DNA of 64,000 nt from Gimesia sp. (GTDB lineage: Bacteria > Planctomycetota > Planctomycetia > Planctomycetales > Planctomycetaceae), in contig NZ_JAVJSQ010000019.1 in the NCBI RefSeq assembly GCF_040219335.1, positions 62,001-126,000 on the forward strand, given 5' to 3'. Position 1 is the stretch's first letter. Each line of letters opens with the position of its first letter. Made by a program: the position numbers and the translations under genes. The notes under the pieces were generated by a model. That model saw nothing but the letters and a program-made list of their open reading frames with translations. It made no database searches and was not told the origin of the DNA. Positions 1 to 64,000 of the stretch are shown one piece after another.

Positions 1-1920
1 ATCCTCTCCCGGAAGCGCACCCATACCTGGCTGACCGCCTCCGAGTCCGGCGAAACCACGGCCCATGCCGCCGTCCATACCGCGATTCATACCCGGTGGT
101 TTGCCATACGGATAGTACTGGAAGGGACGCACTTCGTCTTTGAGAATGACCGCATGGGAAATTCCCATTTTGCGAACATCCACGGGTTGAGAATTCGGGT
201 TTTTAACAGTCCATGACTGCAGGTTCTTGAGTAGTGTTTCATGCACGTAGAGTACGCCGACATCAGTTGTCGGTTTGGATTCATCGTTATGGTAATGCAC
301 GCCGGTCAGTGTGAAGACGTAGCCTTCACCTTCGGGTGGCTTTTCTTTATCAATAGGTGGCAACAGCGATTTGGCCTGCGGAGAGAGTTTTTCAAACCAC
401 TGGGCCAGATCTTTGTGGTGTGTAACTGTGATACCGGGCAACTTGATGCGGTTGCTCTTGGCAATCTGTTCGTTGTCGATTTCATCGCCGACATCACGAG
501 GCAGGCATTCATCGATGGCCTTGTAAACTTCCAGCCAGTTCTCGCGTGAATCGAGGTTCCAGACCAGTTTATTACCGTTTTCGATCAGGGTTGTGAAATC
601 TCCGGCAGCAGAGTCATAACTGGATTTGTAGCCGGAGACCTGTGTGGTGAGGTTATTGACTTTTGTTTCTGCTTCCCCAAAGCGATCTTTGCTGACCGAA
701 TTGGCAACATTGCTGTAGCCAACGGCTGAAATACAGAGGCCGACCATCAAAGCAGCAGCACTGACCACCGCCCATGGTTTCTTGCGGCGGATTTTGCGGG
801 CCGTCGCAATTTCCGGTGGCAGAAGCGTGGTACGAATCATGGTCTGCTTGAGTGCCTGCAGAGCGATCCCGTAAGGCACTGTGAAGGTCAGGATGTTGTC
901 CTGGAACAGGGGTTCGTTGAGGACGGCATCGCCAACCAGGCCCTGGAAGTCATCCAGACGTTCCACTTCGTATTGCAGGTTCTGCTGCAGGAATTTCTGC
1001 AGACCCGCGAGCTTAAAGCCATTACCGGTACCGTAGACCTTCGAGATCTTGGCTTCGCGGTTAACACTGGAGAAATATCCGATAGAACGCTGGATTTCTG
1101 AGACGTATTCGTTGAATACGGGACGCAGTGCCTGGAAGACCGCACGGGGATCTTCGGAGCGGGTTGCATTACATTTCAGGTGTTCCGCTTTGGCAAAGGT
1201 GAGTTTCATTTCCTTGGTCAAAGCACGTGTGAAGTGGTTGCCGCCGATGGGAACGTTACGGATCCAGATTTTGCTGCCGTTCGTCACCATCAGGGTCGTG
1301 CTGTCGGCACCCATGTCAACCACGATGGATGATTCTTCCGGATTGCCGTCGTAATCGGCATCGACACGCATGCCGAGTGAGTCGTAGCAGAGCGTGTTGT
1401 ACAGACCCAGTGGTGCGATCTGAATCAGTTCCACTTCGACTTTACGATCAATGAATGGCTTCAGGGTTTTGAGGACCTGATCTCGTTTCATGGCGAAGAT
1501 ACCGACTTCGGCATCCAGCATGTAGCCCCCTTCTTCGATACCGCCTCCCAGGGGCTGGTAATCCCAGATGACATCTTCCAGGGCGAAAGGGATCTGCTGC
1601 TTGGCTTCGTACTTGACGATTTCCGGAACACGGTTGGACTGGACCGGTGGCAGTTGGATAAAACGGGCCAGTGAAGTCTGCCCCGGAACGCTGATGGCAA
1701 TCACATCTCCCTTGATTTCATTACGGGAGAGGAATGTATCCAGTGCCTGACTGATCAATTCTTCGGGATCTGCATCGGGCTGGCTGAGAATTTTCGGATG
1801 CGGGATATAGTCGAAGGCAACCGCAATAACCTGGTCGGCCGCTTCGGCATACCGTAGTCGGATAGCCTTCAAACCGGCCTGTCCTATTTCAATGCCCCAA
1901 ACAGCTTGATTTTCTGCCAT
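1..1920 (-). CDS. pilM: Type IV pilus assembly protein PilM with fused PilN-like tail (3' end outside window)
   Basis: The ATG at 1918-1920 (complement) opens a frame that stays open to the window edge, so at least 640 residues are encoded and the C-terminus is missing. Residues 1 to about 370 read as an actin-fold ATPase of the PilM family: WGIEIGQAGLKAIRL at the N-terminus, a VVDMGADST nucleotide-binding segment near residue 210 and a GTGNGFKLAGL segment near 300. PilM is the cytoplasmic ring component that binds PilN and links the pilus motor to the envelope. A basic stretch (KIRRKKPW) and one hydrophobic helix follow at about 375-402, then a coiled-coil-like segment and a soluble domain. 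That arrangement resembles PilN fused to PilM, an inference. The last visible residues are Gly/Met/Pro-rich. Typical PilM is about 350 residues, so this is a long form. The family call is secure; the PilN part is likely. Confidence 0.85.
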   Translation of the reverse strand, partial: MAENQAVWGIEIGQAGLKAIRLRYAEAADQVIAVAFDYIPHPKILSQPDADPEELISQALDTFLSRNEIKGDVIAISVPGQTSLARFIQLPPVQSNRVPEIVKYEAKQQIPFALEDVIWDYQPLGGGIEEGGYMLDAEVGIFAMKRDQVLKTLKPFIDRKVEVELIQIAPLGLYNTLCYDSLGMRVDADYDGNPEESSIVVDMGADSTTLMVTNGSKIWIRNVPIGGNHFTRALTKEMKLTFAKAEHLKCNATRSEDPRAVFQALRPVFNEYVSEIQRSIGYFSSVNREAKISKVYGTGNGFKLAGLQKFLQQNLQYEVERLDDFQGLVGDAVLNEPLFQDNILTFTVPYGIALQALKQTMIRTTLLPPEIATARKIRRKKPWAVVSAAALMVGLCISAVGYSNVANSVSKDRFGEAETKVNNLTTQVSGYKSSYDSAAGDFTTLIENGNKLVWNLDSRENWLEVYKAIDECLPRDVGDEIDNEQIAKSNRIKLPGITVTHHKDLAQWFEKLSPQAKSLLPPIDKEKPPEGEGYVFTLTGVHYHNDESKPTTDVGVLYVHETLLKNLQSWTVKNPNSQPVDVRKMGISHAVILKDEVRPFQYYPYGKPPGMNRGMDGGMGRGFAGLGGGQPGMGALPGED

Positions 1921-2597
1921 GTGTCTGGTTACTCCTGCTTTCTGGTGGAACTGGAACCAGTACTACCAGAGTGCTTGCGAATCGTGTTGCGAAATTGAAT
2001 GTACGAAGTGAATTCCCGTCACCTGGATGAGAGAGCTTCTGCAGGCGGCCGGAAGAATCTGATTTCAGTCATTTCTGTAGAGACAGGTCAGGAAAAAATC
2101 GATAGAGATAATTCCCTAACATAAGGCTATCACAGGGTTTTGTATAAAGTCAATGAAATAACGGGTTTTGCTATCGAGTTCATCAAATTTTATCAGTCTG
2201 CTCCCTGCAACTGGAAGCCCGGAAAAGCGGTTTAACGATGCTCTTTTTGGGCCTCTTGAGCGACCTGTTTATCTGCCTCTCGAAATGTTGGACGGATGCT
2301 GCAGGGCGGAAAGTTCCCACAAACAACATTTTTAGTACGATTTTTCCAGATTTTTTGCTGGATTTCATCCACAGAATCAGATCAGTCTCTTTGAGATTCC
2401 GTTTGTGAGCAGGTGAAATGGGGCTGTATTTAAGTATTGTTTCAGCATGCATTTGGGATTTCTGACCCCTGTGGGAATCAGCACTATGGATACTCGGAAC
2501 CAGTTTACGTATGCTAATTGTTGTGACGGTTTGTGCCGACACCAGGCCTGCCGCGTAATCTCATAAAGTTATATCTTCTGTAAAGTATTGCAGTGAA
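1921..2597. other. Intergenic region between divergent genes
   Basis: About 680 bases lie between the divergent pilM-like gene and the GH38-like gene, so promoters for both should be here. It is AT-rich around 2090-2200. Short open frames exist on the minus strand (for example 2183-2542), but they show no recognisable domain or convincing ribosome binding site. I see no RNA gene or clear hairpin terminator. Confidence 0.4.
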
Positions 2598-5513
2598 ATG
2601 ACATACAATGACATTGTGATATTGATTCCGTGTCACAGTCTGGATGACTTCCCGACAGAGTTGGATGAAAAAGAGGCGGAAAGCCTGCTGAATGCCTTTG
2701 CGGTCGCCTGGCATCCGGAACTGCTGGCGACGACCCGGGTGATTCCGAGCTGGCACCGCTCCGATGAGCCTCCCCAGTTTCTGACCGATCGACTGTTGCT
2801 GGTCCCCAAGACGGCGGAAGACTGGCTGCCTTACGGCTGGATTGAAGAGGCTGAGTCGAACGGAGCGACCGTTGTCAGCGGCAAAATCCAGCGCGACGAA
2901 TATACCGAGGCGGCCTTAGCCCCCCTGCACTCTTCTGCGGAATCGAGTGAATCCGAAACAGAGAAGCCTGATTCGTCGTCAACAGTCGAGTTATCAGCAG
3001 ATCTGGTCGCCGATTTTTGTGCACTCGGTTTCTGTTATATACAATTAGAACTGCTTACCCGCTGTATGCATCATTTCAGTAGCCTGGATGAAGCTACGAT
3101 TCAGCGGGAAGCAATTGCCGCCGCCGATGCTGCCCTCGCTCAAGATGAAGAAGCTGCCCGGGCGCATCTCAAGGCCTGTTTCGAGGTGTTGCTGGAAAAC
3201 CGCGAACGGTTTTATCCCATTGATTGTTATCTGATTGACCTCTGTCTGGTCGCGCCGGAGTGGGCTAAGGAGAGTTTCCAAGAGGCGATCGAAGACGAAC
3301 AGCCTCTCAATATCCTGATAACGGCGCAGGATCTGGAGACTGTTGCGGAACAGAATCCGGACCTGATCACGGTCTTGAAAAAGAGCTGTGATAACAGGGA
3401 AACGGAAGTCATCGGTGGTGAGCGGGAAGAGATCGCCACCCCCGTGATTGCGGTAGAATCACTGATCTGGCAGTTACAGGCTGGTTCAGAGAAGATCCGC
3501 GAACTTTCAGGACGGGCACCGACGACGTGGGCGCGACGACGGTTCGGTCTGGCCTCCCTGCTGCCGATGCTCCTGCATCGTTCGGGATTTCACTCTGCCC
3601 TGCACCTGGTTCTGGATGACGGGATTTATCCGGATTACGAACAGAGTAAGATCCACTGGGAGGGCGCAGACGGCACCATTCTGGATGCCTACTCCCGGAT
3701 TCCGATGTCAGCCGAAGGTGCTGCGAGCTATCTGCGATTTCCCCAGCGAATGGCGGAGTCGATGGAGGAAGACCAGGTAGGGGCATTGATGTTTGCCCGC
3801 TGGCCGGATGTGAAATCGCCCTTTTATCAGGACATGAAACGCATTCATCGCTACGCGCCGGTTCTGGGTAGCTTCGTCCTGCTGAATGACTTCTTCCAGG
3901 ATACCGAATCTTCCGGGCGGCATTCTTCCTATGATGCGCGAGAGTACCTCTCTCCCTTTTTGAGCCAACTGGTGGCGATGCGAAAGCCGGATCCGTTGAG
4001 TCGCTTCATTGACTGTTTTCAAAGACATGACGAGTTTATGGCGGGACGCTGGTTTCAGACAGTGGCCCAGGCAATCTATGGAAAGCCGATTCAGGAACCA
4101 TCTTTATTGGCGCTGGAAGCAAAGGTTGAAGACGCACACCCGGACGCTGAGGAAGAGACGATCCAAGGTGCACGTGCAGCACTGGAGGGTTTCCGGGAAG
4201 CGGGTGTCAAAAAACTGGCCGACATTGTTCTGCAGGGAGCCGACGCGTCGCAGTCAGGTGTGCTGCTGTTGAATTCACTTTCGTTTAACCGGCGTGTCGT
4301 TGTCGATCTCCCCGATTTTCCCTTTGAGCCGGAGCCGCGGGATTACATCAAGGCGACTCAGTTCGATGGGCAGCGCAAACAGGCGGTGGTGGAAATACCA
4401 GGTGCGGGATTCGTCTGGCTGCAGCCTGGGAAGAAGCCGGCACCGGCGGTTAAGAGTAATATTCCGATTGGTGAGCCCCTGCTGTTACGCAACGAATTCT
4501 TTGAGGTGCATATCCACGAAGAGACCGGCGGGATTGCGCAGATCAAAGAGTATGGTCGTAAGCCCAATCGCCTGAGTCAGCAGTTGTCATATCGTTTCCC
4601 TTATCAACGGAATATTCCCCGCCCCGATCCCCTGGGGGACTGGGATGAGAAAACACCCTATGCTGCTGTTCGAGGCGTGAAGGCCGAACTGACCTGTGCC
4701 GGACCCGGAATGGGCGAGATTGTCACCACTGGTGAGTTGTATGACCAGGTCAGCGACAGTCCCCTGGCAACGTTCCGGCAGACATTTCAATTATGGCGGG
4801 GACGACCGATTCTGGATGTGAAAATCGAGTTGGACGTGCAGGTACAGCCCGAAGGAAATCCGTGGGACCATTACTATGCGGCCCGTTTTGCCTGGGGAGA
4901 CAGTACGGCATCTCTAACGCGTTCGCTGCTGGAAAGTGCCCACGCGTTTCAGGGAGAACGTTTTGAGGGACCGCATTATTTTGAAATCGCCGAAGGCGAG
5001 GAGCGGGTGACGATTCTGAATCATGGGCTTCCCTTCCATCGCAAAACCGGTCCCCGCATGCTCGACAGTATGCTGGTGGTCGAAGGGGAAACCAGACGCG
5101 AGTTCCAATTCTCGATTGCCTTGAACCAGAACTTCCCTATGCAGCTGGCTCGAAATGCGATGGTGCCGGCAGCTCAGTTTGCCAGCCCCGCAGGTCCGCC
5201 GCGAATGGGCGACCAGGGGTGGTTGTTCCACGTGTCGGCCAGTAACGTGCAGATCACCCGGGTGATGGATCTTAAACACGATGAGTTGCGTCCCGAGGAA
5301 TCGCGGAAAGGGTTTGCCGTGCGTCTGCTTGAAACCGAAGGCGTGCATCGTTCAATTAAACTGCGATGTTTCAAATCCCCCGTGAGCGCCCGACAGCGTG
5401 ATTTCCAGGGGAAGACCGTTGTGGAACTCCCCGTAGAAGAGGATGCGGTGCTGGTGGAAATGTCGCTGTACGAAATTGCCGAGATCGAAATTTTCTTTGA
5501 GGAGTCGAACTGA
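2598..5513 (+). CDS. GH38/GH57-superfamily-like glycosidase (alpha-mannosidase-related), 971 aa
   Basis: A 971-residue protein without signal peptide. It opens with DIVILIPCHSLDDFP, which resembles the first strand and His-Asp position of GH38/GH57-type barrels. Residues 290-420 (LHLVLDDGIYPDYEQSKIHW, then a DAYSRIPM segment) fit the end of a catalytic barrel. From about residue 560 the order resembles the beta-sandwich tail of GH38 alpha-mannosidases: LLLNSLSFNRRVVVDLP, then RNEFFEVHIHEETGGIAQI near 640. I cannot identify the catalytic nucleophile with certainty, so activity is inferred. An acidic stretch of about 30 residues near 115-140 (SSESETEKPDSSSTVE) interrupts the barrel. It ends 3 bases before cmk, so the two are probably co-transcribed. 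It could be an inactive relative. Confidence 0.55.
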   Translation: MTYNDIVILIPCHSLDDFPTELDEKEAESLLNAFAVAWHPELLATTRVIPSWHRSDEPPQFLTDRLLLVPKTAEDWLPYGWIEEAESNGATVVSGKIQRDEYTEAALAPLHSSAESSESETEKPDSSSTVELSADLVADFCALGFCYIQLELLTRCMHHFSSLDEATIQREAIAAADAALAQDEEAARAHLKACFEVLLENRERFYPIDCYLIDLCLVAPEWAKESFQEAIEDEQPLNILITAQDLETVAEQNPDLITVLKKSCDNRETEVIGGEREEIATPVIAVESLIWQLQAGSEKIRELSGRAPTTWARRRFGLASLLPMLLHRSGFHSALHLVLDDGIYPDYEQSKIHWEGADGTILDAYSRIPMSAEGAASYLRFPQRMAESMEEDQVGALMFARWPDVKSPFYQDMKRIHRYAPVLGSFVLLNDFFQDTESSGRHSSYDAREYLSPFLSQLVAMRKPDPLSRFIDCFQRHDEFMAGRWFQTVAQAIYGKPIQEPSLLALEAKVEDAHPDAEEETIQGARAALEGFREAGVKKLADIVLQGADASQSGVLLLNSLSFNRRVVVDLPDFPFEPEPRDYIKATQFDGQRKQAVVEIPGAGFVWLQPGKKPAPAVKSNIPIGEPLLLRNEFFEVHIHEETGGIAQIKEYGRKPNRLSQQLSYRFPYQRNIPRPDPLGDWDEKTPYAAVRGVKAELTCAGPGMGEIVTTGELYDQVSDSPLATFRQTFQLWRGRPILDVKIELDVQVQPEGNPWDHYYAARFAWGDSTASLTRSLLESAHAFQGERFEGPHYFEIAEGEERVTILNHGLPFHRKTGPRMLDSMLVVEGETRREFQFSIALNQNFPMQLARNAMVPAAQFASPAGPPRMGDQGWLFHVSASNVQITRVMDLKHDELRPEESRKGFAVRLLETEGVHRSIKLRCFKSPVSARQRDFQGKTVVELPVEEDAVLVEMSLYEIAEIEIFFEESN

Positions 5514-5516
5514 CAG

Positions 5517-6179
5517 ATGATCGTGACGATTGATGGTCCTGCAGGATCGGGTAAAAGTACTGCGGCGCGGGGGCTGTCTCAGCGGTTGGGTTTCGAGTTC
5601 CTGGATACCGGGGCCATGTATCGTTGTGTGGCTCTGGCGGTGCTACAGCAAGGCATCGATCCGGCAGAGGTGCAGTCCGTCGGCGACGTCAGTCAGCAGA
5701 TTCATATTACCTTTGCTGACGCCAGCGTGATCTTGAACGGAGAGGATGTCACCCAGGCAATTCGGACCGCAGACGTCTCGGAAGCGGCATCCCAGGTCGC
5801 ACAGTACCCTGCGGTTCGGGAAGCACTGGTGCATTTGCAGCGACAGGCGGCCGAAGGAGTAAATATTGTCAGCGAAGGCCGCGATCAGGGGACAGTGGTG
5901 TTTCCAGATGCGTTGTGTAAGTTCTTTCTGATCGCCGATCCTGAAGAACGGGCCCGACGTCGCTTTGATGAAATGCAGGGACAGGATCAGGAGATTACCC
6001 GGGAAGAGATACTGCAGCAGATCCACCAGCGCGATCAGCGGGATGAAAGCCGCACCGTCGCCCCGTTAAAACCGGCCGACGATGCGGTTGAAATCAATAC
6101 ATCTCAGCTTTCAATCGAGGAAGTCCTGGATCAGCTTGAGCAGACAGTTCGGGAGCGTCAGGCTGCTTCAGCCGAGTAA
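5517..6179 (+). CDS. cmk: Cytidylate kinase
   Basis: A 220-residue cytosolic (d)CMP kinase that converts CMP to CDP with ATP in pyrimidine nucleotide synthesis. The P-loop GPAGSGKST is at residues 7-15, followed by the CMP-binding DTGAMYR near 31-37. The family's GRDIGTVVFP appears as GRDQGTVVFP near 122, a conservative variant. RRRFDEM and RDQRDESR make the lid and adjoining arginines, and the C-terminal DAVEINTSQLSIEEV is typical. Length matches the family. The ATG is 3 bases after the stop of the upstream glycosidase-like gene, so translation is likely coupled. Confidence 0.96.
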   Translation: MIVTIDGPAGSGKSTAARGLSQRLGFEFLDTGAMYRCVALAVLQQGIDPAEVQSVGDVSQQIHITFADASVILNGEDVTQAIRTADVSEAASQVAQYPAVREALVHLQRQAAEGVNIVSEGRDQGTVVFPDALCKFFLIADPEERARRRFDEMQGQDQEITREEILQQIHQRDQRDESRTVAPLKPADDAVEINTSQLSIEEVLDQLEQTVRERQAASAE

Positions 6180-6209
6180 ATGCCGAACCGATCACGATTG
6201 AACCTGTTA

Positions 6210-7340
6210 TTAGAACATCAGAGTCAAAGTGGCAGTCGTGCGGCTGTCGAGCAGATCTTTTCTGTTGGACAGCGGGAATTCCCAGGCAGCGGCGAATGAC
6301 AGACACTTGTTGAAGCGGTAGTCGGCACCAAAAGCGAACGTCAGGACATTGTTTCCAGCGACACTGGAAGAACCCAGGTTGATCCAGTCGCCCCCTTCAA
6401 TATTCAAAGGCAGTGCCTGACCGCTTTTGGTGTAGACAATGCCGTTCAACTCAGCCAGTGCAGAGAGTTTGCTGGTCACGGGGTGATCGTAGTGCACGCT
6501 GTAGTAAATCGACTGCGATTCTTCAGCAGTATCTCCGGGAACGTGATATCCGGTGGAGGCGATGAGGTGCCCGCAACCAATCTGCTTACCAATCGACAGG
6601 TAAGGAGTCCAGACACTGTCGCCATTGCCCTGGAAGACGCGTGAACTGCCGTTGGTAGCCTCGTAAATCAGTCCCCCCGACAGCAGGAACTGGTTTTCCA
6701 CATCGCGGACCAGAACGTATTTCAGTCCGAGGCCGATATCAGACCAGCCGGTTCGGTTGCCGATTCCCCGTGTCTGCAGGGTGTTGTAACCATCTTTGAC
6801 GGCGATGACTGAAAGGCGTTCGTTGAGTGCGACTCCCAGCTGAAGTGCGTAAACCTGCAGGTCCCCTGCCCCCAGTACCGGCGTCTGAGAATCGATCATC
6901 TGATTGATGAATATGCCCCTGACATAAGTCAGCGAGCGGGGATCGATTGACCAGACTGGATTGCTGACCGGCATGACGAAGTCTTCAAAACAGCGGTCGC
7001 TGGGAAAGCGATTCAGCAGAGGAATGCGATCGCAGAGAGTACAGTTCTGGCAGGATTCACAGCTGCAGACCGGAGTCTGGCAATTACAGGTTCCACAATT
7101 ACAGCCCGTTCCGCCGGGACACGCCGCAGGCTGCGTTGCAGGAGCAGTGATGGCTTCGACCTCGGATTTCAGGGGGAGTTGTGCTGGAGTTGCGGGATCT
7201 GTCAGAGGAGGAGCCGGCGCAGGTTCGAATTCACGAAAGACTTCTTCAATGGACTTGGGTGCTGCTGGTTCTTCGGCGGAAATTGCCGATCCGCAGATGT
7301 GGATAACGAGCATGGAATAGAAAACCAGCGCAAACCTCAT
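6210..7340 (-). CDS. Predicted outer-membrane beta-barrel protein with Cys-rich linker
   Basis: A 376-residue exported protein with a signal peptide (residues 1-22, cleavage after AISA). A Pro/Ala-rich spacer follows, then a short Cys-rich block around 73-104 (CPGGTGCNCGTCNCQ, CSCESCQNCTLC; about ten cysteines). The rest, about 110-376, is alternating amphipathic strands with Gly/Asn turns and ends in TATLTLMF, a terminal phenylalanine like an outer-membrane barrel sorting signal. No enzyme motif is visible. It is convergent with cmk. I do not recognise a named family; planctomycetes encode many such barrel proteins. The Cys block could bind metal or form disulfides at the surface (inference). 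Confidence 0.6.
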   Translation of the reverse strand: MRFALVFYSMLVIHICGSAISAEEPAAPKSIEEVFREFEPAPAPPLTDPATPAQLPLKSEVEAITAPATQPAACPGGTGCNCGTCNCQTPVCSCESCQNCTLCDRIPLLNRFPSDRCFEDFVMPVSNPVWSIDPRSLTYVRGIFINQMIDSQTPVLGAGDLQVYALQLGVALNERLSVIAVKDGYNTLQTRGIGNRTGWSDIGLGLKYVLVRDVENQFLLSGGLIYEATNGSSRVFQGNGDSVWTPYLSIGKQIGCGHLIASTGYHVPGDTAEESQSIYYSVHYDHPVTSKLSALAELNGIVYTKSGQALPLNIEGGDWINLGSSSVAGNNVLTFAFGADYRFNKCLSFAAAWEFPLSNRKDLLDSRTTATLTLMF

Positions 7341-7508
7341 CTCTTCCCCCTCCTGAAAATGAGACTGTTGTATTTTTGGGTTGTTTCGTCAGAAACACTC
7401 AATTATCTCTTCAGATATCGGCAGTTCCGAAATGTGAAAACAGGTATATAAGTGCAACTTTATTCGTTTTTTCTGATTTGAAGGTAATACCGCTTTTGCT
7501 GCTGGCGT

Positions 7509-7537
7509 AAAAAAAGCACGCCAGTGAGGCGTGCTTT
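7509..7537 (-). terminator. Rho-independent terminator of the NtrC-type regulator gene
   Basis: A perfect 10-bp stem (aaagcacgcc / ggcgtgcttt, 7513-7522 and 7528-7537) encloses a 5-base loop. Read on the minus strand it is followed by seven Ts (complement of 7509-7515). It lies about 60 bases past the stop of the gene at 7598. Confidence 0.85.
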
Positions 7538-7597
7538 CTGGTTCAGGAGATTCAGAAGAACCAGTATAGTTTCAGTTGATTTGCAGTTCGTGCGTGC

Positions 7598-8995
7598 TTA
7601 GTGCATCAACTGTTTTTCGAAGTCGATCTCGTATTTTTTCATCTTCTTATAAAGCGTAGTTCGGTTGATACCCAGGGCTTTGGACGTGTTCTGTCGGTTC
7701 CAGCCGTTGGCTTCCAGTGCTTCGATGATGATCTGTCGCTCGGGATTGGCGAGGGCATTTTTCAGTGAACTGCGTCCGCCGCTGCTGGTCTCTGTAGAGA
7801 GCGAATAGGACTGTTCCTGACGAATCTGCTCGGGCAGATCGTGTACGCGGATGTACTCCCCTTTGGAGAGGACCACAGAGCGTTCGATGACGTTGATCAG
7901 TTCCCGCACGTTACCCGGCCAGGAATATTTCAGCAGGGCCTGCATGGCGGAAGGATCGAAACCTTTGATCGATTTCCCGATCTGTTCGTTGTAAACTCTG
8001 AGATAATGTTCCACCAGCAGCGGGATGTCGCTCATGCGTTCTCGCAATGCCGGCTGAGTGAGGGTGATGACGTTGATGCGGTAGTAGAGGTCCTGCCGAA
8101 ACTCCCCCTTCGCCACCATCTCTTCCAGATCCTGGTTGGTGGCCAGAATCAGGCGGATGTCGACTGAGTGTGTTTTGGTATCACCCACGGCTTCAAACTC
8201 GCGGTCTTGCAGAACACGCAGCAGTTTGACCTGCAGGCTGGGAGAAGAAGTCGCGATTTCATCAAGGAAGAGCGTGCCTCCGTCTGCCTGGAGGAACTTA
8301 CCAATTTTGTCGTGAGTCGCTCCGGTAAACGAACCGGCTTTGTGTCCGAACAATTCGCTTTCGAGCAGTGTGTCGGGCAGTGCCCCACAGGCGACTTCGA
8401 CGAATGGTTTGTTGGCACGATCGCTCAACTGATGAATGGCACGGGCCGTCATTGTCTTACCGGTTCCGTTCTCTCCCAGAATCAGAACAGTGGTACGCGT
8501 GTCGGCGACGCTTTCGATCAGATCAAACATCTTCTGCATTTTGTAGTCCTGCCCGACGATGTTAGACAGGCCATAGCGCTGATCGAGTTGTTTTTTAAGT
8601 GATTTGTTTTCTTCGACCACTTGTCTCTGATCGAGGCAGCGTTCAATGGTCAGACTGAGTTCTTCATCAATGACCGGCTTCGTGAGATATTCAAAGGCCC
8701 CGAGGCGGATTGCTTCCACCGCACTTTCGATCGTGCCGTATCCGGTGAGCATAATCACGGCGGTGTCGGGGGCGTTCTGCTCAACCCATTCCAGCAGATG
8801 GAATCCATCCTGATCTGGCAGGTTGACATCACAGATGACGATTTCAAAAGGAAATTCTTTCAATCGCTCGATGGCATCGAGGCAGGTCAGAGAGGTCTCT
8901 GTACGGTGCCCCAGACTACGCAAGTAGTCTGCCATGGCTTCCAGAATGTGTTGGTCGTCATCAACTACCAGTAATGAGCCTGAATTTGTCTTCAT
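7598..8995 (-). CDS. Sigma-54-dependent response regulator, NtrC family
   Basis: The order is receiver, AAA+ and Fis-type helix-turn-helix, about 465 residues. The receiver has VVDDD near the N-terminus, phospho-acceptor Asp56 in [11 protein letters not shown], and Lys in YLTKP. The AAA+ domain shows Walker A GENGTGKT, Walker [11 protein letters not shown], and the sigma-54 contact loop as GSFTGA instead of the usual GAFTGA. The C-terminus ([19 protein letters not shown]) is the DNA-binding helix-turn-helix. It should activate sigma-54 promoters when phosphorylated. No partner histidine kinase is adjacent, so it is an orphan regulator. I chose ATG at 8995; a TTG in frame at 9013 would add six residues, and the purine-rich GGCGAGA between them fits neither start perfectly. 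A strong terminator follows. Confidence 0.93.
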
Positions 8996-9098
8996 TGATT
9001 TATGTCTCGCCAAAAGGTGCTTGTAGCGTTGTAATCGTCGTACAACCGATTTGATGAACTAAAATTAATTGTGATGTTGGATCTCACTGGAACCAGTG

Positions 9099-9371
9099 TC
9101 AGGCTCTGTCAGCAACCGTCCAGACGGTTCGACAGCGCAGAATTCTGGCACCGCTCACCTGCTCCAGGGAGCATGTGAAGAGACCGGATTTCAATTCAGG
9201 CTTCTTGTCCGCAATCCTGGCGAACTGTGCGACCCGAGTTGAAAACTGGGAGACAATCATGATGAAGGGGTACCAAAACATAGACCACAGTTTCCTGCAG
9301 GCAACATCGTGAGCAGCGCGGCTGTTGATTTTGGGAAGCAGCTGTTCCTCGCTTGCATCTTTGAGGTTCAT
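9099..9371 (-). CDS. Possible small hypothetical protein (90 aa)
   Basis: An open frame of 90 residues from an ATG at 9371. Codon usage looks plausible, and there is one hydrophobic segment around residues 28-42. An AAGGAG sits too far upstream (about 19 bases) for a standard ribosome binding site. I recognise no domain. A longer version of the frame reaches 9509 but its extra part looks non-coding. It may be spurious. Confidence 0.2.
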   Translation of the reverse strand: MNLKDASEEQLLPKINSRAAHDVACRKLWSMFWYPFIMIVSQFSTRVAQFARIADKKPELKSGLFTCSLEQVSGARILRCRTVWTVADRA

Positions 9372-10045
9372 AGAACTGTTATTGTGATCACTCCTTGAGG
9401 TCAACGAAGGTTGGAAATTGCCGCTTGCAGGGATCGCAGTGGATCTCGCACAGTGGTGTAGTGGCTCAATCGCCCCGCAGAACTGCTTCAGGCCTGAAAG
9501 GCGGCACAACCCCTGATTTCGCTATTTGAAACGCCATTTAGCCAGCTTTATCCGGATTTCCTATGTTTTGACTCAATCTGGAGAGAGAAATCATCACCGA
9601 TTTTGGCGATCTGGGAGAGTTTTGGTGTGTTTTTCAGTCATGAATGAGGCAATGTTGTTTTTTGAAGGCATTAAGCAGAGATGAAATCAGAAGATTTACT
9701 GACAGGTAACGAATGATAACTGTAAACAGAGCCTTGAGATGGTGCCCCTGTACTGCTACTATTGGGACTTTGGTGGAAAGATTTTGGACGGTCTCTCAGA
9801 GCTGTAGTGATCTTTTGTCAGACCCGGTCAGACTCAGTGTCCCGTTGCATGTTACCGCTGCTTTTCTTTCGCGGTGCTGTGGCGGTGTTTCATTGTGGGA
9901 ATGCATTCATGTCTGTTTTGACAGATCTGACCCGTCGCAGTTTATTTCTGATGAGAACTTCGGGTGGTCATGCTCCGTAAAAAGCGACCTGCCTGGATAG
10001 TCTTTCGAACTGGTATTCCCGGTCAAACAAAGTGGGAGTTGTCCG
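9372..10045. other. Intergenic region upstream of the phosphoesterase-yidC-mnmE run
   Basis: About 670 bases without a gene I can support. Small plus-strand frames (9713-10000) show no domain or ribosome binding site. The promoter for the downstream operon is presumably here, but I see no convincing -35/-10 pair. Confidence 0.35.
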
Positions 10046-10792
10046 TTGTTAAGAGCGATAATTAGTGATATTCACGGTAATCTCGAGGCGCTGGAAGCTG
10101 TCCTGGCTGACATTGATCGTCGTGAGATCAGCGAGATTTATTGCCTGGGTGATATCATCGGATATGGACCCAATCCACGGGAATGCATCGATCTGGTCAG
10201 ACAACGATGCAAGAAGTCTCTGCTGGGGAACCACGACCAGGCAGCCTTGTTTGATCCGGAGGGCTTCAATGCCGGTGCCGAACGCGCCATCTTCTGGACT
10301 CGGAAGATGCTGGAGACCGGTGATGCGAATAAAAACCAGGATCGCTGGGATTTTCTGGGCGAACTGCCGCGGATGATTCGCGAGGACAAGTTGCTGTTCG
10401 TGCATGGTTCCGCCCGCAACCCGTTAAACGAATACGTCTTCCCGGAAGACATTTACAACCAGCGCAAAATGGAACGTATTTTTGGTCTGGTCGACCAGTA
10501 CTGCTTCCAGGGACACACTCATATTCCCGGCATTTTCACAGAAAGCATGAATTTCCTTGCTCCAGATGAGATTGATTACGTTTACTCATTCGGCGAGGAA
10601 AAGTTTCTGGTGAATGTCGGTTCGGTGGGACAGCCCCGCGATGCGGATAGCCGCTCTTCCTATGTCATTATCGATGATGAGAAGGTGACCTTCTGCCGGG
10701 TTGAATACGATTTCAACACGACCGCCGAGAAGATTTACGACATTCCTGATTTAGATAACTTTTTGGGCGATCGTCTGCGTGACGGTCGATAA
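10046..10792 (+). CDS. Calcineurin-like metallophosphoesterase (YfcE/ApaH-like)
   Basis: A 248-residue soluble enzyme of the metallophosphoesterase superfamily with its two-metal ligands in order: SDIHGN (Asp8, His10), GDIIGYG near 35, GNHD near 61, an H in FVHGSARNP near 120, and GHTHIPGIF near 156-164. Members hydrolyse phosphomonoesters, cyclic nucleotides or dinucleoside polyphosphates; the substrate here is unknown. The start is TTG at 10046 with GTGGGAG about 8 bases upstream; no ATG lies near. The stop is 2 bases before yidC, so the genes are almost certainly one transcript. Confidence 0.85.
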
Positions 10793-10794
10793 TC

Positions 10795-12924
10795 ATGGAA
10801 CAAAAACGACTTTTACTCTTTGTAGTACTGTCTGCCACAGTCATCTTTTTCTGGCAGATGTTCATATTCCCCCGCATTGCTCCCCGTCCTCAGGTTGTCG
10901 CAGAACAGCAGGCTGAGAACGCGCCTGCGCAGGATGAGCAGGATCCCGATCTGCCGCTGGTGGCGAAAAAACCATCGACTCACGGCGAAGTCAAGCCGTT
11001 GCCCGAACAGCCGGCAGAACAGAAAGCCGGTTTTGCCCGCAATCCCAATCGGACAATCGTACTCGGTTCACTGGACCCGGACTCAGGCTACTTTCTGCAG
11101 GCGAAAATCACGACTCAGGGGGCTGCTGTCCTGGAAGCCTCTTTGAACGATCCACTCTACAGAGACCTGGACGATAACAAGAAACAGTTGCAGATCCTGG
11201 GGGAATTCAGTGGTGCCAAAGAGGTTTCGCGGTCTTTACAGATCGAGATGAAGCAGCTGGACCAGAAACTGGCCCCCTTCCTCACCAATACCCGTCGCGC
11301 TGACTGGAAGGTGCTGGAAGAAGTTAAAGATGCCGACGGAATCATTCATTCGGTCCGCCTGGGTCTGACGGCTCCGGATGGAAGTATCGAAGTTCAGAAG
11401 GTATTCAGCCTGAAAAAATACCCGTTACCTGAGGGAGAAGACTTTCGCGAGTTCCGCAATACCCAGCAGGCCGGTTACCTGATTCACTTCGATCTCAAAC
11501 TGATTAACGAAAGCTCACAAGGGCAGGTGCTGGATTATCAGCTGCTGGGTCCCGTGGGAATTCCGCTGGAGAACGCAGACAATACTCGTAAGTTCCGCGA
11601 TGTTCGCATCGGATTCCTGCAGGACGATATGAGTGTCGACACCACGACCTTATACGCTGCAGACATTATCGAAGAAATTCAGGAACAGAATGTCGAGAAA
11701 TACACACGGGCTTTTCAGTTCGCCGGTGTGGACGTGCAATATTTTGCTGCCCTGCTTACTCCAGATGGCAAGAACTATAAGCCGGAACTGGTCAACGGTG
11801 AGATGCAGTCCAATTATTCTGCGAGTGTCGAGCCGGTGCTCATCCAGCAGAATGTGAAGACCGAAGAGCAGAGCCGCATCACGGTCAAAATCAATTCTGA
11901 TGAAATCGAACTGCCCGCCGGCGGTGAGACCGAGCACAGCTATGCTCTGTATGCCGGCCCCAAACGGGAATCGTTGCTCGGACCGCCGTTGAAGGCGACC
12001 GAGATCATGGATTTCGGCTTCTTCGGTCCGGTAGCCAAACTGATGTTGTGGCTGCTGACGACATTGCACAGCATTGGGTTGTCTTACGGGATCGCCATCG
12101 TCTGCCTGACTGTGATCGTGCGGGGAAGTCTGTATCCCCTGTCGCGTAAGCAGGCCGTAGGTGCTCAGAAGATGAAAGAGCTGCAACCGCAGATCGCCGA
12201 GCTGAAAAAGAAATATGGCGATGATCGCGAGAAACTGGGCCGGGCGCAGATGGAGTTGTTCAGCAAGAACAACTACAACCCGCTGGCTGGCTGTCTGCCG
12301 ATCTTCCTGCAGCTGCCGATTTTCTTTGGTCTTTATACCGCGTTGAACAACGCCGTCCAGTTGCGGGGAACCCCGTTCCTCTGGATCGACAACCTGGCTG
12401 CTCCGGATGCCCTGTTCAAGCTGCCGTTCAATCTGCCGGTACTGGGAGATAACTTCAACCTGCTGCCATTGATCACAGTGGGGCTGTTTGTGGTACAGCA
12501 AAAGCTGTTCATGCCGCCCCCGACTGACAAAGACCAGGAACTGCAGCACAAGATCATGAACTACATGATGATCGCGATGGGCTTCCTGTTCTACCGTGTG
12601 CCGGCCGGTTTGTGTGTGTACTTCATCGCATCCAGTTTGTGGGGGATCTGTGAGCGGAAGCTGCTGGATTTCCAGGCCAAACGTCATCCTGCAACCAGTG
12701 CCGATCCGAATGTGATCGAAGTTACAGCTGAGACGAAGAAGTCTTCGCCGAACAAGAACAAGAAGACGGACAAAGAGGATGAACAGCCTGCGAAAAAAGG
12801 CTGGTTTGCCCGCTTGCAGGAGATTGCCGACCAGGCTCAGACCCAGGCAGCGCTGAATGAAAAACAGCGCGATCAGAATCCCCGCGACAAAGGCAACGGG
12901 AAGAAGTCCAAGAAACGTCGATAG
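10795..12924 (+). CDS. yidC: Membrane protein insertase YidC
   Basis: A 709-residue inner-membrane insertase (Oxa1/Alb3 family) that inserts and folds membrane proteins alone or with Sec. The N-terminal anchor is residues 5-22. A Pro/Gln-rich linker leads to the large periplasmic P1 domain (about 80-395). The conserved insertase core is about 400-625: TLHSIGLSYGIAIV, then YPLSRKQ, a charged cytoplasmic hairpin (MKELQPQIAELKKKYGDD), NPLAGCLPIFLQLPIFFGLY, and further helices to about 625. The Lys-rich tail ends KKSKKRR and likely contacts the ribosome. It is flanked by mnmE, a common bacterial arrangement. Confidence 0.96.
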   Translation: MEQKRLLLFVVLSATVIFFWQMFIFPRIAPRPQVVAEQQAENAPAQDEQDPDLPLVAKKPSTHGEVKPLPEQPAEQKAGFARNPNRTIVLGSLDPDSGYFLQAKITTQGAAVLEASLNDPLYRDLDDNKKQLQILGEFSGAKEVSRSLQIEMKQLDQKLAPFLTNTRRADWKVLEEVKDADGIIHSVRLGLTAPDGSIEVQKVFSLKKYPLPEGEDFREFRNTQQAGYLIHFDLKLINESSQGQVLDYQLLGPVGIPLENADNTRKFRDVRIGFLQDDMSVDTTTLYAADIIEEIQEQNVEKYTRAFQFAGVDVQYFAALLTPDGKNYKPELVNGEMQSNYSASVEPVLIQQNVKTEEQSRITVKINSDEIELPAGGETEHSYALYAGPKRESLLGPPLKATEIMDFGFFGPVAKLMLWLLTTLHSIGLSYGIAIVCLTVIVRGSLYPLSRKQAVGAQKMKELQPQIAELKKKYGDDREKLGRAQMELFSKNNYNPLAGCLPIFLQLPIFFGLYTALNNAVQLRGTPFLWIDNLAAPDALFKLPFNLPVLGDNFNLLPLITVGLFVVQQKLFMPPPTDKDQELQHKIMNYMMIAMGFLFYRVPAGLCVYFIASSLWGICERKLLDFQAKRHPATSADPNVIEVTAETKKSSPNKNKKTDKEDEQPAKKGWFARLQEIADQAQTQAALNEKQRDQNPRDKGNGKKSKKRR

Positions 12925-12948
12925 TCAGCACGTCCTGAGAGACGCGAC

Positions 12949-14328
12949 ATGAACCTGCAGTTTGACGATACGATTGTTGCACTGGCGTCTGCTCCCGGAG
13001 CAGGCGCAGCCGGCCTGATTCGCATCAGTGGTCGTGAGATTCTGCCCTGTCTGTCAGCCTGTTTTGAAGCGGAAACGGACTGGCAGCAGAGTATGCGCTC
13101 GCAGCGGTATCCGGGAACATTGCAACTGGCGGGTTCTGAAACCCGCCTGCCCGGGGCACTCTATTACTGGCCGACGGCGCGGAGCTTCACCGGTCAGCCG
13201 CTGGCGGAATTTCATACCGTCAGTTCTCCCCCTCTGCTGGAAGCCGCCATCGAGCAGATCGCTTCCCGCGGTGCCCGCATGGCGCGGCCCGGAGAATTCA
13301 CCTTGCGGGCCTTTCTGGCAGGACGCGTCGACCTGATGCAGGCCGAAGCGGTACTGGGAGTCATCGATGCTCACGATCACGAAGAGCTGAACCTGGCGCT
13401 CAGTCAGCTGGCAGGTGGTGTCTCGACCCGGATCGGACGGGCACGTATTGAGCTGCTGGAACTGCTGGCCGAACTGGAAGCGGGGCTCGATTTTGTCGAG
13501 GAAGATATTGAATTCATTGACCGCATGACACTGGTCTCTCGACTGCAGGGGATTCGCGAGTTCTGCGAGCAGCTGTATGCCGACTCGGCACAGCGGATGG
13601 AGTCGACGGGCAGTCTGTCGCTGGTGCTGGCGGGGCTGCCTAATGCAGGGAAAAGCACACTGTATAACGCGCTGGTCGGGGATGCCGAAGCCGCGCTCGT
13701 GTCAGACGTCGCTGGTACGACCCGCGATTACCTGGTGACGCCTCTTAACTGGAAAGGTCAGAGCATCCACTTGATTGATACCGCCGGCCTGGAAACGGGA
13801 GCCCATGAAATTTCAGTCAGTGCTCAGAACTTTCGTCAGGCACAGACCCAGCAGGCGGATCTGGTAGTCTGGTGCACGGCCGCTGATTTGACGCCTGAAA
13901 TGAGCGCCGAGGACCGCAGTCAGCGCGATCTGTTGGCAGCCGTGCGCAATGTTCTGACAGTGAGAACGAAAAGTGATCTCTCCCCTGCTCCACTGGAGTC
14001 TCACTCCATAAAGGCTGACCTGGAAATCAGTGTTGCGGAGGGAACTGGTTTGAAAGCTCTGCAGGATCAGATTCTGGAACGGCTGTCTGAGACGCATCGC
14101 GGGGGGAGGCATCTGATCGGTTCCACTGCGTCACGGTGTCGGGAAAGTCTGCGAGCGGCGGGGGAATCTTTGGGGGCTGCGGAAGAGGCTGCTGAACTTC
14201 AGCTGGGAGAAGAACTGGTGGCGATCGAAATACGCGAAGCCCTGCAGCATCTGGGGCAGATCGTCGGCCAGGTTTACACCGACGATATCCTCGATCGTAT
14301 CTTCAGCAAGTTCTGCATCGGTAAATAA
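12949..14328 (+). CDS. mnmE: tRNA uridine-5-carboxymethylaminomethyl modification GTPase MnmE
   Basis: A 459-residue G protein that, with MnmG, modifies U34 of certain tRNAs. The N-terminal folate-binding domain starts DTIVALASAPGAGAAGLIRISG. The central helical domain holds a Ras-like GTPase with G1 GLPNAGKST (near 225), G2 AGTTRD, G3 DTAGL and G4 TKSD (a variant of NKxD). It ends with the diagnostic FCIGK, whose cysteine is functionally important in the family. The gene is 24 bases after yidC on the same strand. Confidence 0.96.
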   Translation: MNLQFDDTIVALASAPGAGAAGLIRISGREILPCLSACFEAETDWQQSMRSQRYPGTLQLAGSETRLPGALYYWPTARSFTGQPLAEFHTVSSPPLLEAAIEQIASRGARMARPGEFTLRAFLAGRVDLMQAEAVLGVIDAHDHEELNLALSQLAGGVSTRIGRARIELLELLAELEAGLDFVEEDIEFIDRMTLVSRLQGIREFCEQLYADSAQRMESTGSLSLVLAGLPNAGKSTLYNALVGDAEAALVSDVAGTTRDYLVTPLNWKGQSIHLIDTAGLETGAHEISVSAQNFRQAQTQQADLVVWCTAADLTPEMSAEDRSQRDLLAAVRNVLTVRTKSDLSPAPLESHSIKADLEISVAEGTGLKALQDQILERLSETHRGGRHLIGSTASRCRESLRAAGESLGAAEEAAELQLGEELVAIEIREALQHLGQIVGQVYTDDILDRIFSKFCIGK

Positions 14329-14345
14329 ATAGTCGCATCAGACGT

Positions 14346-15953
14346 TCAGCGAGCGTGAAGCCAGTCCGGCACAGTTCCCGTCTCAATCCCCATCTGCGGA
14401 ATGAAGTAGAAGAACATGAAGGCCGTGAGCAGGAATACGCCGATCAGATTCAGGATGATGCCGTAAGTCAGCATGTCGGACATCTTGATTTTTCCCGAAG
14501 CAAAGACAATCGCATTCGGGGGTGTAGCGATCGGCATGGTAAACGCGCAACTGGCGGAGATCGCTGCGGGAATCATGATCAACCGAGGGTCAATTTCCAG
14601 ACTGACCGCGGTAGCAGCCAGGATCGGCAGCACCGTATTCACGGTTGCGATGTTCGATGTGAATTCGGTCAGGAAGGTCAGCATCAGGCAGGCGGCCAGA
14701 ACCAGAGCCCAGGCGGGCCAGCCGGCGATTACCTGCGAAAAGACATGGCCTACCCAGTCGGAGAGTTCGGTCGATTTGAAAGCGCCCGCGATGGCGAAGC
14801 CGCCACCAATCAGCAGCAGGACTCCCCAGGGCAAACGCTCTGCGGTTTCCCAGTCCATGAGATATTCAGTTTGTCCTGTTTCGGATTTCCGGGCAGGAAT
14901 GGCAAACATCAGAATCGCCATTCCCATGGCGACCGTCGAATCGTGGACCCAGCTTGAAGCCTGGTCCGCGGGGATGCCCCATTTCTTGAGGAAGTGAATC
15001 GGTAACTGTTCCCAGCCGGCCAGCAGCTCCCATTCACCAAAGATCAATGGTTTTCGTGTTACCCAGAGGATAGCGGTGGTGGCGAAGACGAACAGCATCA
15101 GGACTTCCGCGCGGGTGGGCTGTCCCAGATTCTGAATCTGTTCCTGCATAATATTGCGGGAAGATGTTTTTGAACTGGAAAGTGATGGCATTCTCCAGCA
15201 GAGAACCAGCCAGGTGATCATAATAAAGGTCACCCCGAACGGGACAACCATGATCATCCACTCCCCTGCCGAGAGTTGTGGACCTTGTGGAAACTGAGCG
15301 AGCCAGATCTGCTGAAAGGCGATATTGGTGGGCGTGCCGATCAGCGTGGTGACACCGCCGATGCTGGCGGAATATGCGATGCCCAGCAGCAGCGCGACTG
15401 AGAAGTGGCGAATCGCTTTTGAAGAATCGACATCAGAATCGAACAGTGAGAGTTCGGACATGGAACCGATGATCGCCATGCCGATAGGGAGCATAAGCAG
15501 CGTCGAGGCGGTATTACTGATCCACATCGAAAGGAAGCCGGTCGCGAACAGGAACCCCAGCACCACCCGGCGGGGGCTCGATCCGACGACATTAATTGTA
15601 TGCAGGGCAATCCGTCGATGAACGCCCCATTTTTCGATACCCAATGCGATAATGAATCCACCCATATACAGAAAGATATTCTGATTAATATAAGCCTGAC
15701 TGACCGTCGCCGGGTTCTGGATACCGAACAGGGGAAAGGCAAACAACGGAACCAGGCTGGTGACGGCAATGGGCAGTGCCTGCGTCATCCAGAGGATTGC
15801 CATCAGCGCGGTTACCGCTGCCAGACGCTGCGCAGCGGAGGTCATGTCGTCCGGTGTCGGCAGATTCAGAATAATCACAAACGCGATCAGGCTGAAAAGT
15901 TTACCGTAGAAGGGAATCCGGCTTTCTGAAGTGTGTGATGCGTCGCCAATCAC
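14346..15953 (-). CDS. SLC13/DASS-family sodium:anion symporter
   Basis: A 535-residue inner-membrane protein with about 11-12 hydrophobic segments. Both family hallmarks are visible: SNTASTLLMLPIGMAI in the first half (the SNT substrate/sodium motif) and TEFTSNIATVNTVLPIL with MPIATPPNAIVFASG in the second. The family imports dicarboxylates, citrate or sulfate/phosphate with sodium; I cannot separate these here. It is convergent with mnmE, with 17 bases between the stops, and follows the universal stress gene on the same strand about 86 bases away. Confidence 0.88.
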   Translation of the reverse strand: MIGDASHTSESRIPFYGKLFSLIAFVIILNLPTPDDMTSAAQRLAAVTALMAILWMTQALPIAVTSLVPLFAFPLFGIQNPATVSQAYINQNIFLYMGGFIIALGIEKWGVHRRIALHTINVVGSSPRRVVLGFLFATGFLSMWISNTASTLLMLPIGMAIIGSMSELSLFDSDVDSSKAIRHFSVALLLGIAYSASIGGVTTLIGTPTNIAFQQIWLAQFPQGPQLSAGEWMIMVVPFGVTFIMITWLVLCWRMPSLSSSKTSSRNIMQEQIQNLGQPTRAEVLMLFVFATTAILWVTRKPLIFGEWELLAGWEQLPIHFLKKWGIPADQASSWVHDSTVAMGMAILMFAIPARKSETGQTEYLMDWETAERLPWGVLLLIGGGFAIAGAFKSTELSDWVGHVFSQVIAGWPAWALVLAACLMLTFLTEFTSNIATVNTVLPILAATAVSLEIDPRLIMIPAAISASCAFTMPIATPPNAIVFASGKIKMSDMLTYGIILNLIGVFLLTAFMFFYFIPQMGIETGTVPDWLHAR

Positions 15954-16039
15954 GAAGAGAGTATCCCTGAGTTATCAGCAGGCGCGCTCCCCAGGGAGCA
16001 GGCACTGTCAACAGGTTAAATCAGCGTGCCGAATCAGGA

Positions 16040-16507
16040 TTAGTCCTGTGCCGGATGAATGAACTGGTGTCCTTTGGGGCGGACGGTCAGTACCGGACAG
16101 GGAGCTTTCCGCACGACCTTCTCTGCTACACTTCCGAGCAGGAGGTGCGCTGTGAAGGAGCGCCCGTGAGTACCGACGACAATGACGTCAATGTCTTCTT
16201 TTTTCGCGTACTTCAGAATGTCGACAAACGGGTTGCCGTGAACCCAGTGAGTGACCAGGTCGAGCCCCTCTTTATCTTCGTCCAGAATCCAGTTTTCGAG
16301 TCGGGTTTTGGCGAAGTTTTCGAAGTCTTCCTTGGGCGGAAGTGCATAGCTTTCAAACATGGGCATGTAGACAATGGGGTCTTCAATCACGTTCAGCAGA
16401 TGCAGCTGGGCATCGAATTTCCGTGCCAGTTCGACAGCGTATTGAGTAGCGGCCTGAGAGGGTTCACTGAAGTCTGTGGGGATGAGGATTTTGTTGATTT
16501 CAATCAT
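16040..16507 (-). CDS. Universal stress protein (UspA family)
   Basis: A single-domain 155-residue Usp. The start KILIPTDFSEPSQAATQYAVELA has the first strand with its Asp. The ATP-binding signature of the ATP-type Usp proteins (Gly-x2-Gly-x9-Gly-Ser) is present as VGTHGR, LLLGSVAEKV, followed by CPVLTVRP. Such proteins act in the cytoplasm in stress and energy-limited survival. Start ATG at 16507. Possibly co-transcribed with the downstream symporter. Confidence 0.92.
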   Translation of the reverse strand: MIEINKILIPTDFSEPSQAATQYAVELARKFDAQLHLLNVIEDPIVYMPMFESYALPPKEDFENFAKTRLENWILDEDKEGLDLVTHWVHGNPFVDILKYAKKEDIDVIVVGTHGRSFTAHLLLGSVAEKVVRKAPCPVLTVRPKGHQFIHPAQD

Positions 16508-16794
16508 GAGCGGTATCCTTTCAGTGGCCGGGCCGACTAAATTATTCTAGGGGCAATCATTGCAAGCAGGCTCCATTATAAGGGGAGTTGTGCCGGAAAC
16601 AATAGACGGGGGAAGTGGGAAACGACATTCGAAAAAGTGTTTCTTTTTTTTGTTAAGAAACCGAGGTCGTGGTTTGTGAAACCGGGATGATCTCCTTATG
16701 ATGAGTTGAGGCTCCCGAGAGGCGGGGGCCTGTTTTGTAATGAAAACCGAACAATTTGAGACCTAGAGAAACAATCAATCGGGGAGGCAGAAGA

Positions 16795-17643
16795 ATGGAA
16801 AAATGGCCTATTGGTGTATTCGCATCCGTCGACGCGGGACTGGGGGTACACTTCGATGTCGTCCAGGAATTAGGAATCCCCACGATTCAGATTCACGCAC
16901 CGCATGCGGAGACCCGGTCGAAAGAACTCGCCGACGAATTCATGAAGAAATGCAATGCTGCCGGCATTGAGCTGACGTGTGTCTTCGGTGGCTTTGAAGG
17001 TGAAAGCTATGCAGACATCGAAACCACGAAGAAGACTGTAGGCCTGGTTCCACTGCAAACCCGGGCTGCCCGCGTGGAAGAGATGAAAGGGATCTCCGAT
17101 TTCGCCCGGATGCTGGGCTGTGATGCCGTCGCTCTGCACATCGGTTTTGTCCCGGAAGACCGCGAGTCGGCTGACTATCTCGATCTGGTCAAAGTGACCC
17201 AGGAACTGCTGGATCATGTCAAAGTCAATGGCCAGACACTGAACCTGGAAACCGGACAGGAAAGTGCCGATCATCTGCTCGATTTCATTGGCGATGTCGC
17301 ACGTGATAACCTCAAAATCAATTTCGATCCCGCAAATATGATTCTGTACGGGACGGGGGATCCCATCGCTGCCCTGAAACGGGTGGGGCACCTGGTCGCC
17401 AGCGTTCACTGTAAAGATGCGACCTGGGCACCGGAAGCCGATCGCGGTGTCGCCTGGGGGGCAGAAGTGCCTCTGGGTGAAGGTGATGTTGGCATGGGAA
17501 CCTATCTGCGAACGCTGAATGAAATCGGCTACACCGGTCCCCTGACAATCGAACGGGAAATTCCCGAACAGCGGGATCAGCAGAAAGCCGATATTGGTAA
17601 GGCGGTCAAACTGCTGGAAGAGCTGAAAGAACAGCTGGCCTGA
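16795..17643 (+). CDS. Sugar phosphate isomerase/epimerase (xylose isomerase-like TIM barrel)
   Basis: A 282-residue TIM-barrel protein of the AP endonuclease family 2 / xylose isomerase-like superfamily. Barrel strands and metal-ligand acidic residues include LNLETGQE near 163, INFDPANM near 180, SVHCKDATW near 205 and TIEREIP near 255. The ATG at 16795 has an ideal GGGGAGG 7 bases upstream, so I prefer it over the in-frame TTG at 16756. The substrate cannot be inferred. The next gene, fhcB, follows on the same strand after 41 bases. Confidence 0.82.
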   Translation: MEKWPIGVFASVDAGLGVHFDVVQELGIPTIQIHAPHAETRSKELADEFMKKCNAAGIELTCVFGGFEGESYADIETTKKTVGLVPLQTRAARVEEMKGISDFARMLGCDAVALHIGFVPEDRESADYLDLVKVTQELLDHVKVNGQTLNLETGQESADHLLDFIGDVARDNLKINFDPANMILYGTGDPIAALKRVGHLVASVHCKDATWAPEADRGVAWGAEVPLGEGDVGMGTYLRTLNEIGYTGPLTIEREIPEQRDQQKADIGKAVKLLEELKEQLA

Positions 17644-17684
17644 ATGCTGCCTGTTTCCCCTGAAACTGCTGGCGGAGACTGTCT

Positions 17685-18938
17685 GTGAAGAACGTGTTTG
17701 AAGATGTGACCTGTGCCGGATGTTGTTGCGTCTGCGATGACATCGAGGTCACAACAGACGGCCAACAGATACTTGACGTGCAGACCACCTGCCCCCAGGG
17801 GCAGGCGTGGTTTGCGCGCTCCCGCCAGACGAATCAGTTACAGCCCCTGATCAGTGGCGCTGTAAAGTCTCACGAAGCTGCGTTGACCTGCGCTGCAGAG
17901 CTGATTCAAAATGCGACCTCTCCTCTGCTGTTCGGCATGGGACAATCCGCGACCGAAGCGCAACGGGCTGCCATCAGTCTGGCGGATCGAATCGGAGCCA
18001 CGATCGACAGCGGTGCCTCAGCCTCCACGCGAGCACTGCAGCAGGTTGGAGAAGCCTCCTGCACACTGGGAGAAGTGCGTAGTCGTGCGGATCTGATTAT
18101 CTACTGGAACGCGGAGAGTCTACGGACGAATCCCCATCACCAGCAGAGCCTGAAACCCGGGGCCGAACCGGTTTCGCGGAAAATCGTCACTGTTGGTTCT
18201 TCCGTGTCAGATGAAAGTGCTGAGGTTGATCTTAAACTCAGTGTTCCTGTTGAGGGGGAATTTGAAACCCTCTGGCGGTTGCGGGCACTGCTCAGAGGGA
18301 TTGAGCTGAATGGGGAGGTCTCCCCAGGTCTGTCAGCCGGAGAACTGGAATCACTGGCAGCGCTGATTCGGCAGAGTCGCTATATTGTGATTTTTTTCGG
18401 ACCTGCTGTCTCTGAAGATCGCCTGTTCCATCGTAAGTTGGAAGCACTTTCACTACTGGCCCGGGAGATTCAGTCTGAACGTCGCTGTCATACCATCAAT
18501 GTTCCTGCTTCGGGGGCTGCGAAAGGGGCCGAACCGGTGCTGGCCTGGCAGACAGGTTACGCGGCGGCGGTGAATTTTGCGGTCGGGTATCCCCGTTTTT
18601 CTCCCTGTGAATATGCGACAGTCCGCATGCTGGAGCAGGGAGAAGCCGATGTCTGTCTGCTGATTGGTGATGCACCTTTGACGGGACTTTCGGAGCTGGC
18701 CCTGCAGCAGTTGCAACAGACTCCACTGATTTATGTCGGCCCTGCACCTCTGAGTGACCTTGAGCCGGAAGTCTTTATCCCGACAGGGATCTCCGGCATT
18801 CATTCAGCCGGTTCCCTCTACCGTTTTGACGGAACGCCGCTTCCATTACGTGCACTGATTCCCACGCCTCAGCCCAGTGAAGCAGAGGTGCTGCAGCAAC
18901 TCGAAAGCCTGCTCACGCCTGTTTTGCCTATCTGTTAG
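17685..18938 (+). CDS. fhcB: Formylmethanofuran dehydrogenase subunit B-like (FhcB/FwdB)
   Basis: A 417-residue protein. The N-terminus TCAGCCCVCDDIEV (Cys10, 13, 14, 15, 17) matches the Cys-rich start of FwdB/FhcB, and the body follows the molybdopterin-oxidoreductase-like fold (LFGMGQSATEAQRAAI near 80, a C-terminal FIPTGISGIHSAGSLYRFDG). In bacteria FhcB belongs to the formyltransferase/hydrolase complex of tetrahydromethanopterin-linked C1 metabolism, which releases formate; planctomycetes are known to carry this pathway. The other Fhc subunits are not in this window. Start is GTG with GGCGGAGA 6 bases upstream. Whether it binds a cofactor is not decidable from sequence alone. Confidence 0.8.
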   Translation: MKNVFEDVTCAGCCCVCDDIEVTTDGQQILDVQTTCPQGQAWFARSRQTNQLQPLISGAVKSHEAALTCAAELIQNATSPLLFGMGQSATEAQRAAISLADRIGATIDSGASASTRALQQVGEASCTLGEVRSRADLIIYWNAESLRTNPHHQQSLKPGAEPVSRKIVTVGSSVSDESAEVDLKLSVPVEGEFETLWRLRALLRGIELNGEVSPGLSAGELESLAALIRQSRYIVIFFGPAVSEDRLFHRKLEALSLLAREIQSERRCHTINVPASGAAKGAEPVLAWQTGYAAAVNFAVGYPRFSPCEYATVRMLEQGEADVCLLIGDAPLTGLSELALQQLQQTPLIYVGPAPLSDLEPEVFIPTGISGIHSAGSLYRFDGTPLPLRALIPTPQPSEAEVLQQLESLLTPVLPIC

Positions 18939-19171
18939 CAGGTAAAACCCTTAGGTGATTTCTGGCGAGACAGCGTGACTGTTATAACCGTCAGAACCTG
19001 AATGAGATTTTTACCACGGATATCCCTCCTCAGGTGAGGGAGCAGAATTCTGACCTAGAGTTAAAATAAGTCTCTACTCAGGAGAACCATGGTGTAGCCG
19101 GCAGCTCACACTGACGCTTAAAGCTGTCGGATTACATCAGTACTTCTTTATGGTTTGCTCAGGTTCCGATT

Positions 19172-20533
19172 ATGATTGCAGAAATTCAGGAAAAACCAGA
19201 ACTCACTCACAGTGATGCAGCGGGAAAACAGGAGACCGTTGCGATTCGTGTAGAAGATCTGATCGTGGGACGCACGATTCAAAATCCGATCCATGACGCG
19301 AATGGTGTGCTCCTGCTGGCTGAAGGTTCCGTGATTACTTCACGTTTCAAAGATTTGCTGCGCGAGCGGAAACAGAACCATGTGGAACTGCACGGCGACG
19401 ATGCTGCTACAGTGAGCCTGAATACACTGGCGGGAAATCCGCTGGTCGACGGTGCCAGCCAGGGGATCTTTTCTACTGAGTTGACAGAAAAACTGGACCG
19501 GTTAATCGAATCAGGGTCCATGTTTGTTGCCAATACCGGACCGGCACTCCGCGATTCGATGGTGGTGCATGGCTGTAAAGGGTATGACCAGAAGCATCGC
19601 GAACATCTGTTCGAGCAGCAGAAAAAGTTCGGTGAATCACTGGATGGAATGATGCGCGGCGCCCTGAGTGGGACGACTCCCAGCGGTTCGCAGATCACCA
19701 GCATGGCGGCCAGTTATCTGACACAGCTGACAGCTGACGCGGACAGCGTGATTTCCGTAGCAACAGAGGCGGGCAAAGACGAAACCCTGTCGCAGCATTG
19801 TTTACAGATGTCGCTGTTAGGCATGGCGATTGGTGCCGAACTGAATCTGGATGAAACCAACGTAAGAAACATCGGTCTGTGTGGATTGGTGCACGACTGG
19901 GGCATGGTCAAGGTGCAGGCCAAAATCGGTAAATGGCGTCGCAAGCTCGATCCGCTGGAGCGGATGGAATTGCAGAAGCATCCCATCTTTTCTCTGGAAA
20001 TGCTGGAAGATGTGGCCGGGATTCCGAGTATTGTGCCGGTCGTCTGTTACCAGGTACACGAACAGCCAAATGGAGCCGGGTATCCTCGTCAACGGACTCA
20101 GAATATGATTCACCTGTTCGCCCGGATCTTAAATGTGGCGCATTGGTATGTATCACTGACCAGTTCCCGGGAGGACCGCCCTGCCCTGATGCCATATGCG
20201 GCCATGGAATACATGCTGCGGATGACTAACACGAAAACGATCGATTCTTCCTCCATGCGAGCCCTGTTGAACCTACTCTCGCTGTTTCCGGTGGGAAGTT
20301 TCGTCACCCTGACGGATGGAAGTGCGGCCCGCGTGATCCGCCGCAATGGGGAAAATTATACGAGTCCAATCGTACAGATTATCCAGACCGCGGACGGCAA
20401 ACAGGCCGATCCCCTGGATCCGAATTGCATTGTTGATCTCCGTCAGAGCGAGTTGGAGATTGATCAGGCCCTGCCTACCCCTGGAAAAGATGAGATCGAA
20501 CTGACATCCGAACTGTTTTACGGACAGGTTTAA
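19172..20533 (+). CDS. HD-GYP domain protein (possible c-di-GMP phosphodiesterase)
   Basis: A 453-residue cytoplasmic protein. An N-terminal region of about 190 residues includes RVEDLIVGRTIQNPIHDANG, like the domain that precedes HD-GYP in other proteins. The HD-GYP core is about 195-370, with HD at 241-242 (GLVHDWGM, where HDIGK is usual) and a second box H296-EQPNGAGYP (GYP at 303-305). A PilZ-like or SH3-like beta tail follows (FVTLTDGSAARVIRRNGENY). HD-GYP proteins cleave the second messenger c-di-GMP. The altered HDIGK box makes full activity uncertain. It stands alone, with a 230-base gap upstream. Confidence 0.78.
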   Translation: MIAEIQEKPELTHSDAAGKQETVAIRVEDLIVGRTIQNPIHDANGVLLLAEGSVITSRFKDLLRERKQNHVELHGDDAATVSLNTLAGNPLVDGASQGIFSTELTEKLDRLIESGSMFVANTGPALRDSMVVHGCKGYDQKHREHLFEQQKKFGESLDGMMRGALSGTTPSGSQITSMAASYLTQLTADADSVISVATEAGKDETLSQHCLQMSLLGMAIGAELNLDETNVRNIGLCGLVHDWGMVKVQAKIGKWRRKLDPLERMELQKHPIFSLEMLEDVAGIPSIVPVVCYQVHEQPNGAGYPRQRTQNMIHLFARILNVAHWYVSLTSSREDRPALMPYAAMEYMLRMTNTKTIDSSSMRALLNLLSLFPVGSFVTLTDGSAARVIRRNGENYTSPIVQIIQTADGKQADPLDPNCIVDLRQSELEIDQALPTPGKDEIELTSELFYGQV

Positions 20534-20659
20534 GCTGCCCTGACCGTTAAATTGCTGCTAATCCGAACCTCATAAGCCGTGAAACTGTCGATATTTGCAG
20601 AGCCAGATCCACTTCTCCGGGAAAACTGACGATTCCTGAATCAGAAACGGTGGTTATGC

Positions 20660-20688
20660 TTGAAACTGATCGCGGAATGGCTTATATT
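20660..20688 (+). promoter_or_regulatory. Sigma-70-type promoter of tRNA-Phe
   Basis: TTGAAA (20660-20665), a 17-base spacer and TATATT (20683-20688) match the housekeeping consensus at 10 of 12 positions and lie about 70 bases before the tRNA. Transcription would start near 20695. Confidence 0.6.
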
Positions 20689-20757
20689 TCCATCTCGCTT
20701 CCATTAAGCGATGAATTCACAGGGAGTTAACGCCTGTGATTTCAAGGCGGAAACGAA

Positions 20758-20830
20758 GGGCATGTAGCTCAGTTGGTAGAGCACAGGACTGAAAATCCTG
20801 GTGTCGGCGGTTCGATCCCGCCCGTGCCCA
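20758..20830 (+). tRNA. tRNA-Phe (anticodon GAA)
   Basis: The cloverleaf is complete: acceptor GGGCATG pairs with CGTGCCC (one T-G pair), a D arm has GCTC and GAGC, the anticodon stem is CAGGA/TCCTG with loop CTGAAAA (GAA at 20791-20793), and the T arm is GGCGG-TTCGATC-CCGCC. The discriminator base is A. The terminal CCA is not encoded. Confidence 0.97.
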
Positions 20831-20851
20831 CTTTTAACCTGAAAACGATGC

Positions 20852-20891
20852 CGAGCGGGAATGTCTTTTGATATTCCCGCTCGTTTTTTTT
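20852..20891 (+). terminator. Rho-independent terminator after tRNA-Phe
   Basis: An 11-bp stem (cgagcgggaat at 20852-20862, attcccgctcg at 20873-20883) with a 10-base loop is followed by eight Ts. It ends the tRNA transcript. Confidence 0.92.
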
Positions 20892-21137
20892 GCGCCCTGC
20901 CCTCACCAGATTCGCCTGGTCTGAACAACCTGATCCCGGGGTTGTGTGCAAGAGCTTCTTTGTTGACGGACGGTCTGATTCTGTTACGATATTTTTGTTT
21001 AGATGCTGCTGGCGTCAAAGCATTTCAGTTCGCTAATCATATCTGGGTAGAGCTAATACAGGTTGTGCCGACGTTGTTGGCAGGACTAATTTTCTACAGC
21101 ATTTTTTAGATGAATCACAATTATTGATGGGGGTTGT

Positions 21138-21731
21138 CTGATTCTAAAACCTGATCTGCAAGCGTGGATTTCATCTCAAGACTGCCAGTTTTGTGCGCAG
21201 TCATTTTCCAATATTCAAGTCAACGAAATAATCGAAACTGGCAGTCCCTGTTTTTACTGTCTGCCACCGCTTCCTGAATGTTGGGAATTCAAGTGTCACT
21301 CTTGTAGTCGACAGGTTGTGGTCTGCGTGAGCCATGAAAAAACATGGTTTATTGGAAGAGGGACCATAGTAATGTTGAACCCGATCTCGGTAAACGCCGC
21401 ACTGGATCGACTAATCGAACTGAATGGTCAAATGGTAAATCTGGTGGGAGCATTGTCGTTAGATTTTGAAGGAACATGTATTAATCACATCCCAAAATCT
21501 GAGTGCCATTCAGATGAGGTAGGCACATATCAATCCAGTATCTGGGTAAACTTCGATTTAGCAGCCATGAAGCGAAACGAACAATGGTTACAACAGTTTG
21601 ACGGCCGTCATGTACGGGTTGAAGGTAGACTGGCTGCTCCAGAAAAAGGCTTTGATGGTTGCGGGCATTTTTCACTCTGGCCCGCTGAAATTACAGTGAA
21701 CAAAATCGTTAATTCAAATGACAGTGATTAG
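21138..21731 (+). CDS. Hypothetical protein: Cys-rich zinc-ribbon N-terminus plus OB-like domain; start uncertain
   Basis: The frame ending at 21731 is open back to a stop at 21111. Before the first ATG (21372) it encodes three CxxC pairs (CQFC, CFYC, CHSC at about 21183-21305), the pattern of a zinc ribbon, so this upstream part looks coding. The part after 21372 reads as a small beta-rich domain (LNGQMVNLVGALS, FDGRHVRVEGRL). No ATG, GTG or TTG precedes the CxxC pairs in frame. CTG at 21138, 4 bases after a GGGGG run, is the most plausible start, and ATT at 21120/21123 is an alternative. If translation starts at ATG 21372 (with GAGGG 9 bases before it), the product has only 119 residues. 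No function recognised. Confidence 0.5.
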   Translation: MILKPDLQAWISSQDCQFCAQSFSNIQVNEIIETGSPCFYCLPPLPECWEFKCHSCSRQVVVCVSHEKTWFIGRGTIVMLNPISVNAALDRLIELNGQMVNLVGALSLDFEGTCINHIPKSECHSDEVGTYQSSIWVNFDLAAMKRNEQWLQQFDGRHVRVEGRLAAPEKGFDGCGHFSLWPAEITVNKIVNSNDSD

Positions 21732-21793
21732 TACCCGACTTGATGCTAAGTGATCCCTTGCTGGAATTATCATAGCGTTCTATGAGGTAAGAC

Positions 21794-22162
21794 ATGAGAA
21801 ATCTGGAAACTATCGAACTGAAGGCCTTTGTGCCTGCGAAGGATTTCGAACTTTCCAAACGCTTTTACTCGGATCTCGGTTTTCAGATTCCCTGGTCTTC
21901 GGATGAACTGGCCTATCTGCATTGTGGTAATTGCACGTTTCTGTTGCAGAACTTTTATGTCAAATCGCTGGCTGAGAATTTCATGATGCATCTTTCGGTC
22001 CAGAATGTCGACGACTGGCGTGCGCATGTGCGGGAACAGCAGATTGCCGAGACGTATGGCGTGACAGTGACCGAGACGGAACAACGCCCGTGGCGGATGC
22101 GGGATTTTGTACTGTATGACCCCTCCGGCGTATTGTGGCGGATCGCGGAAAACACGGATTGA
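21794..22162 (+). CDS. VOC (glyoxalase/bleomycin-resistance-like) protein
   Basis: A 122-residue single VOC module: LKAFVPAKDFELSKRFYSDLGF at the start, LHCGNCTFLLQNF in the middle, DDWRAHVREQ, and the typical end FVLYDPSGVLWRIAE. Family members are dimers that act on or bind small molecules, often with a metal. The substrate is unknown. Start ATG with GAGGT upstream. Confidence 0.85.
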   Translation: MRNLETIELKAFVPAKDFELSKRFYSDLGFQIPWSSDELAYLHCGNCTFLLQNFYVKSLAENFMMHLSVQNVDDWRAHVREQQIAETYGVTVTETEQRPWRMRDFVLYDPSGVLWRIAENTD

Positions 22163-22192
22163 GTTGTTTCAGTTGTGTTAGCGGGCTTTGTT

Positions 22193-22573
22193 ATGAAAAG
22201 ACGAATCAGCCTACTGTTACTTTTTCTCGCAGGATGCTCAGGAAGCACTCCCTCTCCCGGGCCTGCGATCTCGTTTGATGAAGCTTCCGGCGTGATTACG
22301 ATCAATCCGGCCGTCGATTCAAAGCGAAAAATCAGTTATGGCTTCCCGCTGGGATCGGTGACTGTGGAAACGCTGGGACACGAAGAGGGGGAGTTACTCT
22401 TTGAGTACACCCACGAAGTCGAAGGAGGCTATACCGTCTATCTTTGCCGGGTTCCCGTGACCGATCAACCAGTGACGATCCAACTGCCGAAAGGCGGGGA
22501 TACTGAGCCCAAGACTTCGTTTGACCTCGAAGACTGCAAGTTCGTGCGTGAGGGCAGTGTGTTCTTCGATTAA
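22193..22573 (+). CDS. Small predicted lipoprotein
   Basis: A 126-residue protein with a lipobox (MKRRISLLLLFLAGCS, Cys at about 15). A Ser/Pro linker and a beta-rich domain follow. I recognise no family. A GTG at 22175 in frame would add six residues before the basic MKRR, so the ATG at 22193 is preferred. It begins a run of small same-strand genes with short gaps up to 25.2 kb. Confidence 0.65.
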   Translation: MKRRISLLLLFLAGCSGSTPSPGPAISFDEASGVITINPAVDSKRKISYGFPLGSVTVETLGHEEGELLFEYTHEVEGGYTVYLCRVPVTDQPVTIQLPKGGDTEPKTSFDLEDCKFVREGSVFFD

Positions 22574-22702
22574 AGTATCTTCCGATTTCAGTGCCGATTG
22601 AAGTGGCTATCCGTGCTGCTGCTGATCCCCAGATTGACTTTATGCGTCATGCAAAATGGATCGTACCGGAATCGACTTGAACGAAACGCATTTACAGGTA
22701 CG

Positions 22703-23173
22703 ATGAAAGGACACTGGGATTTCCTGTCATTAGAAAATGGATCTGTATCTGAGAAAGTAGAGCCGATGGAAGATCAATGGGCCGTGGGCCAGACTGAGTG
22801 GGAAGGTCACCCACTGTTTGTACGCTTTAACACGTCCGTCCAGGATGGTCATTTGAAAGGCGAATTTCCGATCAAGGTTGGCTTTGCCCTGCCCTTGCAT
22901 ACGCCCTCATCAGAAGGTCTGCCCGGGGAAGAAGAGATGGAACAGCTGGGCGAGATCGAAGAGCTGATGGAAGAATACCTGGGTAGTGACGGCGTATTGG
23001 TACTGGTATTGACCACTGGGGGTATGCGTGAAGTAATTTTCTACGTTCGTCCTAACACTGATATCGCAGGCGTCCACAAGCGGCTGATGACGGAAGTCAC
23101 TTCACATGAAGTCCAGTGTGTCGGAGAAGAAGAACCGGGGTGGGATTCCTATTATGCGTTTGTGGGTGAGTGA
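22703..23173 (+). CDS. DUF695-family protein
   Basis: About 156 residues that resemble DUF695: an N-terminal HWDFLSLENGSVSEKVEP, then a LFVRFNTSV strand, GLPGEEEMEQLGEIEELM, VLVLTTGGMREVIFYV and a C-terminal GWDSYYAF. DUF695 has no assigned function and is often seen in accessory gene clusters beside other small proteins. I start at ATG 22703 because family members start near the HWDF motif; a TTG at 22598 would extend it by 35 residues that look poorly coding. The next gene starts 7 bases after its stop. Confidence 0.7.
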   Translation: MKGHWDFLSLENGSVSEKVEPMEDQWAVGQTEWEGHPLFVRFNTSVQDGHLKGEFPIKVGFALPLHTPSSEGLPGEEEMEQLGEIEELMEEYLGSDGVLVLVLTTGGMREVIFYVRPNTDIAGVHKRLMTEVTSHEVQCVGEEEPGWDSYYAFVGE

Positions 23174-23179
23174 ATTTCG

Positions 23180-23692
23180 ATGAGTCTGAGCGGAATTTTC
23201 CAGACACGAGCCGGAGTACTGTGGCTGTGCTTACTGCTGTGGAGTTGCCAGGAGGCGGCGCCGCCTGCGGGAGCGAAACTTCCTGCCGAGGCGGAAGCGG
23301 CGTTGCGGCTGGCGCCAAAGTGGGAGTTATTCTCCCTCGATCCGGAAGTGGAGCAAGATGCAGAGAAGCCCGAAACGTTTCATGGCTGGAAGGTATTGGG
23401 GAGCGTGGAAGTCACTGACAAGGCGACGCGACTGAAGTTGCTGGAATCGTTGAAGGCGAGTGTGGCTGCGAATCGGAATGAGGTCGCCGCCTGTTTCTGG
23501 CCCCGGCACGGGATTCGAGTGAACTACCAGGGTATGCAGCAGGATTATGCCGTCTGTTTCCAGTGTTATCAGGGAAGATGGTACACAGGCGAGGAATTGA
23601 ACGAGGGCTTTGCCCTGACCGATTCGCCGCGAGATGAATTCAACCGTGTGTTGGCAAAGGCGAATGTGCCGCTGCCGGCGCAGCCGAAGTGA
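23180..23692 (+). CDS. Predicted lipoprotein, unknown function
   Basis: A 170-residue protein with a hydrophobic N-terminus and lipobox-like LLLWSC (Cys near 23). The linker is Ala/Pro-rich. The mature part (about 60-165) is mixed alpha/beta with a CFQC pair near 126-129. No family is recognised. It is tightly linked to the DUF695 gene upstream. Confidence 0.6.
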   Translation: MSLSGIFQTRAGVLWLCLLLWSCQEAAPPAGAKLPAEAEAALRLAPKWELFSLDPEVEQDAEKPETFHGWKVLGSVEVTDKATRLKLLESLKASVAANRNEVAACFWPRHGIRVNYQGMQQDYAVCFQCYQGRWYTGEELNEGFALTDSPRDEFNRVLAKANVPLPAQPK

Positions 23693-23736
23693 CAGGTGAA
23701 TGGACTACGTTTCTTCTTACTGATGATGAGTGATTC

Positions 23737-24267
23737 GTGATTGTCAGAAACTTAAATCAGTTTTTCTTATTACTACTCACTCTCTGTTTCTACGGATGTG
23801 AGATCATCAAGATGGATTATGTGCCAGAGGAGGAGCAGATAAGAAATGCATTTGATTCGTTTCTGGTGAAACCTGCAGAAGTGACTGGTCATTATGCGAA
23901 CATGGATATTGACTGCGTTGTCTTCACCTATCGATCAGAGGCCGCCGAGGGTGCTGCTTTCTGGAAGCTGCTGGATGATGCCCTGACGGAACGGAAATGG
24001 AAATGTACTCGAGAGGATGAGACGCAGCGGCATTATGAGCGAATCTATCACAAGACGGGAGAGCAACTGTTTCACAGTGCTGAGCAGCTGCGGATCAGTT
24101 TCAATCCAGAGACGAAGTTCGTAGTGGTGGCCTGGGTGCAGGCGGATTCGCTTGATCCCGTGGAACAGTTCAGTGAAAACGATGAAGCCGGTTTTGCCGA
24201 CCGGGTTGTCTGGCCGCGATTTGATACGCTTGTTGCTGACGAAACTGGGACCGCTGAAAATGAGTAA
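23737..24267 (+). CDS. Predicted lipoprotein, unknown function
   Basis: 176 residues, start GTG. The N-terminal hydrophobic segment ends in a lipobox-like CFYGC (Cys near 21). The mature domain (FWKLLDDALTERKWKC, RISFNPETKFVVVAWV) is alpha/beta with an acidic C-terminus. I cannot place it in a family. It belongs to the same-strand small-gene run. Confidence 0.6.
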   Translation: MIVRNLNQFFLLLLTLCFYGCEIIKMDYVPEEEQIRNAFDSFLVKPAEVTGHYANMDIDCVVFTYRSEAAEGAAFWKLLDDALTERKWKCTREDETQRHYERIYHKTGEQLFHSAEQLRISFNPETKFVVVAWVQADSLDPVEQFSENDEAGFADRVVWPRFDTLVADETGTAENE

Positions 24268-24356
24268 GCAGACTGCCAGAAGTCGAGTCGAAACTCAACT
24301 GAAGAATGAAATTGAACTGCATTAAGGATGGGCCACCATGATCAACAGGAGCTTTG

Positions 24357-24614
24357 GTGAAGATTAGCTGCTACTGCGGGGAGATGATATTTGACTCAAC
24401 GGACAATCTGCCTCAAAAGGGGCGTTTAATACCGGATCAGGACTGGCTGGAGATGTTTGATGCGCTGGAGGTCCAGGTTGTGGAACGTCTGGCTGCGGGA
24501 AAGCTTTCCTTTGAAGCGGCCTGTATGCAGATGAGAGAACTGATCTGCTCGCCTGTCCGAGGGATGTGGCAATGCGCGAGTTGTGGCAGGCTTTATATTG
24601 ATGACCTGGAGTGA
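24357..24614 (+). CDS. Small Zn-ribbon protein; in-frame TGA may truncate it
   Basis: 85 residues from GTG 24357 (AGGAG 5 bases upstream). CYCG at the N-terminus and CASCGRLYIDDLE at the C-terminus would form a zinc site. The frame stops with TGA (24612-24614), but the same frame continues for 20 codons to TAG at 24675 with a coding-like sequence (QLQCYLPEKDETDKRVLRGG). Related small proteins I recall continue past the Cys pair in this way, so the TGA may be a point nonsense mutation (GGA or CGA to TGA). Function unknown. Confidence 0.55.
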   Translation: MKISCYCGEMIFDSTDNLPQKGRLIPDQDWLEMFDALEVQVVERLAAGKLSFEAACMQMRELICSPVRGMWQCASCGRLYIDDLE

Positions 24615-24781
24615 CAGTTGCAGTGTTACCTGCCCGAGAAGGACGAAACCGATAAGCGAGTTCTCCGCGGCGGGTAGGAAAGAAAACTATCGATTTCTGC
24701 TCACAGGGAAAGGGCCTCTGCGGAATGAGACATTTGAACTGCTCAATCCACACATTCTGATTTTGCCGTTGGTGAAAGACA

Positions 24782-25219
24782 ATGAATAACAGTAGGCGAC
24801 AACCAGAGAAACAAAGCTTGATGAGACAGGCACAACAGACAGCATTCCGGTCTGAGCGATTATCACAGATGAAGAAATCCAGGAGATTCTGGGAATGGGC
24901 GTCCTGTTTGTCTTTGGTGGCGACAATGATTCTGCCAGTGATAACAGTTTATGCAATTTATGTTTCGATCTCCAACATGCTTATAGGTCGAAGAGGGGTG
25001 GGGATTGATGCCTTGTTCCAAATGTTCTCTGTCATTCTACGTCTGGGGGGGATCGGAGGTGCGTTCGCCTTAACTGCGTTTTGTATGATCCTAATCTCCA
25101 GAGAGATGGTGGTTAAACGGGGAAAGTCGGTCGAGGCACTGACGGCTGCACTTAATACGAAAGGCAGGAAAGGCTCTCAGGGTAGCCATCCGAGTAAGCC
25201 AGGCGACAATGACAGGTAG
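24782..25219 (+). CDS. Small two-helix membrane protein, unknown
   Basis: 145 residues with two predicted transmembrane helices (about 43-66 and 88-107). A basic, Gln-rich N-terminus and a basic C-terminus (REMVVKRGKS) are probably both cytoplasmic. No domain recognised. It follows the Zn-ribbon gene on the same strand. Confidence 0.5.
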   Translation: MNNSRRQPEKQSLMRQAQQTAFRSERLSQMKKSRRFWEWASCLSLVATMILPVITVYAIYVSISNMLIGRRGVGIDALFQMFSVILRLGGIGGAFALTAFCMILISREMVVKRGKSVEALTAALNTKGRKGSQGSHPSKPGDNDR

Positions 25220-25327
25220 GTTTGAAATCCATTCAGCTCCAGTGGGGTAAATCATTCTTTTTGTGAGTTGGTAGTGTCACGAGAGCGGCTGGGCATTTTT
25301 TTAGAATGCAGTATTTCAGTGTGAAGT

Positions 25328-26005
25328 TCACTTCTCCGTGGGGGCTTTCTGCTTCTCACTGCAGGCATCGCCCAATGCGGTCAACAGTGGCGTGAGTGTC
25401 TTCACATCGTCCAGTGGATTTTTGGCATGGCCGGTACAGCGGAGTTTGAAGAAGGTGTTCGCATGGGACCAGACATAGGTGTCGGAGTTGACCTCACCCT
25501 GGTCGGTGGCGAGCTGGTAGCGGCACCAGAGTGCTTTTTGTGGTGAGTCACCCAGCGAGACAGTGCCGTGATCGGTTTCTGTCGCCGAGTTCCAGAGTCC
25601 AAGTTCGACCGCCTGTTCGATGCTGGCTTTAGCATGCTTCATTTCGTTTTGAACGGGCTCGCTGTTGAGATTGTCGGGAATCTCTTTCAGGCCGCGCGTG
25701 AACTGATAGAAGGTTACCGTCATACCACCCGCGTGATCGTAGGCCACTGAGAAGCCATGATCGGAGGCTGGCAAGGCCCGGGGAGCGGAACGTTTCCAGT
25801 CGGGCAGGTTCGGGAGTGGAAATACCGGGGGAGGCGGTTCGGCGCTAGCCGATTCCTGTTCCAGTTTCTGGATCTCCTGCATGATTGCCTGGTTGGTGGC
25901 TTCCTGTTGTGGTGTGGGGCCTGGAACGTTCGCATTTTCCTGGTCCTGGCATCCGGTGAAACAGATAAGTAGTAGCAGAAATGAGATCTGTCTGGCGTTC
26001 CGCAT
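25328..26005 (-). CDS. Predicted lipoprotein, unknown function
   Basis: About 225 residues from ATG 26005 with a clear lipobox (FLLLLICFTGC, Cys at about 19). A Gln/Glu-rich linker and a Pro-rich PPPPVFPLP stretch precede a beta-rich domain with LGDSPQKALWCRYQL and NTFFKLRC. I start at the signal-peptide ATG, not the longer frame to 26146, whose first 47 residues are not signal-like. It is divergent from the ECF sigma gene. Confidence 0.6.
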   Translation of the reverse strand: MRNARQISFLLLLICFTGCQDQENANVPGPTPQQEATNQAIMQEIQKLEQESASAEPPPPVFPLPNLPDWKRSAPRALPASDHGFSVAYDHAGGMTVTFYQFTRGLKEIPDNLNSEPVQNEMKHAKASIEQAVELGLWNSATETDHGTVSLGDSPQKALWCRYQLATDQGEVNSDTYVWSHANTFFKLRCTGHAKNPLDDVKTLTPLLTALGDACSEKQKAPTEK

Positions 26006-26196
26006 GATGTCTCCGCAGCGAAGAATTTGAGGTTTGTGAATCAGGAGACAGTATTGTAACATGGGGTGATCTGTTGTCGAGTGTGGACCCTGGGAGCGAG
26101 AATCTATTGCGAGTTGTCTGAAACGACTGGTGTGCCTGTCCTCCACTCATATAGCAAAGTCCGGATGACCTCCCAATCTGAAAGTTCGAGTCTGCG

Positions 26197-26769
26197 ATGT
26201 CTGAATTCACCGAAATGATGCGTGCCGTTCAGGCGGGAGACCGTGAGTCAGCTGAAAAAATGCTGCCGCGAGTCTACGACGAACTCCGTAAGCTGGCTGC
26301 AGGATATCTGGCGAATGAGCCGACAGCACATGCGCGTCAGGCCACTTCCCTCGTCCATGAAGCTTATCTGCGGCTGATTGGGAATGACGAGGATTGGAAT
26401 GGTGAAGGACATTTTTTCGGGGCCGCCGCAATCGCGATTCGCCGTATTCTGGTTGAAAATGCACGAGCCCGCCGCAGTCTCAAGCGTGGTGGAAATGCAG
26501 TTCGTCTAGATCTGGAGGAGGTGCTGCCTTCCACATTGCCTGAGCCCGTAGAAGATCTGATTGCGCTGGACGAGGCCCTCGACAGGCTCTCTACAGTAGA
26601 TCCCCGGGCCACGGAATTAGTGCAACTGCTTTATTTTTCTGGTCTTACATTAAGTCAGGCTGCAGAGGTGATGGGGGTTTCCCCCCGCACAGCTGATCGA
26701 TTATGGGCCTATGCCAAAGCCTGGCTACGGAGAGAAATGCGGAGAAATTCAGAAAAATCTGAGATTTGA
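26197..26769 (+). CDS. RNA polymerase ECF sigma factor, TIGR02999 family
   Basis: 190 residues with region 2 (VYDELRKLAAGYLANEP, HEAYLRLIG) and region 4 (LSQAAEVMGVSPRTADRLWAYAKAWLRREM). The RQATSLVHEAYLRL and ARRSLKRGG segments are typical of the TIGR02999 ECF-like group, common in planctomycetes. Group members are often encoded beside a Ser/Thr kinase, and here two genes follow: a secreted protein and a 1292-residue kinase. No anti-sigma factor is adjacent, so control by phosphorylation is a reasonable inference. Confidence 0.9.
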   Translation: MSEFTEMMRAVQAGDRESAEKMLPRVYDELRKLAAGYLANEPTAHARQATSLVHEAYLRLIGNDEDWNGEGHFFGAAAIAIRRILVENARARRSLKRGGNAVRLDLEEVLPSTLPEPVEDLIALDEALDRLSTVDPRATELVQLLYFSGLTLSQAAEVMGVSPRTADRLWAYAKAWLRREMRRNSEKSEI

Positions 26770-26882
26770 TGACGTCCTCTGCTGCTGGTTTTCGCACTGA
26801 GGGGTAGCGAGGTTCAAAGAGGGCCGTTTGGATCCACTTTGTTCTGTTTTACAGACTCCCCCCTGTTGCATGAGGTCGAATC

Positions 26883-27749
26883 GTGTCTTTGAAAACCAGA
26901 AATCTGATCTGTCTGTTGTTCCTGGTTCTGAATGTTACGGCGTTGCAGGCTGCCGATTATTTCAGACAAATACCCCGTCAAGCAGCGAAGACGGGGGCCC
27001 GCTGGAATGGCAAAACGCAGAACGGTAAAGCCGATTCGCAGGTTACCACCCTGCCCTCCTCAAGTGAAAAGTCGGGGCATGTGCAACGGGCTAATTTTCC
27101 AAGTCAAAATCGGAGTAAGGTGATTATTATCCTGGCTAAAGCGGGGCCCGGTCAGGGGAAGCCAGAGCTGGATGCTGCCCGGGAAGAGTTTCAGGAGCGG
27201 GTTGAGACTGCCATGAAGGCGATCAACGAACTGTTTGACAAACAGAAGGCAATTGCCATCAAACAGGGGAATACACATGCTGCCGATTTGATTGAACGTC
27301 AACGCAGACGGTTTAAGGAGAAACGGGTTTTACCCTCGGTCATCAATACCACTCACTTCGAAAAAGAGATGGTCGTCGCGGTGACGGCGATGCAGAAAGC
27401 CTACCAGCATGAAATCGCGGAGTGTGCACGGAATGGAAATCAGGCGAAGGCATCCCTGCTGAAGACGAAGGCCCATAATGAGCTGTCTCCCTGCGTATTT
27501 GACGGGCGGCGCAGATACGTTCGCGGGGGTGGCGGGATATTCACAATCCAGGCGGATCAAAGCTGGCTGGAAGTCAAAAATCGGGGCAAGAATCATGTTC
27601 GCTTTACTGAAGTAGCCCGCAAGCCGGATTACATCGAGTTAAAAGACAATACAACAGACACGCGACTCCGATTATATCATGACCGGGTTTCACTGAAACA
27701 CGGTTATTATCCCTGGCGTCACTTCAAAAATGGTCAGTGGGCAAACTAG
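26883..27749 (+). CDS. Exported protein of unknown function
   Basis: 288 residues from GTG 26883, with a signal peptide (LICLLFLVLNVTALQAAD). A basic low-complexity part leads to a helical region rich in Lys/Glu (about 95-195), then a beta-rich C-terminal domain (FTIQADQSWLEVKNRGKNHVRF). I recognise no family. It lies between the sigma factor and the kinase, so it may be a target or partner. Confidence 0.6.
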   Translation: MSLKTRNLICLLFLVLNVTALQAADYFRQIPRQAAKTGARWNGKTQNGKADSQVTTLPSSSEKSGHVQRANFPSQNRSKVIIILAKAGPGQGKPELDAAREEFQERVETAMKAINELFDKQKAIAIKQGNTHAADLIERQRRRFKEKRVLPSVINTTHFEKEMVVAVTAMQKAYQHEIAECARNGNQAKASLLKTKAHNELSPCVFDGRRRYVRGGGGIFTIQADQSWLEVKNRGKNHVRFTEVARKPDYIELKDNTTDTRLRLYHDRVSLKHGYYPWRHFKNGQWAN

Positions 27750-27787
27750 AATTTTAAGCGATTCACTTCTTCTGAGAAAAGTCTTAT

Positions 27788-30700
27788 ATGAACGAACAGG
27801 AAATCTTTATTGCCGCACTGGAGATTGAAGATCTTCAGCAGCGGGCGGCTTACCTCGATCAGGTGTGCGGCGAAGATCGTCAGTTACGGGAACAGGTGGC
27901 TGCCTTGCTGAATGAGACGGAACAGTCAGGCGAATTTCTCGGTGTCCCTGTGCTGGAGCAGATGCGGCGGTCGAGCGAAGCAACACGCGTCCCGGGGGAA
28001 GATACGGGGGCTCAGCCTGGACTGGATGATCTCGACATCGGATTTCTACAGCCGGCGACGGAAGCTGGATCACTGGGAGTACTGGGGCACTATGATATTC
28101 AGGAGCTGATTGGCCGAGGGGGCTGTGGTATCGTCTTTAAGGCGTTTGACCAGCGCCTGCACCGGATCGTGGCTATCAAGGTGATGACCCCGGCCATGGC
28201 GGCGACTTCTCCGGCCCGCAAGCGGTTTTTGCGCGAGGCGCGGGCCACCGCAGCCATACGGCATGAGAATGTCGTTAATATTTACGCGGTCGAGGAAGCC
28301 CCCCTGCCCTTTCTGGTGATGGAATACATTGACGGTAAGACACTGCAACAGATGATTGATGACAATGGGCCGCTCGATCTGACTACCATCGTGAAGTATG
28401 GGCGGATGATCGCAGATGGTCTTGAAGCAGCGCATCTGCAGGGATTAATTCACCGGGATATTAAACCGGGGAATATCCTGATCGAGTCCGGAACGGGACG
28501 CGTCAAAATTACCGATTTTGGTCTGGCACGCGCTGCAGATGATGCGAGCCGGTCTCAGAGCGGTATCATCGCGGGTACGCCGCTGTATATGTCGCCCGAG
28601 CAGGTTCAAGGGCTCAAGCTGGACCGGAAGAGTGACCTGTTCAGCCTGGGGAGTGTTTTATATGTGATGTGTTCCGGACGCCCTCCTTTCCGCGCCCCGT
28701 CGACTCTGGCTGTGCTGAAGCGGGTCGTGGACGAGGAGCCCCGGAGTATCCAGGAAATCATTCCTGAAGTGCCGGACTGGCTGGTCGCCATCATTCGTCA
28801 ACTGCACGAAAAAGACCCCGATCATCGGTTCCAGTCTGCAGAGGATGTTGCTGAGCGGTTAGCCGGGGGGGCGGAAGCAGCAGTGCCGATGCGTCAAACC
28901 AGGGATGAATCGACTTCGGCAAAATCAAAAAAACTGAGGCAGAGTCGGTTATCGTGGATGCAGGCTGCGGCGATCCTGATCGTGCTGTTGTCGAGTTTTG
29001 GCTTTACCGAAGCAACCGGCATCACCCGCTTGCACAGTACTGTAATCCGCTATTTCTCACCCGAAGGGACTCTGGTGATTGAAGTCGAAGATCCTGGTGT
29101 GAGTGTTTCCATCGACGGACAGGAACTGGTAATCAAGGGGGCTGGAGTCGAAGAACTTCGACTGAAACCGGGACAGTATCAGTTCGAGGCTACAAAAGAC
29201 GGAGAAGTTCTGAAGAGGGAGCTGGTAACTGTTTCACGAGATGGCAGAAAAGTGATCCAGATAGACCAGCAACCTGCCCCGGTTGCCTCGAGCTCTGCTG
29301 ATAAGCCTTCGCCTGAGTTTACAGAGGAGAGCAAGCCCGTTGATCCGGATCGCCGTGCAGCAGAATATGTCCTCTCGACTGGCGGAAAAGTACGACTCAA
29401 CGATTTCAGCCGGCATGGAGAGAAGAAAAGTTTCACAACACTGAGTGAACTCCCAGCTACTCCCTTTCGGCTTACGCACGTTGAGTTGACTGACAATGCT
29501 CAACTTGATGACTCTGGGCTGGCTGCATTCCAGGGGACGGAGAACCTGCGATCTGTGGTATTTTCCGGTTCCCGTAACTTTACTGAGGTGGGGCTCGCTC
29601 ATTTAAGTAAAAACCTGGAATTACAGTGGGTTGATTTGTGGAGAACAAGCATCAATAAAACTGGTCTGGAACAACTCTCTCAATTTCCGGATCTCCGTGA
29701 TGTCAGGTTAGGGGAAACCAGTCTCACAGCCGATGACCTCGCGGTATTGAAACAATTCAAGAGTTTAAAAAAAATCGAACTGATCATGCTCAACCATACC
29801 GGAGCCGATGACAGTACACTTGCCATACTGTCTGCTGCGCCCCAACTGATTCAATTGAATCTGGAAGACACTAACGTTACTGATGCCGGTTTGGCTCACC
29901 TGGAGAAGAATCTGAAGCTCCAATACCTGTTTCTGAAGGGGACCAAGGTAACGAACGTGGGAGTTAGAAAACTGTCTCAGGCATTGCCGTGGTATAATCC
30001 CCGACCGGAAGAGCCGGATAAAAACAAAACCGTTTCAAAGTCGATGCCCTCCCAGGCAGATCTGAGCTCAGAGGACCCCGACCGACGCGCTGCGGAGTAT
30101 GTCCTCTTTATGGGTGGGCAGGTCTGGATTAACAAAGACTCCGCTTTCACAGATGGTAATGGCATCAAGACGCTCGACAGGCTACCCACAGAACCTTTTC
30201 GTTTGACACATGCGAAACTGATCGATAACGCTCGTGTAACCGATTCCGGCATGGAAGCGTTTCGGGGAACCAGGAACCTGCGCGGGATCTATCTTTCGAA
30301 TGCAACCCATGTCGGCGATAAGGGAATCCTGCACTTGAAAGAGAACACGCACCTGCACGAAATTCATCTCTGGGGTACGCAGGTGACGGGCGCGGGTTTA
30401 AAGGCTTTTGAAAACTGTGATGCCATCATCGATTTCTATTTCGGCTATACCCGGGTCTCGGATGCCGACATGGCCTTTTTTCGAGATTGTGCCAGCTGGA
30501 AATCATTACGCTGTATTATGGTCACTGGGCTGGGGATTACGGATCAGGGGATTGCTCATCTGGCAGGTACTCCCAGACTGGGGCAGATTCATATCGAACG
30601 AACGAAGATTACTGACGCTGGTCTGCTCCAGTTAGCGACATGTCCTAAACTGGGGCTTGTAGGGGCGCATGAAACGAAGATTACCAGCCAGGGAGTTGAG

Positions 30701-31666
30701 AAGTTTCTGCAGGCAAGAAAAGGGAAATGTGGCATTCTCTGGGAAGAGCCGGGGATGCCTCCCGAGAGTGAGGGGACGGTTGTAGCAAAAGAGCCTGCTC
30801 CCCTCAGTGTCGATGCTGGTTTTTCGCGTGTGTGGCGACTCACGAAACTGCAGCCCCGCAAGGCCGAATATGGATGGGATCCTGGTCCGCGGCGGGTTTT
30901 GGTGTCTCCAGAATTCGAACGCTGTGAAGAGTACCTGGTTATCGATCAGAACAGTTCCATTACATGGGAAATACCAGCAGGAACGAAAAGTATATCGGCA
31001 ACCGGCTTATACAATTTTGGGAGCTATGTTAATTTCCGCGTCGCGTTCGATGGAAAAGAAGCATTCTGCAGTGGGGTCACCCGTTTACAGAAAATTCTAT
31101 TGGATATTCCAGAAGGCAGCTCTACCATGATGCTTTCGGTGGGACGTGTGACTGATAATGCGGAACATATCGCTGCGTGCCCTGTGTACTGGTTGAAACC
31201 GCGGCTTTACAAAGAACCACTCAGTGCCACGCGAACCATCCCAGAGACAGAGGACTTCACAAAACTCTCGAAACTCACTCCGATTGCAGGTAAAGTGAAA
31301 ATCGCCCAGGATGGTTCCTCTCCACCGAAATCTGAAGAGCTGACAATTGAGCCACCCGGTTACGATTCCTTACCCGTTTGTACGGAGATGCTCTGGGCGC
31401 ATGCAAATACGTCGCTCTCCTATGAGATCCCTAAGGGAGCGAAACGGTTTCGCGCTGTCGCAGCGGCATACAGGAGTCGTTCGGTTCGGTTCCTGGTGCA
31501 GATTGATGGACGGGAAGTATACCGCAGTCCTGTCGCTGGAATTCTGCCAGTCGATGTGCCGATTCCTGAGGGGGCCAGGGAGATAACGTTGCTGACTGAT
31601 GACTGTGGTGATCAGCGGAATGACTGGGCTGACTGGTGTTATCCGCGATTTGTGGGGGAACGATAA
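27788..31666 (+). CDS. Large Ser/Thr protein kinase with leucine-rich repeats and C-terminal carbohydrate-binding-like modules
   Basis: 1292 residues. The Hanks-type kinase domain (about 100-360) has GRGGCGIVF, catalytic Lys131 in VAIKVM, HRDIKPGN at 222-229 and DFGLA at 243, so it should be active. A transmembrane helix follows at about 390-407, then a PEGA-like beta domain (VSVSIDGQELVI). The exported part holds two blocks of leucine-rich repeats (about 530-730 and 775-1000, such as ITDQGIAHLAGTPRLGQIHI), each introduced by DPDRRAAEYVL. Two NPCBM-like modules lie near 1030-1290, with a repeated ISYEIP/ITWEIP-like strand. The arrangement suggests sensing of an external ligand and signalling inside, perhaps through the adjacent ECF factor (inference). 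Confidence 0.88.
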   Translation: MNEQEIFIAALEIEDLQQRAAYLDQVCGEDRQLREQVAALLNETEQSGEFLGVPVLEQMRRSSEATRVPGEDTGAQPGLDDLDIGFLQPATEAGSLGVLGHYDIQELIGRGGCGIVFKAFDQRLHRIVAIKVMTPAMAATSPARKRFLREARATAAIRHENVVNIYAVEEAPLPFLVMEYIDGKTLQQMIDDNGPLDLTTIVKYGRMIADGLEAAHLQGLIHRDIKPGNILIESGTGRVKITDFGLARAADDASRSQSGIIAGTPLYMSPEQVQGLKLDRKSDLFSLGSVLYVMCSGRPPFRAPSTLAVLKRVVDEEPRSIQEIIPEVPDWLVAIIRQLHEKDPDHRFQSAEDVAERLAGGAEAAVPMRQTRDESTSAKSKKLRQSRLSWMQAAAILIVLLSSFGFTEATGITRLHSTVIRYFSPEGTLVIEVEDPGVSVSIDGQELVIKGAGVEELRLKPGQYQFEATKDGEVLKRELVTVSRDGRKVIQIDQQPAPVASSSADKPSPEFTEESKPVDPDRRAAEYVLSTGGKVRLNDFSRHGEKKSFTTLSELPATPFRLTHVELTDNAQLDDSGLAAFQGTENLRSVVFSGSRNFTEVGLAHLSKNLELQWVDLWRTSINKTGLEQLSQFPDLRDVRLGETSLTADDLAVLKQFKSLKKIELIMLNHTGADDSTLAILSAAPQLIQLNLEDTNVTDAGLAHLEKNLKLQYLFLKGTKVTNVGVRKLSQALPWYNPRPEEPDKNKTVSKSMPSQADLSSEDPDRRAAEYVLFMGGQVWINKDSAFTDGNGIKTLDRLPTEPFRLTHAKLIDNARVTDSGMEAFRGTRNLRGIYLSNATHVGDKGILHLKENTHLHEIHLWGTQVTGAGLKAFENCDAIIDFYFGYTRVSDADMAFFRDCASWKSLRCIMVTGLGITDQGIAHLAGTPRLGQIHIERTKITDAGLLQLATCPKLGLVGAHETKITSQGVEKFLQARKGKCGILWEEPGMPPESEGTVVAKEPAPLSVDAGFSRVWRLTKLQPRKAEYGWDPGPRRVLVSPEFERCEEYLVIDQNSSITWEIPAGTKSISATGLYNFGSYVNFRVAFDGKEAFCSGVTRLQKILLDIPEGSSTMMLSVGRVTDNAEHIAACPVYWLKPRLYKEPLSATRTIPETEDFTKLSKLTPIAGKVKIAQDGSSPPKSEELTIEPPGYDSLPVCTEMLWAHANTSLSYEIPKGAKRFRAVAAAYRSRSVRFLVQIDGREVYRSPVAGILPVDVPIPEGAREITLLTDDCGDQRNDWADWCYPRFVGER

Positions 31667-31865
31667 GATTCTGCAGCATCATGATGATCAAAATGCTTCC
31701 AGGATCGCTATTGAGTTTCAATGACTTTGGTGGGGTTGACTGAGGCCGGTAGTCTGGTGGGAGTGATGGCCCATTCGGTCCAGACTTAATTGAGGGGCGC
31801 TGTCGGTTTATTATTTAGAGTACTTTTAGATGCATTTTTATATGCCTTGATCTGTGAGATAACCA

Positions 31866-32231
31866 ATGGACAAAGCGAATCTATTACCCGAGTTTCGAGT
31901 CTTTCTGGAGCGTGTGAAAGAAGGAGAAGAGGCTTATCCGAAGGGGGAAGATATACCACATTATGAATACCAGGGACAGCGGACCAAGCTGGGAGGCAGT
32001 CCTGACTGGATACAGGGGAATGAAGAGGAATGGCCGGGCTGTCCCCATTGTAAGAACAAGATGCGATTCGTGGCACAGATCGACTCTGTTGAGCATGACT
32101 GGAATTCGAATCCTCATCGTGTTGACAGCTTATCTGAGGATCAGAAATGGATGTTTGGCGATGTGGGGATGATCTTTGTTTTTTTCTGCTTTGAATGTCT
32201 GGAGACAATCTCGGTCTTTGAATGTGGTTAG
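31866..32231 (+). CDS. Small YwqG/DUF1963-like zinc protein
   Basis: 121 residues. TKLGGSPDWIQ followed by GCPHCKNKMRFVAQIDS matches a segment seen in YwqG/DUF1963-like proteins, with a CPHC pair and a later CFEC pair that would form a zinc site. The usual family is longer, so this is a short version. Function is unknown. The next gene starts 8 bases after its stop. Confidence 0.6.
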   Translation: MDKANLLPEFRVFLERVKEGEEAYPKGEDIPHYEYQGQRTKLGGSPDWIQGNEEEWPGCPHCKNKMRFVAQIDSVEHDWNSNPHRVDSLSEDQKWMFGDVGMIFVFFCFECLETISVFECG

Positions 32232-32239
32232 GATTGTAA

Positions 32240-32662
32240 ATGAGTATAGAAGCATTCATCTGGAACTATCGTGATGGCGAGCCGATCGGCTTTGATTATG
32301 CGACAGTATGCGAAATACTTTCAACTGACCAGACCGAGTCCCTGGATCAGTACGGCTGTCTGCGGGTCTGGTTTCAGGAGCCCGATGATGTGGTCGATAT
32401 CTATCTGGGTGGGAAAGAAGCGGCTGAAAGCGGCGATGTCGCTGGGATCATGGTCGCCCGGCCGATCCGGCATCCCGCATTTCTGGAACGGCTGTTTCAA
32501 GTGCTGCAGTTGGGTGATGTGATGCTGTTTTACTCCGATGAAACGACGCCGGTCTTCCGCAGTGGTGCGAATGCGGGACAATACCCGGCTGATCTGCTGG
32601 CACAATTGGGAGAGCCTCGCTACGTCAATGCACCAGAGGAACTGGTTCAACAGGAACCATAA
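32240..32662 (+). CDS. Small hypothetical protein, immunity-protein-like
   Basis: 140 residues. Start MSIEAFIWNYRDGEPIGFDY and the C-terminal GQYPADLLAQLGEP resemble small proteins often found among polymorphic-toxin immunity genes. I cannot assign a named family. It is tightly linked to the YwqG-like gene upstream and has no toxin partner here. Confidence 0.5.
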   Translation: MSIEAFIWNYRDGEPIGFDYATVCEILSTDQTESLDQYGCLRVWFQEPDDVVDIYLGGKEAAESGDVAGIMVARPIRHPAFLERLFQVLQLGDVMLFYSDETTPVFRSGANAGQYPADLLAQLGEPRYVNAPEELVQQEP

Positions 32663-32696
32663 AGCGTGAGCGATTAATACAGACGCTGTTACGCGT

Positions 32697-33032
32697 TCAA
32701 TGTGAGACAGTCTGGGAGAACAGATTGATCACGAGAACTCCGGCGATAATCAGTGCCAGTCCCAGAATGGCGGGCATATCCAGTTTCTGCTTGAAGAGAA
32801 TCAGGCCAACGCAGGAGATGAGCACAATACCCACGCCGCTCCAGATGGCATACGCGATGCCGACGGGGATCATCTTCAGGGCCAGGGAGAGAAAATAGAA
32901 GGCACTCAGATAGGTGACCACCGTGATCGCGGTGGGAACTGGGCGCGTGAACTGCTGCGAAGCCTGCAGGGCAGATGTGCCGATCACTTCCAGCACGATT
33001 GCCACTCCCAGAGCCAGATAACTGGTTAACAT
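32697..33032 (-). CDS. SMR-family small multidrug efflux protein (EmrE/SugE-like)
   Basis: 111 residues with four transmembrane helices. Glu15 in helix 1 (AIVLEVIGTSALQ) is the conserved proton/drug-binding residue. AYAIWSGVGIVLI and the final helix fit the SMR family. Members export cationic compounds or guanidinium by proton antiport as dimers. ATG at 33032. Confidence 0.92.
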   Translation of the reverse strand: MLTSYLALGVAIVLEVIGTSALQASQQFTRPVPTAITVVTYLSAFYFLSLALKMIPVGIAYAIWSGVGIVLISCVGLILFKQKLDMPAILGLALIIAGVLVINLFSQTVSH

Positions 33033-33207
33033 GTTTTGCAGTACCCCGTATCAAGAGACGTCTTGTGGAATTCGAGATGTCGAACCAGAGAGGTTCAGTG
33101 GATGTCTAAAGATATCGAATGGCGGTGAACTGTCAATGCTGACGTAAGTCCTGTGGGAAAACTCCGCTGGCTAAAAGAAATCCGGAATACAAAGAGGGGG
33201 AACGACC

Positions 33208-33702
33208 ATGTTACTGGGATTTGGCTGGTGTCATCTGCGGAGCAGTCGTGAAGCAATCAGGGAGGCGAGGCTGTCTGACATTGATCAGATCGAAGCGGAA
33301 ATCGATGCCGCAGATCAGAAATTATGGAACGAATTTCGAACATGGATGGAAGTGTCTGCAGAAAGCTTCATCCAGTGGCAGCTGTGTGAGTCGTTAAATA
33401 ATGAAAAAGGCCTGCTGACCTGGTGCGTTTCACGCAATCACAGATCGTCTGCAGTGTAGGAGATGCTCGACTGGATCGTGACACATGGCCCGGGAAGCTA
33501 TGGCCTGTTTTATTGTCACGACGATGAAGACACGCGGGAGAGAAAATTCAGTGGTCGTCATCCACCGATGGATTATGACAATGTGTTTCGAGTCCACCGT
33601 TTACTGCATGGCGTACTGACAGAAATGGATGATCCGTTCTTCGGTCTGGTTCAGGGAAATATTGATCCTGTGCACCCTTATGATCGGGCTGATGAGGATT
33701 AA
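33208..33702 (+). pseudogene. Imm7-like immunity gene interrupted by an in-frame TAG
   Basis: One frame from ATG 33208 to TAA 33702 (about 164 codons) is broken only by TAG at 33457-33459 (codon 84). The second half restarts at ATG 33463 in the same frame. The combined product reads as an Imm7-like immunity protein: GFGWCHLRSSREAI at the start, then SRNHRSSAV, stop, EMLDWI, PGSYGLFYCHDDED and the C-terminal LLHGVLTEMDDPFFG. The residue at the stop is most simply Trp (TGG to TAG). Either the gene is inactivated by one point mutation, or two separate pieces are made. No toxin is adjacent. Confidence 0.65.
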
Positions 33703-33749
33703 TTCAAGAGAGACGGAGGATAACAAAGTCCTGCACAGGAAAGGGCCGC

Positions 33750-36086
33750 TCATTCCTCTCCAGCGGCTTCGTGCTGTGCTTCGTTGATGGCCCCTTCGAG
33801 GGTCGACTGGTCAAACGGTTTGTTGATCAGGCGATAACCTTTCTGGGAGAGGTTGTTCTTGAGCTTCTGGTCGGAATCATAGCCGGTACAGAAGACAACC
33901 GGCGGAGGATTGCCCAGGCGACAGATCTCGTCGTATGCTTCGGTGCCGGTCATGAGTGGCATGCACACATCGAATACCAGGCAATGAATATTGTCCCGCT
34001 CCTGACGATACATTTCCAGAGCCTCCCGACCGTTGTTAGCAGAAAAGACCTGGTAACCCAGGTTCTCAAGCATACGACAGGTGACCCGCATGACAATTGA
34101 ATCATCTTCCGCCACCAGAATGGATTTGAAGTTTGTGTTTTTCATATCGACCGAATCAGTCTGATTTCCATATTCAGGCTGATGATTGTCTGAAATGACA
34201 GGGATCAGCAATTCGAAGCGAGACCCCTGGCTGGAAAGGGATTCAAATTCGATGGACCCTCCGTGCTCCTGGGCCGTGGAATAGACCATGGAGAGCCCCA
34301 GCCCGGTTCCCTGCCCGACCTCTTTGGTGGTGAAAAAAGGATCAAAAATCCGATCCTGTAGGTACTCCGGGATTCCCAAACCGTTATCCTGGACATAAAA
34401 GCCAATGAAGGTTTTTTGTTGGCTCGTGATGAGCCGGTTGCCTATAGTGATGGTTCCTCCGGCAGGCATGGCATCACGGGAATTCATACAGAGATTGAGC
34501 AGTGACTGTCCCAGCAGGAGGGGGTTCGCGAGGATGGGGGGCAAGGTGCTGCTTAATTGATAGTCGACGTTAATATTCTCGGGGAGTAAGGGGCGGAGCA
34601 ATACTTTCAGATCTTCGATGATCGAGAGGGAATTACATTCATATTTTTCAACCTCGTCGATGCGACTGAATCGCAAAAGCTGGTTGGTTAATTGAGTCGC
34701 GCGACTGATGGCAGTCAAGCTTTGATTTAAATCGGTATGAGCCTGCGAATCGGGACTGATATCATCGCGGGCAAATGAAACAAACCCACCAATTGCCTGT
34801 AGCAGATTATTGAATTCGTGAGCGATGCCCCCTGCCAGTTCCCCAACGGCCTCCATGCGTCCTCTGTGCCGAACTTTAAGTTCATTTTGTCGTAACGTCT
34901 CTCGCGCCGTTTCCAGTTCCGTGATGTCGATTGAAATGATAAGTAATCCTGTTTCAGCATTATGCATTTTCAGGGGAACTTTACTCGTGTCTAATATCAT
35001 AGGCCTACCGTTTTTTGACACACTGGTCTCGATCTTGTGCATTACCGGATCGCCAGATTGCATAATTCGCTGATCTTCATCGATGTTTGATTCAGAATGA
35101 ATGCCTGTCAGCGATAAATTCAGATTTGAATTGCCGATAACATCTCGAGAGGAATCAAATCCCCAAAACTCAAGAAAACGATCATTACAGCCCAGGTAAT
35201 TGGAGTCAGCATCCTTCCAGGAGACGGCAAATGGAATGACATCCAGAATGGTCTGCAGCAGGTCGTTTCTTTCGTCCAGTAACCGTTGTGTACGTTTCTG
35301 TTCAGAAATATCCAGATGGACTCCCACCAGACGGGTGGGATTGCCGTCCGAATCGCGATCAACTACCTGCCCGCGGGCCATGGTCCAGCGGTAATGCTTC
35401 TCCTGGCAGAGAAGACGGTGTTCAGAAACAAAGGTGTCATGTTTTTCACGTGTAATGAGTGCCAACTGCTGCGTAAAGCTGTCGATATCATCGGGATGGA
35501 TGCGCTGTTCCCAGGTTTCGAGTTTATGCTCCAGGGAGCCAGGTCTGGCACCCACCAGGTTCTCCCAGCTCTCATGGAAATAGACTTCGTCTTCTATTGG
35601 ATTCCAGTCCCAACTGCCGACTTGCCCACCGGCAAACGCGAGCAGCAGCCGTTCTGAGTTTTCCTGTGCTCGACGATTGGCTTCAATCAACTGATTCTGA
35701 AATTCGATGCGGGAAGTGACATCGGTCTGGATCGCCAGAAAGCCAGTGTGCTCGTCTGCTTCGTAAAGAGGCATGCATTCGATGTAATTCCAGTACCCCG
35801 CACCCTGCTTTGTGTAATTAAAGATGGTGACCTCGAACGGTATGACAGTCTTGATAGCCGTTCGCATCGTCTTGATCGCCTCGGGATCACTTTTTTCACC
35901 CTGTAAGAGATCCCCCGGTTTTTTACCGACGACTTCTTTGAAACGGAAGCCAGTCATTCGTTCAAAACCTTTGTTGACCCAGGTCGTGATACCATGCTTG
36001 TCTGTAACGACCACTGCATTGATGGTTTTTTCCAGGACCTGTTTTAGCGCGTTGACGGTGATTGAATGATCTGATGGCAGTTTCAT
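33750..36086 (-). CDS. PAS-containing hybrid histidine kinase
   Basis: 778 residues: three PAS domains (about 15-125, 145-265, 275-385), a HisKA domain with H-box [15 protein letters not shown], HATPase ([27 protein letters not shown]) and a C-terminal receiver (ILVAEDD, phospho-Asp in [16 protein letters not shown]). No transmembrane segment is visible, so it is cytoplasmic and probably senses a bound ligand, redox state or light through PAS. It overlaps the preceding HDOD gene by 4 bases (ATGA), so the two are coupled in translation. Confidence 0.92.
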
Positions 36087-37894
36087 GTTTGCTCTGGACC
36101 TTCTTTTGTGAGTTGACCGATTACTGCTTCCAGTTCATCAGCGGATAATGGGGGAGTATGCAGGACTTCCGTCATTTTGTTGGTTTTTTCAATCGCGGTC
36201 AGGAAGACATCCTGGGAATCCATTCTCCCTTTTTGGTAATAATCAGATAACAGCTGATTCACCTTAAGAATTCGCTGGGGGACCGGTTGATCGCACATTT
36301 CTGCGAAGGCTTCCGCTACCCGCATACAGCGGACCAGTCCCTGTGTCATGATGGGCAGATTCATGTCGGTGTCATCCTGGTGATGCGCATAGACCGGTTG
36401 TAGAATCGAGAAGGGAAAACTCCAGGATTGCAGGACGGCTGCTGAAACCATGCCATGGTCGGTATTGGTGACCATGTTCTCGGAGGTGATAAACTGCAGG
36501 GTTGGTATGCTGCGAACCCGTTTGACGACACGTTCAAAGTAGGCTTCACCATAATGTTCAGCCAGTACCAGGATGCCGATGTCCTGCAGGATCCCCAGCA
36601 GGTAAGCCGTTTCCGGTGGCACAGAGTCATAGTACCGGGCGACCGATTCTGCAGTGGCGGCGATCAGCGAGGTGCGTTTGAGATACCAGTGACGGAATTC
36701 TTCCGCCCAGGGCTTCATCAGTTTGGAGTGAACCGTGCGCAGTCCCAGCGAAAGGCAGATGGCAATTGCCTGCCGGGGGCCCAGCAGGGTGACGATGCCT
36801 TTGAGATCTTTCTGTTTTGATGAGGCTGCAACTTGTGACGAATTGGCGACCTTGATCAGTTCGGAAGTCAATCGCGAGTCGGTTTCAATTTCACGGACCA
36901 GTTGTGGAATTGAAATTTCCAGTGAGGAGCGGGCAGCATGTTCAGCGAGCCTGGTGAGTACATGCGGAATGGGAGGCACATCACTGAATTCTGTGACCAG
37001 ACGACGGGCGGCGGGGTCAATCATCAGGCAATGGTGTGAGAGACGCGACATGAAACCGTAGGCCATGTTCAGAATTTCGGTTTCGTCGGTGTCCTCTTCG
37101 ATCGTCCTTTCCACTCCCTGGCAGTTATCGATGTTGAGTCGGTCGAGTGAATCTCGGGGGCCTCTCAGGAATGCAGGAATATTGATCAGGTCGGCGTGCA
37201 GGCGTTCGACAATCTGATTTCCCCTCAAGAAACCTGATAATTCCTGATCGATAATCAACAGGTCGACCCGTTTTTCATTCACAATTTCCAGCAGGTGATC
37301 GGTGCTGAGGGCGATGATTACATCCAGGGGCGATTCAGCCGAAGCCATTACAATCCGGTGACAGAACGACGTATCCGGACTCAGGACAACGACATTGTGC
37401 TTCGAGCCAGAGGGGGGGGAGGGAGTAGCGGCAGTTTGAACCGGTTTTGAGTCTTTTGTCTGAGCGGCCGCACCTCTTTCCAGGAGCTCCAGCATGTTCT
37501 CTGAAAATTCTTTGTAATCGACGGGTTTGCGATAGAGGTGTTTGACACCCCGCTTCCGCAGGTCTTCGTCAATTAAAGCTTGCATGATGCCGGTGAGCAC
37601 ACAGATCTCCGGTCGCTGATCCTGCCGTTGGATCAACTGCAGACACAAGGCGTGTCCATTCATTTGCGGCATTTTGAGATCGACGATCACCAGGTCATAA
37701 GTATGGCTCTGGCACATTTCCAGGGCAGCGATACCGTTTTCTGCCGTATCACAGCGAATGCCGACTTTGCTCAATGCCCGGGCCAGCAATTGCCGCAGAG
37801 ATGGTTCATCATCAACAATCAGGGCATGGTATTGAAAGGAATTTATGGCTAAATCCTCCGAAAGCTGAGTCTGTCGTGTGATCGGCAGACTCAC
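36083..37894 (-). CDS. Receiver-HDOD signalling protein
   Basis: 603 residues. An N-terminal receiver (ALIVDDEPSLRQLLA, phospho-Asp in VIVDLKMPQMNG) is followed by a second, receiver-like segment without the full set of acidic residues (VVVLSPDTSF, LLIIDQELSG). The HDOD domain, about 320-520, includes REIETDSRLTSELIKVANSS and VTLLGPRQAIAICLSLGL. HDOD proteins link signal inputs to output partners and are usually not active phosphohydrolases. It is the first gene of the pair with the hybrid kinase and likely its partner (inference from overlap). Confidence 0.88.
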   Translation of the reverse strand: MSLPITRQTQLSEDLAINSFQYHALIVDDEPSLRQLLARALSKVGIRCDTAENGIAALEMCQSHTYDLVIVDLKMPQMNGHALCLQLIQRQDQRPEICVLTGIMQALIDEDLRKRGVKHLYRKPVDYKEFSENMLELLERGAAAQTKDSKPVQTAATPSPPSGSKHNVVVLSPDTSFCHRIVMASAESPLDVIIALSTDHLLEIVNEKRVDLLIIDQELSGFLRGNQIVERLHADLINIPAFLRGPRDSLDRLNIDNCQGVERTIEEDTDETEILNMAYGFMSRLSHHCLMIDPAARRLVTEFSDVPPIPHVLTRLAEHAARSSLEISIPQLVREIETDSRLTSELIKVANSSQVAASSKQKDLKGIVTLLGPRQAIAICLSLGLRTVHSKLMKPWAEEFRHWYLKRTSLIAATAESVARYYDSVPPETAYLLGILQDIGILVLAEHYGEAYFERVVKRVRSIPTLQFITSENMVTNTDHGMVSAAVLQSWSFPFSILQPVYAHHQDDTDMNLPIMTQGLVRCMRVAEAFAEMCDQPVPQRILKVNQLLSDYYQKGRMDSQDVFLTAIEKTNKMTEVLHTPPLSADELEAVIGQLTKEGPEQT

Positions 37895-38454
37895 TTTGAA
37901 AATATAGGATACATGAAAACGAAGGAAGTATGAAACGGTGCATAGTCAGGCGGGACTGAGTGACTTCAATATTTCAGGCGCAGAGAGGATCGGTAAAAAA
38001 TTAGCGATAATGTGATGTGTTCAAGTGAGATTATGACATCATAGGACGCGAAACTGTTTTGTTAATAAACAATCGACGTGCGGTTTGAAAGAAATCAGTC
38101 TGGCATTACTGATTCGTGCAGTGCGCTATGTCCTGCTACAAACCCAATGCTAACACTAGAGAATATCAGAGAAAAAAGTATTTGTGATGATACGTAAGGG
38201 GAGATCTGGATACCCAGAAAATATAGCTGAGAACAACTATGAGGACTCTTTATGGGATGTGAAGTGAAGCTATCTAGCGAAGTATGATCATACAAGATCG
38301 TACGGATTATATTTCTTGATTTTAGTCTGGTTTGAGGAATATGCCTCATTTTATCTGATGGCAGAGAAGCAAATTACTCGCATGATGTGCGACATAATGT
38401 CGTGATCATCAGGGGGGGAACGGGACTACTCATCTCAATTAGTAAAACTACCGA
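37895..38454. other. AT-rich intergenic region
   Basis: About 560 bases, more AT-rich than the neighbours. It includes the divergent upstream region of the HDOD gene. A minus-strand frame at 38095-38349 has no recognisable domain. No terminator or RNA gene is clear. Confidence 0.35.
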
Positions 38455-39237
38455 TTATAAGGTGTGTGGAGGCAGATAGATTGTGAATTCAGTTTCGTGC
38501 TGTAATAGAACACTGTGAATGGCTGGTTCTGCACCTTTCGCGACCAACCCCAGTTCTTCGAGAAGTATGAAGCGCGCAGAGGTGATCCTGCCGACGGTTG
38601 TCTGCAGCCGGTCATGCCAGATCTGGTAAGTGCCCAGTCGTCCGTCGCGGCGATAATAAAAACCTTTCCGGGGGTGGGTTAAGACAACCAGTCCTGTTTC
38701 CAGGTCATCAAAGCCTGCCAGTTCGGTGGGGGGCTGGCCGGTATCCTGAAGTTCGACTTCCGCGTCGGCCCAACTGTCAGTTGTCTGCATGCGATAGCGA
38801 GTATAACGGCGTGCTGTCTCGTCGTAGTTACAGTCAAAATGGATCCTGGCGCGGTGCCAGGGAAGTTTCCATAGATGTCGGGGGATGGAAACGGTCCAGG
38901 AGTCCAGAGACGTTCCGATGAACCAGGCAACGTGTTCGCCGGTTTGGGTGTCGGTGACGTAAACACGATAGTTCGTCTGGCCGAAACGCCATCTGATCCA
39001 GGGAAAGCGGACGAAGCGGAAGTCCTGATCCATGAAGGGCACGACTGAGAGCAGTGCCCTCTCCTGCCCATCGACTTCCACCAGGTCGAGTTGGAAGCGG
39101 GGATGGATCAACGGACGAAGTAATGCCGGATCGATCAGACAGGTGATGATGGCGAAGTGCGCGAGCGTGGTTTCGACATCAATACCACGAGCAGGCTGGC
39201 GTGCGAGGAGTTCATCGTTGAAGGTGAGTTTGTCCAT
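38455..39237 (-). CDS. DUF2071 (YqjF-like) protein
   Basis: 260 residues of the DUF2071/YqjF type: LIHPRFQLDLVEVDGQERALLSVVPF near the start, FGQTNYRVYVTD, GIDVETTLAH, and the later RMQTTDSWADAEVELQ. The family has a beta-rich fold and no established activity, although a role in small-molecule binding is often suggested. ATG at 39237. Confidence 0.75.
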   Translation of the reverse strand: MDKLTFNDELLARQPARGIDVETTLAHFAIITCLIDPALLRPLIHPRFQLDLVEVDGQERALLSVVPFMDQDFRFVRFPWIRWRFGQTNYRVYVTDTQTGEHVAWFIGTSLDSWTVSIPRHLWKLPWHRARIHFDCNYDETARRYTRYRMQTTDSWADAEVELQDTGQPPTELAGFDDLETGLVVLTHPRKGFYYRRDGRLGTYQIWHDRLQTTVGRITSARFILLEELGLVAKGAEPAIHSVLLQHETEFTIYLPPHTL

Positions 39238-39339
39238 CGGAAAAGTCTGAAGACAAGGGGTGTGATGTAGCCGGGTCCGGGTATTGTGTGATCTTTACGG
39301 TTGCGAAATTGATGCCGGTTGGTACCTGTGGGGGGTATG

Positions 39340-39549
39340 TCACTCTCCCTTATCTTGCTCTGCATTTGATTTTGATTTGGGGAGATTCAGAAACAGCAGG
39401 AGCATCAGTCCCACGGCCAGGGTACCTACGCGGAACAGGAGTTGGGTCGTGTTACTGGAGGGACCTTTCATGAACAGGTAGCCGCTCATGAAAATCATCA
39501 TCAGGGGAATAAAGAGGCGATAGTTAACGGGCTGCTGAGGATCGCTCAT
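39340..39549 (-). CDS. Small two-helix membrane protein
   Basis: 69 residues from ATG 39549, with two hydrophobic helices (RLFIPLMMIFMSGYLF and LLFRVGTLAVGLMLLLFLNL) joined by a short polar loop. The C-terminus is charged. No family recognised. The longer frame to 39627 is not supported by a start signal. Confidence 0.5.
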   Translation of the reverse strand: MSDPQQPVNYRLFIPLMMIFMSGYLFMKGPSSNTTQLLFRVGTLAVGLMLLLFLNLPKSKSNAEQDKGE

Positions 39550-40119
39550 GACTGGTCCTGAGAATAGATGACGGGATTCAGAAAGGACAATGAATGTTAT
39601 TCTGGTCGTAGAATGTTCAGTTGTCAACAGGCTTGCCTTGAGTGCGTAATTCTTAAGTTGTCAGATATCATCGCGTCGATTCCCTGGGTTGCTCGTACTT
39701 GGTGAAAAATCGGAATCAAATAAGTGATCACTGCGTAAGTATGTCGCGGTGTGGCTTTATTGATTCCAAAACTCGAGATCTATCTAAGAGGTAGTCGTTA
39801 CTCAGGCTATCATGACAGTCTCAATGTGTCCTCTGTTTGATTTGTCTGTTTAAGCGGCATTTTGAGTGAATGCGAAAACGTACTCGGAATCGATGTGGTG
39901 ACTCGATGCTAATACCGATCCTGTATTGACAATCTGATTCTGAGACATAAACTCCAGTCGCGGTAAGTGTATCGGAACGGATTCCCTTCAAGCTCACTGA
40001 TAGCGAGAAAGCCGACAAGACGTCGCCGCTTACCTCGCTCGTCACAGGTCAGTGATCCGAAGAAACGATACGGAGTCGAAACCAGAAGGTTCGATTTCGA
40101 TCAGGAAAGGAACCCAAGA
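39550..40119. other. Intergenic region and long 5' leader of the csrA fusion gene
   Basis: A stretch of about 570 bases without a supported gene. The last 160 bases form the probable leader of the CsrA fusion gene, with five GGA triplets at 39974, 39979, 40072, 40104 and 40109, two in the ribosome binding site. GGA is the core of CsrA binding sites. Confidence 0.4.
39926..39953 (+). promoter_or_regulatory. Candidate sigma-70-type promoter of the csrA fusion gene
   Basis: TTGACA (39926-39931), a 16-base spacer and TAAACT (39948-39953). The -35 element is a perfect consensus match and the -10 is fair. Transcription from here would give a leader of about 160 bases before ATG 40120. Confidence 0.4.
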
Positions 40120-40875
40120 ATGCTCGTACTATCGAGACGTCCCGATCAGAAGATCGTGTTTCCCTCCATCGGTGTCACGATCAATGTGCTCAAGGTCCGA
40201 GGCGGAGTTGCCAAAATCGGCATTGATGCCCCGCGTGAACTGGAGATCTTGCGAGAAGAAGTCGCTACAAATCAAGGAAGCGCGACCTCGTCTGCTGACC
40301 GACCTTCCATGCTTGTCAATAAAAGTCAGCATGATCTGCGAAACCGGTTGAACACGGCGCGGCTGGCAGTCTATCTGGCCCAGTTACAGATTCATCAGGG
40401 TGATAACGCTGAGGCGGCTAAAACACTGGAAACCGTGGTGGAAGGCTTTAAAGAAGCCGAGAAAATCATGGCGGCGCAACGCTCACCCCAGAAATTGCGT
40501 GCCCTGCTGGTAGATGATGATCGCAACGAACGCGAGCTATTAGCGTCCTGTCTGAAATCGTTTGGCTATGATGTTGAGACCGCCGGCGATGGCGTTGAGG
40601 CACTCGAATACCTGCAGGAACACCAACTGCCGGATGTGGTTTTGCTGGATATGGCGATGCCTGTCTGCGATGGTCCCCTGGCGGTACGTCACATCCGCGA
40701 AACTCCCTGGATGCGAAACCTGAAAGTATTCGGCGTCAGTGGCGCTGATCCTCGTGAAGCCGGCGTAGCCATCGGTCCCGAAGGTGTGGATGGCTGGTTC
40801 AAGAAGCCGCTGGATCCCGCACGCATGATCGGGCAGATTCGCCAGGAAACGTTTGGTTCCATCACCACTGTTTAA
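40120..40875 (+). CDS. CsrA domain fused to an H-box (DHp-like) segment and a receiver domain
   Basis: 251 residues from ATG 40120 with AGGAAAGGA about 9 bases upstream. Residues 1-50 are CsrA: MLVLSRRPDQKI, IGVTINVLKVRGG, IGIDAPRELEILREEV. The RNA-contact residues L4, R6 and R45 (equivalent to R44) are kept. Residues about 65-120 (SQHDLRNRLNTARLAVYLAQ) resemble the H-box helix of a histidine kinase DHp domain, with His71, but no ATPase domain follows. Residues about 125-250 are a receiver: LLVDDDRNE, phospho-Asp in LLDMAMPVCDG, GVSG, and FKKPLDP. CsrA normally is a separate translational regulator of about 60 residues. Here binding of mRNA could be controlled by phosphorylation (inference). 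Its stop overlaps the convergent hybrid kinase by 4 bases. Confidence 0.88.
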   Translation: MLVLSRRPDQKIVFPSIGVTINVLKVRGGVAKIGIDAPRELEILREEVATNQGSATSSADRPSMLVNKSQHDLRNRLNTARLAVYLAQLQIHQGDNAEAAKTLETVVEGFKEAEKIMAAQRSPQKLRALLVDDDRNERELLASCLKSFGYDVETAGDGVEALEYLQEHQLPDVVLLDMAMPVCDGPLAVRHIRETPWMRNLKVFGVSGADPREAGVAIGPEGVDGWFKKPLDPARMIGQIRQETFGSITTV

Positions 40876-43800
40876 TCGTCCGATTGCTTCAGTAAGGACA
40901 ACAGTCGGTCCAGATCCAGTGGTTTGACCAGGTACTCATCGAACCCCGCCTCTTTTGCACGCTCGATGTCTTCGGGTTGACCATAGCCCGTCAGCGCGAT
41001 CAGAAACAGGTCGCTTCCCTGTTCGGATCGTAGGGTGCGGGCAACTTCATTACCGTTGAGTTCGGGGAGACCCAGGTCGATCACCGCTGCATCGGGATCG
41101 GTATTTCGAATGAGCTGGAGACCTGTTTTACCGTTCTCCGCGGTACTCACGTCGAAACCTTCCATACTCAGCAAGGCATTCAGCATTTCGCGGTTATCCT
41201 GCTGGTCTTCGATGACGACGACACTGCGGATCTGCTTCCGTGCCTGTTTATGATGAGAGTGGTTGGGGGCTTTGCCATTCCCTTCTGAAGCTTTGGGTTT
41301 GCCGTTGCCTCCATTGGATGATGCATCAATCTGGCTGAGATCCTGTTGCTCCAGCAATGGCAGGCGAATCGAGAAGACACTGCCCCGATTGATGCCTTTG
41401 CTTTTGACCTGGATGTCACCATCGTGCCCATCGATGATGAATTTGACCAGGGAGAGGCCGACGCCCATGCCGCCATCCTGATCGTCATGAGTACGATGCG
41501 ACTGGACGAACGGTTCAAAGATGGTTTCCATCATCTCGGTCGAGATCCCTTTACCGTTATCTTTTAATTCCAGAACGGCGCCGTCCGGCTCCCTGCGGAC
41601 ATTCATCCGAATGACATCGCCCCGAAATGAGTATTTAACTGCATTGTCGAGTAAATTCACGACGACCTGCCTTAAGCGGTCTTCATCCCCATAGAGGTTC
41701 AGCGGATCGTCTGTGATATTCAGTTCCAGTTCCTGGTCCTGCTGCTTGATGGAAGGCAGCATTGAATCGATGGCTTCCTGCAGGGGATCATGCAGATCAA
41801 ATTTCTTCTTGCGGAGTTCCAGTTTGTCCTGGGTCATGCGCGAAATATTCAGCAGGTCATCCAGCAGGCGTGCCATGTGAGCGGCCTGTCTCTGGATGAC
41901 GGTAACCGCTTTCTGCGATTCTTCAGTTTCGCTGATGCGGTTGTTCAATAATCGAGACGCACTGAAGACGGCACTGATGGGGTTGCGCAGTTCGTGGGAC
42001 AGCATGGCCAGGAACTGCTCGCGATTTTTGACAGCCGCGGCCAGTGAGTCCTGTGTCCGTTTCAGAGTATTAATGTCGATGAGAGTCAGTACAACGCCCT
42101 TCAGATCCCGCTTAGAGCGGTAAGGCAGGACGCGGAGATACATCCAGCGTCCCTCATCATCCTGGACTTCTTCTTCGATCGCTTCTCCTGTATGCAATAC
42201 ATTTCGAATCTCTTTGATTAAACCGGGGCGGTCAATGTGATGGGCGAAGCTGTCGATGCAGCGGCCCATGTCGTGCGACATCAGTTTGAAAATGGGCCCA
42301 ATCTGAGGCGTAAATTTCCGAATGCAGAGGTTTTCGTCCAGGAAGACGGTCGCGACATCGGTACTTTCCATCAGACTGTCCAGGTCGGAGGTCATATCCG
42401 TCAGGTCATTGATCTTGTTCTGATACTCAGCATTAACGGTATAGAGTTCTTCGTTGACCGAATGGAGCTCTTCGTTTGTGCTCTGTAACTCTTCGTTCGA
42501 GGCAATCAATTCTTCGTTCGCTGCCTGCAGCTCTTCGTTGGATGTCTCCAGCTCTTCGACAGTGGCCTGCAGGCTTTCCTTGGTGTGCTGCAGTTCGGTT
42601 TCCAGAGTCTTGATGCGTTCCCGGGCGATGCGCTCTGAACTGAAATCTTTCATATGAGTGTCTGTTTTGCGGCCGGTATCCGAATTTCCTTCACTCATCG
42701 GTTCAAACATGATCAACAGCTGCTGCTGCGAGGCGTGTTTGTTTTCGACAGGCTCGATGGAGACACGATACAGGCCCTCTGCATTTCCGGAGTCGACGCG
42801 CATACCGCTATAACAGACGGGGACCTGATCTTTGCTGATGCTCTGCATGGCTGCCAGCAGCGCCGTACGGAGATCGTCTGTGAACAGATCGAGCGCATCT
42901 TTACTCGGACGGCCTTTGCGGATCTTCATGAATTTCTCCGCGTCGCCGAATACGTGCAGCAGTTCGCGTGATTCGTCAATCAGGACGGCAGCCGGCATAT
43001 GATGCGCGAGGACCCAGTCGTAGGCGCCCAGCAGGCTGATATCCATCAGTTCGCGTTTCTTGGTGGCGGGCTGCCTGGTTTCTTCAACTTTTGTCGAGGT
43101 CAGGCTGGTATGGGTCAACGGGCCCCGGATATCCGCGGGCAGACGGATATCACGGCGTTTGTGGTATAGCTTCCAGTGTCCATCAATCACTTCGAATTCA
43201 TCCGCCAGTTCCCCGGGGGATTCACTGGGTCCCAGCATGAGAATACCGTTGGCTTTGAGGCCAAAATGGAACAGGGACAGAGCCCGTTTCTGCGCCCGGT
43301 TCTGGAAGTAGATCAGCAGGTTGCGGCAGGATATGAGATCCAGCTTCGTAAAGGGAGCATCTTTTAACACGTTATGGGGCGCGAAGACGATCATTTTACG
43401 CAGGTCCGGATCGACAGAGTAACCCTTCTGTGTTTTATTGAAGTAGCGTTTCAGACGTCTGTCGGAAACTTCCTTGAAGGCGTCTTCTTCATAGTTACCC
43501 GCACTGGCAAACTCGAGTGAGGCTTTATGTGCATCGGTGGCAAAGATCTTGATGTTGATGGGGCGGTTGCGTTCTTCGAGCTGTTCATGAAATAGAATCG
43601 CGATGGAATAAGCTTCCTCCCCGGTTGCGCAGGCTGCGATCCAGATGCGGATTTCTTCTTCAGGGGGGATGCTGTCAAGCAGATTGGGAATGATCTTCTT
43701 TTCCAGAATCGAGAACGCTTCCGGATCGCGGAAGAAACGGGTGACGCCGATCAGCAGGTCCATGTAAAGCGAATTCAGTTCCTGGGAATTCTCCCGCAGC

Positions 43801-44615
43801 TGTTCTGCATAGTCATTAATCGAATCGACCTGCTGCATCAGTAGACGACGCTGGATTCTCCGGCCGACGGTGCTGGACTTGTAATGGGAAAAATCGATGC
43901 CGTATTCCTGGTTCAGGAGCCCGAAGATCAGTTCGACTCCTTCGTCCAGCGGCTTTTCCTCAACCTGATTGGAAGTCAGGGAGTTACTGTGAAAGGTGAT
44001 ATGCTTCTCAATGGCACCGGCTATTTCTCGCGGTTTCAGGACCAGATCCACCAGTCCCGTTTCTCGTGCCGACTGGGGCATTCCATCAAATTTTGCGGTT
44101 TCATTACTCTCACAGATTACAAGTCCGCCTGCGTCGTGAACGTCACGAATGCCACGCGAACCATCACTGCCACTGCCCGAGAGCACGACCGCGATCGACC
44201 GGGAGCCTGCTTCTTGAGCCAGTGAGCGGAAAAAATAATCAATGGGCAGCGTCAGGGTTTCTTTGGGATCTTTATCTCGCAGACGAAAGCGTCCATCGGA
44301 GAGGATCGCCTCTTTCTTAGGAGGGATCAGAAAAATCCGATTGGGAGAGATCGGCAGTCCATCTTCCGACTGTTGGATGGGGATATCAGTCCGTCGCGCC
44401 AGGAGCTCATCCATGACGCTTTTGAAATCGGGGGACAGGTGCTGCACCACGACAAATGCGATGCCGCTGTCGACGGGAACCTTGGCGAACAGCTCTTCCA
44501 GGGATTCCAGTCCACCTGCTGACGCACCGACGCCGACGATCGGAAAACTGCTCGGTTCATCGTCCTCATCTGAATTACGATTGGTTTCACCCAGCTTAGC
44601 CTTATCGCTGTTCAT
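40872..44615 (-). CDS. CheB-CheR-PAS-histidine kinase-receiver hybrid
   Basis: About 1247 residues. The N-terminal CheB methylesterase domain (about 25-200) has [13 protein letters not shown] and [13 protein letters not shown]. The CheR methyltransferase domain (about 215-480) has [24 protein letters not shown] and [12 protein letters not shown] long heptad-rich coiled coil (about 645-720, repeated NEEL) precedes PAS, HisKA ([13 protein letters not shown]), HATPase ([19 protein letters not shown]) and a receiver ([21 protein letters not shown]). Such fusions are cytoplasmic sensors that may use reversible methylation. ATG 44615 with AAGGA upstream is preferred to the frame start at 44648. It is convergent with the CsrA fusion gene, and the two stop codons overlap at TTAA. 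Confidence 0.9.
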
Positions 44616-44892
44616 CGTTGAATGTCCTTTTCTCAGATTGCGCTGCATCAGCCTGCGATCATTTTGACGCGCTTACAAACTTCTCTGTTTGCCACTCCCA
44701 AAAGCGAACGGCATGCCAGTCATGATCACAGAGTGTCGTTCGTGTCGTAAGTGACTGCTGAGTAATGATATGCGATGAAAGGTGATAGGCAGTAAACCAG
44801 CAAAAGAGGCAATGAAATGGCTGCCAATCGATCAGTACGGCGGCTGATAATACGGCTTTGTGTAGCCTGTTCATCAGAATGTGCAGTCCTGA

Positions 44893-45402
44893 TTAAGACC
44901 GCGGATCCCGCAGGAAGAGCCAGAGGAAAATCGAGAACAGGCCGAGCAGCCCCAGGCCGAGATGCAGGGATGCGACACTGATCGAACCTGCGAGCGCATT
45001 GCCGGTGGTGAGTGGCCAGAAGGGATGCATGTCGGCGTGCATCAGGCTGTCGAGGAAGACATGAGAGACTCCGCCGATCAAACCGGCGATGAGAGACTGT
45101 AGCAGCAGCCGTGTCCGGGATGTTTGCGCGAGACGCTGTTTCCAGCGTGAGGTTGGGGGCATGAGTCGGGCCAGAAAAAGTATGAGTCCCCACATCAGCA
45201 GACCAGCCACGAGTCCTGCGGCGCTGCCTCCCAGGTAGGTATGCAGACTGCGGTGGAGAGGCAGCTCATTGCGGCTCATATAGTAGAGCACTTCCACATC
45301 AATCAGCACGTTGGCCGCCATAAAGGAGGTCAGCCAGAATGAACGGGGACCGCAGACTTTGGTGAGCAGGCCGGGACTGAAATGAAACGGGGTGAGCGGA
45401 AT
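44893..45402 (-). CDS. Membrane protein of the metal-dependent-hydrolase-like (DUF457/YdjM-type) group; ATT start
   Basis: 169 residues with three or four transmembrane helices. The first codons after the start read PLTPFHFSPGLLTKV, the usual N-terminus of this group, and VSHVFLDSLMHADMHPFWP has the conserved His/Asp set. Only an ATT at 45402 begins this frame, 6 bases after a strong GGAGGA (complement); no ATG/GTG/TTG lies between it and the upstream stop. An ATG at 45321 would delete the conserved N-terminus. So ATT is the best-supported start. The function is unproven. Confidence 0.72.
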   Translation of the reverse strand: MPLTPFHFSPGLLTKVCGPRSFWLTSFMAANVLIDVEVLYYMSRNELPLHRSLHTYLGGSAAGLVAGLLMWGLILFLARLMPPTSRWKQRLAQTSRTRLLLQSLIAGLIGGVSHVFLDSLMHADMHPFWPLTTGNALAGSISVASLHLGLGLLGLFSIFLWLFLRDPRS

Positions 45403-45590
45403 GAGTGATCCTCCATGCTGAAATATTTCTGGCCGGAATCATAGTCGGATGAGCGCGAATCTGTCTATCGCTGTTTGGACGTGTCTGAGGGATGTGGACT
45501 GGAAATAATTCTTGAATGCCGGTTTGCACGGACTATGATGGAGAATGTAAGACTGTGCCCAAATGAATCGGCGACGCTGCAAGAGACAGG

Positions 45591-46187
45591 CTATTGGCCT
45601 GGTACCCCCTGCTGCGGAGGTGGGGTACGCAACTGGCTGGGGTCGGGCTCGACTGTGACCAGCAGGAAGTTGTACCACACATTATCTTCCGGCTCGCCTC
45701 TGGTAATTCGCTGATAACACCAGCGCATGGGATTGATCACCGGCTGTCCGGCCTCCTCAGTGAGTTGAAGTGTGACCGCTTCTGTTTCGGGATCAAATTT
45801 CCATTCACTCGGCTTGACTGTTTTAATCACCTCACCAATATAGGCTCCCCAGAGATAGCTCCGCGCAGACGGCGTGATCGAGCGGTCCGCGTTTGGATCC
45901 TGAAGATAGCGTTCCCGCGATTTGGCCAGAATCTGTTCTACCTTCTCAACAGATTCCGGAGAGTAATCCAGGTCGACCTGAAATACGTCTTGCGCTAACC
46001 GGACTGCCCGTTCTGCCTCTTGTTCCATATGACCGGAAGCTCCCAGCCGATCGATTTCCGGCAGACTGACATAGTAATGGCTCAACTGCACGCAGCCGGC
46101 GACTCCCAGAATAATGAGCAGGATGATTACATAAATTCTGAGATTACTTTTGGGAGAACTGGTCGTTTCGGGGGCTGTTTCGTTCAT
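45591..46187 (-). CDS. Single-pass membrane-anchored protein, unknown
   Basis: 198 residues with one N-terminal anchor helix (IYVIILLIILGVAGCVQL) and an external mixed domain of about 150 residues (VRLAQDVFQVDLDY, SYLWGAYIGEVIKTVKP). The C-terminus is Pro/Gln-rich. The cysteine at the end of the helix could be a lipobox (LGVAGC). No family recognised. Confidence 0.55.
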   Translation of the reverse strand: MNETAPETTSSPKSNLRIYVIILLIILGVAGCVQLSHYYVSLPEIDRLGASGHMEQEAERAVRLAQDVFQVDLDYSPESVEKVEQILAKSRERYLQDPNADRSITPSARSYLWGAYIGEVIKTVKPSEWKFDPETEAVTLQLTEEAGQPVINPMRWCYQRITRGEPEDNVWYNFLLVTVEPDPSQLRTPPPQQGVPGQ

Positions 46188-46348
46188 GAGTTCGCTTGAT
46201 CTGCAGAGGGAAGGATTCGCACTGGGGCTTATTTTACGCTACACAGCAGGCAGGGAGAATATCGACAGGTCGAAATAGAGCAGATGTTGAAAGATCCGCT
46301 GCAGCGAACAGCAATTGACAGGCTCCCCTGCTCTTTTAAGATAGCGGG

Positions 46349-46822
46349 ATGGCTGTATTCGCAAACATCATCTTTCTGTTGATCTTATTCACGATCGGAT
46401 TTGCAATCATTGCGCTGATTTTGATGGGGGCGTTATATCTGTTGCATGTTCGCCATAAATGGCGGTGGCTGCTGGGGGCGTTTGTGATTTACTGCAGTGC
46501 CCTGGGAATCTGGCACTACGCGTTATCACGTCCAGCCGCCGTCTTTGAACGGCAGTTTGGCTTTGCCCCACCAGCTGATGTCCGCGAGTTGCAGTCTTCT
46601 ACATGGATCCTGGGGGATGCGGGACATATCCGGCTGTCGTTTAATGGGAGCCGTGAGACGGTGCAGCAGATTCTGAAACGTGGTCTCCAGCGGCAGGAGG
46701 ATATGGGATTTCTGGAACGTTATCATCGCGAGTTTTCAGAATACTTCGTGCACGAACGGGAAGAGCTGACCTACAACAGTGAAACGGGACATGTGGAATT
46801 TACCTGGCAGGGCATTGATTAA
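46349..46822 (+). CDS. Membrane protein with two N-terminal helices, unknown
   Basis: 157 residues. Two helices (about 5-34 and 40-60) anchor a soluble C-terminal domain (FERQFGFAPPADVRELQSS, HIRLSFNGSRETVQQILKRG). The domain resembles small lipid- or envelope-associated modules of planctomycetes but I cannot name a family. It is convergent with the glycan operon. Confidence 0.55.
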   Translation: MAVFANIIFLLILFTIGFAIIALILMGALYLLHVRHKWRWLLGAFVIYCSALGIWHYALSRPAAVFERQFGFAPPADVRELQSSTWILGDAGHIRLSFNGSRETVQQILKRGLQRQEDMGFLERYHREFSEYFVHEREELTYNSETGHVEFTWQGID

Positions 46823-46836
46823 AAAGTAAGTTTCAA

Positions 46837-47568
46837 TCAGCGTTGTTTTTTCCTGCCGAACCAGCGACCGATGAGGGCGTAGCGATACCAGCGGAAGTAT
46901 TTGGGAAGCCAGCGGAAGAGCTGGAAGCGGGATTCGCCGGCGTCGCGGTCTTTCCAGGTGGTGGGAATCTCGCCGATCTGTTCGCCGCGGACAAAGGCCT
47001 TGGCGGTCAACTCCAGGGCGATTTCGAAGCCCTGCTCGCTTTCGATCTGCAGTTCATTGACCAGGGCGGCGTCATACAGACGGAAATTATTGGTCGCGTC
47101 GTGGGTGGGGAAGCCGACCAGGTAATAGAGGGAGAGCCCTGCCAGGCGGCTGAGCGTGCGTTTGAGCAGCGGACCGCCGAGTTGTTTGCCCCCCTGCATA
47201 TAACGTGAGGCGCAGACGATGCGATAGCCAGAATGATAAAGCTCGAGCATGGGGGCGACATCGTTCAGGTCGTCGGAGAGGTCGGCCATGATGACCAGGG
47301 CCGGTCCGTTGTCTGCTGCCTGGAAGCCCGCCCGGATCGCATTCGCGGGTCCCCTGCCCAGTTCGTTTTTGACCAGTGAGAGATAGGGACGCGTGGTCGC
47401 CAGTTCGCGGGCCACCGGAACCGTGGTGTCTTCGTCAAAGTCGTAGACAACCAAGACGCGGAAAGGTTGCGGCAGCCGCTGGTCGATGGCATCGATCAGG
47501 CGGGGGAAGTTTTCGTCCTCGTTATAGACGGGGACGATGACCGAGAGAGGAGTGGCTGCCTGCTCCAT
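46837..47568 (-). CDS. Family 2 glycosyltransferase (dolichol-phosphate-mannose-synthase-like)
   Basis: 243 residues of GT-A fold: LSVIVPVYNEDENF at the start, VLVVYDFDEDTT, MADLSDD near 95 (DxD-type metal site) and the C-terminal PTTWKDRDAGESRF loop. It lacks C-terminal membrane helices. Members transfer sugars from nucleotide donors to a lipid carrier or polymer. The epimerase stop and this start share one base (47568), so translation is coupled. It is the last gene of a four-gene glycan operon. Confidence 0.85.
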   Translation of the reverse strand: MEQAATPLSVIVPVYNEDENFPRLIDAIDQRLPQPFRVLVVYDFDEDTTVPVARELATTRPYLSLVKNELGRGPANAIRAGFQAADNGPALVIMADLSDDLNDVAPMLELYHSGYRIVCASRYMQGGKQLGGPLLKRTLSRLAGLSLYYLVGFPTHDATNNFRLYDAALVNELQIESEQGFEIALELTAKAFVRGEQIGEIPTTWKDRDAGESRFQLFRWLPKYFRWYRYALIGRWFGRKKQR

Positions 47569-48590
47569 CAGATGGTTCCGCGTGCAATCTGTTCTTTAAT
47601 CCAGGGGATGACCTCGTCCAGCATCTGATCCAGAGTGGTGTCGGCGGTGAAGCCGAGCATGTCTTTTGCTTTCTCAACTGCGGGAGAGCGATACTGCACA
47701 TCGTGTGGGAATGGCTGTTCGCTTTGATAGCGGAAAGGCTTATCGGGCCCATGAATTTTCTGCCAGATCGTCTCGGCCAGTTCGAGGACCGTCGTCGCCT
47801 GGGGGGTGGAGAGGTTGAAGTCTTCGTTGAGGGCCTGGGGATGTTCGACACAGAGCCGGATGCCCCGGGCGAGGTCTCCGCCGTAGGTGTAGTGACGGAC
47901 CTGCGAGCCGTCGCCGAGAATCTGCAGCGGGTCCTGCCCTTTCATGATTTTCTGAACGAGGTCGGGGACGACATGGCTTAAGGCGAGTTCGATATCACCC
48001 GATTTGACATCTTCATCGGTGACTGCCCGGCGTTCACCAATGCCGACGCAGTTAAAGGGGCGGGCAATTGTGTAAGGCAGACCGTATTGCTGATGTGCTC
48101 CCTGGGCATAATACTCCACGGCGAGTTTTTGAAAACCGTAGGTCGATTCGGGAGGCGGGCAGGTGCGCTGGTCCCCTTCCTGGCTGGGAAACTGCTGCGC
48201 ACATTCAAAGACCATCGACGAGGAAATGACGGTGATTTTCTGCAGTTGTCCTTCGCGATGGGCGGCGAGAGCCGCGTCGAAGGCGGCCGCTGTGATGCGT
48301 TCGTTTTCTGCGAGCAGGTCGTAGGCGAATTTGTGGAAGTAGGAAATACCGCCGATCATCGCGGCGCCGGCGATGAAGTGATCGCAGTCCTTGAGCAGCC
48401 GACTGAGCAGGTCGATGTCTTTGGCATCGGCCTGCAGGAATTCGTAGCGGGGATGTCCCTGGTGAGCGGGACTCAATTCGCCGTACTTGGAGAAATTGTC
48501 CAGACCGACGACATCGTAGCCGGCCTCCAGCAGTTCTCCGACGACATAACTGCCTATAAACCCGGCGGCGCCGGTAATCAGAACTTTCAT
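47568..48590 (-). CDS. NAD-dependent nucleotide-sugar epimerase/dehydratase
   Basis: 340 residues, extended short-chain dehydrogenase type: GAAGFIGSYVV at 7-17 (Rossmann), then Ser/Tyr/Lys catalytic positions SSSMVFE and YGFQK near 150-155, and an RPFNCVG motif near 180. Most likely acts on a UDP- or GDP-sugar. The exact reaction cannot be told. It overlaps the upstream dehydrogenase gene by 4 bases. Confidence 0.87.
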   Translation of the reverse strand: MKVLITGAAGFIGSYVVGELLEAGYDVVGLDNFSKYGELSPAHQGHPRYEFLQADAKDIDLLSRLLKDCDHFIAGAAMIGGISYFHKFAYDLLAENERITAAAFDAALAAHREGQLQKITVISSSMVFECAQQFPSQEGDQRTCPPPESTYGFQKLAVEYYAQGAHQQYGLPYTIARPFNCVGIGERRAVTDEDVKSGDIELALSHVVPDLVQKIMKGQDPLQILGDGSQVRHYTYGGDLARGIRLCVEHPQALNEDFNLSTPQATTVLELAETIWQKIHGPDKPFRYQSEQPFPHDVQYRSPAVEKAKDMLGFTADTTLDQMLDEVIPWIKEQIARGTI

Positions 48591-49810
48591 GGCTCCTGCC
48601 TTGTTGTGAATCCAAATACGTCAATCAGGGGTTTGGTAGTCTGTAAACTGCGATACTCGTCGTGACAGGCCCCGAGGATCAGAATGTCTGACTCCTGTTG
48701 AATGGTTTCGAGCGAAACAAAATCGGAACTGTCGATGAAGGGATCGGTACAAAGCACCCGCCGGCATTCCAGCGTCAGCACTTTTCTGAGTTTGTACGAT
48801 AAAGAACTCCGAGGATCATCGCAATTCCCCTTGAAGCCCATTCCCAGAATCCCGACCGTCAAGCCGGTCAGGTCGTGAATTTTCTTGAGTCGTTCCACAA
48901 TGAACCCGGGGAGTCCCTCGTTGACCGCCATCGCAGTCTGACCGAGGGTGAGCAGGTTGTGATTGAAAGAAGCCAGCTGCATGGTGTCTTTGAGCAGACA
49001 GGGACCGCCGGCAAACCCGGCGCGGGCAAAGCCGTTCATCCGGGGGTATTTGTAGGTGATCGCATGATAGATGCGGTCGAAGTCGGCTTCGTAACGCTGG
49101 GCCAGCATGTAGAACTGATTTGAGATCGCGAAGTTAATGTAGCGATAGGAATTGGTAAACAGCTTACCCAGTTCGGCTTCGACAGGAGAAAGCTCGATGA
49201 CTTCCTGACCGAAATCGGAGAAGAAACTGGCCGCCCGCTGTGCTGCCTGCGGGGTACAGCCGCTGACTAACTGGGGGAGTTGTGTCAGTTCCAGCAGTGC
49301 CCGGCCCTGGGCAATCCGTTCGGGGCAATAAGAGACATCGATCTGCAGGTCACGTTCGGCGACGAGTCGCCCCAGACGCTGGGTGACTCCGGGGAAGACC
49401 GTACTGCGGATGATGAGTAACTGACCGGGGCGGCAGTGCTGGAAGACATCTTCCATCACCTGATCGAAGGCTCTGAGACTGGGGTCGAGATATTCGTCAA
49501 CCGGGGTTCCGATGGTGACGATGATCACATCCTGTTCGGAAAGCGCCGTGAAGCTGGTGGAACAATGCAGGCGACCGGATTCGAGAACTCGGGGCAGAAG
49601 CTGGTCGGCGTTGATTTCCTGGAACGGCATCTGGCCGGAGCGGATCGTATCGAGCTGCGTCTCGTTAAGATCGACGAGCGTCACCGTATGTCCGCAGTCA
49701 CACAAGGCCAGGCCGAAGGGGAGTCCCACATGACCGCCTCCCCCGATAATGGCCACGCGGAGAGGATGTTGCACCTGTGTCGTCTCTGTCTGTTCCTCTT
49801 GTGCGTTCAA
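48587..49810 (-). CDS. Nucleotide-sugar dehydrogenase (UDP-glucose/GDP-mannose type)
   Basis: 407 residues. The Rossmann site is RVAIIGGGGHVGLPFG, the catalytic cysteine lies in FAGGPCLLKDTMQL, and the C-terminal domain has VGILGMGFKGNCDDPRSS. It oxidises a nucleotide-sugar to the uronic acid with NAD. Start TTG 49810 with AGGAG about 7 bases upstream; the open frame extends to 49924 but that part overlaps the neighbouring gene and has no start signal. Part of the glycan operon. Confidence 0.85.
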   Translation of the reverse strand: MNAQEEQTETTQVQHPLRVAIIGGGGHVGLPFGLALCDCGHTVTLVDLNETQLDTIRSGQMPFQEINADQLLPRVLESGRLHCSTSFTALSEQDVIIVTIGTPVDEYLDPSLRAFDQVMEDVFQHCRPGQLLIIRSTVFPGVTQRLGRLVAERDLQIDVSYCPERIAQGRALLELTQLPQLVSGCTPQAAQRAASFFSDFGQEVIELSPVEAELGKLFTNSYRYINFAISNQFYMLAQRYEADFDRIYHAITYKYPRMNGFARAGFAGGPCLLKDTMQLASFNHNLLTLGQTAMAVNEGLPGFIVERLKKIHDLTGLTVGILGMGFKGNCDDPRSSLSYKLRKVLTLECRRVLCTDPFIDSSDFVSLETIQQESDILILGACHDEYRSLQTTKPLIDVFGFTTRQEP

Positions 49811-49841
49811 CCGGTGACTCCTGTGCTGGTGGTGATGGTTG

Positions 49842-51488
49842 TCATTTCTGACTGGTCTGATCGAGGCTCTGTACCGGGCTGTCTTCCGGCACATAAACTT
49901 CGACAAAACAGCTGAAGGGATCATCCGGATCTCCCCAGGTTCCCACGAGACGCCCGTTGAACTCTTGACTCACCCCCCTGTCCCGCATGTCATGGCTGAC
50001 AATGAGGTAATCGTAGGGAAAAGGACGTGCATCAAAGGCGAATTCGCGGTTGTCCCCGAGGAGCGTCTGACGTCCCGTGGCTGCAAAATTGAAGACATAG
50101 GCGCGATCGACCGTATAACGGGCGTCTGCAGGTAACTCCTGAATAATCCGACTGATAAATCGAGGTGCATTGTAATTCGCATTCGACCAGTTCGCAATGT
50201 GAGCGCCCCAGGTGCGGATCCCCGATCCGGGAAGCATTGCCAGCACAAGACAGGCTGCACCAACCAGTACCGAAAGACGCCAGACGACGCTGCGGTTCCA
50301 GAGTGGCGTAGCGAGGCGGCTCAGCCCCCAGCCCAGGCAGAGGAACAGGAGCAAGCCGGGATACGACCAGTAGCCTTTGGTCGGGTGGTGGCCCTGGCAG
50401 GCAATGAGCAGGTAAATAGAGGACCAGGTGAGCAGCAGCAGGATACGCTGACGATGGTCCCGGGAGCGCCAGCCCAGCCCGGTGCCGATGACTAATCCTG
50501 CGGCCATGAGTGAGAGCTGAATCGTGCCCGCGTGTTCGCGGAGCAACTGAAACTGCGTGGCGAAGTAAGGCCAGGGAAACAGAAGACGGGAGATCAGTCC
50601 CGGACCGGAGCGGTCGAGGACGTTGGTGAAAAACTGATAGCGGAACGGTTCGGGGTAAGCCAGTATCAGAGGGAGCCATAAGGCGAAGACCGCGAGGGCG
50701 CATACGGTGATCACGGTGCCCCGCAACAGGCGTTGTTGCCAGGTCCCGTTGACGAGCAGTGCCCAGCAGCCGAGCTGAATGCAGTAGACCAGCGCAAAGG
50801 GATGCGTGAGCATGCCCAGTCCCAGCAGGAGGCCGACGAGACCCAGGTCGCGGTAGCGTCGTGCGCTAGCATGCCAGCGATACATCATCAGGATTGCCAG
50901 CAGTCCCCAGAGGCAGCAGAGCATGTCGGGTCGGGAGATGACAGCGGGGAAATAAAGGAGCCGGGAGAGGCTGAAGAGCCCCGCGGCGATCAGTCCGGCC
51001 TGTGGGTCTTTGAATACGCGCACGGCGAGCAGGTACATCAGAATCAGGGTTCCGACCCCAGCCGCGATGGAGACGAGCCGCGTCGTGCTGTAAGTTGGAG
51101 GCAGGACGGCGTACAGCGGTGCGGAGACATAAAAGTAAAGTGGCGGAAGTGCGAAGAGCGCTTCGTCTGCCTGATAGAAGGCGCTGCCGGTCTGTCGTTG
51201 CGGGGCATAGGGTACGCGGGGGATGCCTGTCTCGAGAATCGTCCAGCCGGGAATGGCGAACCATTCTTCATCCTGCCCCCCTGCCTCGCGGAGTACGAGG
51301 GGGACCCGCCAGATCAGAAAGAGGATGACAATCGCGGCGAGGGCCCAGTGACACCAGTGGCTGGTGTGAGAGGTGGTCTGATTCGATTCGGGTTCGGACA
51401 AGGTCGGCAGCAGGCTTTCGGTGACGGGACGCGCGGAAGTCGTTTGACAGTTGTTACCGACGATATACGGTTTACCAGATGGGATCAA
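49842..51488 (-). CDS. Membrane glycosyltransferase, PMT/ArnT-like (GT39 group)
   Basis: 548 residues with about 10-12 transmembrane helices. The first loop carries the acidic pair of the family (EAGGQDEEWFAIPG), followed by ADEALFALPPLYFY. The family moves sugars from polyprenyl-phosphate carriers to lipids or proteins at the outer side of the membrane. First gene of a four-gene cluster with the dehydrogenase (31-base gap), epimerase and GT2. Donor and acceptor unknown. Confidence 0.8.
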   Translation of the reverse strand: MIPSGKPYIVGNNCQTTSARPVTESLLPTLSEPESNQTTSHTSHWCHWALAAIVILFLIWRVPLVLREAGGQDEEWFAIPGWTILETGIPRVPYAPQRQTGSAFYQADEALFALPPLYFYVSAPLYAVLPPTYSTTRLVSIAAGVGTLILMYLLAVRVFKDPQAGLIAAGLFSLSRLLYFPAVISRPDMLCCLWGLLAILMMYRWHASARRYRDLGLVGLLLGLGMLTHPFALVYCIQLGCWALLVNGTWQQRLLRGTVITVCALAVFALWLPLILAYPEPFRYQFFTNVLDRSGPGLISRLLFPWPYFATQFQLLREHAGTIQLSLMAAGLVIGTGLGWRSRDHRQRILLLLTWSSIYLLIACQGHHPTKGYWSYPGLLLFLCLGWGLSRLATPLWNRSVVWRLSVLVGAACLVLAMLPGSGIRTWGAHIANWSNANYNAPRFISRIIQELPADARYTVDRAYVFNFAATGRQTLLGDNREFAFDARPFPYDYLIVSHDMRDRGVSQEFNGRLVGTWGDPDDPFSCFVEVYVPEDSPVQSLDQTSQK

Positions 51489-51524
51489 GTAGATTTCAAG
51501 GCTGCGGGATGAAATGGGGGCTGC

Positions 51525-52475
51525 TTACTGTGGCAGGCATTCCAGAAGACCGAGGACCGCCCAGGTGGTGCCCCAGTAGACGGCAGTTTCTTCGATGCGA
51601 TCTTTCTTCTTGGCTTTGGTCCCTTTGACCGGCCAGGAGCCATCTTTTTTCTGAGTCGAGATCAGAAACTGCTCCGCCCGTCGGACTGGGTCGGCCTCTA
51701 AATCAACGCCCGCTTTGCGGAGGGCGAACAACGCCATACCGGTACCAAGGGCATCGCTGGGATCGCTGGTGAGCCAGCCCCAGCCACCATCATCGTGTTG
51801 CAGGCTCTGTAACTGCTGGATCATCTGGTCGCGCTGCTGGTCTTGTTTCTGGCTGGTCGCGAGCAAGAGTTTCATGACGTACCATTCGGTGCTTTTGCCC
51901 GGTGCACTCTTGTCGATAAAGGTCTGCGCCTGCTGGATGGTCTTTTGATTTTGAGGATCATCGGCGGCGGTCAGCAAACCGAGCGTGAGCCACATGGTAC
52001 TGACGGCATCGGTTTCCGGTTTGGGACGCTTCTGAAAGGGAAGTTGCCCGCCTGCTTTCCAGGAGCCGTCGGGCCTCTGATCGACACGCAGCAGACCGAT
52101 CAGTTTTTTGCGGGTTTCCGGATCTGAGTTGGCTGGCGTAAATGCGAACAATTGCTGGACTACGCCTTCTTTATTAGTCGTCCCCGCGATCTGGCCTTTG
52201 TCATTTTTGGACAGCGCCTTGTCATTGGCCCAGTCGGTCCATTCCTGCAGACGGTCGCTGACGGTGAAGCCATGCTGCTTCGCGTTCTGCAGACTCCAGA
52301 GCATGGTTCCCACGCGGTGGCAGGACGCACATTTTTTTTCCTCAATCCACCACAGACCCTGATTTTCAATGTAAGGGATGCTGCGCTCTACGGTGGACCG
52401 AACTTCGGCGGTGGTGGGCTGGGCGTCTGCGACTGCACCGGTCAGAGCGAGGAGGAGTGAGCTGAAGAGGAACAT
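51525..52475 (-). CDS. Exported protein with CxxCH heme site and squalene/prenyltransferase-like repeats
   Basis: 316 residues with a signal peptide (about 1-18). CASCHRVG (Cys49, Cys52, His53) is a c-type heme-binding motif. The rest forms alpha-alpha repeats typical of the squalene-hopene cyclase/prenyltransferase toroid (RPDGSWKAGGQL, DDGGWGWLTSD, KDGSWPVKG). The usual DxDD cyclase motif is absent, so it is probably not a cyclase. Planctomycetes encode related proteins. It precedes the GT39-like gene by 36 bases. Confidence 0.75.
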   Translation of the reverse strand: MFLFSSLLLALTGAVADAQPTTAEVRSTVERSIPYIENQGLWWIEEKKCASCHRVGTMLWSLQNAKQHGFTVSDRLQEWTDWANDKALSKNDKGQIAGTTNKEGVVQQLFAFTPANSDPETRKKLIGLLRVDQRPDGSWKAGGQLPFQKRPKPETDAVSTMWLTLGLLTAADDPQNQKTIQQAQTFIDKSAPGKSTEWYVMKLLLATSQKQDQQRDQMIQQLQSLQHDDGGWGWLTSDPSDALGTGMALFALRKAGVDLEADPVRRAEQFLISTQKKDGSWPVKGTKAKKKDRIEETAVYWGTTWAVLGLLECLPQ

Positions 52476-52696
52476 AGGGGGAGCCTTGAATCAAGTGAAA
52501 GCAGTTCAGAGACGAATATGAGGTAGAATATTTTCGCTCTCTATTATAGCAGAGTGGTTCTCGCATTTCAGAGTAAATAAATACCATCAAACTGGATTCT
52601 TTAAAAATCACTCTGGTAGAAGTCTCCGATTTTATCAGAATGAACAGTTGGGCAGCGGGTTTTCACATTGCATCAAGCTTATCAGGTATTCAGAAA

Positions 52697-53368
52697 ATGA
52701 AATTAATCGGTTACTGGATTGGTTCACTCAAAGACGATCCATATCTGCCTCCCCAGGCTTTTGTGGGGGGAATGGAGTCGGCGGAAAAAGAACAGGCGAC
52801 TGAGTATCTTGATCGGGGGAAGGTTTACATTCGGTATCGAGGTTATTCATGGTGCCGGTTTAACTGTGGTACTGATGATCTGGAAATGGGGAGCAGTTTA
52901 CTAACGGATGGTGAATGGGTTTGGCCACAAGGATTATCACACTATGTTCGCTGTCATGATGTCCGGCTACCAGAGGATTTTATCGAGCATGTGAAACAGA
53001 ACCAGACGAATGATTTCTGTACGTTAGATGTGGATGCCCTGTTGAAGCGACCAGAAACAATTGAATCTGATGCTGAGTGGATCAACTGGTGCCACGAGAA
53101 TGTTCCTGCTTCATATATAAAGAAACTGGAACGTTACAGAATTGCTGCTAAGCGTGCCTACGAAGAGTTAAGAGAAGCCCATTTTCTCGATTTGGAGACA
53201 GAAGTGGAGCTGTCGACTGAAATCTGTCGCTATCAGGGGTGCACAAATCTGGCGATGAAAGAAAAGTATTTTTGTGTCCGGTGTGCCACAAGATGGGGAG
53301 GTCGAAATGCAGGTGAAGAGGCATGGTCGCAGAAATTCAGCGAGTTTCTCGATGAACTAAAATCCTGA
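52697..53368 (+). CDS. Hypothetical protein with Cys-rich C-terminal part
   Basis: 223 residues from ATG 52697. The N-terminal half (MKLIGYWIGSLKDD, RYRGYSWCRFNCGTDDLEMG, GEWVWPQGLSHYVRCHD) resembles a small widespread uncharacterised group in which the product of about 150 residues stands alone. The C-terminal part has CRYQGC and CVRC, a possible zinc site. ATG 52640 is possible but its extra residues look non-coding. No toxin partner or operon is visible. Confidence 0.55.
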   Translation: MKLIGYWIGSLKDDPYLPPQAFVGGMESAEKEQATEYLDRGKVYIRYRGYSWCRFNCGTDDLEMGSSLLTDGEWVWPQGLSHYVRCHDVRLPEDFIEHVKQNQTNDFCTLDVDALLKRPETIESDAEWINWCHENVPASYIKKLERYRIAAKRAYEELREAHFLDLETEVELSTEICRYQGCTNLAMKEKYFCVRCATRWGGRNAGEEAWSQKFSEFLDELKS

Positions 53369-53461
53369 ATCGTAATTCCGAAATACAGGGAATCCCCTGT
53401 TGGTTTCATAGCGGACGGCATGATAGTTTGGGGCATGTCCATAAGGAGGGAGCGTAGGTCG

Positions 53462-53953
53462 ATGCTGGTTTCAGGGGATATCGTGAGAGCTGAGGTCCTC
53501 GCTGTGCGCGTATTCGGTATGTTTTGTGTGTATGACAGGCAGGAGATCCAGGTGCTCATCCCGGAGATTTCCTGGATCGCCTCTTTTAATTCGTGTGAGC
53601 AGTTTGCATCTGTGGGTGATCAGTTACGAGTTAGGATCATTCATGTTGATGCGGCAGGCGGTCGGATTGCAGGTACGATTAAAGGAATGTATGCGAACCC
53701 CTGGGAGTCCAATCAGTTCGAAGTGGGAACAGTCTTTTCGTCAAAAGTGATGCGTCATGTCGATCAGGCAGATCGATGCGATGGACAGTCTGGCTATCTG
53801 GTTGAACTGATGCCAGGGGCATATGCGATGTTATGCTCGCAAAATAGTTCAATCACACCAGGTGAGCGTTGTTCCGTCATCGTGAACGTAGTCAATCGGC
53901 GGCAACATGCAGTGCGTATCTCTCTGGTATCTCCGAACCAAAAAGCCTGTTAA
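53462..53953 (+). CDS. S1 (OB-fold) RNA-binding domain protein
   Basis: 163 residues. An S1-type domain at the N-terminus (SGDIVRAEVLAVRVFGMFCVYDRQEIQVLIPEIS is the strand and loop pattern; about residues 3-70) and a second OB-like half. S1 domains bind RNA. ATG 53462 has GGAGGGAGC upstream; ATG 53435 and 53420 are alternatives in frame. No neighbour points to a process. Confidence 0.6.
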   Translation: MLVSGDIVRAEVLAVRVFGMFCVYDRQEIQVLIPEISWIASFNSCEQFASVGDQLRVRIIHVDAAGGRIAGTIKGMYANPWESNQFEVGTVFSSKVMRHVDQADRCDGQSGYLVELMPGAYAMLCSQNSSITPGERCSVIVNVVNRRQHAVRISLVSPNQKAC

Positions 53954-54051
53954 GAAACGGTGAAGCACCGCGCGTGCGACTGGAAGCCCGGATGCGTGAC
54001 GATTAAGCTTTTGATTCCCTTATCATTCAGGTTCTTCAAAGGTTTGCGTCA

Positions 54052-54864
54052 ATGGGTTTCAGCCGATTGTTTTGCGTTGTGCTGCTGGTTATCAGTTGTA
54101 GCTTCACATCATTGAAGGCAGATGAGAAGACGCATGCGCCTCTGTTTCAGGCACATGCCCATAATGATTATGAGCATGCTCGACCATTGCACGATGCGCT
54201 GGAGCATGGGTTCTGGTCTGTGGAAGCGGACATTTACCTGGTGGATGGTGAACTGCTGGTGGCCCACGATCGGCCCGATGTAAAGCCGGAACGGACGCTG
54301 CGGAAACTCTACCTGGATCCGCTGCAGGCTTATTTCCTCAAACAGCCTTTCCCGAAGGATGGGAAGACGCCCCCCTTCACTCTGCTGGTGGATATTAAAA
54401 CGGATGGTGCGGCGGTTTACCCCATATTACAACAGCAACTGGAAGACTATGCCGCGCTGCTTTGTCGGGTTGAAGACGGGAAATCGATTCCGGGGGCAGT
54501 GCAAATTGTGATTTCGGGAGACCGGCCGAAGAGACTGATTGCCGCCGCCAACCCGCGGTATATGGGGATTGACGGGCGGTTGAGTGATCTGGGCTCGAAG
54601 CAGCCGGCGGAACTGATGCCGCTGATCAGCGATCGCTGGACGTCCCATTTCAAATATCGCGGTAAAGGAAGCATGTCTGAGGCGGAACGGACCAAACTGC
54701 GGACAATTGTGAAGCAGGCCCATGCCGCGGGGCGGCGGGTACGGTTCTGGGCAACGCCGGAGTCAGAAGCCGTCTGGCGGGAACTGGTGGCCGCGGATGT
54801 GGATCACATTAACACGGATCAACTGGAACGGCTGAGTGCGTTTCTTAAGAGGCAGACCGATTAG
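54052..54864 (+). CDS. Exported PI-PLC-like phosphodiesterase (AIM6/GDPD-like)
   Basis: 270 residues with a signal peptide (about 1-23). AHAHNDYEHARPLHDALEHGF (His/Asn/Glu set near 35-55) and VEADIYLVDGELLVAHD are the metal-ligand segments of the PI-PLC-like phosphodiesterase superfamily, closest in my reading to the AIM6 group. VDIKTDG near 110 also fits. It probably cleaves a glycerophosphodiester or related compound outside the cytoplasm; the substrate is not proven. Confidence 0.72.
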   Translation: MGFSRLFCVVLLVISCSFTSLKADEKTHAPLFQAHAHNDYEHARPLHDALEHGFWSVEADIYLVDGELLVAHDRPDVKPERTLRKLYLDPLQAYFLKQPFPKDGKTPPFTLLVDIKTDGAAVYPILQQQLEDYAALLCRVEDGKSIPGAVQIVISGDRPKRLIAAANPRYMGIDGRLSDLGSKQPAELMPLISDRWTSHFKYRGKGSMSEAERTKLRTIVKQAHAAGRRVRFWATPESEAVWRELVAADVDHINTDQLERLSAFLKRQTD

Positions 54865-54898
54865 CTGGTTGCTGGTAAATTTACTCTCCCAGGGATGA

Positions 54899-55873
54899 CT
54901 ATTTCTGATCAGCGGCTTTCTCTGGATGCTCCCAATCCGCAGGCTGTGTTTCCCGTAACCATTGGATCATGCTGATGTCTTCTTTGCCGGGACGCAGGAA
55001 ACCAATGTTCCCGATTTTCTCAACATACTGATTTGCTGTTGCGCCCTCGAGCGTCTGTCGAAGATATTTATCTATGAAGCCGCGTTCATTTTTATTTCGC
55101 ATTTCTGCTGCGGTAGGAGTCGCGATCTCAATGAATACCAGTGCGTTGCTGAGGTAATAAACCCTGATGCATCTGCCAGAACCCATGCTGGCGTCTGGGG
55201 GGCCGAGCACCGAATGGAGCGGTTTCCCGATGGCACCCCCACCCAGCGTGTGTAGTTTTCGCATCCGTTGTTGTATTAGAGCGTCACTCAATTCTGGAGG
55301 CTTGAGTTTCTGCCAATGATCAAAGGCGCGATACAGGACCGCTTGGGTACCATCGTTGTGAACGTGAACTACCTGGGCTGCTTTATCTTTGTAATGACCG
55401 CTTCGGCCAATCAAATATAAAACAGGTTCAACGACGAGATAGCCATCGTCAACCTGATAGCATTTCCCCTCGAATCCTGCCGAATCGAAGGCGGGGCCTG
55501 CAAATTGAGGCAGGACAGTAAAGGATCTGGTTGTCAGATATTTTTTACGCTCGGCGAGGTGTTCCGGTGCTAACTTACCGCCCCAGGTATAAAAACAGTT
55601 ATTGATTTCTCCATTGGGGGCTTTCAGATCACAATTCAGAAGCGTGCTGTTCTGATAATCCAGTTGCAACTCTCCCTCCGGCAGGTGGTAAATGTCTGTG
55701 GTTTCGCTAACTGAGTCCGGTTTGCCCGCAAGCTTGTGAAGCTGAGAACGCGTGATGTCGGGAGTCAGTTTGTGGTACCACTTCCATTCGATTTCCTGGG
55801 ATACTACGATGGATGAGTTCAGGAAAGTACAGACCAGGGAAAATAAGCAGAGAAATTTATTTGGCTGCATCAT
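54899..55873 (-). CDS. Exported protein, unknown function
   Basis: 324 residues with a signal peptide (about 1-24). The mature protein has two similar-looking beta-rich halves with KLAGKPDSVSE and SVLGPPDASMGSGRCI segments, which resemble small outer-membrane-assembly-like domains of the SmpA type (inference). No family assigned. Convergent with the phosphodiesterase gene. Confidence 0.5.
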   Translation of the reverse strand: MMQPNKFLCLFSLVCTFLNSSIVVSQEIEWKWYHKLTPDITRSQLHKLAGKPDSVSETTDIYHLPEGELQLDYQNSTLLNCDLKAPNGEINNCFYTWGGKLAPEHLAERKKYLTTRSFTVLPQFAGPAFDSAGFEGKCYQVDDGYLVVEPVLYLIGRSGHYKDKAAQVVHVHNDGTQAVLYRAFDHWQKLKPPELSDALIQQRMRKLHTLGGGAIGKPLHSVLGPPDASMGSGRCIRVYYLSNALVFIEIATPTAAEMRNKNERGFIDKYLRQTLEGATANQYVEKIGNIGFLRPGKEDISMIQWLRETQPADWEHPEKAADQK

Positions 55874-56077
55874 AGCTCTCCTGGCTGAAAATTACTGCGA
55901 AATGAAACTACGCGTCGTTTCTGTTCACTGTATGCGACGCGAAATCGTAGCAGACACAGGCAACCTGTCAACAGAAAGTGTCGATTAGACCTTACCGTGC
56001 GGCAACGAATTGTAGCTGAAAAGTGTGTTTCGGGTTTTGATGCACCGGGCGATTTGATTTACACTAGGAGAGAAGAA

Positions 56078-56491
56078 ATGTCAGCCTCTCTGGGAACCAG
56101 TCAACCGGAGCCGGATGCTGGATCAGACCGGACAGCAGAAACTGAAGCGGCGCTTATGGGGAGACGTCACTTCCTTGGGCTCTCAATCTTCCTCTGGTTG
56201 GTCCCATTAATCGTTTCCTGGGGACTGTTTATCTTTTCATGGGGAGATTTTGAGTATCTTGGGTTCTGGGGCGTCTTGCATGCTGGCCCGTTGCTCTCAA
56301 TGCTCTCAGGAAATGTATCGAATTCAGAGTTGTTAATTTGCGTGATTTTATTCGATGCCGCCTTTCTGGTTGCGATCTCGATGATCTATCGGTCACAATC
56401 ATTTCGACTGGGCTTACCGCTGCTATTTACTCTGATTGGCTGGTATCTCTGGGCAGCTTATGATTTCCTCAAACATCTCCATATCGCGTAG
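56078..56491 (+). CDS. Small membrane protein, unknown
   Basis: 137 residues from ATG 56078 with AGGAGAG 8 bases upstream. A polar N-terminus of about 30 residues precedes three hydrophobic helices (IFLWLVPLIVSWGLFIF, ILFDAAFLVAISMIY, LPLLFTLIGWYLWAAY). No family recognised. Confidence 0.55.
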   Translation: MSASLGTSQPEPDAGSDRTAETEAALMGRRHFLGLSIFLWLVPLIVSWGLFIFSWGDFEYLGFWGVLHAGPLLSMLSGNVSNSELLICVILFDAAFLVAISMIYRSQSFRLGLPLLFTLIGWYLWAAYDFLKHLHIA

Positions 56492-56560
56492 GATGAATAC
56501 ATATCATGAAGCATGAGCTGGCATGGCCAGACAGCTTAAGGCTGTGATCGATAGGATCGA

Positions 56561-57037
56561 TTACTCAAACTCGATATCAGTAATCACGGTACCCGGGGGG
56601 AGGTCTTTGACCTGGTCGTGGATCTGGCCGTGGACGCTGACGTGTACGGCGACGTCGATCGGTTCGATGTTATCGAGTTCATCTTCGCCACTGAGGACGA
56701 GGGGCGTCTGGTGGCCGTAGACCTGGCCCGGTTCCAGGGTGACGCCGGCTTCGCGCAGTTCCAGCACGCGGGCAGGAAAGAACAGGTCGGTGACGAAATC
56801 GGGATCCTGGAGCAATGTTTCAAATTCGCTGCTGTCCTCGGCGATCGGGGAGATCTTGCCTTCGACCATATCGGCAAAGTAGATGGCCCCCGATTCGCCC
56901 TGCGCGAAGACATCTCCCATGGCGGTGACCAGTACGGGCTGCATCGGTTCGGGCATGGCCCAGGTCCAGTCGTCCAAGAGGTCCTTGCAGTCGACCTGAT
57001 CCAGATTAATTGTCAAATCATTTAGTGTGAGTGCCAC
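56561..57037 (-). CDS. DUF1851 / Tdi1-like immunity protein
   Basis: 158 residues. ALTLNDLTINLDQVDC, VLVTAMGDVFAQGESGAIYFADM (the GDxF segment), SEFETLLQDPDFV and a late GQVYGHQTPLVLSGEDELDN fit the DUF1851/T6SS Tdi1-type C-terminal domain. Some Tdi1-like proteins neutralise toxins, but no toxin lies next to it. The adjacent gene is also immunity-like. Confidence 0.7.
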   Translation of the reverse strand: MALTLNDLTINLDQVDCKDLLDDWTWAMPEPMQPVLVTAMGDVFAQGESGAIYFADMVEGKISPIAEDSSEFETLLQDPDFVTDLFFPARVLELREAGVTLEPGQVYGHQTPLVLSGEDELDNIEPIDVAVHVSVHGQIHDQVKDLPPGTVITDIEFE

Positions 57038-57153
57038 GGTAACCTCGTGCTGGGTAATGAATGTGAATGGTGACGGGATTTATTGAATTCTGTGGCAGAG
57101 AATTTAACAAGATTAAAGTCTGCTGACAAACGCAGACTCGCGATTCCCGAAAA

Positions 57154-58008
57154 TTATGTGTCTGTTTCAGTGTCAGGTTGAGTAGTACTACCTTGCTGCA
57201 GTGCCTGTTCTGCTGCAAGCCGACATTCGTCCGCTTTGGCCTGCAGGGAATCTGCCTGCTGCTGAAATTCGCGGGCCAGGCGTTCGAAGTGGATGCGTTT
57301 AACGATTGGGTTGGCATTCGGTTGTGCCAGGTACTCGGCCAGGTTTCCTGTCTGCGGGGGATGCATACAGTTGGCCTCAGTGAGCAACGCTGCAAAAGGT
57401 TCGGCCGCTTCGCTGGAGGAAAAGCCGATCCAGTTGTCCTGGTACACCAGCGCGTGGTGATCGACGAGATAGAACTGTGTTTCCAGGAGTTGATCGAGAC
57501 AGGGATAGAGTCCGTTCAGCCAGAGGGGGTTGACGCGGAAGCCGGCCTGCTCGAGTGTGGTTTTGATCCCATCCTGGCTGTAGAGACAAGGCGCTCCGAG
57601 AGTCAATTCCTGCAGACAGAGCGTGACAAGGAAGTTTGCCAACGAGGGGTGTTCGAGGACGGGTTCATCAGGCTCTGCGATAATCCAGACGGGGGGATCG
57701 TCGCCGGTGGGCTCAGTCAATGCGCTCCAGCAGCCCTGGTTTTCCAGGGCAAACAACAGACGCCCCTGTTCGTTCCGCGTCAGTTCAAAAGGGAGCAGAT
57801 AATCCTGATGCCAGAAGGGAAACGTGCGCCCATCCGCTCCCGGCATATTTCCCAAAGCGCCATAGAGACGGGCCAGTGGTTGGGGAAGCGTAACCGCCTG
57901 CAGTTTCTCTTCGCTCACCCCGTACCAGGGACGAATTCCCTGCCATTCGTCTACGAATGCGATTAACGAGTCCAGCAGGTGGACGGGATCCTGAGGATGG
58001 TCAAACAT
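57154..58008 (-). CDS. Hypothetical protein, possibly SMI1/KNR4-like
   Basis: 284 residues. The N-terminus (VSEEKLQAVTLPQPLARLYGALGN) resembles the start of SMI1/KNR4-like domains, and later segments (WHQDYLLPFELTRNEQGRLLFALENQG) fit that family, whose members often act as toxin immunity proteins. The C-terminal part is helical and ends in a charged, Gln-rich tail. It lies next to the DUF1851 gene on the same strand. Confidence 0.55.
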   Translation of the reverse strand: MFDHPQDPVHLLDSLIAFVDEWQGIRPWYGVSEEKLQAVTLPQPLARLYGALGNMPGADGRTFPFWHQDYLLPFELTRNEQGRLLFALENQGCWSALTEPTGDDPPVWIIAEPDEPVLEHPSLANFLVTLCLQELTLGAPCLYSQDGIKTTLEQAGFRVNPLWLNGLYPCLDQLLETQFYLVDHHALVYQDNWIGFSSSEAAEPFAALLTEANCMHPPQTGNLAEYLAQPNANPIVKRIHFERLAREFQQQADSLQAKADECRLAAEQALQQGSTTQPDTETDT

Positions 58009-58512
58009 AATGCGACTTAATCAATGTGCAAGAAGGACGTTCCAGTAGCGAGAGCGTACCAGATGTGAAAAGACAGTCAAGCAGGATCTATCACACTGAA
58101 ATTCCAGTGTCCTGGTAATGAATGATAGAGAGGAAATTCCCGCTACGGGCAGAGAATTGCAGAGGAGAGCAAAAGTTTGCAGATGGTTGTCTGGTCAAAA
58201 TACCCCTGGTTTTACGATTGCCGAGAGAAAAAATGTAACATCAGCTACAAATCCATACAGGTTCTTAACGTGAGACTCGCTCTGGTATGCAGTCTGGTAA
58301 AAAGATCGCAACTCTATTGATTTGATTTACTTCGGTCATGTTCAAGGAGTGAGAGTCAGGTTCTGTCAGGAGACTGGTGGATCGGAAAAATACCTATGCG
58401 GGAACTCAGGGGAATTCCTGCATTTGAAAACGCGGTATGGAGTTTGCTTTTCAAGATTAACAACGCGGCCAGGAATATTCATTTTTCCTCCACTTGAAAG
58501 GAAGGTGCTCAA
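58009..58512. other. Intergenic region upstream of the secreted paralog cluster
   Basis: About 500 bases. The last part contains the probable ribosome binding site of the first paralog (GAAAGGAAGG about 8 bases before ATG). No convincing gene; a small plus-strand frame at 58322-58516 has no recognisable content. Confidence 0.35.
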
Positions 58513-58998
58513 ATGAAAGGCCTTAGTTTAAAAGTGTTGACTGTGACTGCAGCGTTGGGGCTCTGTCCTCTGCTGTTGTCAGCCCAGGTCCAAACTCCTC
58601 CCGATGCACAACCGAATTCGGGCGATCAGATGCAAATTGATCCGGTCGTTCGTGCGGGAACCGCGCATCTGAATCTGGACGATGCAACCCGGGCCAGGTA
58701 TCGCTACCATGACGGTCACTGGTGGTTTAAGACAGCTCAGAATGGCTGGCTGGTGGAACAGAATGGTCAATGGGAAGAATTTTCTCCCATGACTTACATT
58801 TCTCAGTCCTCATCTGCAACTGCGCAAACGACTCAGAACGACAACACGGGTAACGCCCAGACCACGGGGAGTGGTAATTACTACTATGGAACCCAGTACA
58901 CATCGGCTGGTGCCCACAAGCCATTCAGTCACCACCATTTTGGTGGGGCACAGTTTGGTCACTGGGGAACCGGTTATCGTGGCTGGAGTGCTCACTGA
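58513..58998 (+). CDS. Secreted paralog 1 (GHW-core family) with Gln/Asn/Thr and His/Tyr-rich tail
   Basis: 161 residues. The signal peptide MKGLSLKVLTVTAALG...LLLSAQ is shared with paralogs 2 and 4. The core from about 42 to 95 reads IDPVVRAGTAHLNLDDATRARYRY, then DGHWWF and a run of spaced Trp residues (NGWLVEQNGQWEEF), a motif found in all four paralogs. The tail is low complexity (Ser/Thr/Gln/Asn, then YYYG and SHHHFGG). No enzyme motif. Probably exported; the function is unknown. The preceding sequence GAAAGGAAGG is almost identical to that before paralog 2. Confidence 0.75.
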   Translation: MKGLSLKVLTVTAALGLCPLLLSAQVQTPPDAQPNSGDQMQIDPVVRAGTAHLNLDDATRARYRYHDGHWWFKTAQNGWLVEQNGQWEEFSPMTYISQSSSATAQTTQNDNTGNAQTTGSGNYYYGTQYTSAGAHKPFSHHHFGGAQFGHWGTGYRGWSAH

Positions 58999-59161
58999 GT
59001 TTAATCCTGTCCGGCTCTGACCTGAGAGGGCCTATAGCGCCGCGAGGCCGGGAATCAGGTCAGCTGACGGAGTTCGGGAGCTGCTGGCTGCTCGAAGTGA
59101 CTCGCTCAGATGAAACGTTCATCAGGATCTTCGGACGGTCATCACAATCAGGAGTGTGTTT

Positions 59162-59199
59162 AAGGCAGACCAGCAGCTTGTTGCTGATCTGCCTTTTTT
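59162..59199 (+). terminator. Hairpin terminator after secreted paralog 1
   Basis: The stem aaggcaga-c-cagca (59162-59175) pairs with tgctg-a-tctgcctt (59182-59195) with one C/A mismatch and a 6-base loop, then a T tract. It is similar to the hairpins after paralogs 2 and 4. Confidence 0.85.
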
Positions 59200-59223
59200 G
59201 CTGCGCTGATACTGACTGGAGAC

Positions 59224-59742
59224 TCAGTCTGTATTCCTGCGGATGGACTCAATGGTCAGTTCATCCTGTCTGCCGTGCATTTCTGCGAAGTGGAGCGCGA
59301 GGATCCAGGACGTGTGGCTGGGGAGACAGATCGTTGCTCCGGGAGCCGCGGAGAGGATCTGATCTGCGAACGAAGGACCCAGTTGTTTCAGATGTTCCGG
59401 ATCGTGCCAGTCCATGCGACAGAGCAGACATTGTTCCGCCTCTGGATACAGGGGAACGCCGCAGAAGCGACAGGGAACCGTGTCCGGCGTTACCAGGGGA
59501 TGGGGACCGTCTTTGTGCTGAGCCCAGATTTTGGCCCACGTCAGACGGCAGCCTGTTCGGGTACGCAGGGTTTTGATGGTTTCAAAAAAGCTGGCCTGTT
59601 TGAGTTGTGCCCGCTCTTCTGGAGTGATATCTGCGAATTCGGGGATATAGAGACCGCAGGCGGGGCAGAAGGTTCCCCGATCGGGTAACTGATTTCCGAG
59701 GGCCTCGATTTCGGCGCGGGTATAAGGGGCTGGTGAAGTCAT
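59224..59742 (-). CDS. Small protein with two CxxC zinc-ribbon pairs
   Basis: 172 residues with CPACGLY near 26-32, CRFCGVPLYPEAEQCLLC near 91-108 and a Trp/His-rich stretch. A zinc-ribbon fold with metal-binding cysteines is likely. No family or function is recognised. It lies inside the paralog cluster on the opposite strand. Confidence 0.55.
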   Translation of the reverse strand: MTSPAPYTRAEIEALGNQLPDRGTFCPACGLYIPEFADITPEERAQLKQASFFETIKTLRTRTGCRLTWAKIWAQHKDGPHPLVTPDTVPCRFCGVPLYPEAEQCLLCRMDWHDPEHLKQLGPSFADQILSAAPGATICLPSHTSWILALHFAEMHGRQDELTIESIRRNTD

Positions 59743-60106
59743 GGTTGATGCGATCCATGCAGAATATTCTATGTGAGTCCGGTTTAAAGAATGACCGGCG
59801 CGTGTTTTTTCGAACGAGGTTCCGACACCTGAGCCCTCTTTCTGGTTCGTTGTTCAGAGTTCGGACAAGATCAACGGGTGGCTGGTCTTACAACGGGCAA
59901 CAGTCTGGCGGATTTCAGACCGGCATGACCGCTCATCGTTCGCCGCCCAATTCTGCTGATCTGTCTGTGAGTGGCAAAAGCGCGACATTCTGTCGCTTTT
60001 GGGGTGATTTCAGGTCTTTTTCTCAAGTTGGTATGCCGGTTGCGATTGTCGAAAAGCGTGGCCAGGAAATACCACTAATAACAATAATTGAAAGGAAGGA
60101 TTTCAA
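59743..60106. other. Intergenic region between paralogs 1 and 2
   Basis: 364 bases. It contains the upstream region of paralog 2 with the shared GAAAGGAAGG ribosome binding site. The plus-strand frame at 59733-60110 has a poor, Ser/Arg/Phe-rich composition and no support as a gene. Confidence 0.35.
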
Positions 60107-61270
60107 ATGAAAGGCCTGAGTTTAAGAGTATTGACAACAGCGACAGCGCTGGGGATCAGTCCCCTGCTTCTGTCCGCACAGTTAGAGACAGGTGCACAAC
60201 TCGACGCAGGGGCCAAAGCAGCCGGCAAGGCTGTTCAGGGAGCGGGTAGCAAAGCTGCAGCTGGTGCTGATGCCGGTGCGAAAGGCGCCGTTCAGACGCC
60301 CAACCGAGATGCCGCTCCTACGCCGCCAAACACAAAGACGCCCGGTAAAGCGCTGAATCAGGCGCGTCCTAAATTAGAGACTGGATCAGATGCGAATCTG
60401 AAGGGTAAGACGAACGTCCAGACTCCCGGCGAGGCTGATCTGAGAGGAAAATCGAATCTGGATGGTAAGGCGAATGTTCAGACGCCTGGTGAAGCCAACC
60501 TGCGAGGAAAAGCAAACCTGCAGAATAAGACTGGCGCCGATCCGAATGATGGTGTCAATCTGCAGAACGATGCTGATGCCCGGATCCAGGGAAAGATGAA
60601 AGCCGATGGTCCTATGCGTCGCCGGACCAACCGTCCTAATATGGATGCTGAGGGAAGCGTGCAGGGACAGTTCAATGGAGACATTGATCCCATGGTTCGA
60701 GAAGGGACTGCTCATCTCGATATCGACGAAGCAACCCGTGCCCGGTATCGTTACCACAACGGTCACTGGTGGTATCAGACCGAAAATGGTCAGTGGTTAT
60801 TCGATAATAATGGAAGCTGGGAATCTTTTGATCCCATGACCTACCGGAACCCGCGTCAGCAGATGGCACCGCCACAGACGTTTCAGAACGACAGTGACGG
60901 GAATGCTCAGGTTGATGTAGATTCAGGTGCTTACTATTACGACAACTCATCCGACAATGGTTACTACTACGACAATGGTTCGTACTATAGTGGTAACTAT
61001 GGAAGCCCCTATTACAACAACCGTGGACGTCGATTCTATAATGGTCGCGGTTACTACAACGGTGGCTACTATGGTGACGGATACTATGGCCGTGGTTACA
61101 ACAATCGTGGTTGGAACCAGGGTTGGAACAATGGTCGTCATGGAACCGGATACCGTGGCTGGTCTGACCGCCGCCGTGGTGCCGCAATCGGTGCTGAAAT
61201 CGGTGGATCACTTGGTGGTCGAACCGGAGCTGCCATTGGTGCCGGAATCGGTGCCGAAGTTGCCGACTAG
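60107..61270 (+). CDS. Secreted paralog 2 (GHW-core family) with Ala-rich, repeat, Tyr/Asn/Gly and glycine-zipper regions
   Basis: 387 residues. The signal peptide (MKGLSLRVLTTATALG, LLLSAQ) is followed by an Ala/Gly/Lys-rich section and two copies of a 20-residue repeat (NVQTPGEA with DLRGKSNLDG / NLRGKANLQN). The core near 200-250 reads IDPMVREGTAHLDIDEATRARYRY, NGHWWYQTENGQWLF. A Tyr/Asn/Gly-rich stretch (about 270-340) and a glycine zipper (AAIGAEIGGSLGG, then AAIGAGIGAEV) close it. Glycine zippers often pack helices in membranes or oligomers. Export is likely; the function is unknown. Confidence 0.78.
   Translation: MKGLSLRVLTTATALGISPLLLSAQLETGAQLDAGAKAAGKAVQGAGSKAAAGADAGAKGAVQTPNRDAAPTPPNTKTPGKALNQARPKLETGSDANLKGKTNVQTPGEADLRGKSNLDGKANVQTPGEANLRGKANLQNKTGADPNDGVNLQNDADARIQGKMKADGPMRRRTNRPNMDAEGSVQGQFNGDIDPMVREGTAHLDIDEATRARYRYHNGHWWYQTENGQWLFDNNGSWESFDPMTYRNPRQQMAPPQTFQNDSDGNAQVDVDSGAYYYDNSSDNGYYYDNGSYYSGNYGSPYYNNRGRRFYNGRGYYNGGYYGDGYYGRGYNNRGWNQGWNNGRHGTGYRGWSDRRRGAAIGAEIGGSLGGRTGAAIGAGIGAEVAD
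60407..60526 (+). repeat. Two tandem 60-bp repeats within paralog 2
   Basis: Units at 60407-60466 and 60467-60526 encode 20-residue repeats with the shared core NVQTPGEA and LRGK. They differ at a few positions, so they are an old in-frame duplication. Confidence 0.8.
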
Positions 61271-61333
61271 TCTTAATTCGGCAAGGATGAATCTGATCAA
61301 CTTAGTTTGATCATTCCATAAAGGAGTATGTTT

Positions 61334-61374
61334 AAGGCGGATCAGCTAAGCCCTGAAGCTGATCTGCCTTTTTT
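61334..61374 (+). terminator. Hairpin terminator after secreted paralog 2
   Basis: A 14-bp stem (61334-61347 with 61357-61370, one G-T pair) with a 9-base loop and then a short T tract. Stem sequence closely resembles those after paralogs 1 and 4. Confidence 0.9.
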
Positions 61375-61565
61375 CGTGCGCGGTGGAAAAGTCGTTGTGC
61401 AGAATCTTGTTGATGTGTGATGAAGAGAACGGTTCAAAATGTGTTGTCTGGAGCCTGTTTCTGGTATGATAGAGCAGCTGGAATGCCGCTTGCTGTCTGT
61501 GATCTATGTCGTCTGAAACGAGCGCTGACATTCAGCAGGATCTGAAATGAACAGGAGTATTTTCC

Positions 61566-62318
61566 ATGCAAGGCCTCCGTTTTAAAATATCGATTGCGGT
61601 ACTGGCGTGGGGCATCGGTCCCCTGCTCTTCTCAACACCGGCAGTGAATGCGGCGAGTGAGGTGGATCGCGATGCCGGTCCGATCGCTGCCGAGAAGCCG
61701 GTCACGGAATCTGCGACTGATGCTCCCGAGCAATCGGATGCGAAGGGAAAACAGCCAAAGCAGTCACCGATCAAAATCGATCCGGTTGTGCGCGAGGGAA
61801 CAGCGCATCTGGATATCGATGAAACGACACGTTCTCGCTACAGCTACTATAACGGACACTGGTGGTTTTATCTGGGAGACGGAAACTGGATGATCTCCAG
61901 GAATGGAAAATGGGAGGATGTGGATACTTCCAGGTATCATCAATCGCAGCAGAAGATGGGATCGTCGGGAGCCGCCGTCCAGGGTGGTGGTAAACCAAAG
62001 TTACAGTCTGGCAATACAAGATACTACGACGATTCTCCCGCCTATGGCAACTACTACGGGAATGGTACCTACTACGACGGGAGTTACACCCGTCCCTTCT
62101 ATAACAATAACGGCCGGGGAGATTATGGACGCGGCTATTATGTCAATGGCTTTTACGGACGAGGCTACTATGGTCGTGGCTATTACGGAAACGGTTACTA
62201 CGGACGTGGTTTGAACAACGGTTCCAGCAACGGACGCTGGGGAACCGGAGCGGGTGGATATTCAGGAGGCCGGGGATTCGGTTCCTCCAGCGGTGCCGCA
62301 ATTGGTTTTGGGCTGTGA
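61566..62318 (+). CDS. Secreted paralog 3 (GHW-core family) with Tyr/Gly-rich tail
   Basis: 250 residues. The signal peptide (RFKISIAVLAWGIGPLLFSTP) is diverged from the other three. The core near 75-125 reads IDPVVREGTAHLDIDETTRSRYSYYNGHWWF. The tail has repeated YGRGYYGNGYYGRG-type units (about 155-220) and ends in a short Gly/Ser-rich stretch (GAAIGFGL). A regular Gly-Tyr repeat is typical of structural or surface proteins, but no binding partner is known. ATG 61566 has GAACAGGAG upstream. No similar hairpin follows. Confidence 0.75.
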   Translation: MQGLRFKISIAVLAWGIGPLLFSTPAVNAASEVDRDAGPIAAEKPVTESATDAPEQSDAKGKQPKQSPIKIDPVVREGTAHLDIDETTRSRYSYYNGHWWFYLGDGNWMISRNGKWEDVDTSRYHQSQQKMGSSGAAVQGGGKPKLQSGNTRYYDDSPAYGNYYGNGTYYDGSYTRPFYNNNGRGDYGRGYYVNGFYGRGYYGRGYYGNGYYGRGLNNGSSNGRWGTGAGGYSGGRGFGSSSGAAIGFGL

Positions 62319-62488
62319 CTGATAGATTCGTTCTTTTTCCTGTCAGGATTTAGCGAGCGGAAATGCTCTCTTTGCAGTGGAAATGGTGAAAAGCTTGCGT
62401 TTTGGTCCAGAGTTGGTATTGTGAATAAGAGATTTCCTGTTTAACCAGGTTTGCCTATTTGCTCTGGAGATAAAAGGACGAAATTCAA

Positions 62489-63022
62489 ATGAAAAGCCTT
62501 TGTTTGAAAGTAATGACCGTAACGGTGGCGTTGGGAGTCAGTCCTCTGCTCCTGTCCGCACAGAAAGTAACTGCAGATTCTGAGGTAAAACTCGATCCGA
62601 TTGTGGCAGAGGGAACGGCCCATCTGAAGCTGGATGACGCGACCCGGGCCCGTTATCAATACATGAATGGCCACTGGATGTATCAGACTGAAGAGGGCAA
62701 GTGGCTGGTCCATAAAGACGGGGCCTGGAAAGTGGCTGATCCGACCTTCTACACAGTACCGCCGTTGCCACGGCCGGGTGGAAATCCGCTGGGGCCCTAT
62801 TTTGATCAATTCATCCCCGAGTACGCCCGCTGGGGAGCCGTCCGTCCCATCGGTAAAGCGTATTATGATCAGTTCATCCCCGCCAATGGCAGCTGGGGGT
62901 ATGACGGTCCGATCGGTACCGCTTACTTCGATCAGTTTATTCCTGCCAACAGCGACTGGGGATACAACGGACCGATTGGCACCGGCTATTACGATCAATA
63001 CATTCCCGAATACGCATATTGA
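62489..63022 (+). CDS. Secreted paralog 4 (GHW-core family) with 21-residue tail repeats
   Basis: 177 residues. The signal peptide MKSLCLKVMTVTVALG, LLLSAQ matches paralogs 1 and 2. The core (about 31-85) reads LDPIVAEGTAHLKLDDATRARYQYMNGHWMYQ. The tail is four DQFIP-type repeats, each about 20-21 residues (YFDQFIPANSDWGYNGPIG). The tail is not Tyr/Gly low-complexity as in paralogs 2 and 3, so the core is shared while tails differ. Confidence 0.75.
   Translation: MKSLCLKVMTVTVALGVSPLLLSAQKVTADSEVKLDPIVAEGTAHLKLDDATRARYQYMNGHWMYQTEEGKWLVHKDGAWKVADPTFYTVPPLPRPGGNPLGPYFDQFIPEYARWGAVRPIGKAYYDQFIPANGSWGYDGPIGTAYFDQFIPANSDWGYNGPIGTGYYDQYIPEYAY
62786..63019 (+). repeat. Four tandem repeats in the tail of paralog 4
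   Basis: Units begin at 62786 (20 residues), 62846 (21), 62909 (21) and 62972 (16, truncated). Each has Y-x-DQ-F/Y-IP and most have W-G and PIG. It is an in-frame tandem repeat. Confidence 0.8.
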
Positions 63023-63046
63023 TCCCAGCGACGTAAAGACTGTTTC

Positions 63047-63085
63047 AGGCAGATTAACCACTGTGGTGTGTTGATCTGCCTATTC
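63047..63085 (+). terminator. Hairpin after secreted paralog 4
   Basis: AGGCAGATTAAC (63047-63058) pairs with GTTGATCTGCCT (63070-63081) with one T-G pair. The T tract is poor (tattctgttg), so termination may be weak. The stem is closely related to those after paralogs 1 and 2. Confidence 0.6.
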
Positions 63086-63310
63086 TGTTGCGCGGTACGA
63101 GATTCTGTTGACAGCTTTACCTGGTAATCTATGATCGTAGAGGCTTGAGCGGCTGCCTCGCGCTGGTCTGTCCTGTTAAGATTATGTGAAATCAGGCGTA
63201 CTGCCTGTTGCTATCCGTTGCGATTCTGTGTTCATCGTTCAGAGTAATATCAGCGACTTAGTCGTTGTTAATGAATCAGAGATCTCAACGGTTTTTCACG
63301 AGGTTGTCAT

Positions 63311-64000
63311 TTGTCGGCAGAGCAAGGTGACTCCGATTTCCTTTCCGGTCATCAGGAGTATCAACAGGTCTTTGAGGAACTGGTTGTCGTTCGAGATAGA
63401 CTGGTGGCAGAGGTGGTCTGCTCACAGCCTCTGCTGGATCAGATTCACGTGCAACATCGCGAAAGTGCGCGGAACCTGTTGTACTATCTGGCACTCAGAC
63501 GTCGCGACCTGAGACCTTTGCAGATACGACTGGCGGCGCTGGGACTCTCTTCCCTGGGACGGGCGGAATCGCATGTCATGGCGACCATCGATGCCGTTCT
63601 GGAAATGCTGCAGAGACTGCTTGATAAGACCACAGATGTCACAGACTCCGGCGAATCATCAATCGATTTCAACACGGGGGAACGATTGCTGGCGGCGCAT
63701 GCCGAATCGCTGTTAGGGCCTGCTGCCCCGGGACGCGGCGTGCGGATTATGGTGACGATGCCCAGTGAGGCCGCCGATGATTACGAGTTGATCTATCACC
63801 TGTTGCAACAGGACATGGAGTGCATGCGGATTAACTGCGCGCACGATGATGTGGAAGCCTGGTCGCGGATGATCGCACATCTCCGCCGGGCCGAGCATGC
63901 ATTGGGAAAGCGGTGTCGAGTTGTGATGGACCTGGGCGGTCCTAAACTGCGGACCGGTCCGCTAGAGCCGGGTGCTGCTGTGGTCAAGGTGCGTCCCCGC
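63311..64000 (+). CDS. Pyruvate kinase-like protein with N-terminal extension (3' end outside window)
   Basis: From TTG 63311 with GAGG 8 bases upstream, the frame stays open to the window edge (230 codons). The first 130 residues are a helical extension (SARNLLYYLALRRRDLRPLQ, LAALGLSSLGRAESHVMATI). Pyruvate kinase features follow: VTMPSEAADDYELIYHLLQ, MRINCAHDD, RVVMDLGGPKLRTGPL. The last matches the family's substrate-binding segment. Pyruvate kinase makes ATP and pyruvate from phosphoenolpyruvate and ADP; the visible part does not decide whether this form is active. No ATG start was found in frame. Confidence 0.82.
   Translation, partial: MSAEQGDSDFLSGHQEYQQVFEELVVVRDRLVAEVVCSQPLLDQIHVQHRESARNLLYYLALRRRDLRPLQIRLAALGLSSLGRAESHVMATIDAVLEMLQRLLDKTTDVTDSGESSIDFNTGERLLAAHAESLLGPAAPGRGVRIMVTMPSEAADDYELIYHLLQQDMECMRINCAHDDVEAWSRMIAHLRRAEHALGKRCRVVMDLGGPKLRTGPLEPGAAVVKVRPR

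Follow-up and report, generated by a model that had tools for sequence, protein, structure and literature searches.

The window, the whole 64,000-nucleotide stretch of DNA that was analysed, encodes a 251-residue protein in which a CsrA domain, a DHp-like helical hairpin and a receiver domain follow one another in a single chain. That this architecture exists, and that a protein family carries it, is nearly certain. On balance we favour the reading that the protein is the output of a phosphorelay and acts on RNA, phosphate passing from a hybrid kinase to His71 of the hairpin, then to Asp177 of the receiver, and so to the CsrA domain; the dimer, the flow of phosphate, the binding of RNA and whether the effect is positive or negative are elements that we infer. 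The features concerned are the following.

40120..40875, + strand: fusion gene for CsrA, DHp-like hairpin and receiver (251 aa ORF; Pfam; database relatives)
40120..40269, + strand: CsrA domain, residues 1-50 (PF02599, E 2.8e-15; L4, R6 and R45 kept)
40270..40305, + strand: variable linker, residues 51-62 (low pLDDT, high entropy)
40306..40479, + strand: DHp-like helical hairpin, residues 63-120, with helices 63-92 and 96-120 (AlphaFold2, HisKA profile match, structural register)
40330..40344, + strand: H-box core His71...Asn75, H-x-x-x-N (121/121 proteins; in the genome set H 91/93, N 88/93)
40495..40845, + strand: receiver domain, residues 126-242
40648..40650, + strand: phospho-acceptor Asp177 (121/121 in the alignment, 93/93 in the genome set)
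40872..44648, - strand: CheB-CheR-PAS-HisKA-HATPase-REC hybrid kinase, 1258 aa, convergent with the fusion gene, 3' ends overlapping by 4 bp (Pfam)

A class-wide family of CsrA-receiver proteins

A protein search with an E-value limit of 0.001 gave 1576 matches. Among the best 120, 119 were annotated with both PF02599 and PF00072 and measured 239-319 aa; the exception, P0042 (210 aa), has a record from which most of the CsrA domain is missing. Relatives with the same domain order, which a sequence-only reading of this DNA had proposed to look for, are therefore plentiful, and the architecture was already present in databases as precomputed Pfam domains. An alignment of 121 proteins was made with MAFFT; it comprises the query, the database cluster to which the query belongs (P0002) and 119 others (median pairwise identity 48%).

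The few source names available among the best 120 were Planctomycetales, Planctomycetaceae, Pirellulaceae, Gemmataceae and Isosphaera; one listed protein is assigned to Saccharimonas in one source and to Planctomycetaceae in another. Among 397 sampled genomes of the window's class, at least 84 carry the fusion (CsrA-hairpin profile, E 1e-26, matches extending to position 101 or further of 125); the count is a lower bound, since scoring was limited to 11 candidates in each genome. A sample of the phylum gave 14 of 392 genomes at E 1e-20 and another, searched with a full-length profile, 11 of 294, in both cases all inside the window's own class. The names point to Planctomycetia as that class. 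In a scan of genome contigs, L001 was the one relative matched over its full length, and two further matches covered only a receiver. The fusion is thus a class-wide family and not a single odd protein.

The receiver domain

Residues 129-240 matched Response_reg (PF00072) with E 8.8e-20 and 71.4 bits (cut-off 30.2), and the 50 matches listed in a structure search with the full model were receivers. The phospho-acceptor Asp, the Ser and the Lys picked out in the sequence-only reading are family-wide: across the 121 proteins, D133 is present in 120, D177 in 121, S207 as Ser in 117 and Thr in 4, and K229 in 120. Residue 226 (40795-40797), three before Lys229 and presumably the Tyr/Phe switch position by CheY numbering, is Trp in 93/93 genome copies rather than Tyr or Phe, an aromatic variant. 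The domain is a receiver, by a profile match above the cut-off and by fold, and its active site is kept.

An H-box histidine on a DHp-like hairpin

His71 and Asn75 are invariant in the alignment, query included, and among the 56 hairpin columns (65-120) they alone have an entropy below 0.3 bit, which points to chemistry and not packing. The residue after His71 is Asp in 35 proteins and Glu in 21, so that an acid is present in 56 of 121 and missing in 65. That half of the family lacks this acid is consistent with a histidine to which ATP no longer donates phosphate. Only two genome copies lack His71: that of the distant L171 and one from L147. L147 carries two fusion genes in one 18.5-kb stretch, one of them without the H-box histidine, and the pair is a natural test case for what His71 does.

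Profiles of 46 hairpin sequences and of 20 of the 38 HisKA domains from the window's genome were compared with hhalign, which gave a probability of 93.7, a score of 35.0 and P 2e-7. Column shuffles gave at best 18.3 (0/200 reached the score), and the reversed profile gave 7.7. When the H-box was kept and the remainder shuffled, 0/200 again reached the score (maximum 31.9), indicating that helix 1 contributes to the match too. Singly, 21 of the 46 hairpins matched HisKA in Pfam at E up to 5 (best 4.4e-5), and the window protein's own hairpin gave no HisKA match there. The window protein matched neither HATPase nor Hpt (PF01627) at E up to 5, and it is not among the eight Hpt matches of its genome.

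In the full AlphaFold2 model the hairpin has a pLDDT of 85-97 over residues 71-120; modelled alone, as a monomer, its mean pLDDT is 92.4. VIA aligned model residues 1-61 without gaps to residues 251-311 of HK853 (4jav; 61 aligned), with His71 (model residue 10) on H260. Against DesK 179-239 (3ehf; 60 aligned) the same stretch placed His71 on H188, judged from the ends. The fold in itself was not taken as evidence and only the histidine register is used, as bacterioferritins topped the Foldseek list, in which the hairpin alone had no match at E 0.001, and rubrerythrins topped the VIA list. Other searches were less specific: a profile search of the PDB returned mostly TPR and designed proteins with one BarA entry at E 0.92, and a database search with residues 60-125, which found only the query's own cluster among four candidates, is uninformative on hairpins without CsrA. 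Judged by profile and model, the segment around His71 is an H-box with the predicted helical hairpin and His-to-turn spacing of a DHp. The proposal that it resembles a DHp H-box without an ATPase domain thus gains from the HisKA profile match, the HK853/DesK register and the lack of a HATPase match. It is fairly probable that His71 is a relay histidine.

Two other identities were considered for the hairpin and set aside. Weak TPR matches occur (TPR_12 in the window protein, E 7e-4 and 20.2 bits, cut-off 30.1; TPR_19 in 10 of the 46 family members), but a TPR would leave H71 and N75 unexplained, and fewer members match it than match HisKA (21/46). A Spo0B-type origin was not adopted: SPOB_a (PF14689) matched only weakly in 4 of 46 members (best E 0.003), and the family is almost absent from the class (3/297 genomes, none over the cut-off).

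A conserved hybrid-kinase neighbour

The neighbours of 93 fusion loci (the window's included; 85 genomes, 55 genera, 9 families) were surveyed with the fusion ORF forced in and a limit of 1 kb. Their domains were called with profiles built from the window's own kinases, Pfam being used for a few proteins only. Within 1 kb of the fusion, 45 of the 93 loci had a CheB-CheR hybrid kinase, 61 some hybrid kinase and 64 some histidine kinase. When only loci with 4 kb or more on each side were counted (72), 36 had a CheB-CheR kinase and 50 any kinase. With a limit of 800 bp, and in the 77 of 92 loci where the fusion ORF was not displaced by longer ORFs, the counts were 53/77 for histidine kinases and 39/77 for CheB-CheR kinases. 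Counted by genus (n = 55), 31 had a CheB-CheR kinase beside the fusion and 38 any kinase; CheB-CheR neighbours occurred in 7 of the 9 families.

The CheB-CheR gene lay upstream on the same strand in 26 of the 45 loci, convergent in 16 and divergent in 3. Three arrangements over many genera argue for selection on the linkage. A rough model with five such genes in 6.5 Mb puts the chance expectation at ~0.5% of loci, the loci not being independent. Kinases of this type are rare: CheB matches ranged from 0 to 6 per genome in the 13 genomes searched, chemotaxis CheB included. The window's genome has three, two on short ORFs (353 and 376 aa) and the third on the fusion's neighbour, which is its single CheB-CheR hybrid kinase. 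As a control, stand-alone csrA loci in the same genome were inspected: 0 of the 8 examined, out of 13, had a histidine kinase within 1.5 kb, and 2/8 had a receiver ORF nearby.

The suggestion that the neighbouring hybrid kinase is the partner is strengthened by this conservation. We consider it highly probable that the fusion protein is the response regulator of the adjoining hybrid kinase, and likely that the 1258 aa CheB-CheR hybrid is its phosphate donor. Neither this kinase nor those of L089, L097, L091 and L085, the five CheB-CheR hybrids searched with Pfam, matched Hpt at E 1e-4. A relay from hybrids lacking Hpt needs a histidine from elsewhere. Further CheB-CheR ORFs without a detected ATPase lie in the fusion's stretch at L083 and L093, which suggests larger CheB/CheR signalling clusters.

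The proposed relay and its alternatives

The hybrid kinase ends on its own receiver and the CsrA protein has a conserved histidine with a complete receiver behind it; read most simply, the phosphate would pass in the order kinase His, kinase Asp, His71, Asp177. The hybrid kinase, typically the adjoining CheB-CheR-PAS-HisKA-HATPase-REC protein, would autophosphorylate on its own histidine, and the phosphate would then move to the kinase's own C-terminal receiver. His71 of the DHp-like hairpin would accept it from there, like ChpT and Spo0B in their relays, and would give it to Asp177 in the receiver behind, be it within one chain or between the two chains of a dimer. Once phosphorylated, the receiver could alter the seating of the CsrA domains on GGA-containing mRNA leaders, and translation or stability of the target mRNAs would thereby track the signal. 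Known CsrA structures are dimers. Thus read, an mRNA-binding protein is probably switched directly by phosphorylation in these planctomycetes. We are evenly divided on a broader claim, that the fusion defines a new class of response regulator: a bacterial class would run His-Asp-His-Asp relays from CheB-CheR hybrids to mRNA, with the last two steps and the CsrA output in one polypeptide, and CsrA would be set by phosphorylation and not only by sRNAs or FliW.

A shorter route would have the kinase's DHp phosphorylate Asp177 in one step, the hairpin being a degenerate DHp that holds the dimer and couples receiver to CsrA. A receiver was present in 64 of the 68 kinases within 1 kb of fusions, as compared with 18 of the 25 HisKA kinases that were looked at in the genome of the window (Fisher p 0.007), and this predominance of hybrids speaks against one-step transfer, although the four kinases without a receiver would suit it. 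The acid at H+1 is unconserved, as a degenerate DHp would allow, and a DHp-like hairpin placed between two domains would readily serve to clamp a dimer, CsrA being dimeric too; yet a pure clamp leaves unexplained why H71 and N75 stand out from the other 54 of the 56 columns. One-step transfer is an unlikely explanation, if one that deserves to be kept in view.

The HisKA phosphatase motif has Asn at H+4 and is usually written with an acid at H+1. His71 and Asn75 might accordingly strip phosphate from Asp177 and so set the lifetime of the RNA-binding state, in the manner of the H-box phosphatase residues of bifunctional kinases. The motif's Asn position is occupied in 121/121 proteins, but its acid is missing in 65. 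No ATPase match was obtained in the protein, and in the model His71 should sit at the end of the hairpin nearest the receiver (helix 2 ends at 120, and the first strand of the receiver begins at 126), both of which would suit a phosphatase or timer. A phosphatase alone needs no hybrid kinase, yet hybrids predominate nearby, and we regard this explanation as improbable.

The CsrA domain and RNA binding

Residues 1-50 scored 56.4 bits against PF02599 (cut-off 27). The RNA-contact residues L4, R6 and R45, described as retained in the sequence-only reading, are conserved across the family: L4 is found in 119, R6 in 120 and R45 in 121 of the 121 aligned proteins, and among the 93 genome copies R6 and R45 in all and Leu at position 4 in 82. 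We take R45 to be the counterpart of E. coli CsrA R44, with L4, R6 and R44 as the RNA-contact positions. On these residues, it is very likely that the CsrA domain of the fusion still binds RNA.

The domain is set apart from strict CsrA orthologues by scores beneath the NCBIfam cut-offs (41.8 against 73 bits for NF002469 and 38.6 against 70.1 for TIGR00202) and by the conserved F14, P15 and G18, a signature particular to the fusion subfamily. Both properties could be expected if the CsrA fold served as a protein-binding or dimer module and had lost RNA binding. The retention of R45 in 121/121 and R6 in 120/121 aligned proteins, and of both in 93/93 genome copies, at RNA-contact positions, makes such a loss very improbable.

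The linker behind the domain is flexible and variable. Residues 46-61 have pLDDT below 50 in the full AlphaFold2 model, and none of columns 51-64 falls below 0.3 bit (mean entropy 3.50 bits).

Reading frame and upstream region

The + strand ORF at 40120-40875 ends on an in-frame stop and contains no frameshift; the opposite strand is interrupted by stops across the same interval. The frame stays open upstream as far as a GTG at 39967 (302 aa), and the ATG at 40120 is preceded by an AGGA-type ribosome-binding site and coincides with the start of most homologues. The sequence-only reading had placed CsrA, H-box segment and receiver in one chain, and it stands: both Pfam domains score above their cut-offs within the 251 aa ORF, and the frame between them is intact. 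An annotation or assembly error merging two adjacent genes is already refuted, with a vanishing probability, by the 119 of 120 listed database proteins (one of them the query's own cluster) that share both domains and by the single open frame, with the receiver Asp, in all 93 loci of 85 genomes; nothing was seen that speaks for such an error.

At least two GGA occur in the 25 nt before the start codon in 52 of 93 fusion loci. The Shine-Dalgarno sequence itself includes GGA, and the count therefore says nothing on autoregulation. No sigma-54 promoter was matched upstream of the fusion gene with up to two mismatches allowed. A sigma-54-like site with two mismatches lies at 44703-44718 (- strand), 55 bp ahead of where the CheB-CheR kinase gene starts; such sites number 9 in the window against 10.65 expected, which is chance level.

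Relation to known systems

The known controls of CsrA, a global post-transcriptional regulator, are indirect and work through decoy or sequestering sRNAs or through FliW. CsrA/RsmA proteins (PF02599) share with the fusion the profile match, L4, R6 and the R44-equivalent Arg, but are normally stand-alone and of ~60 residues, whereas the fusion is joined to a hairpin and a receiver and falls under the NCBIfam CsrA cut-offs. If the relay is correct, direct phosphorylation of a CsrA protein would be a short route from sensor to mRNA, and the fusion would join ANTAR as a second kind of RNA-binding response regulator. The fusion is also a likely output for CheB-CheR hybrid kinases and a starting point from which post-transcriptional control in planctomycetes can be tested.

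One report describes the control of CsrA by FliW and by sequestering sRNAs and gives FliW control as proposed for Planctomycetes among others (PMC4682653). PMC12316311 reports csrA-type genes (COG1551) to be over-represented among the targets predicted for sigma-54 in Planctomycetia and gives a sigma-54 promoter for the csrA gene of Pirellula strain 1; CsrA in planctomycetes is also mentioned in PMC10729762. A 2025 review counts E. coli CsrA as an orphan response regulator (PMC12471899), which does not fit because that CsrA has no receiver.

ANTAR response regulators (AmiR/NasR, EutV, PdtaR) have, according to PMC3369931 and PMC12471899, an RNA-binding output in two-component signalling, as is proposed for the fusion. 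Theirs is a different output domain that acts by antitermination; in the fusion CsrA precedes the receiver, and a phospho-His-type hairpin separates the two. ChpT and Spo0B provide the closest likeness for the hairpin, a helical hairpin with an H-box histidine and no autokinase activity; as reported, the ChpT hairpin spans residues 20-83 with His33 and forms a four-helix bundle by dimerization, and Spo0B is a bundle of two hairpins as well (PMC3433190). ChpT ends in an atypical ATP-binding fold and hands phosphate to a regulator that is another protein, whereas the fusion has its terminal receiver and RNA-binding output in the same chain. In PhyT a conserved His is reported to relay phosphate from the receiver protein SdrG to the response regulator PhyR (PMC5898713), a role akin to that proposed for His71. 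PhyT is bound to the membrane and is a protein distinct from PhyR, through which a sigma factor is controlled. Intermediate and terminal receivers of relays are described as distinct in PMC9981736. Among the open-access papers listed on CsrA, on CheB/CheR hybrids and on DHp phosphotransferases, none describes a CsrA-receiver protein in its title or the opening of its abstract, which is weak evidence of absence.

Other genes in the window and its genome

The window's genome contains 14 CsrA matches over the Pfam cut-off, to our knowledge an unusual number of csrA paralogues for one genome. Eight of the others were looked at, and the five that were readable proved to be short CsrA-like proteins, 66-81 residues long, that stand alone. 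A second two-component pair lies 2-6 kb from the fusion gene, at 33750-37894 (- strand): a PAS-HisKA-HATPase-REC hybrid kinase, whose gene overlaps by 4 bp with that of a REC-HDOD protein. The interval 27788-31666 (+ strand) encodes a Ser/Thr protein kinase of 1292 residues with leucine-rich repeats and an NPCBM domain.
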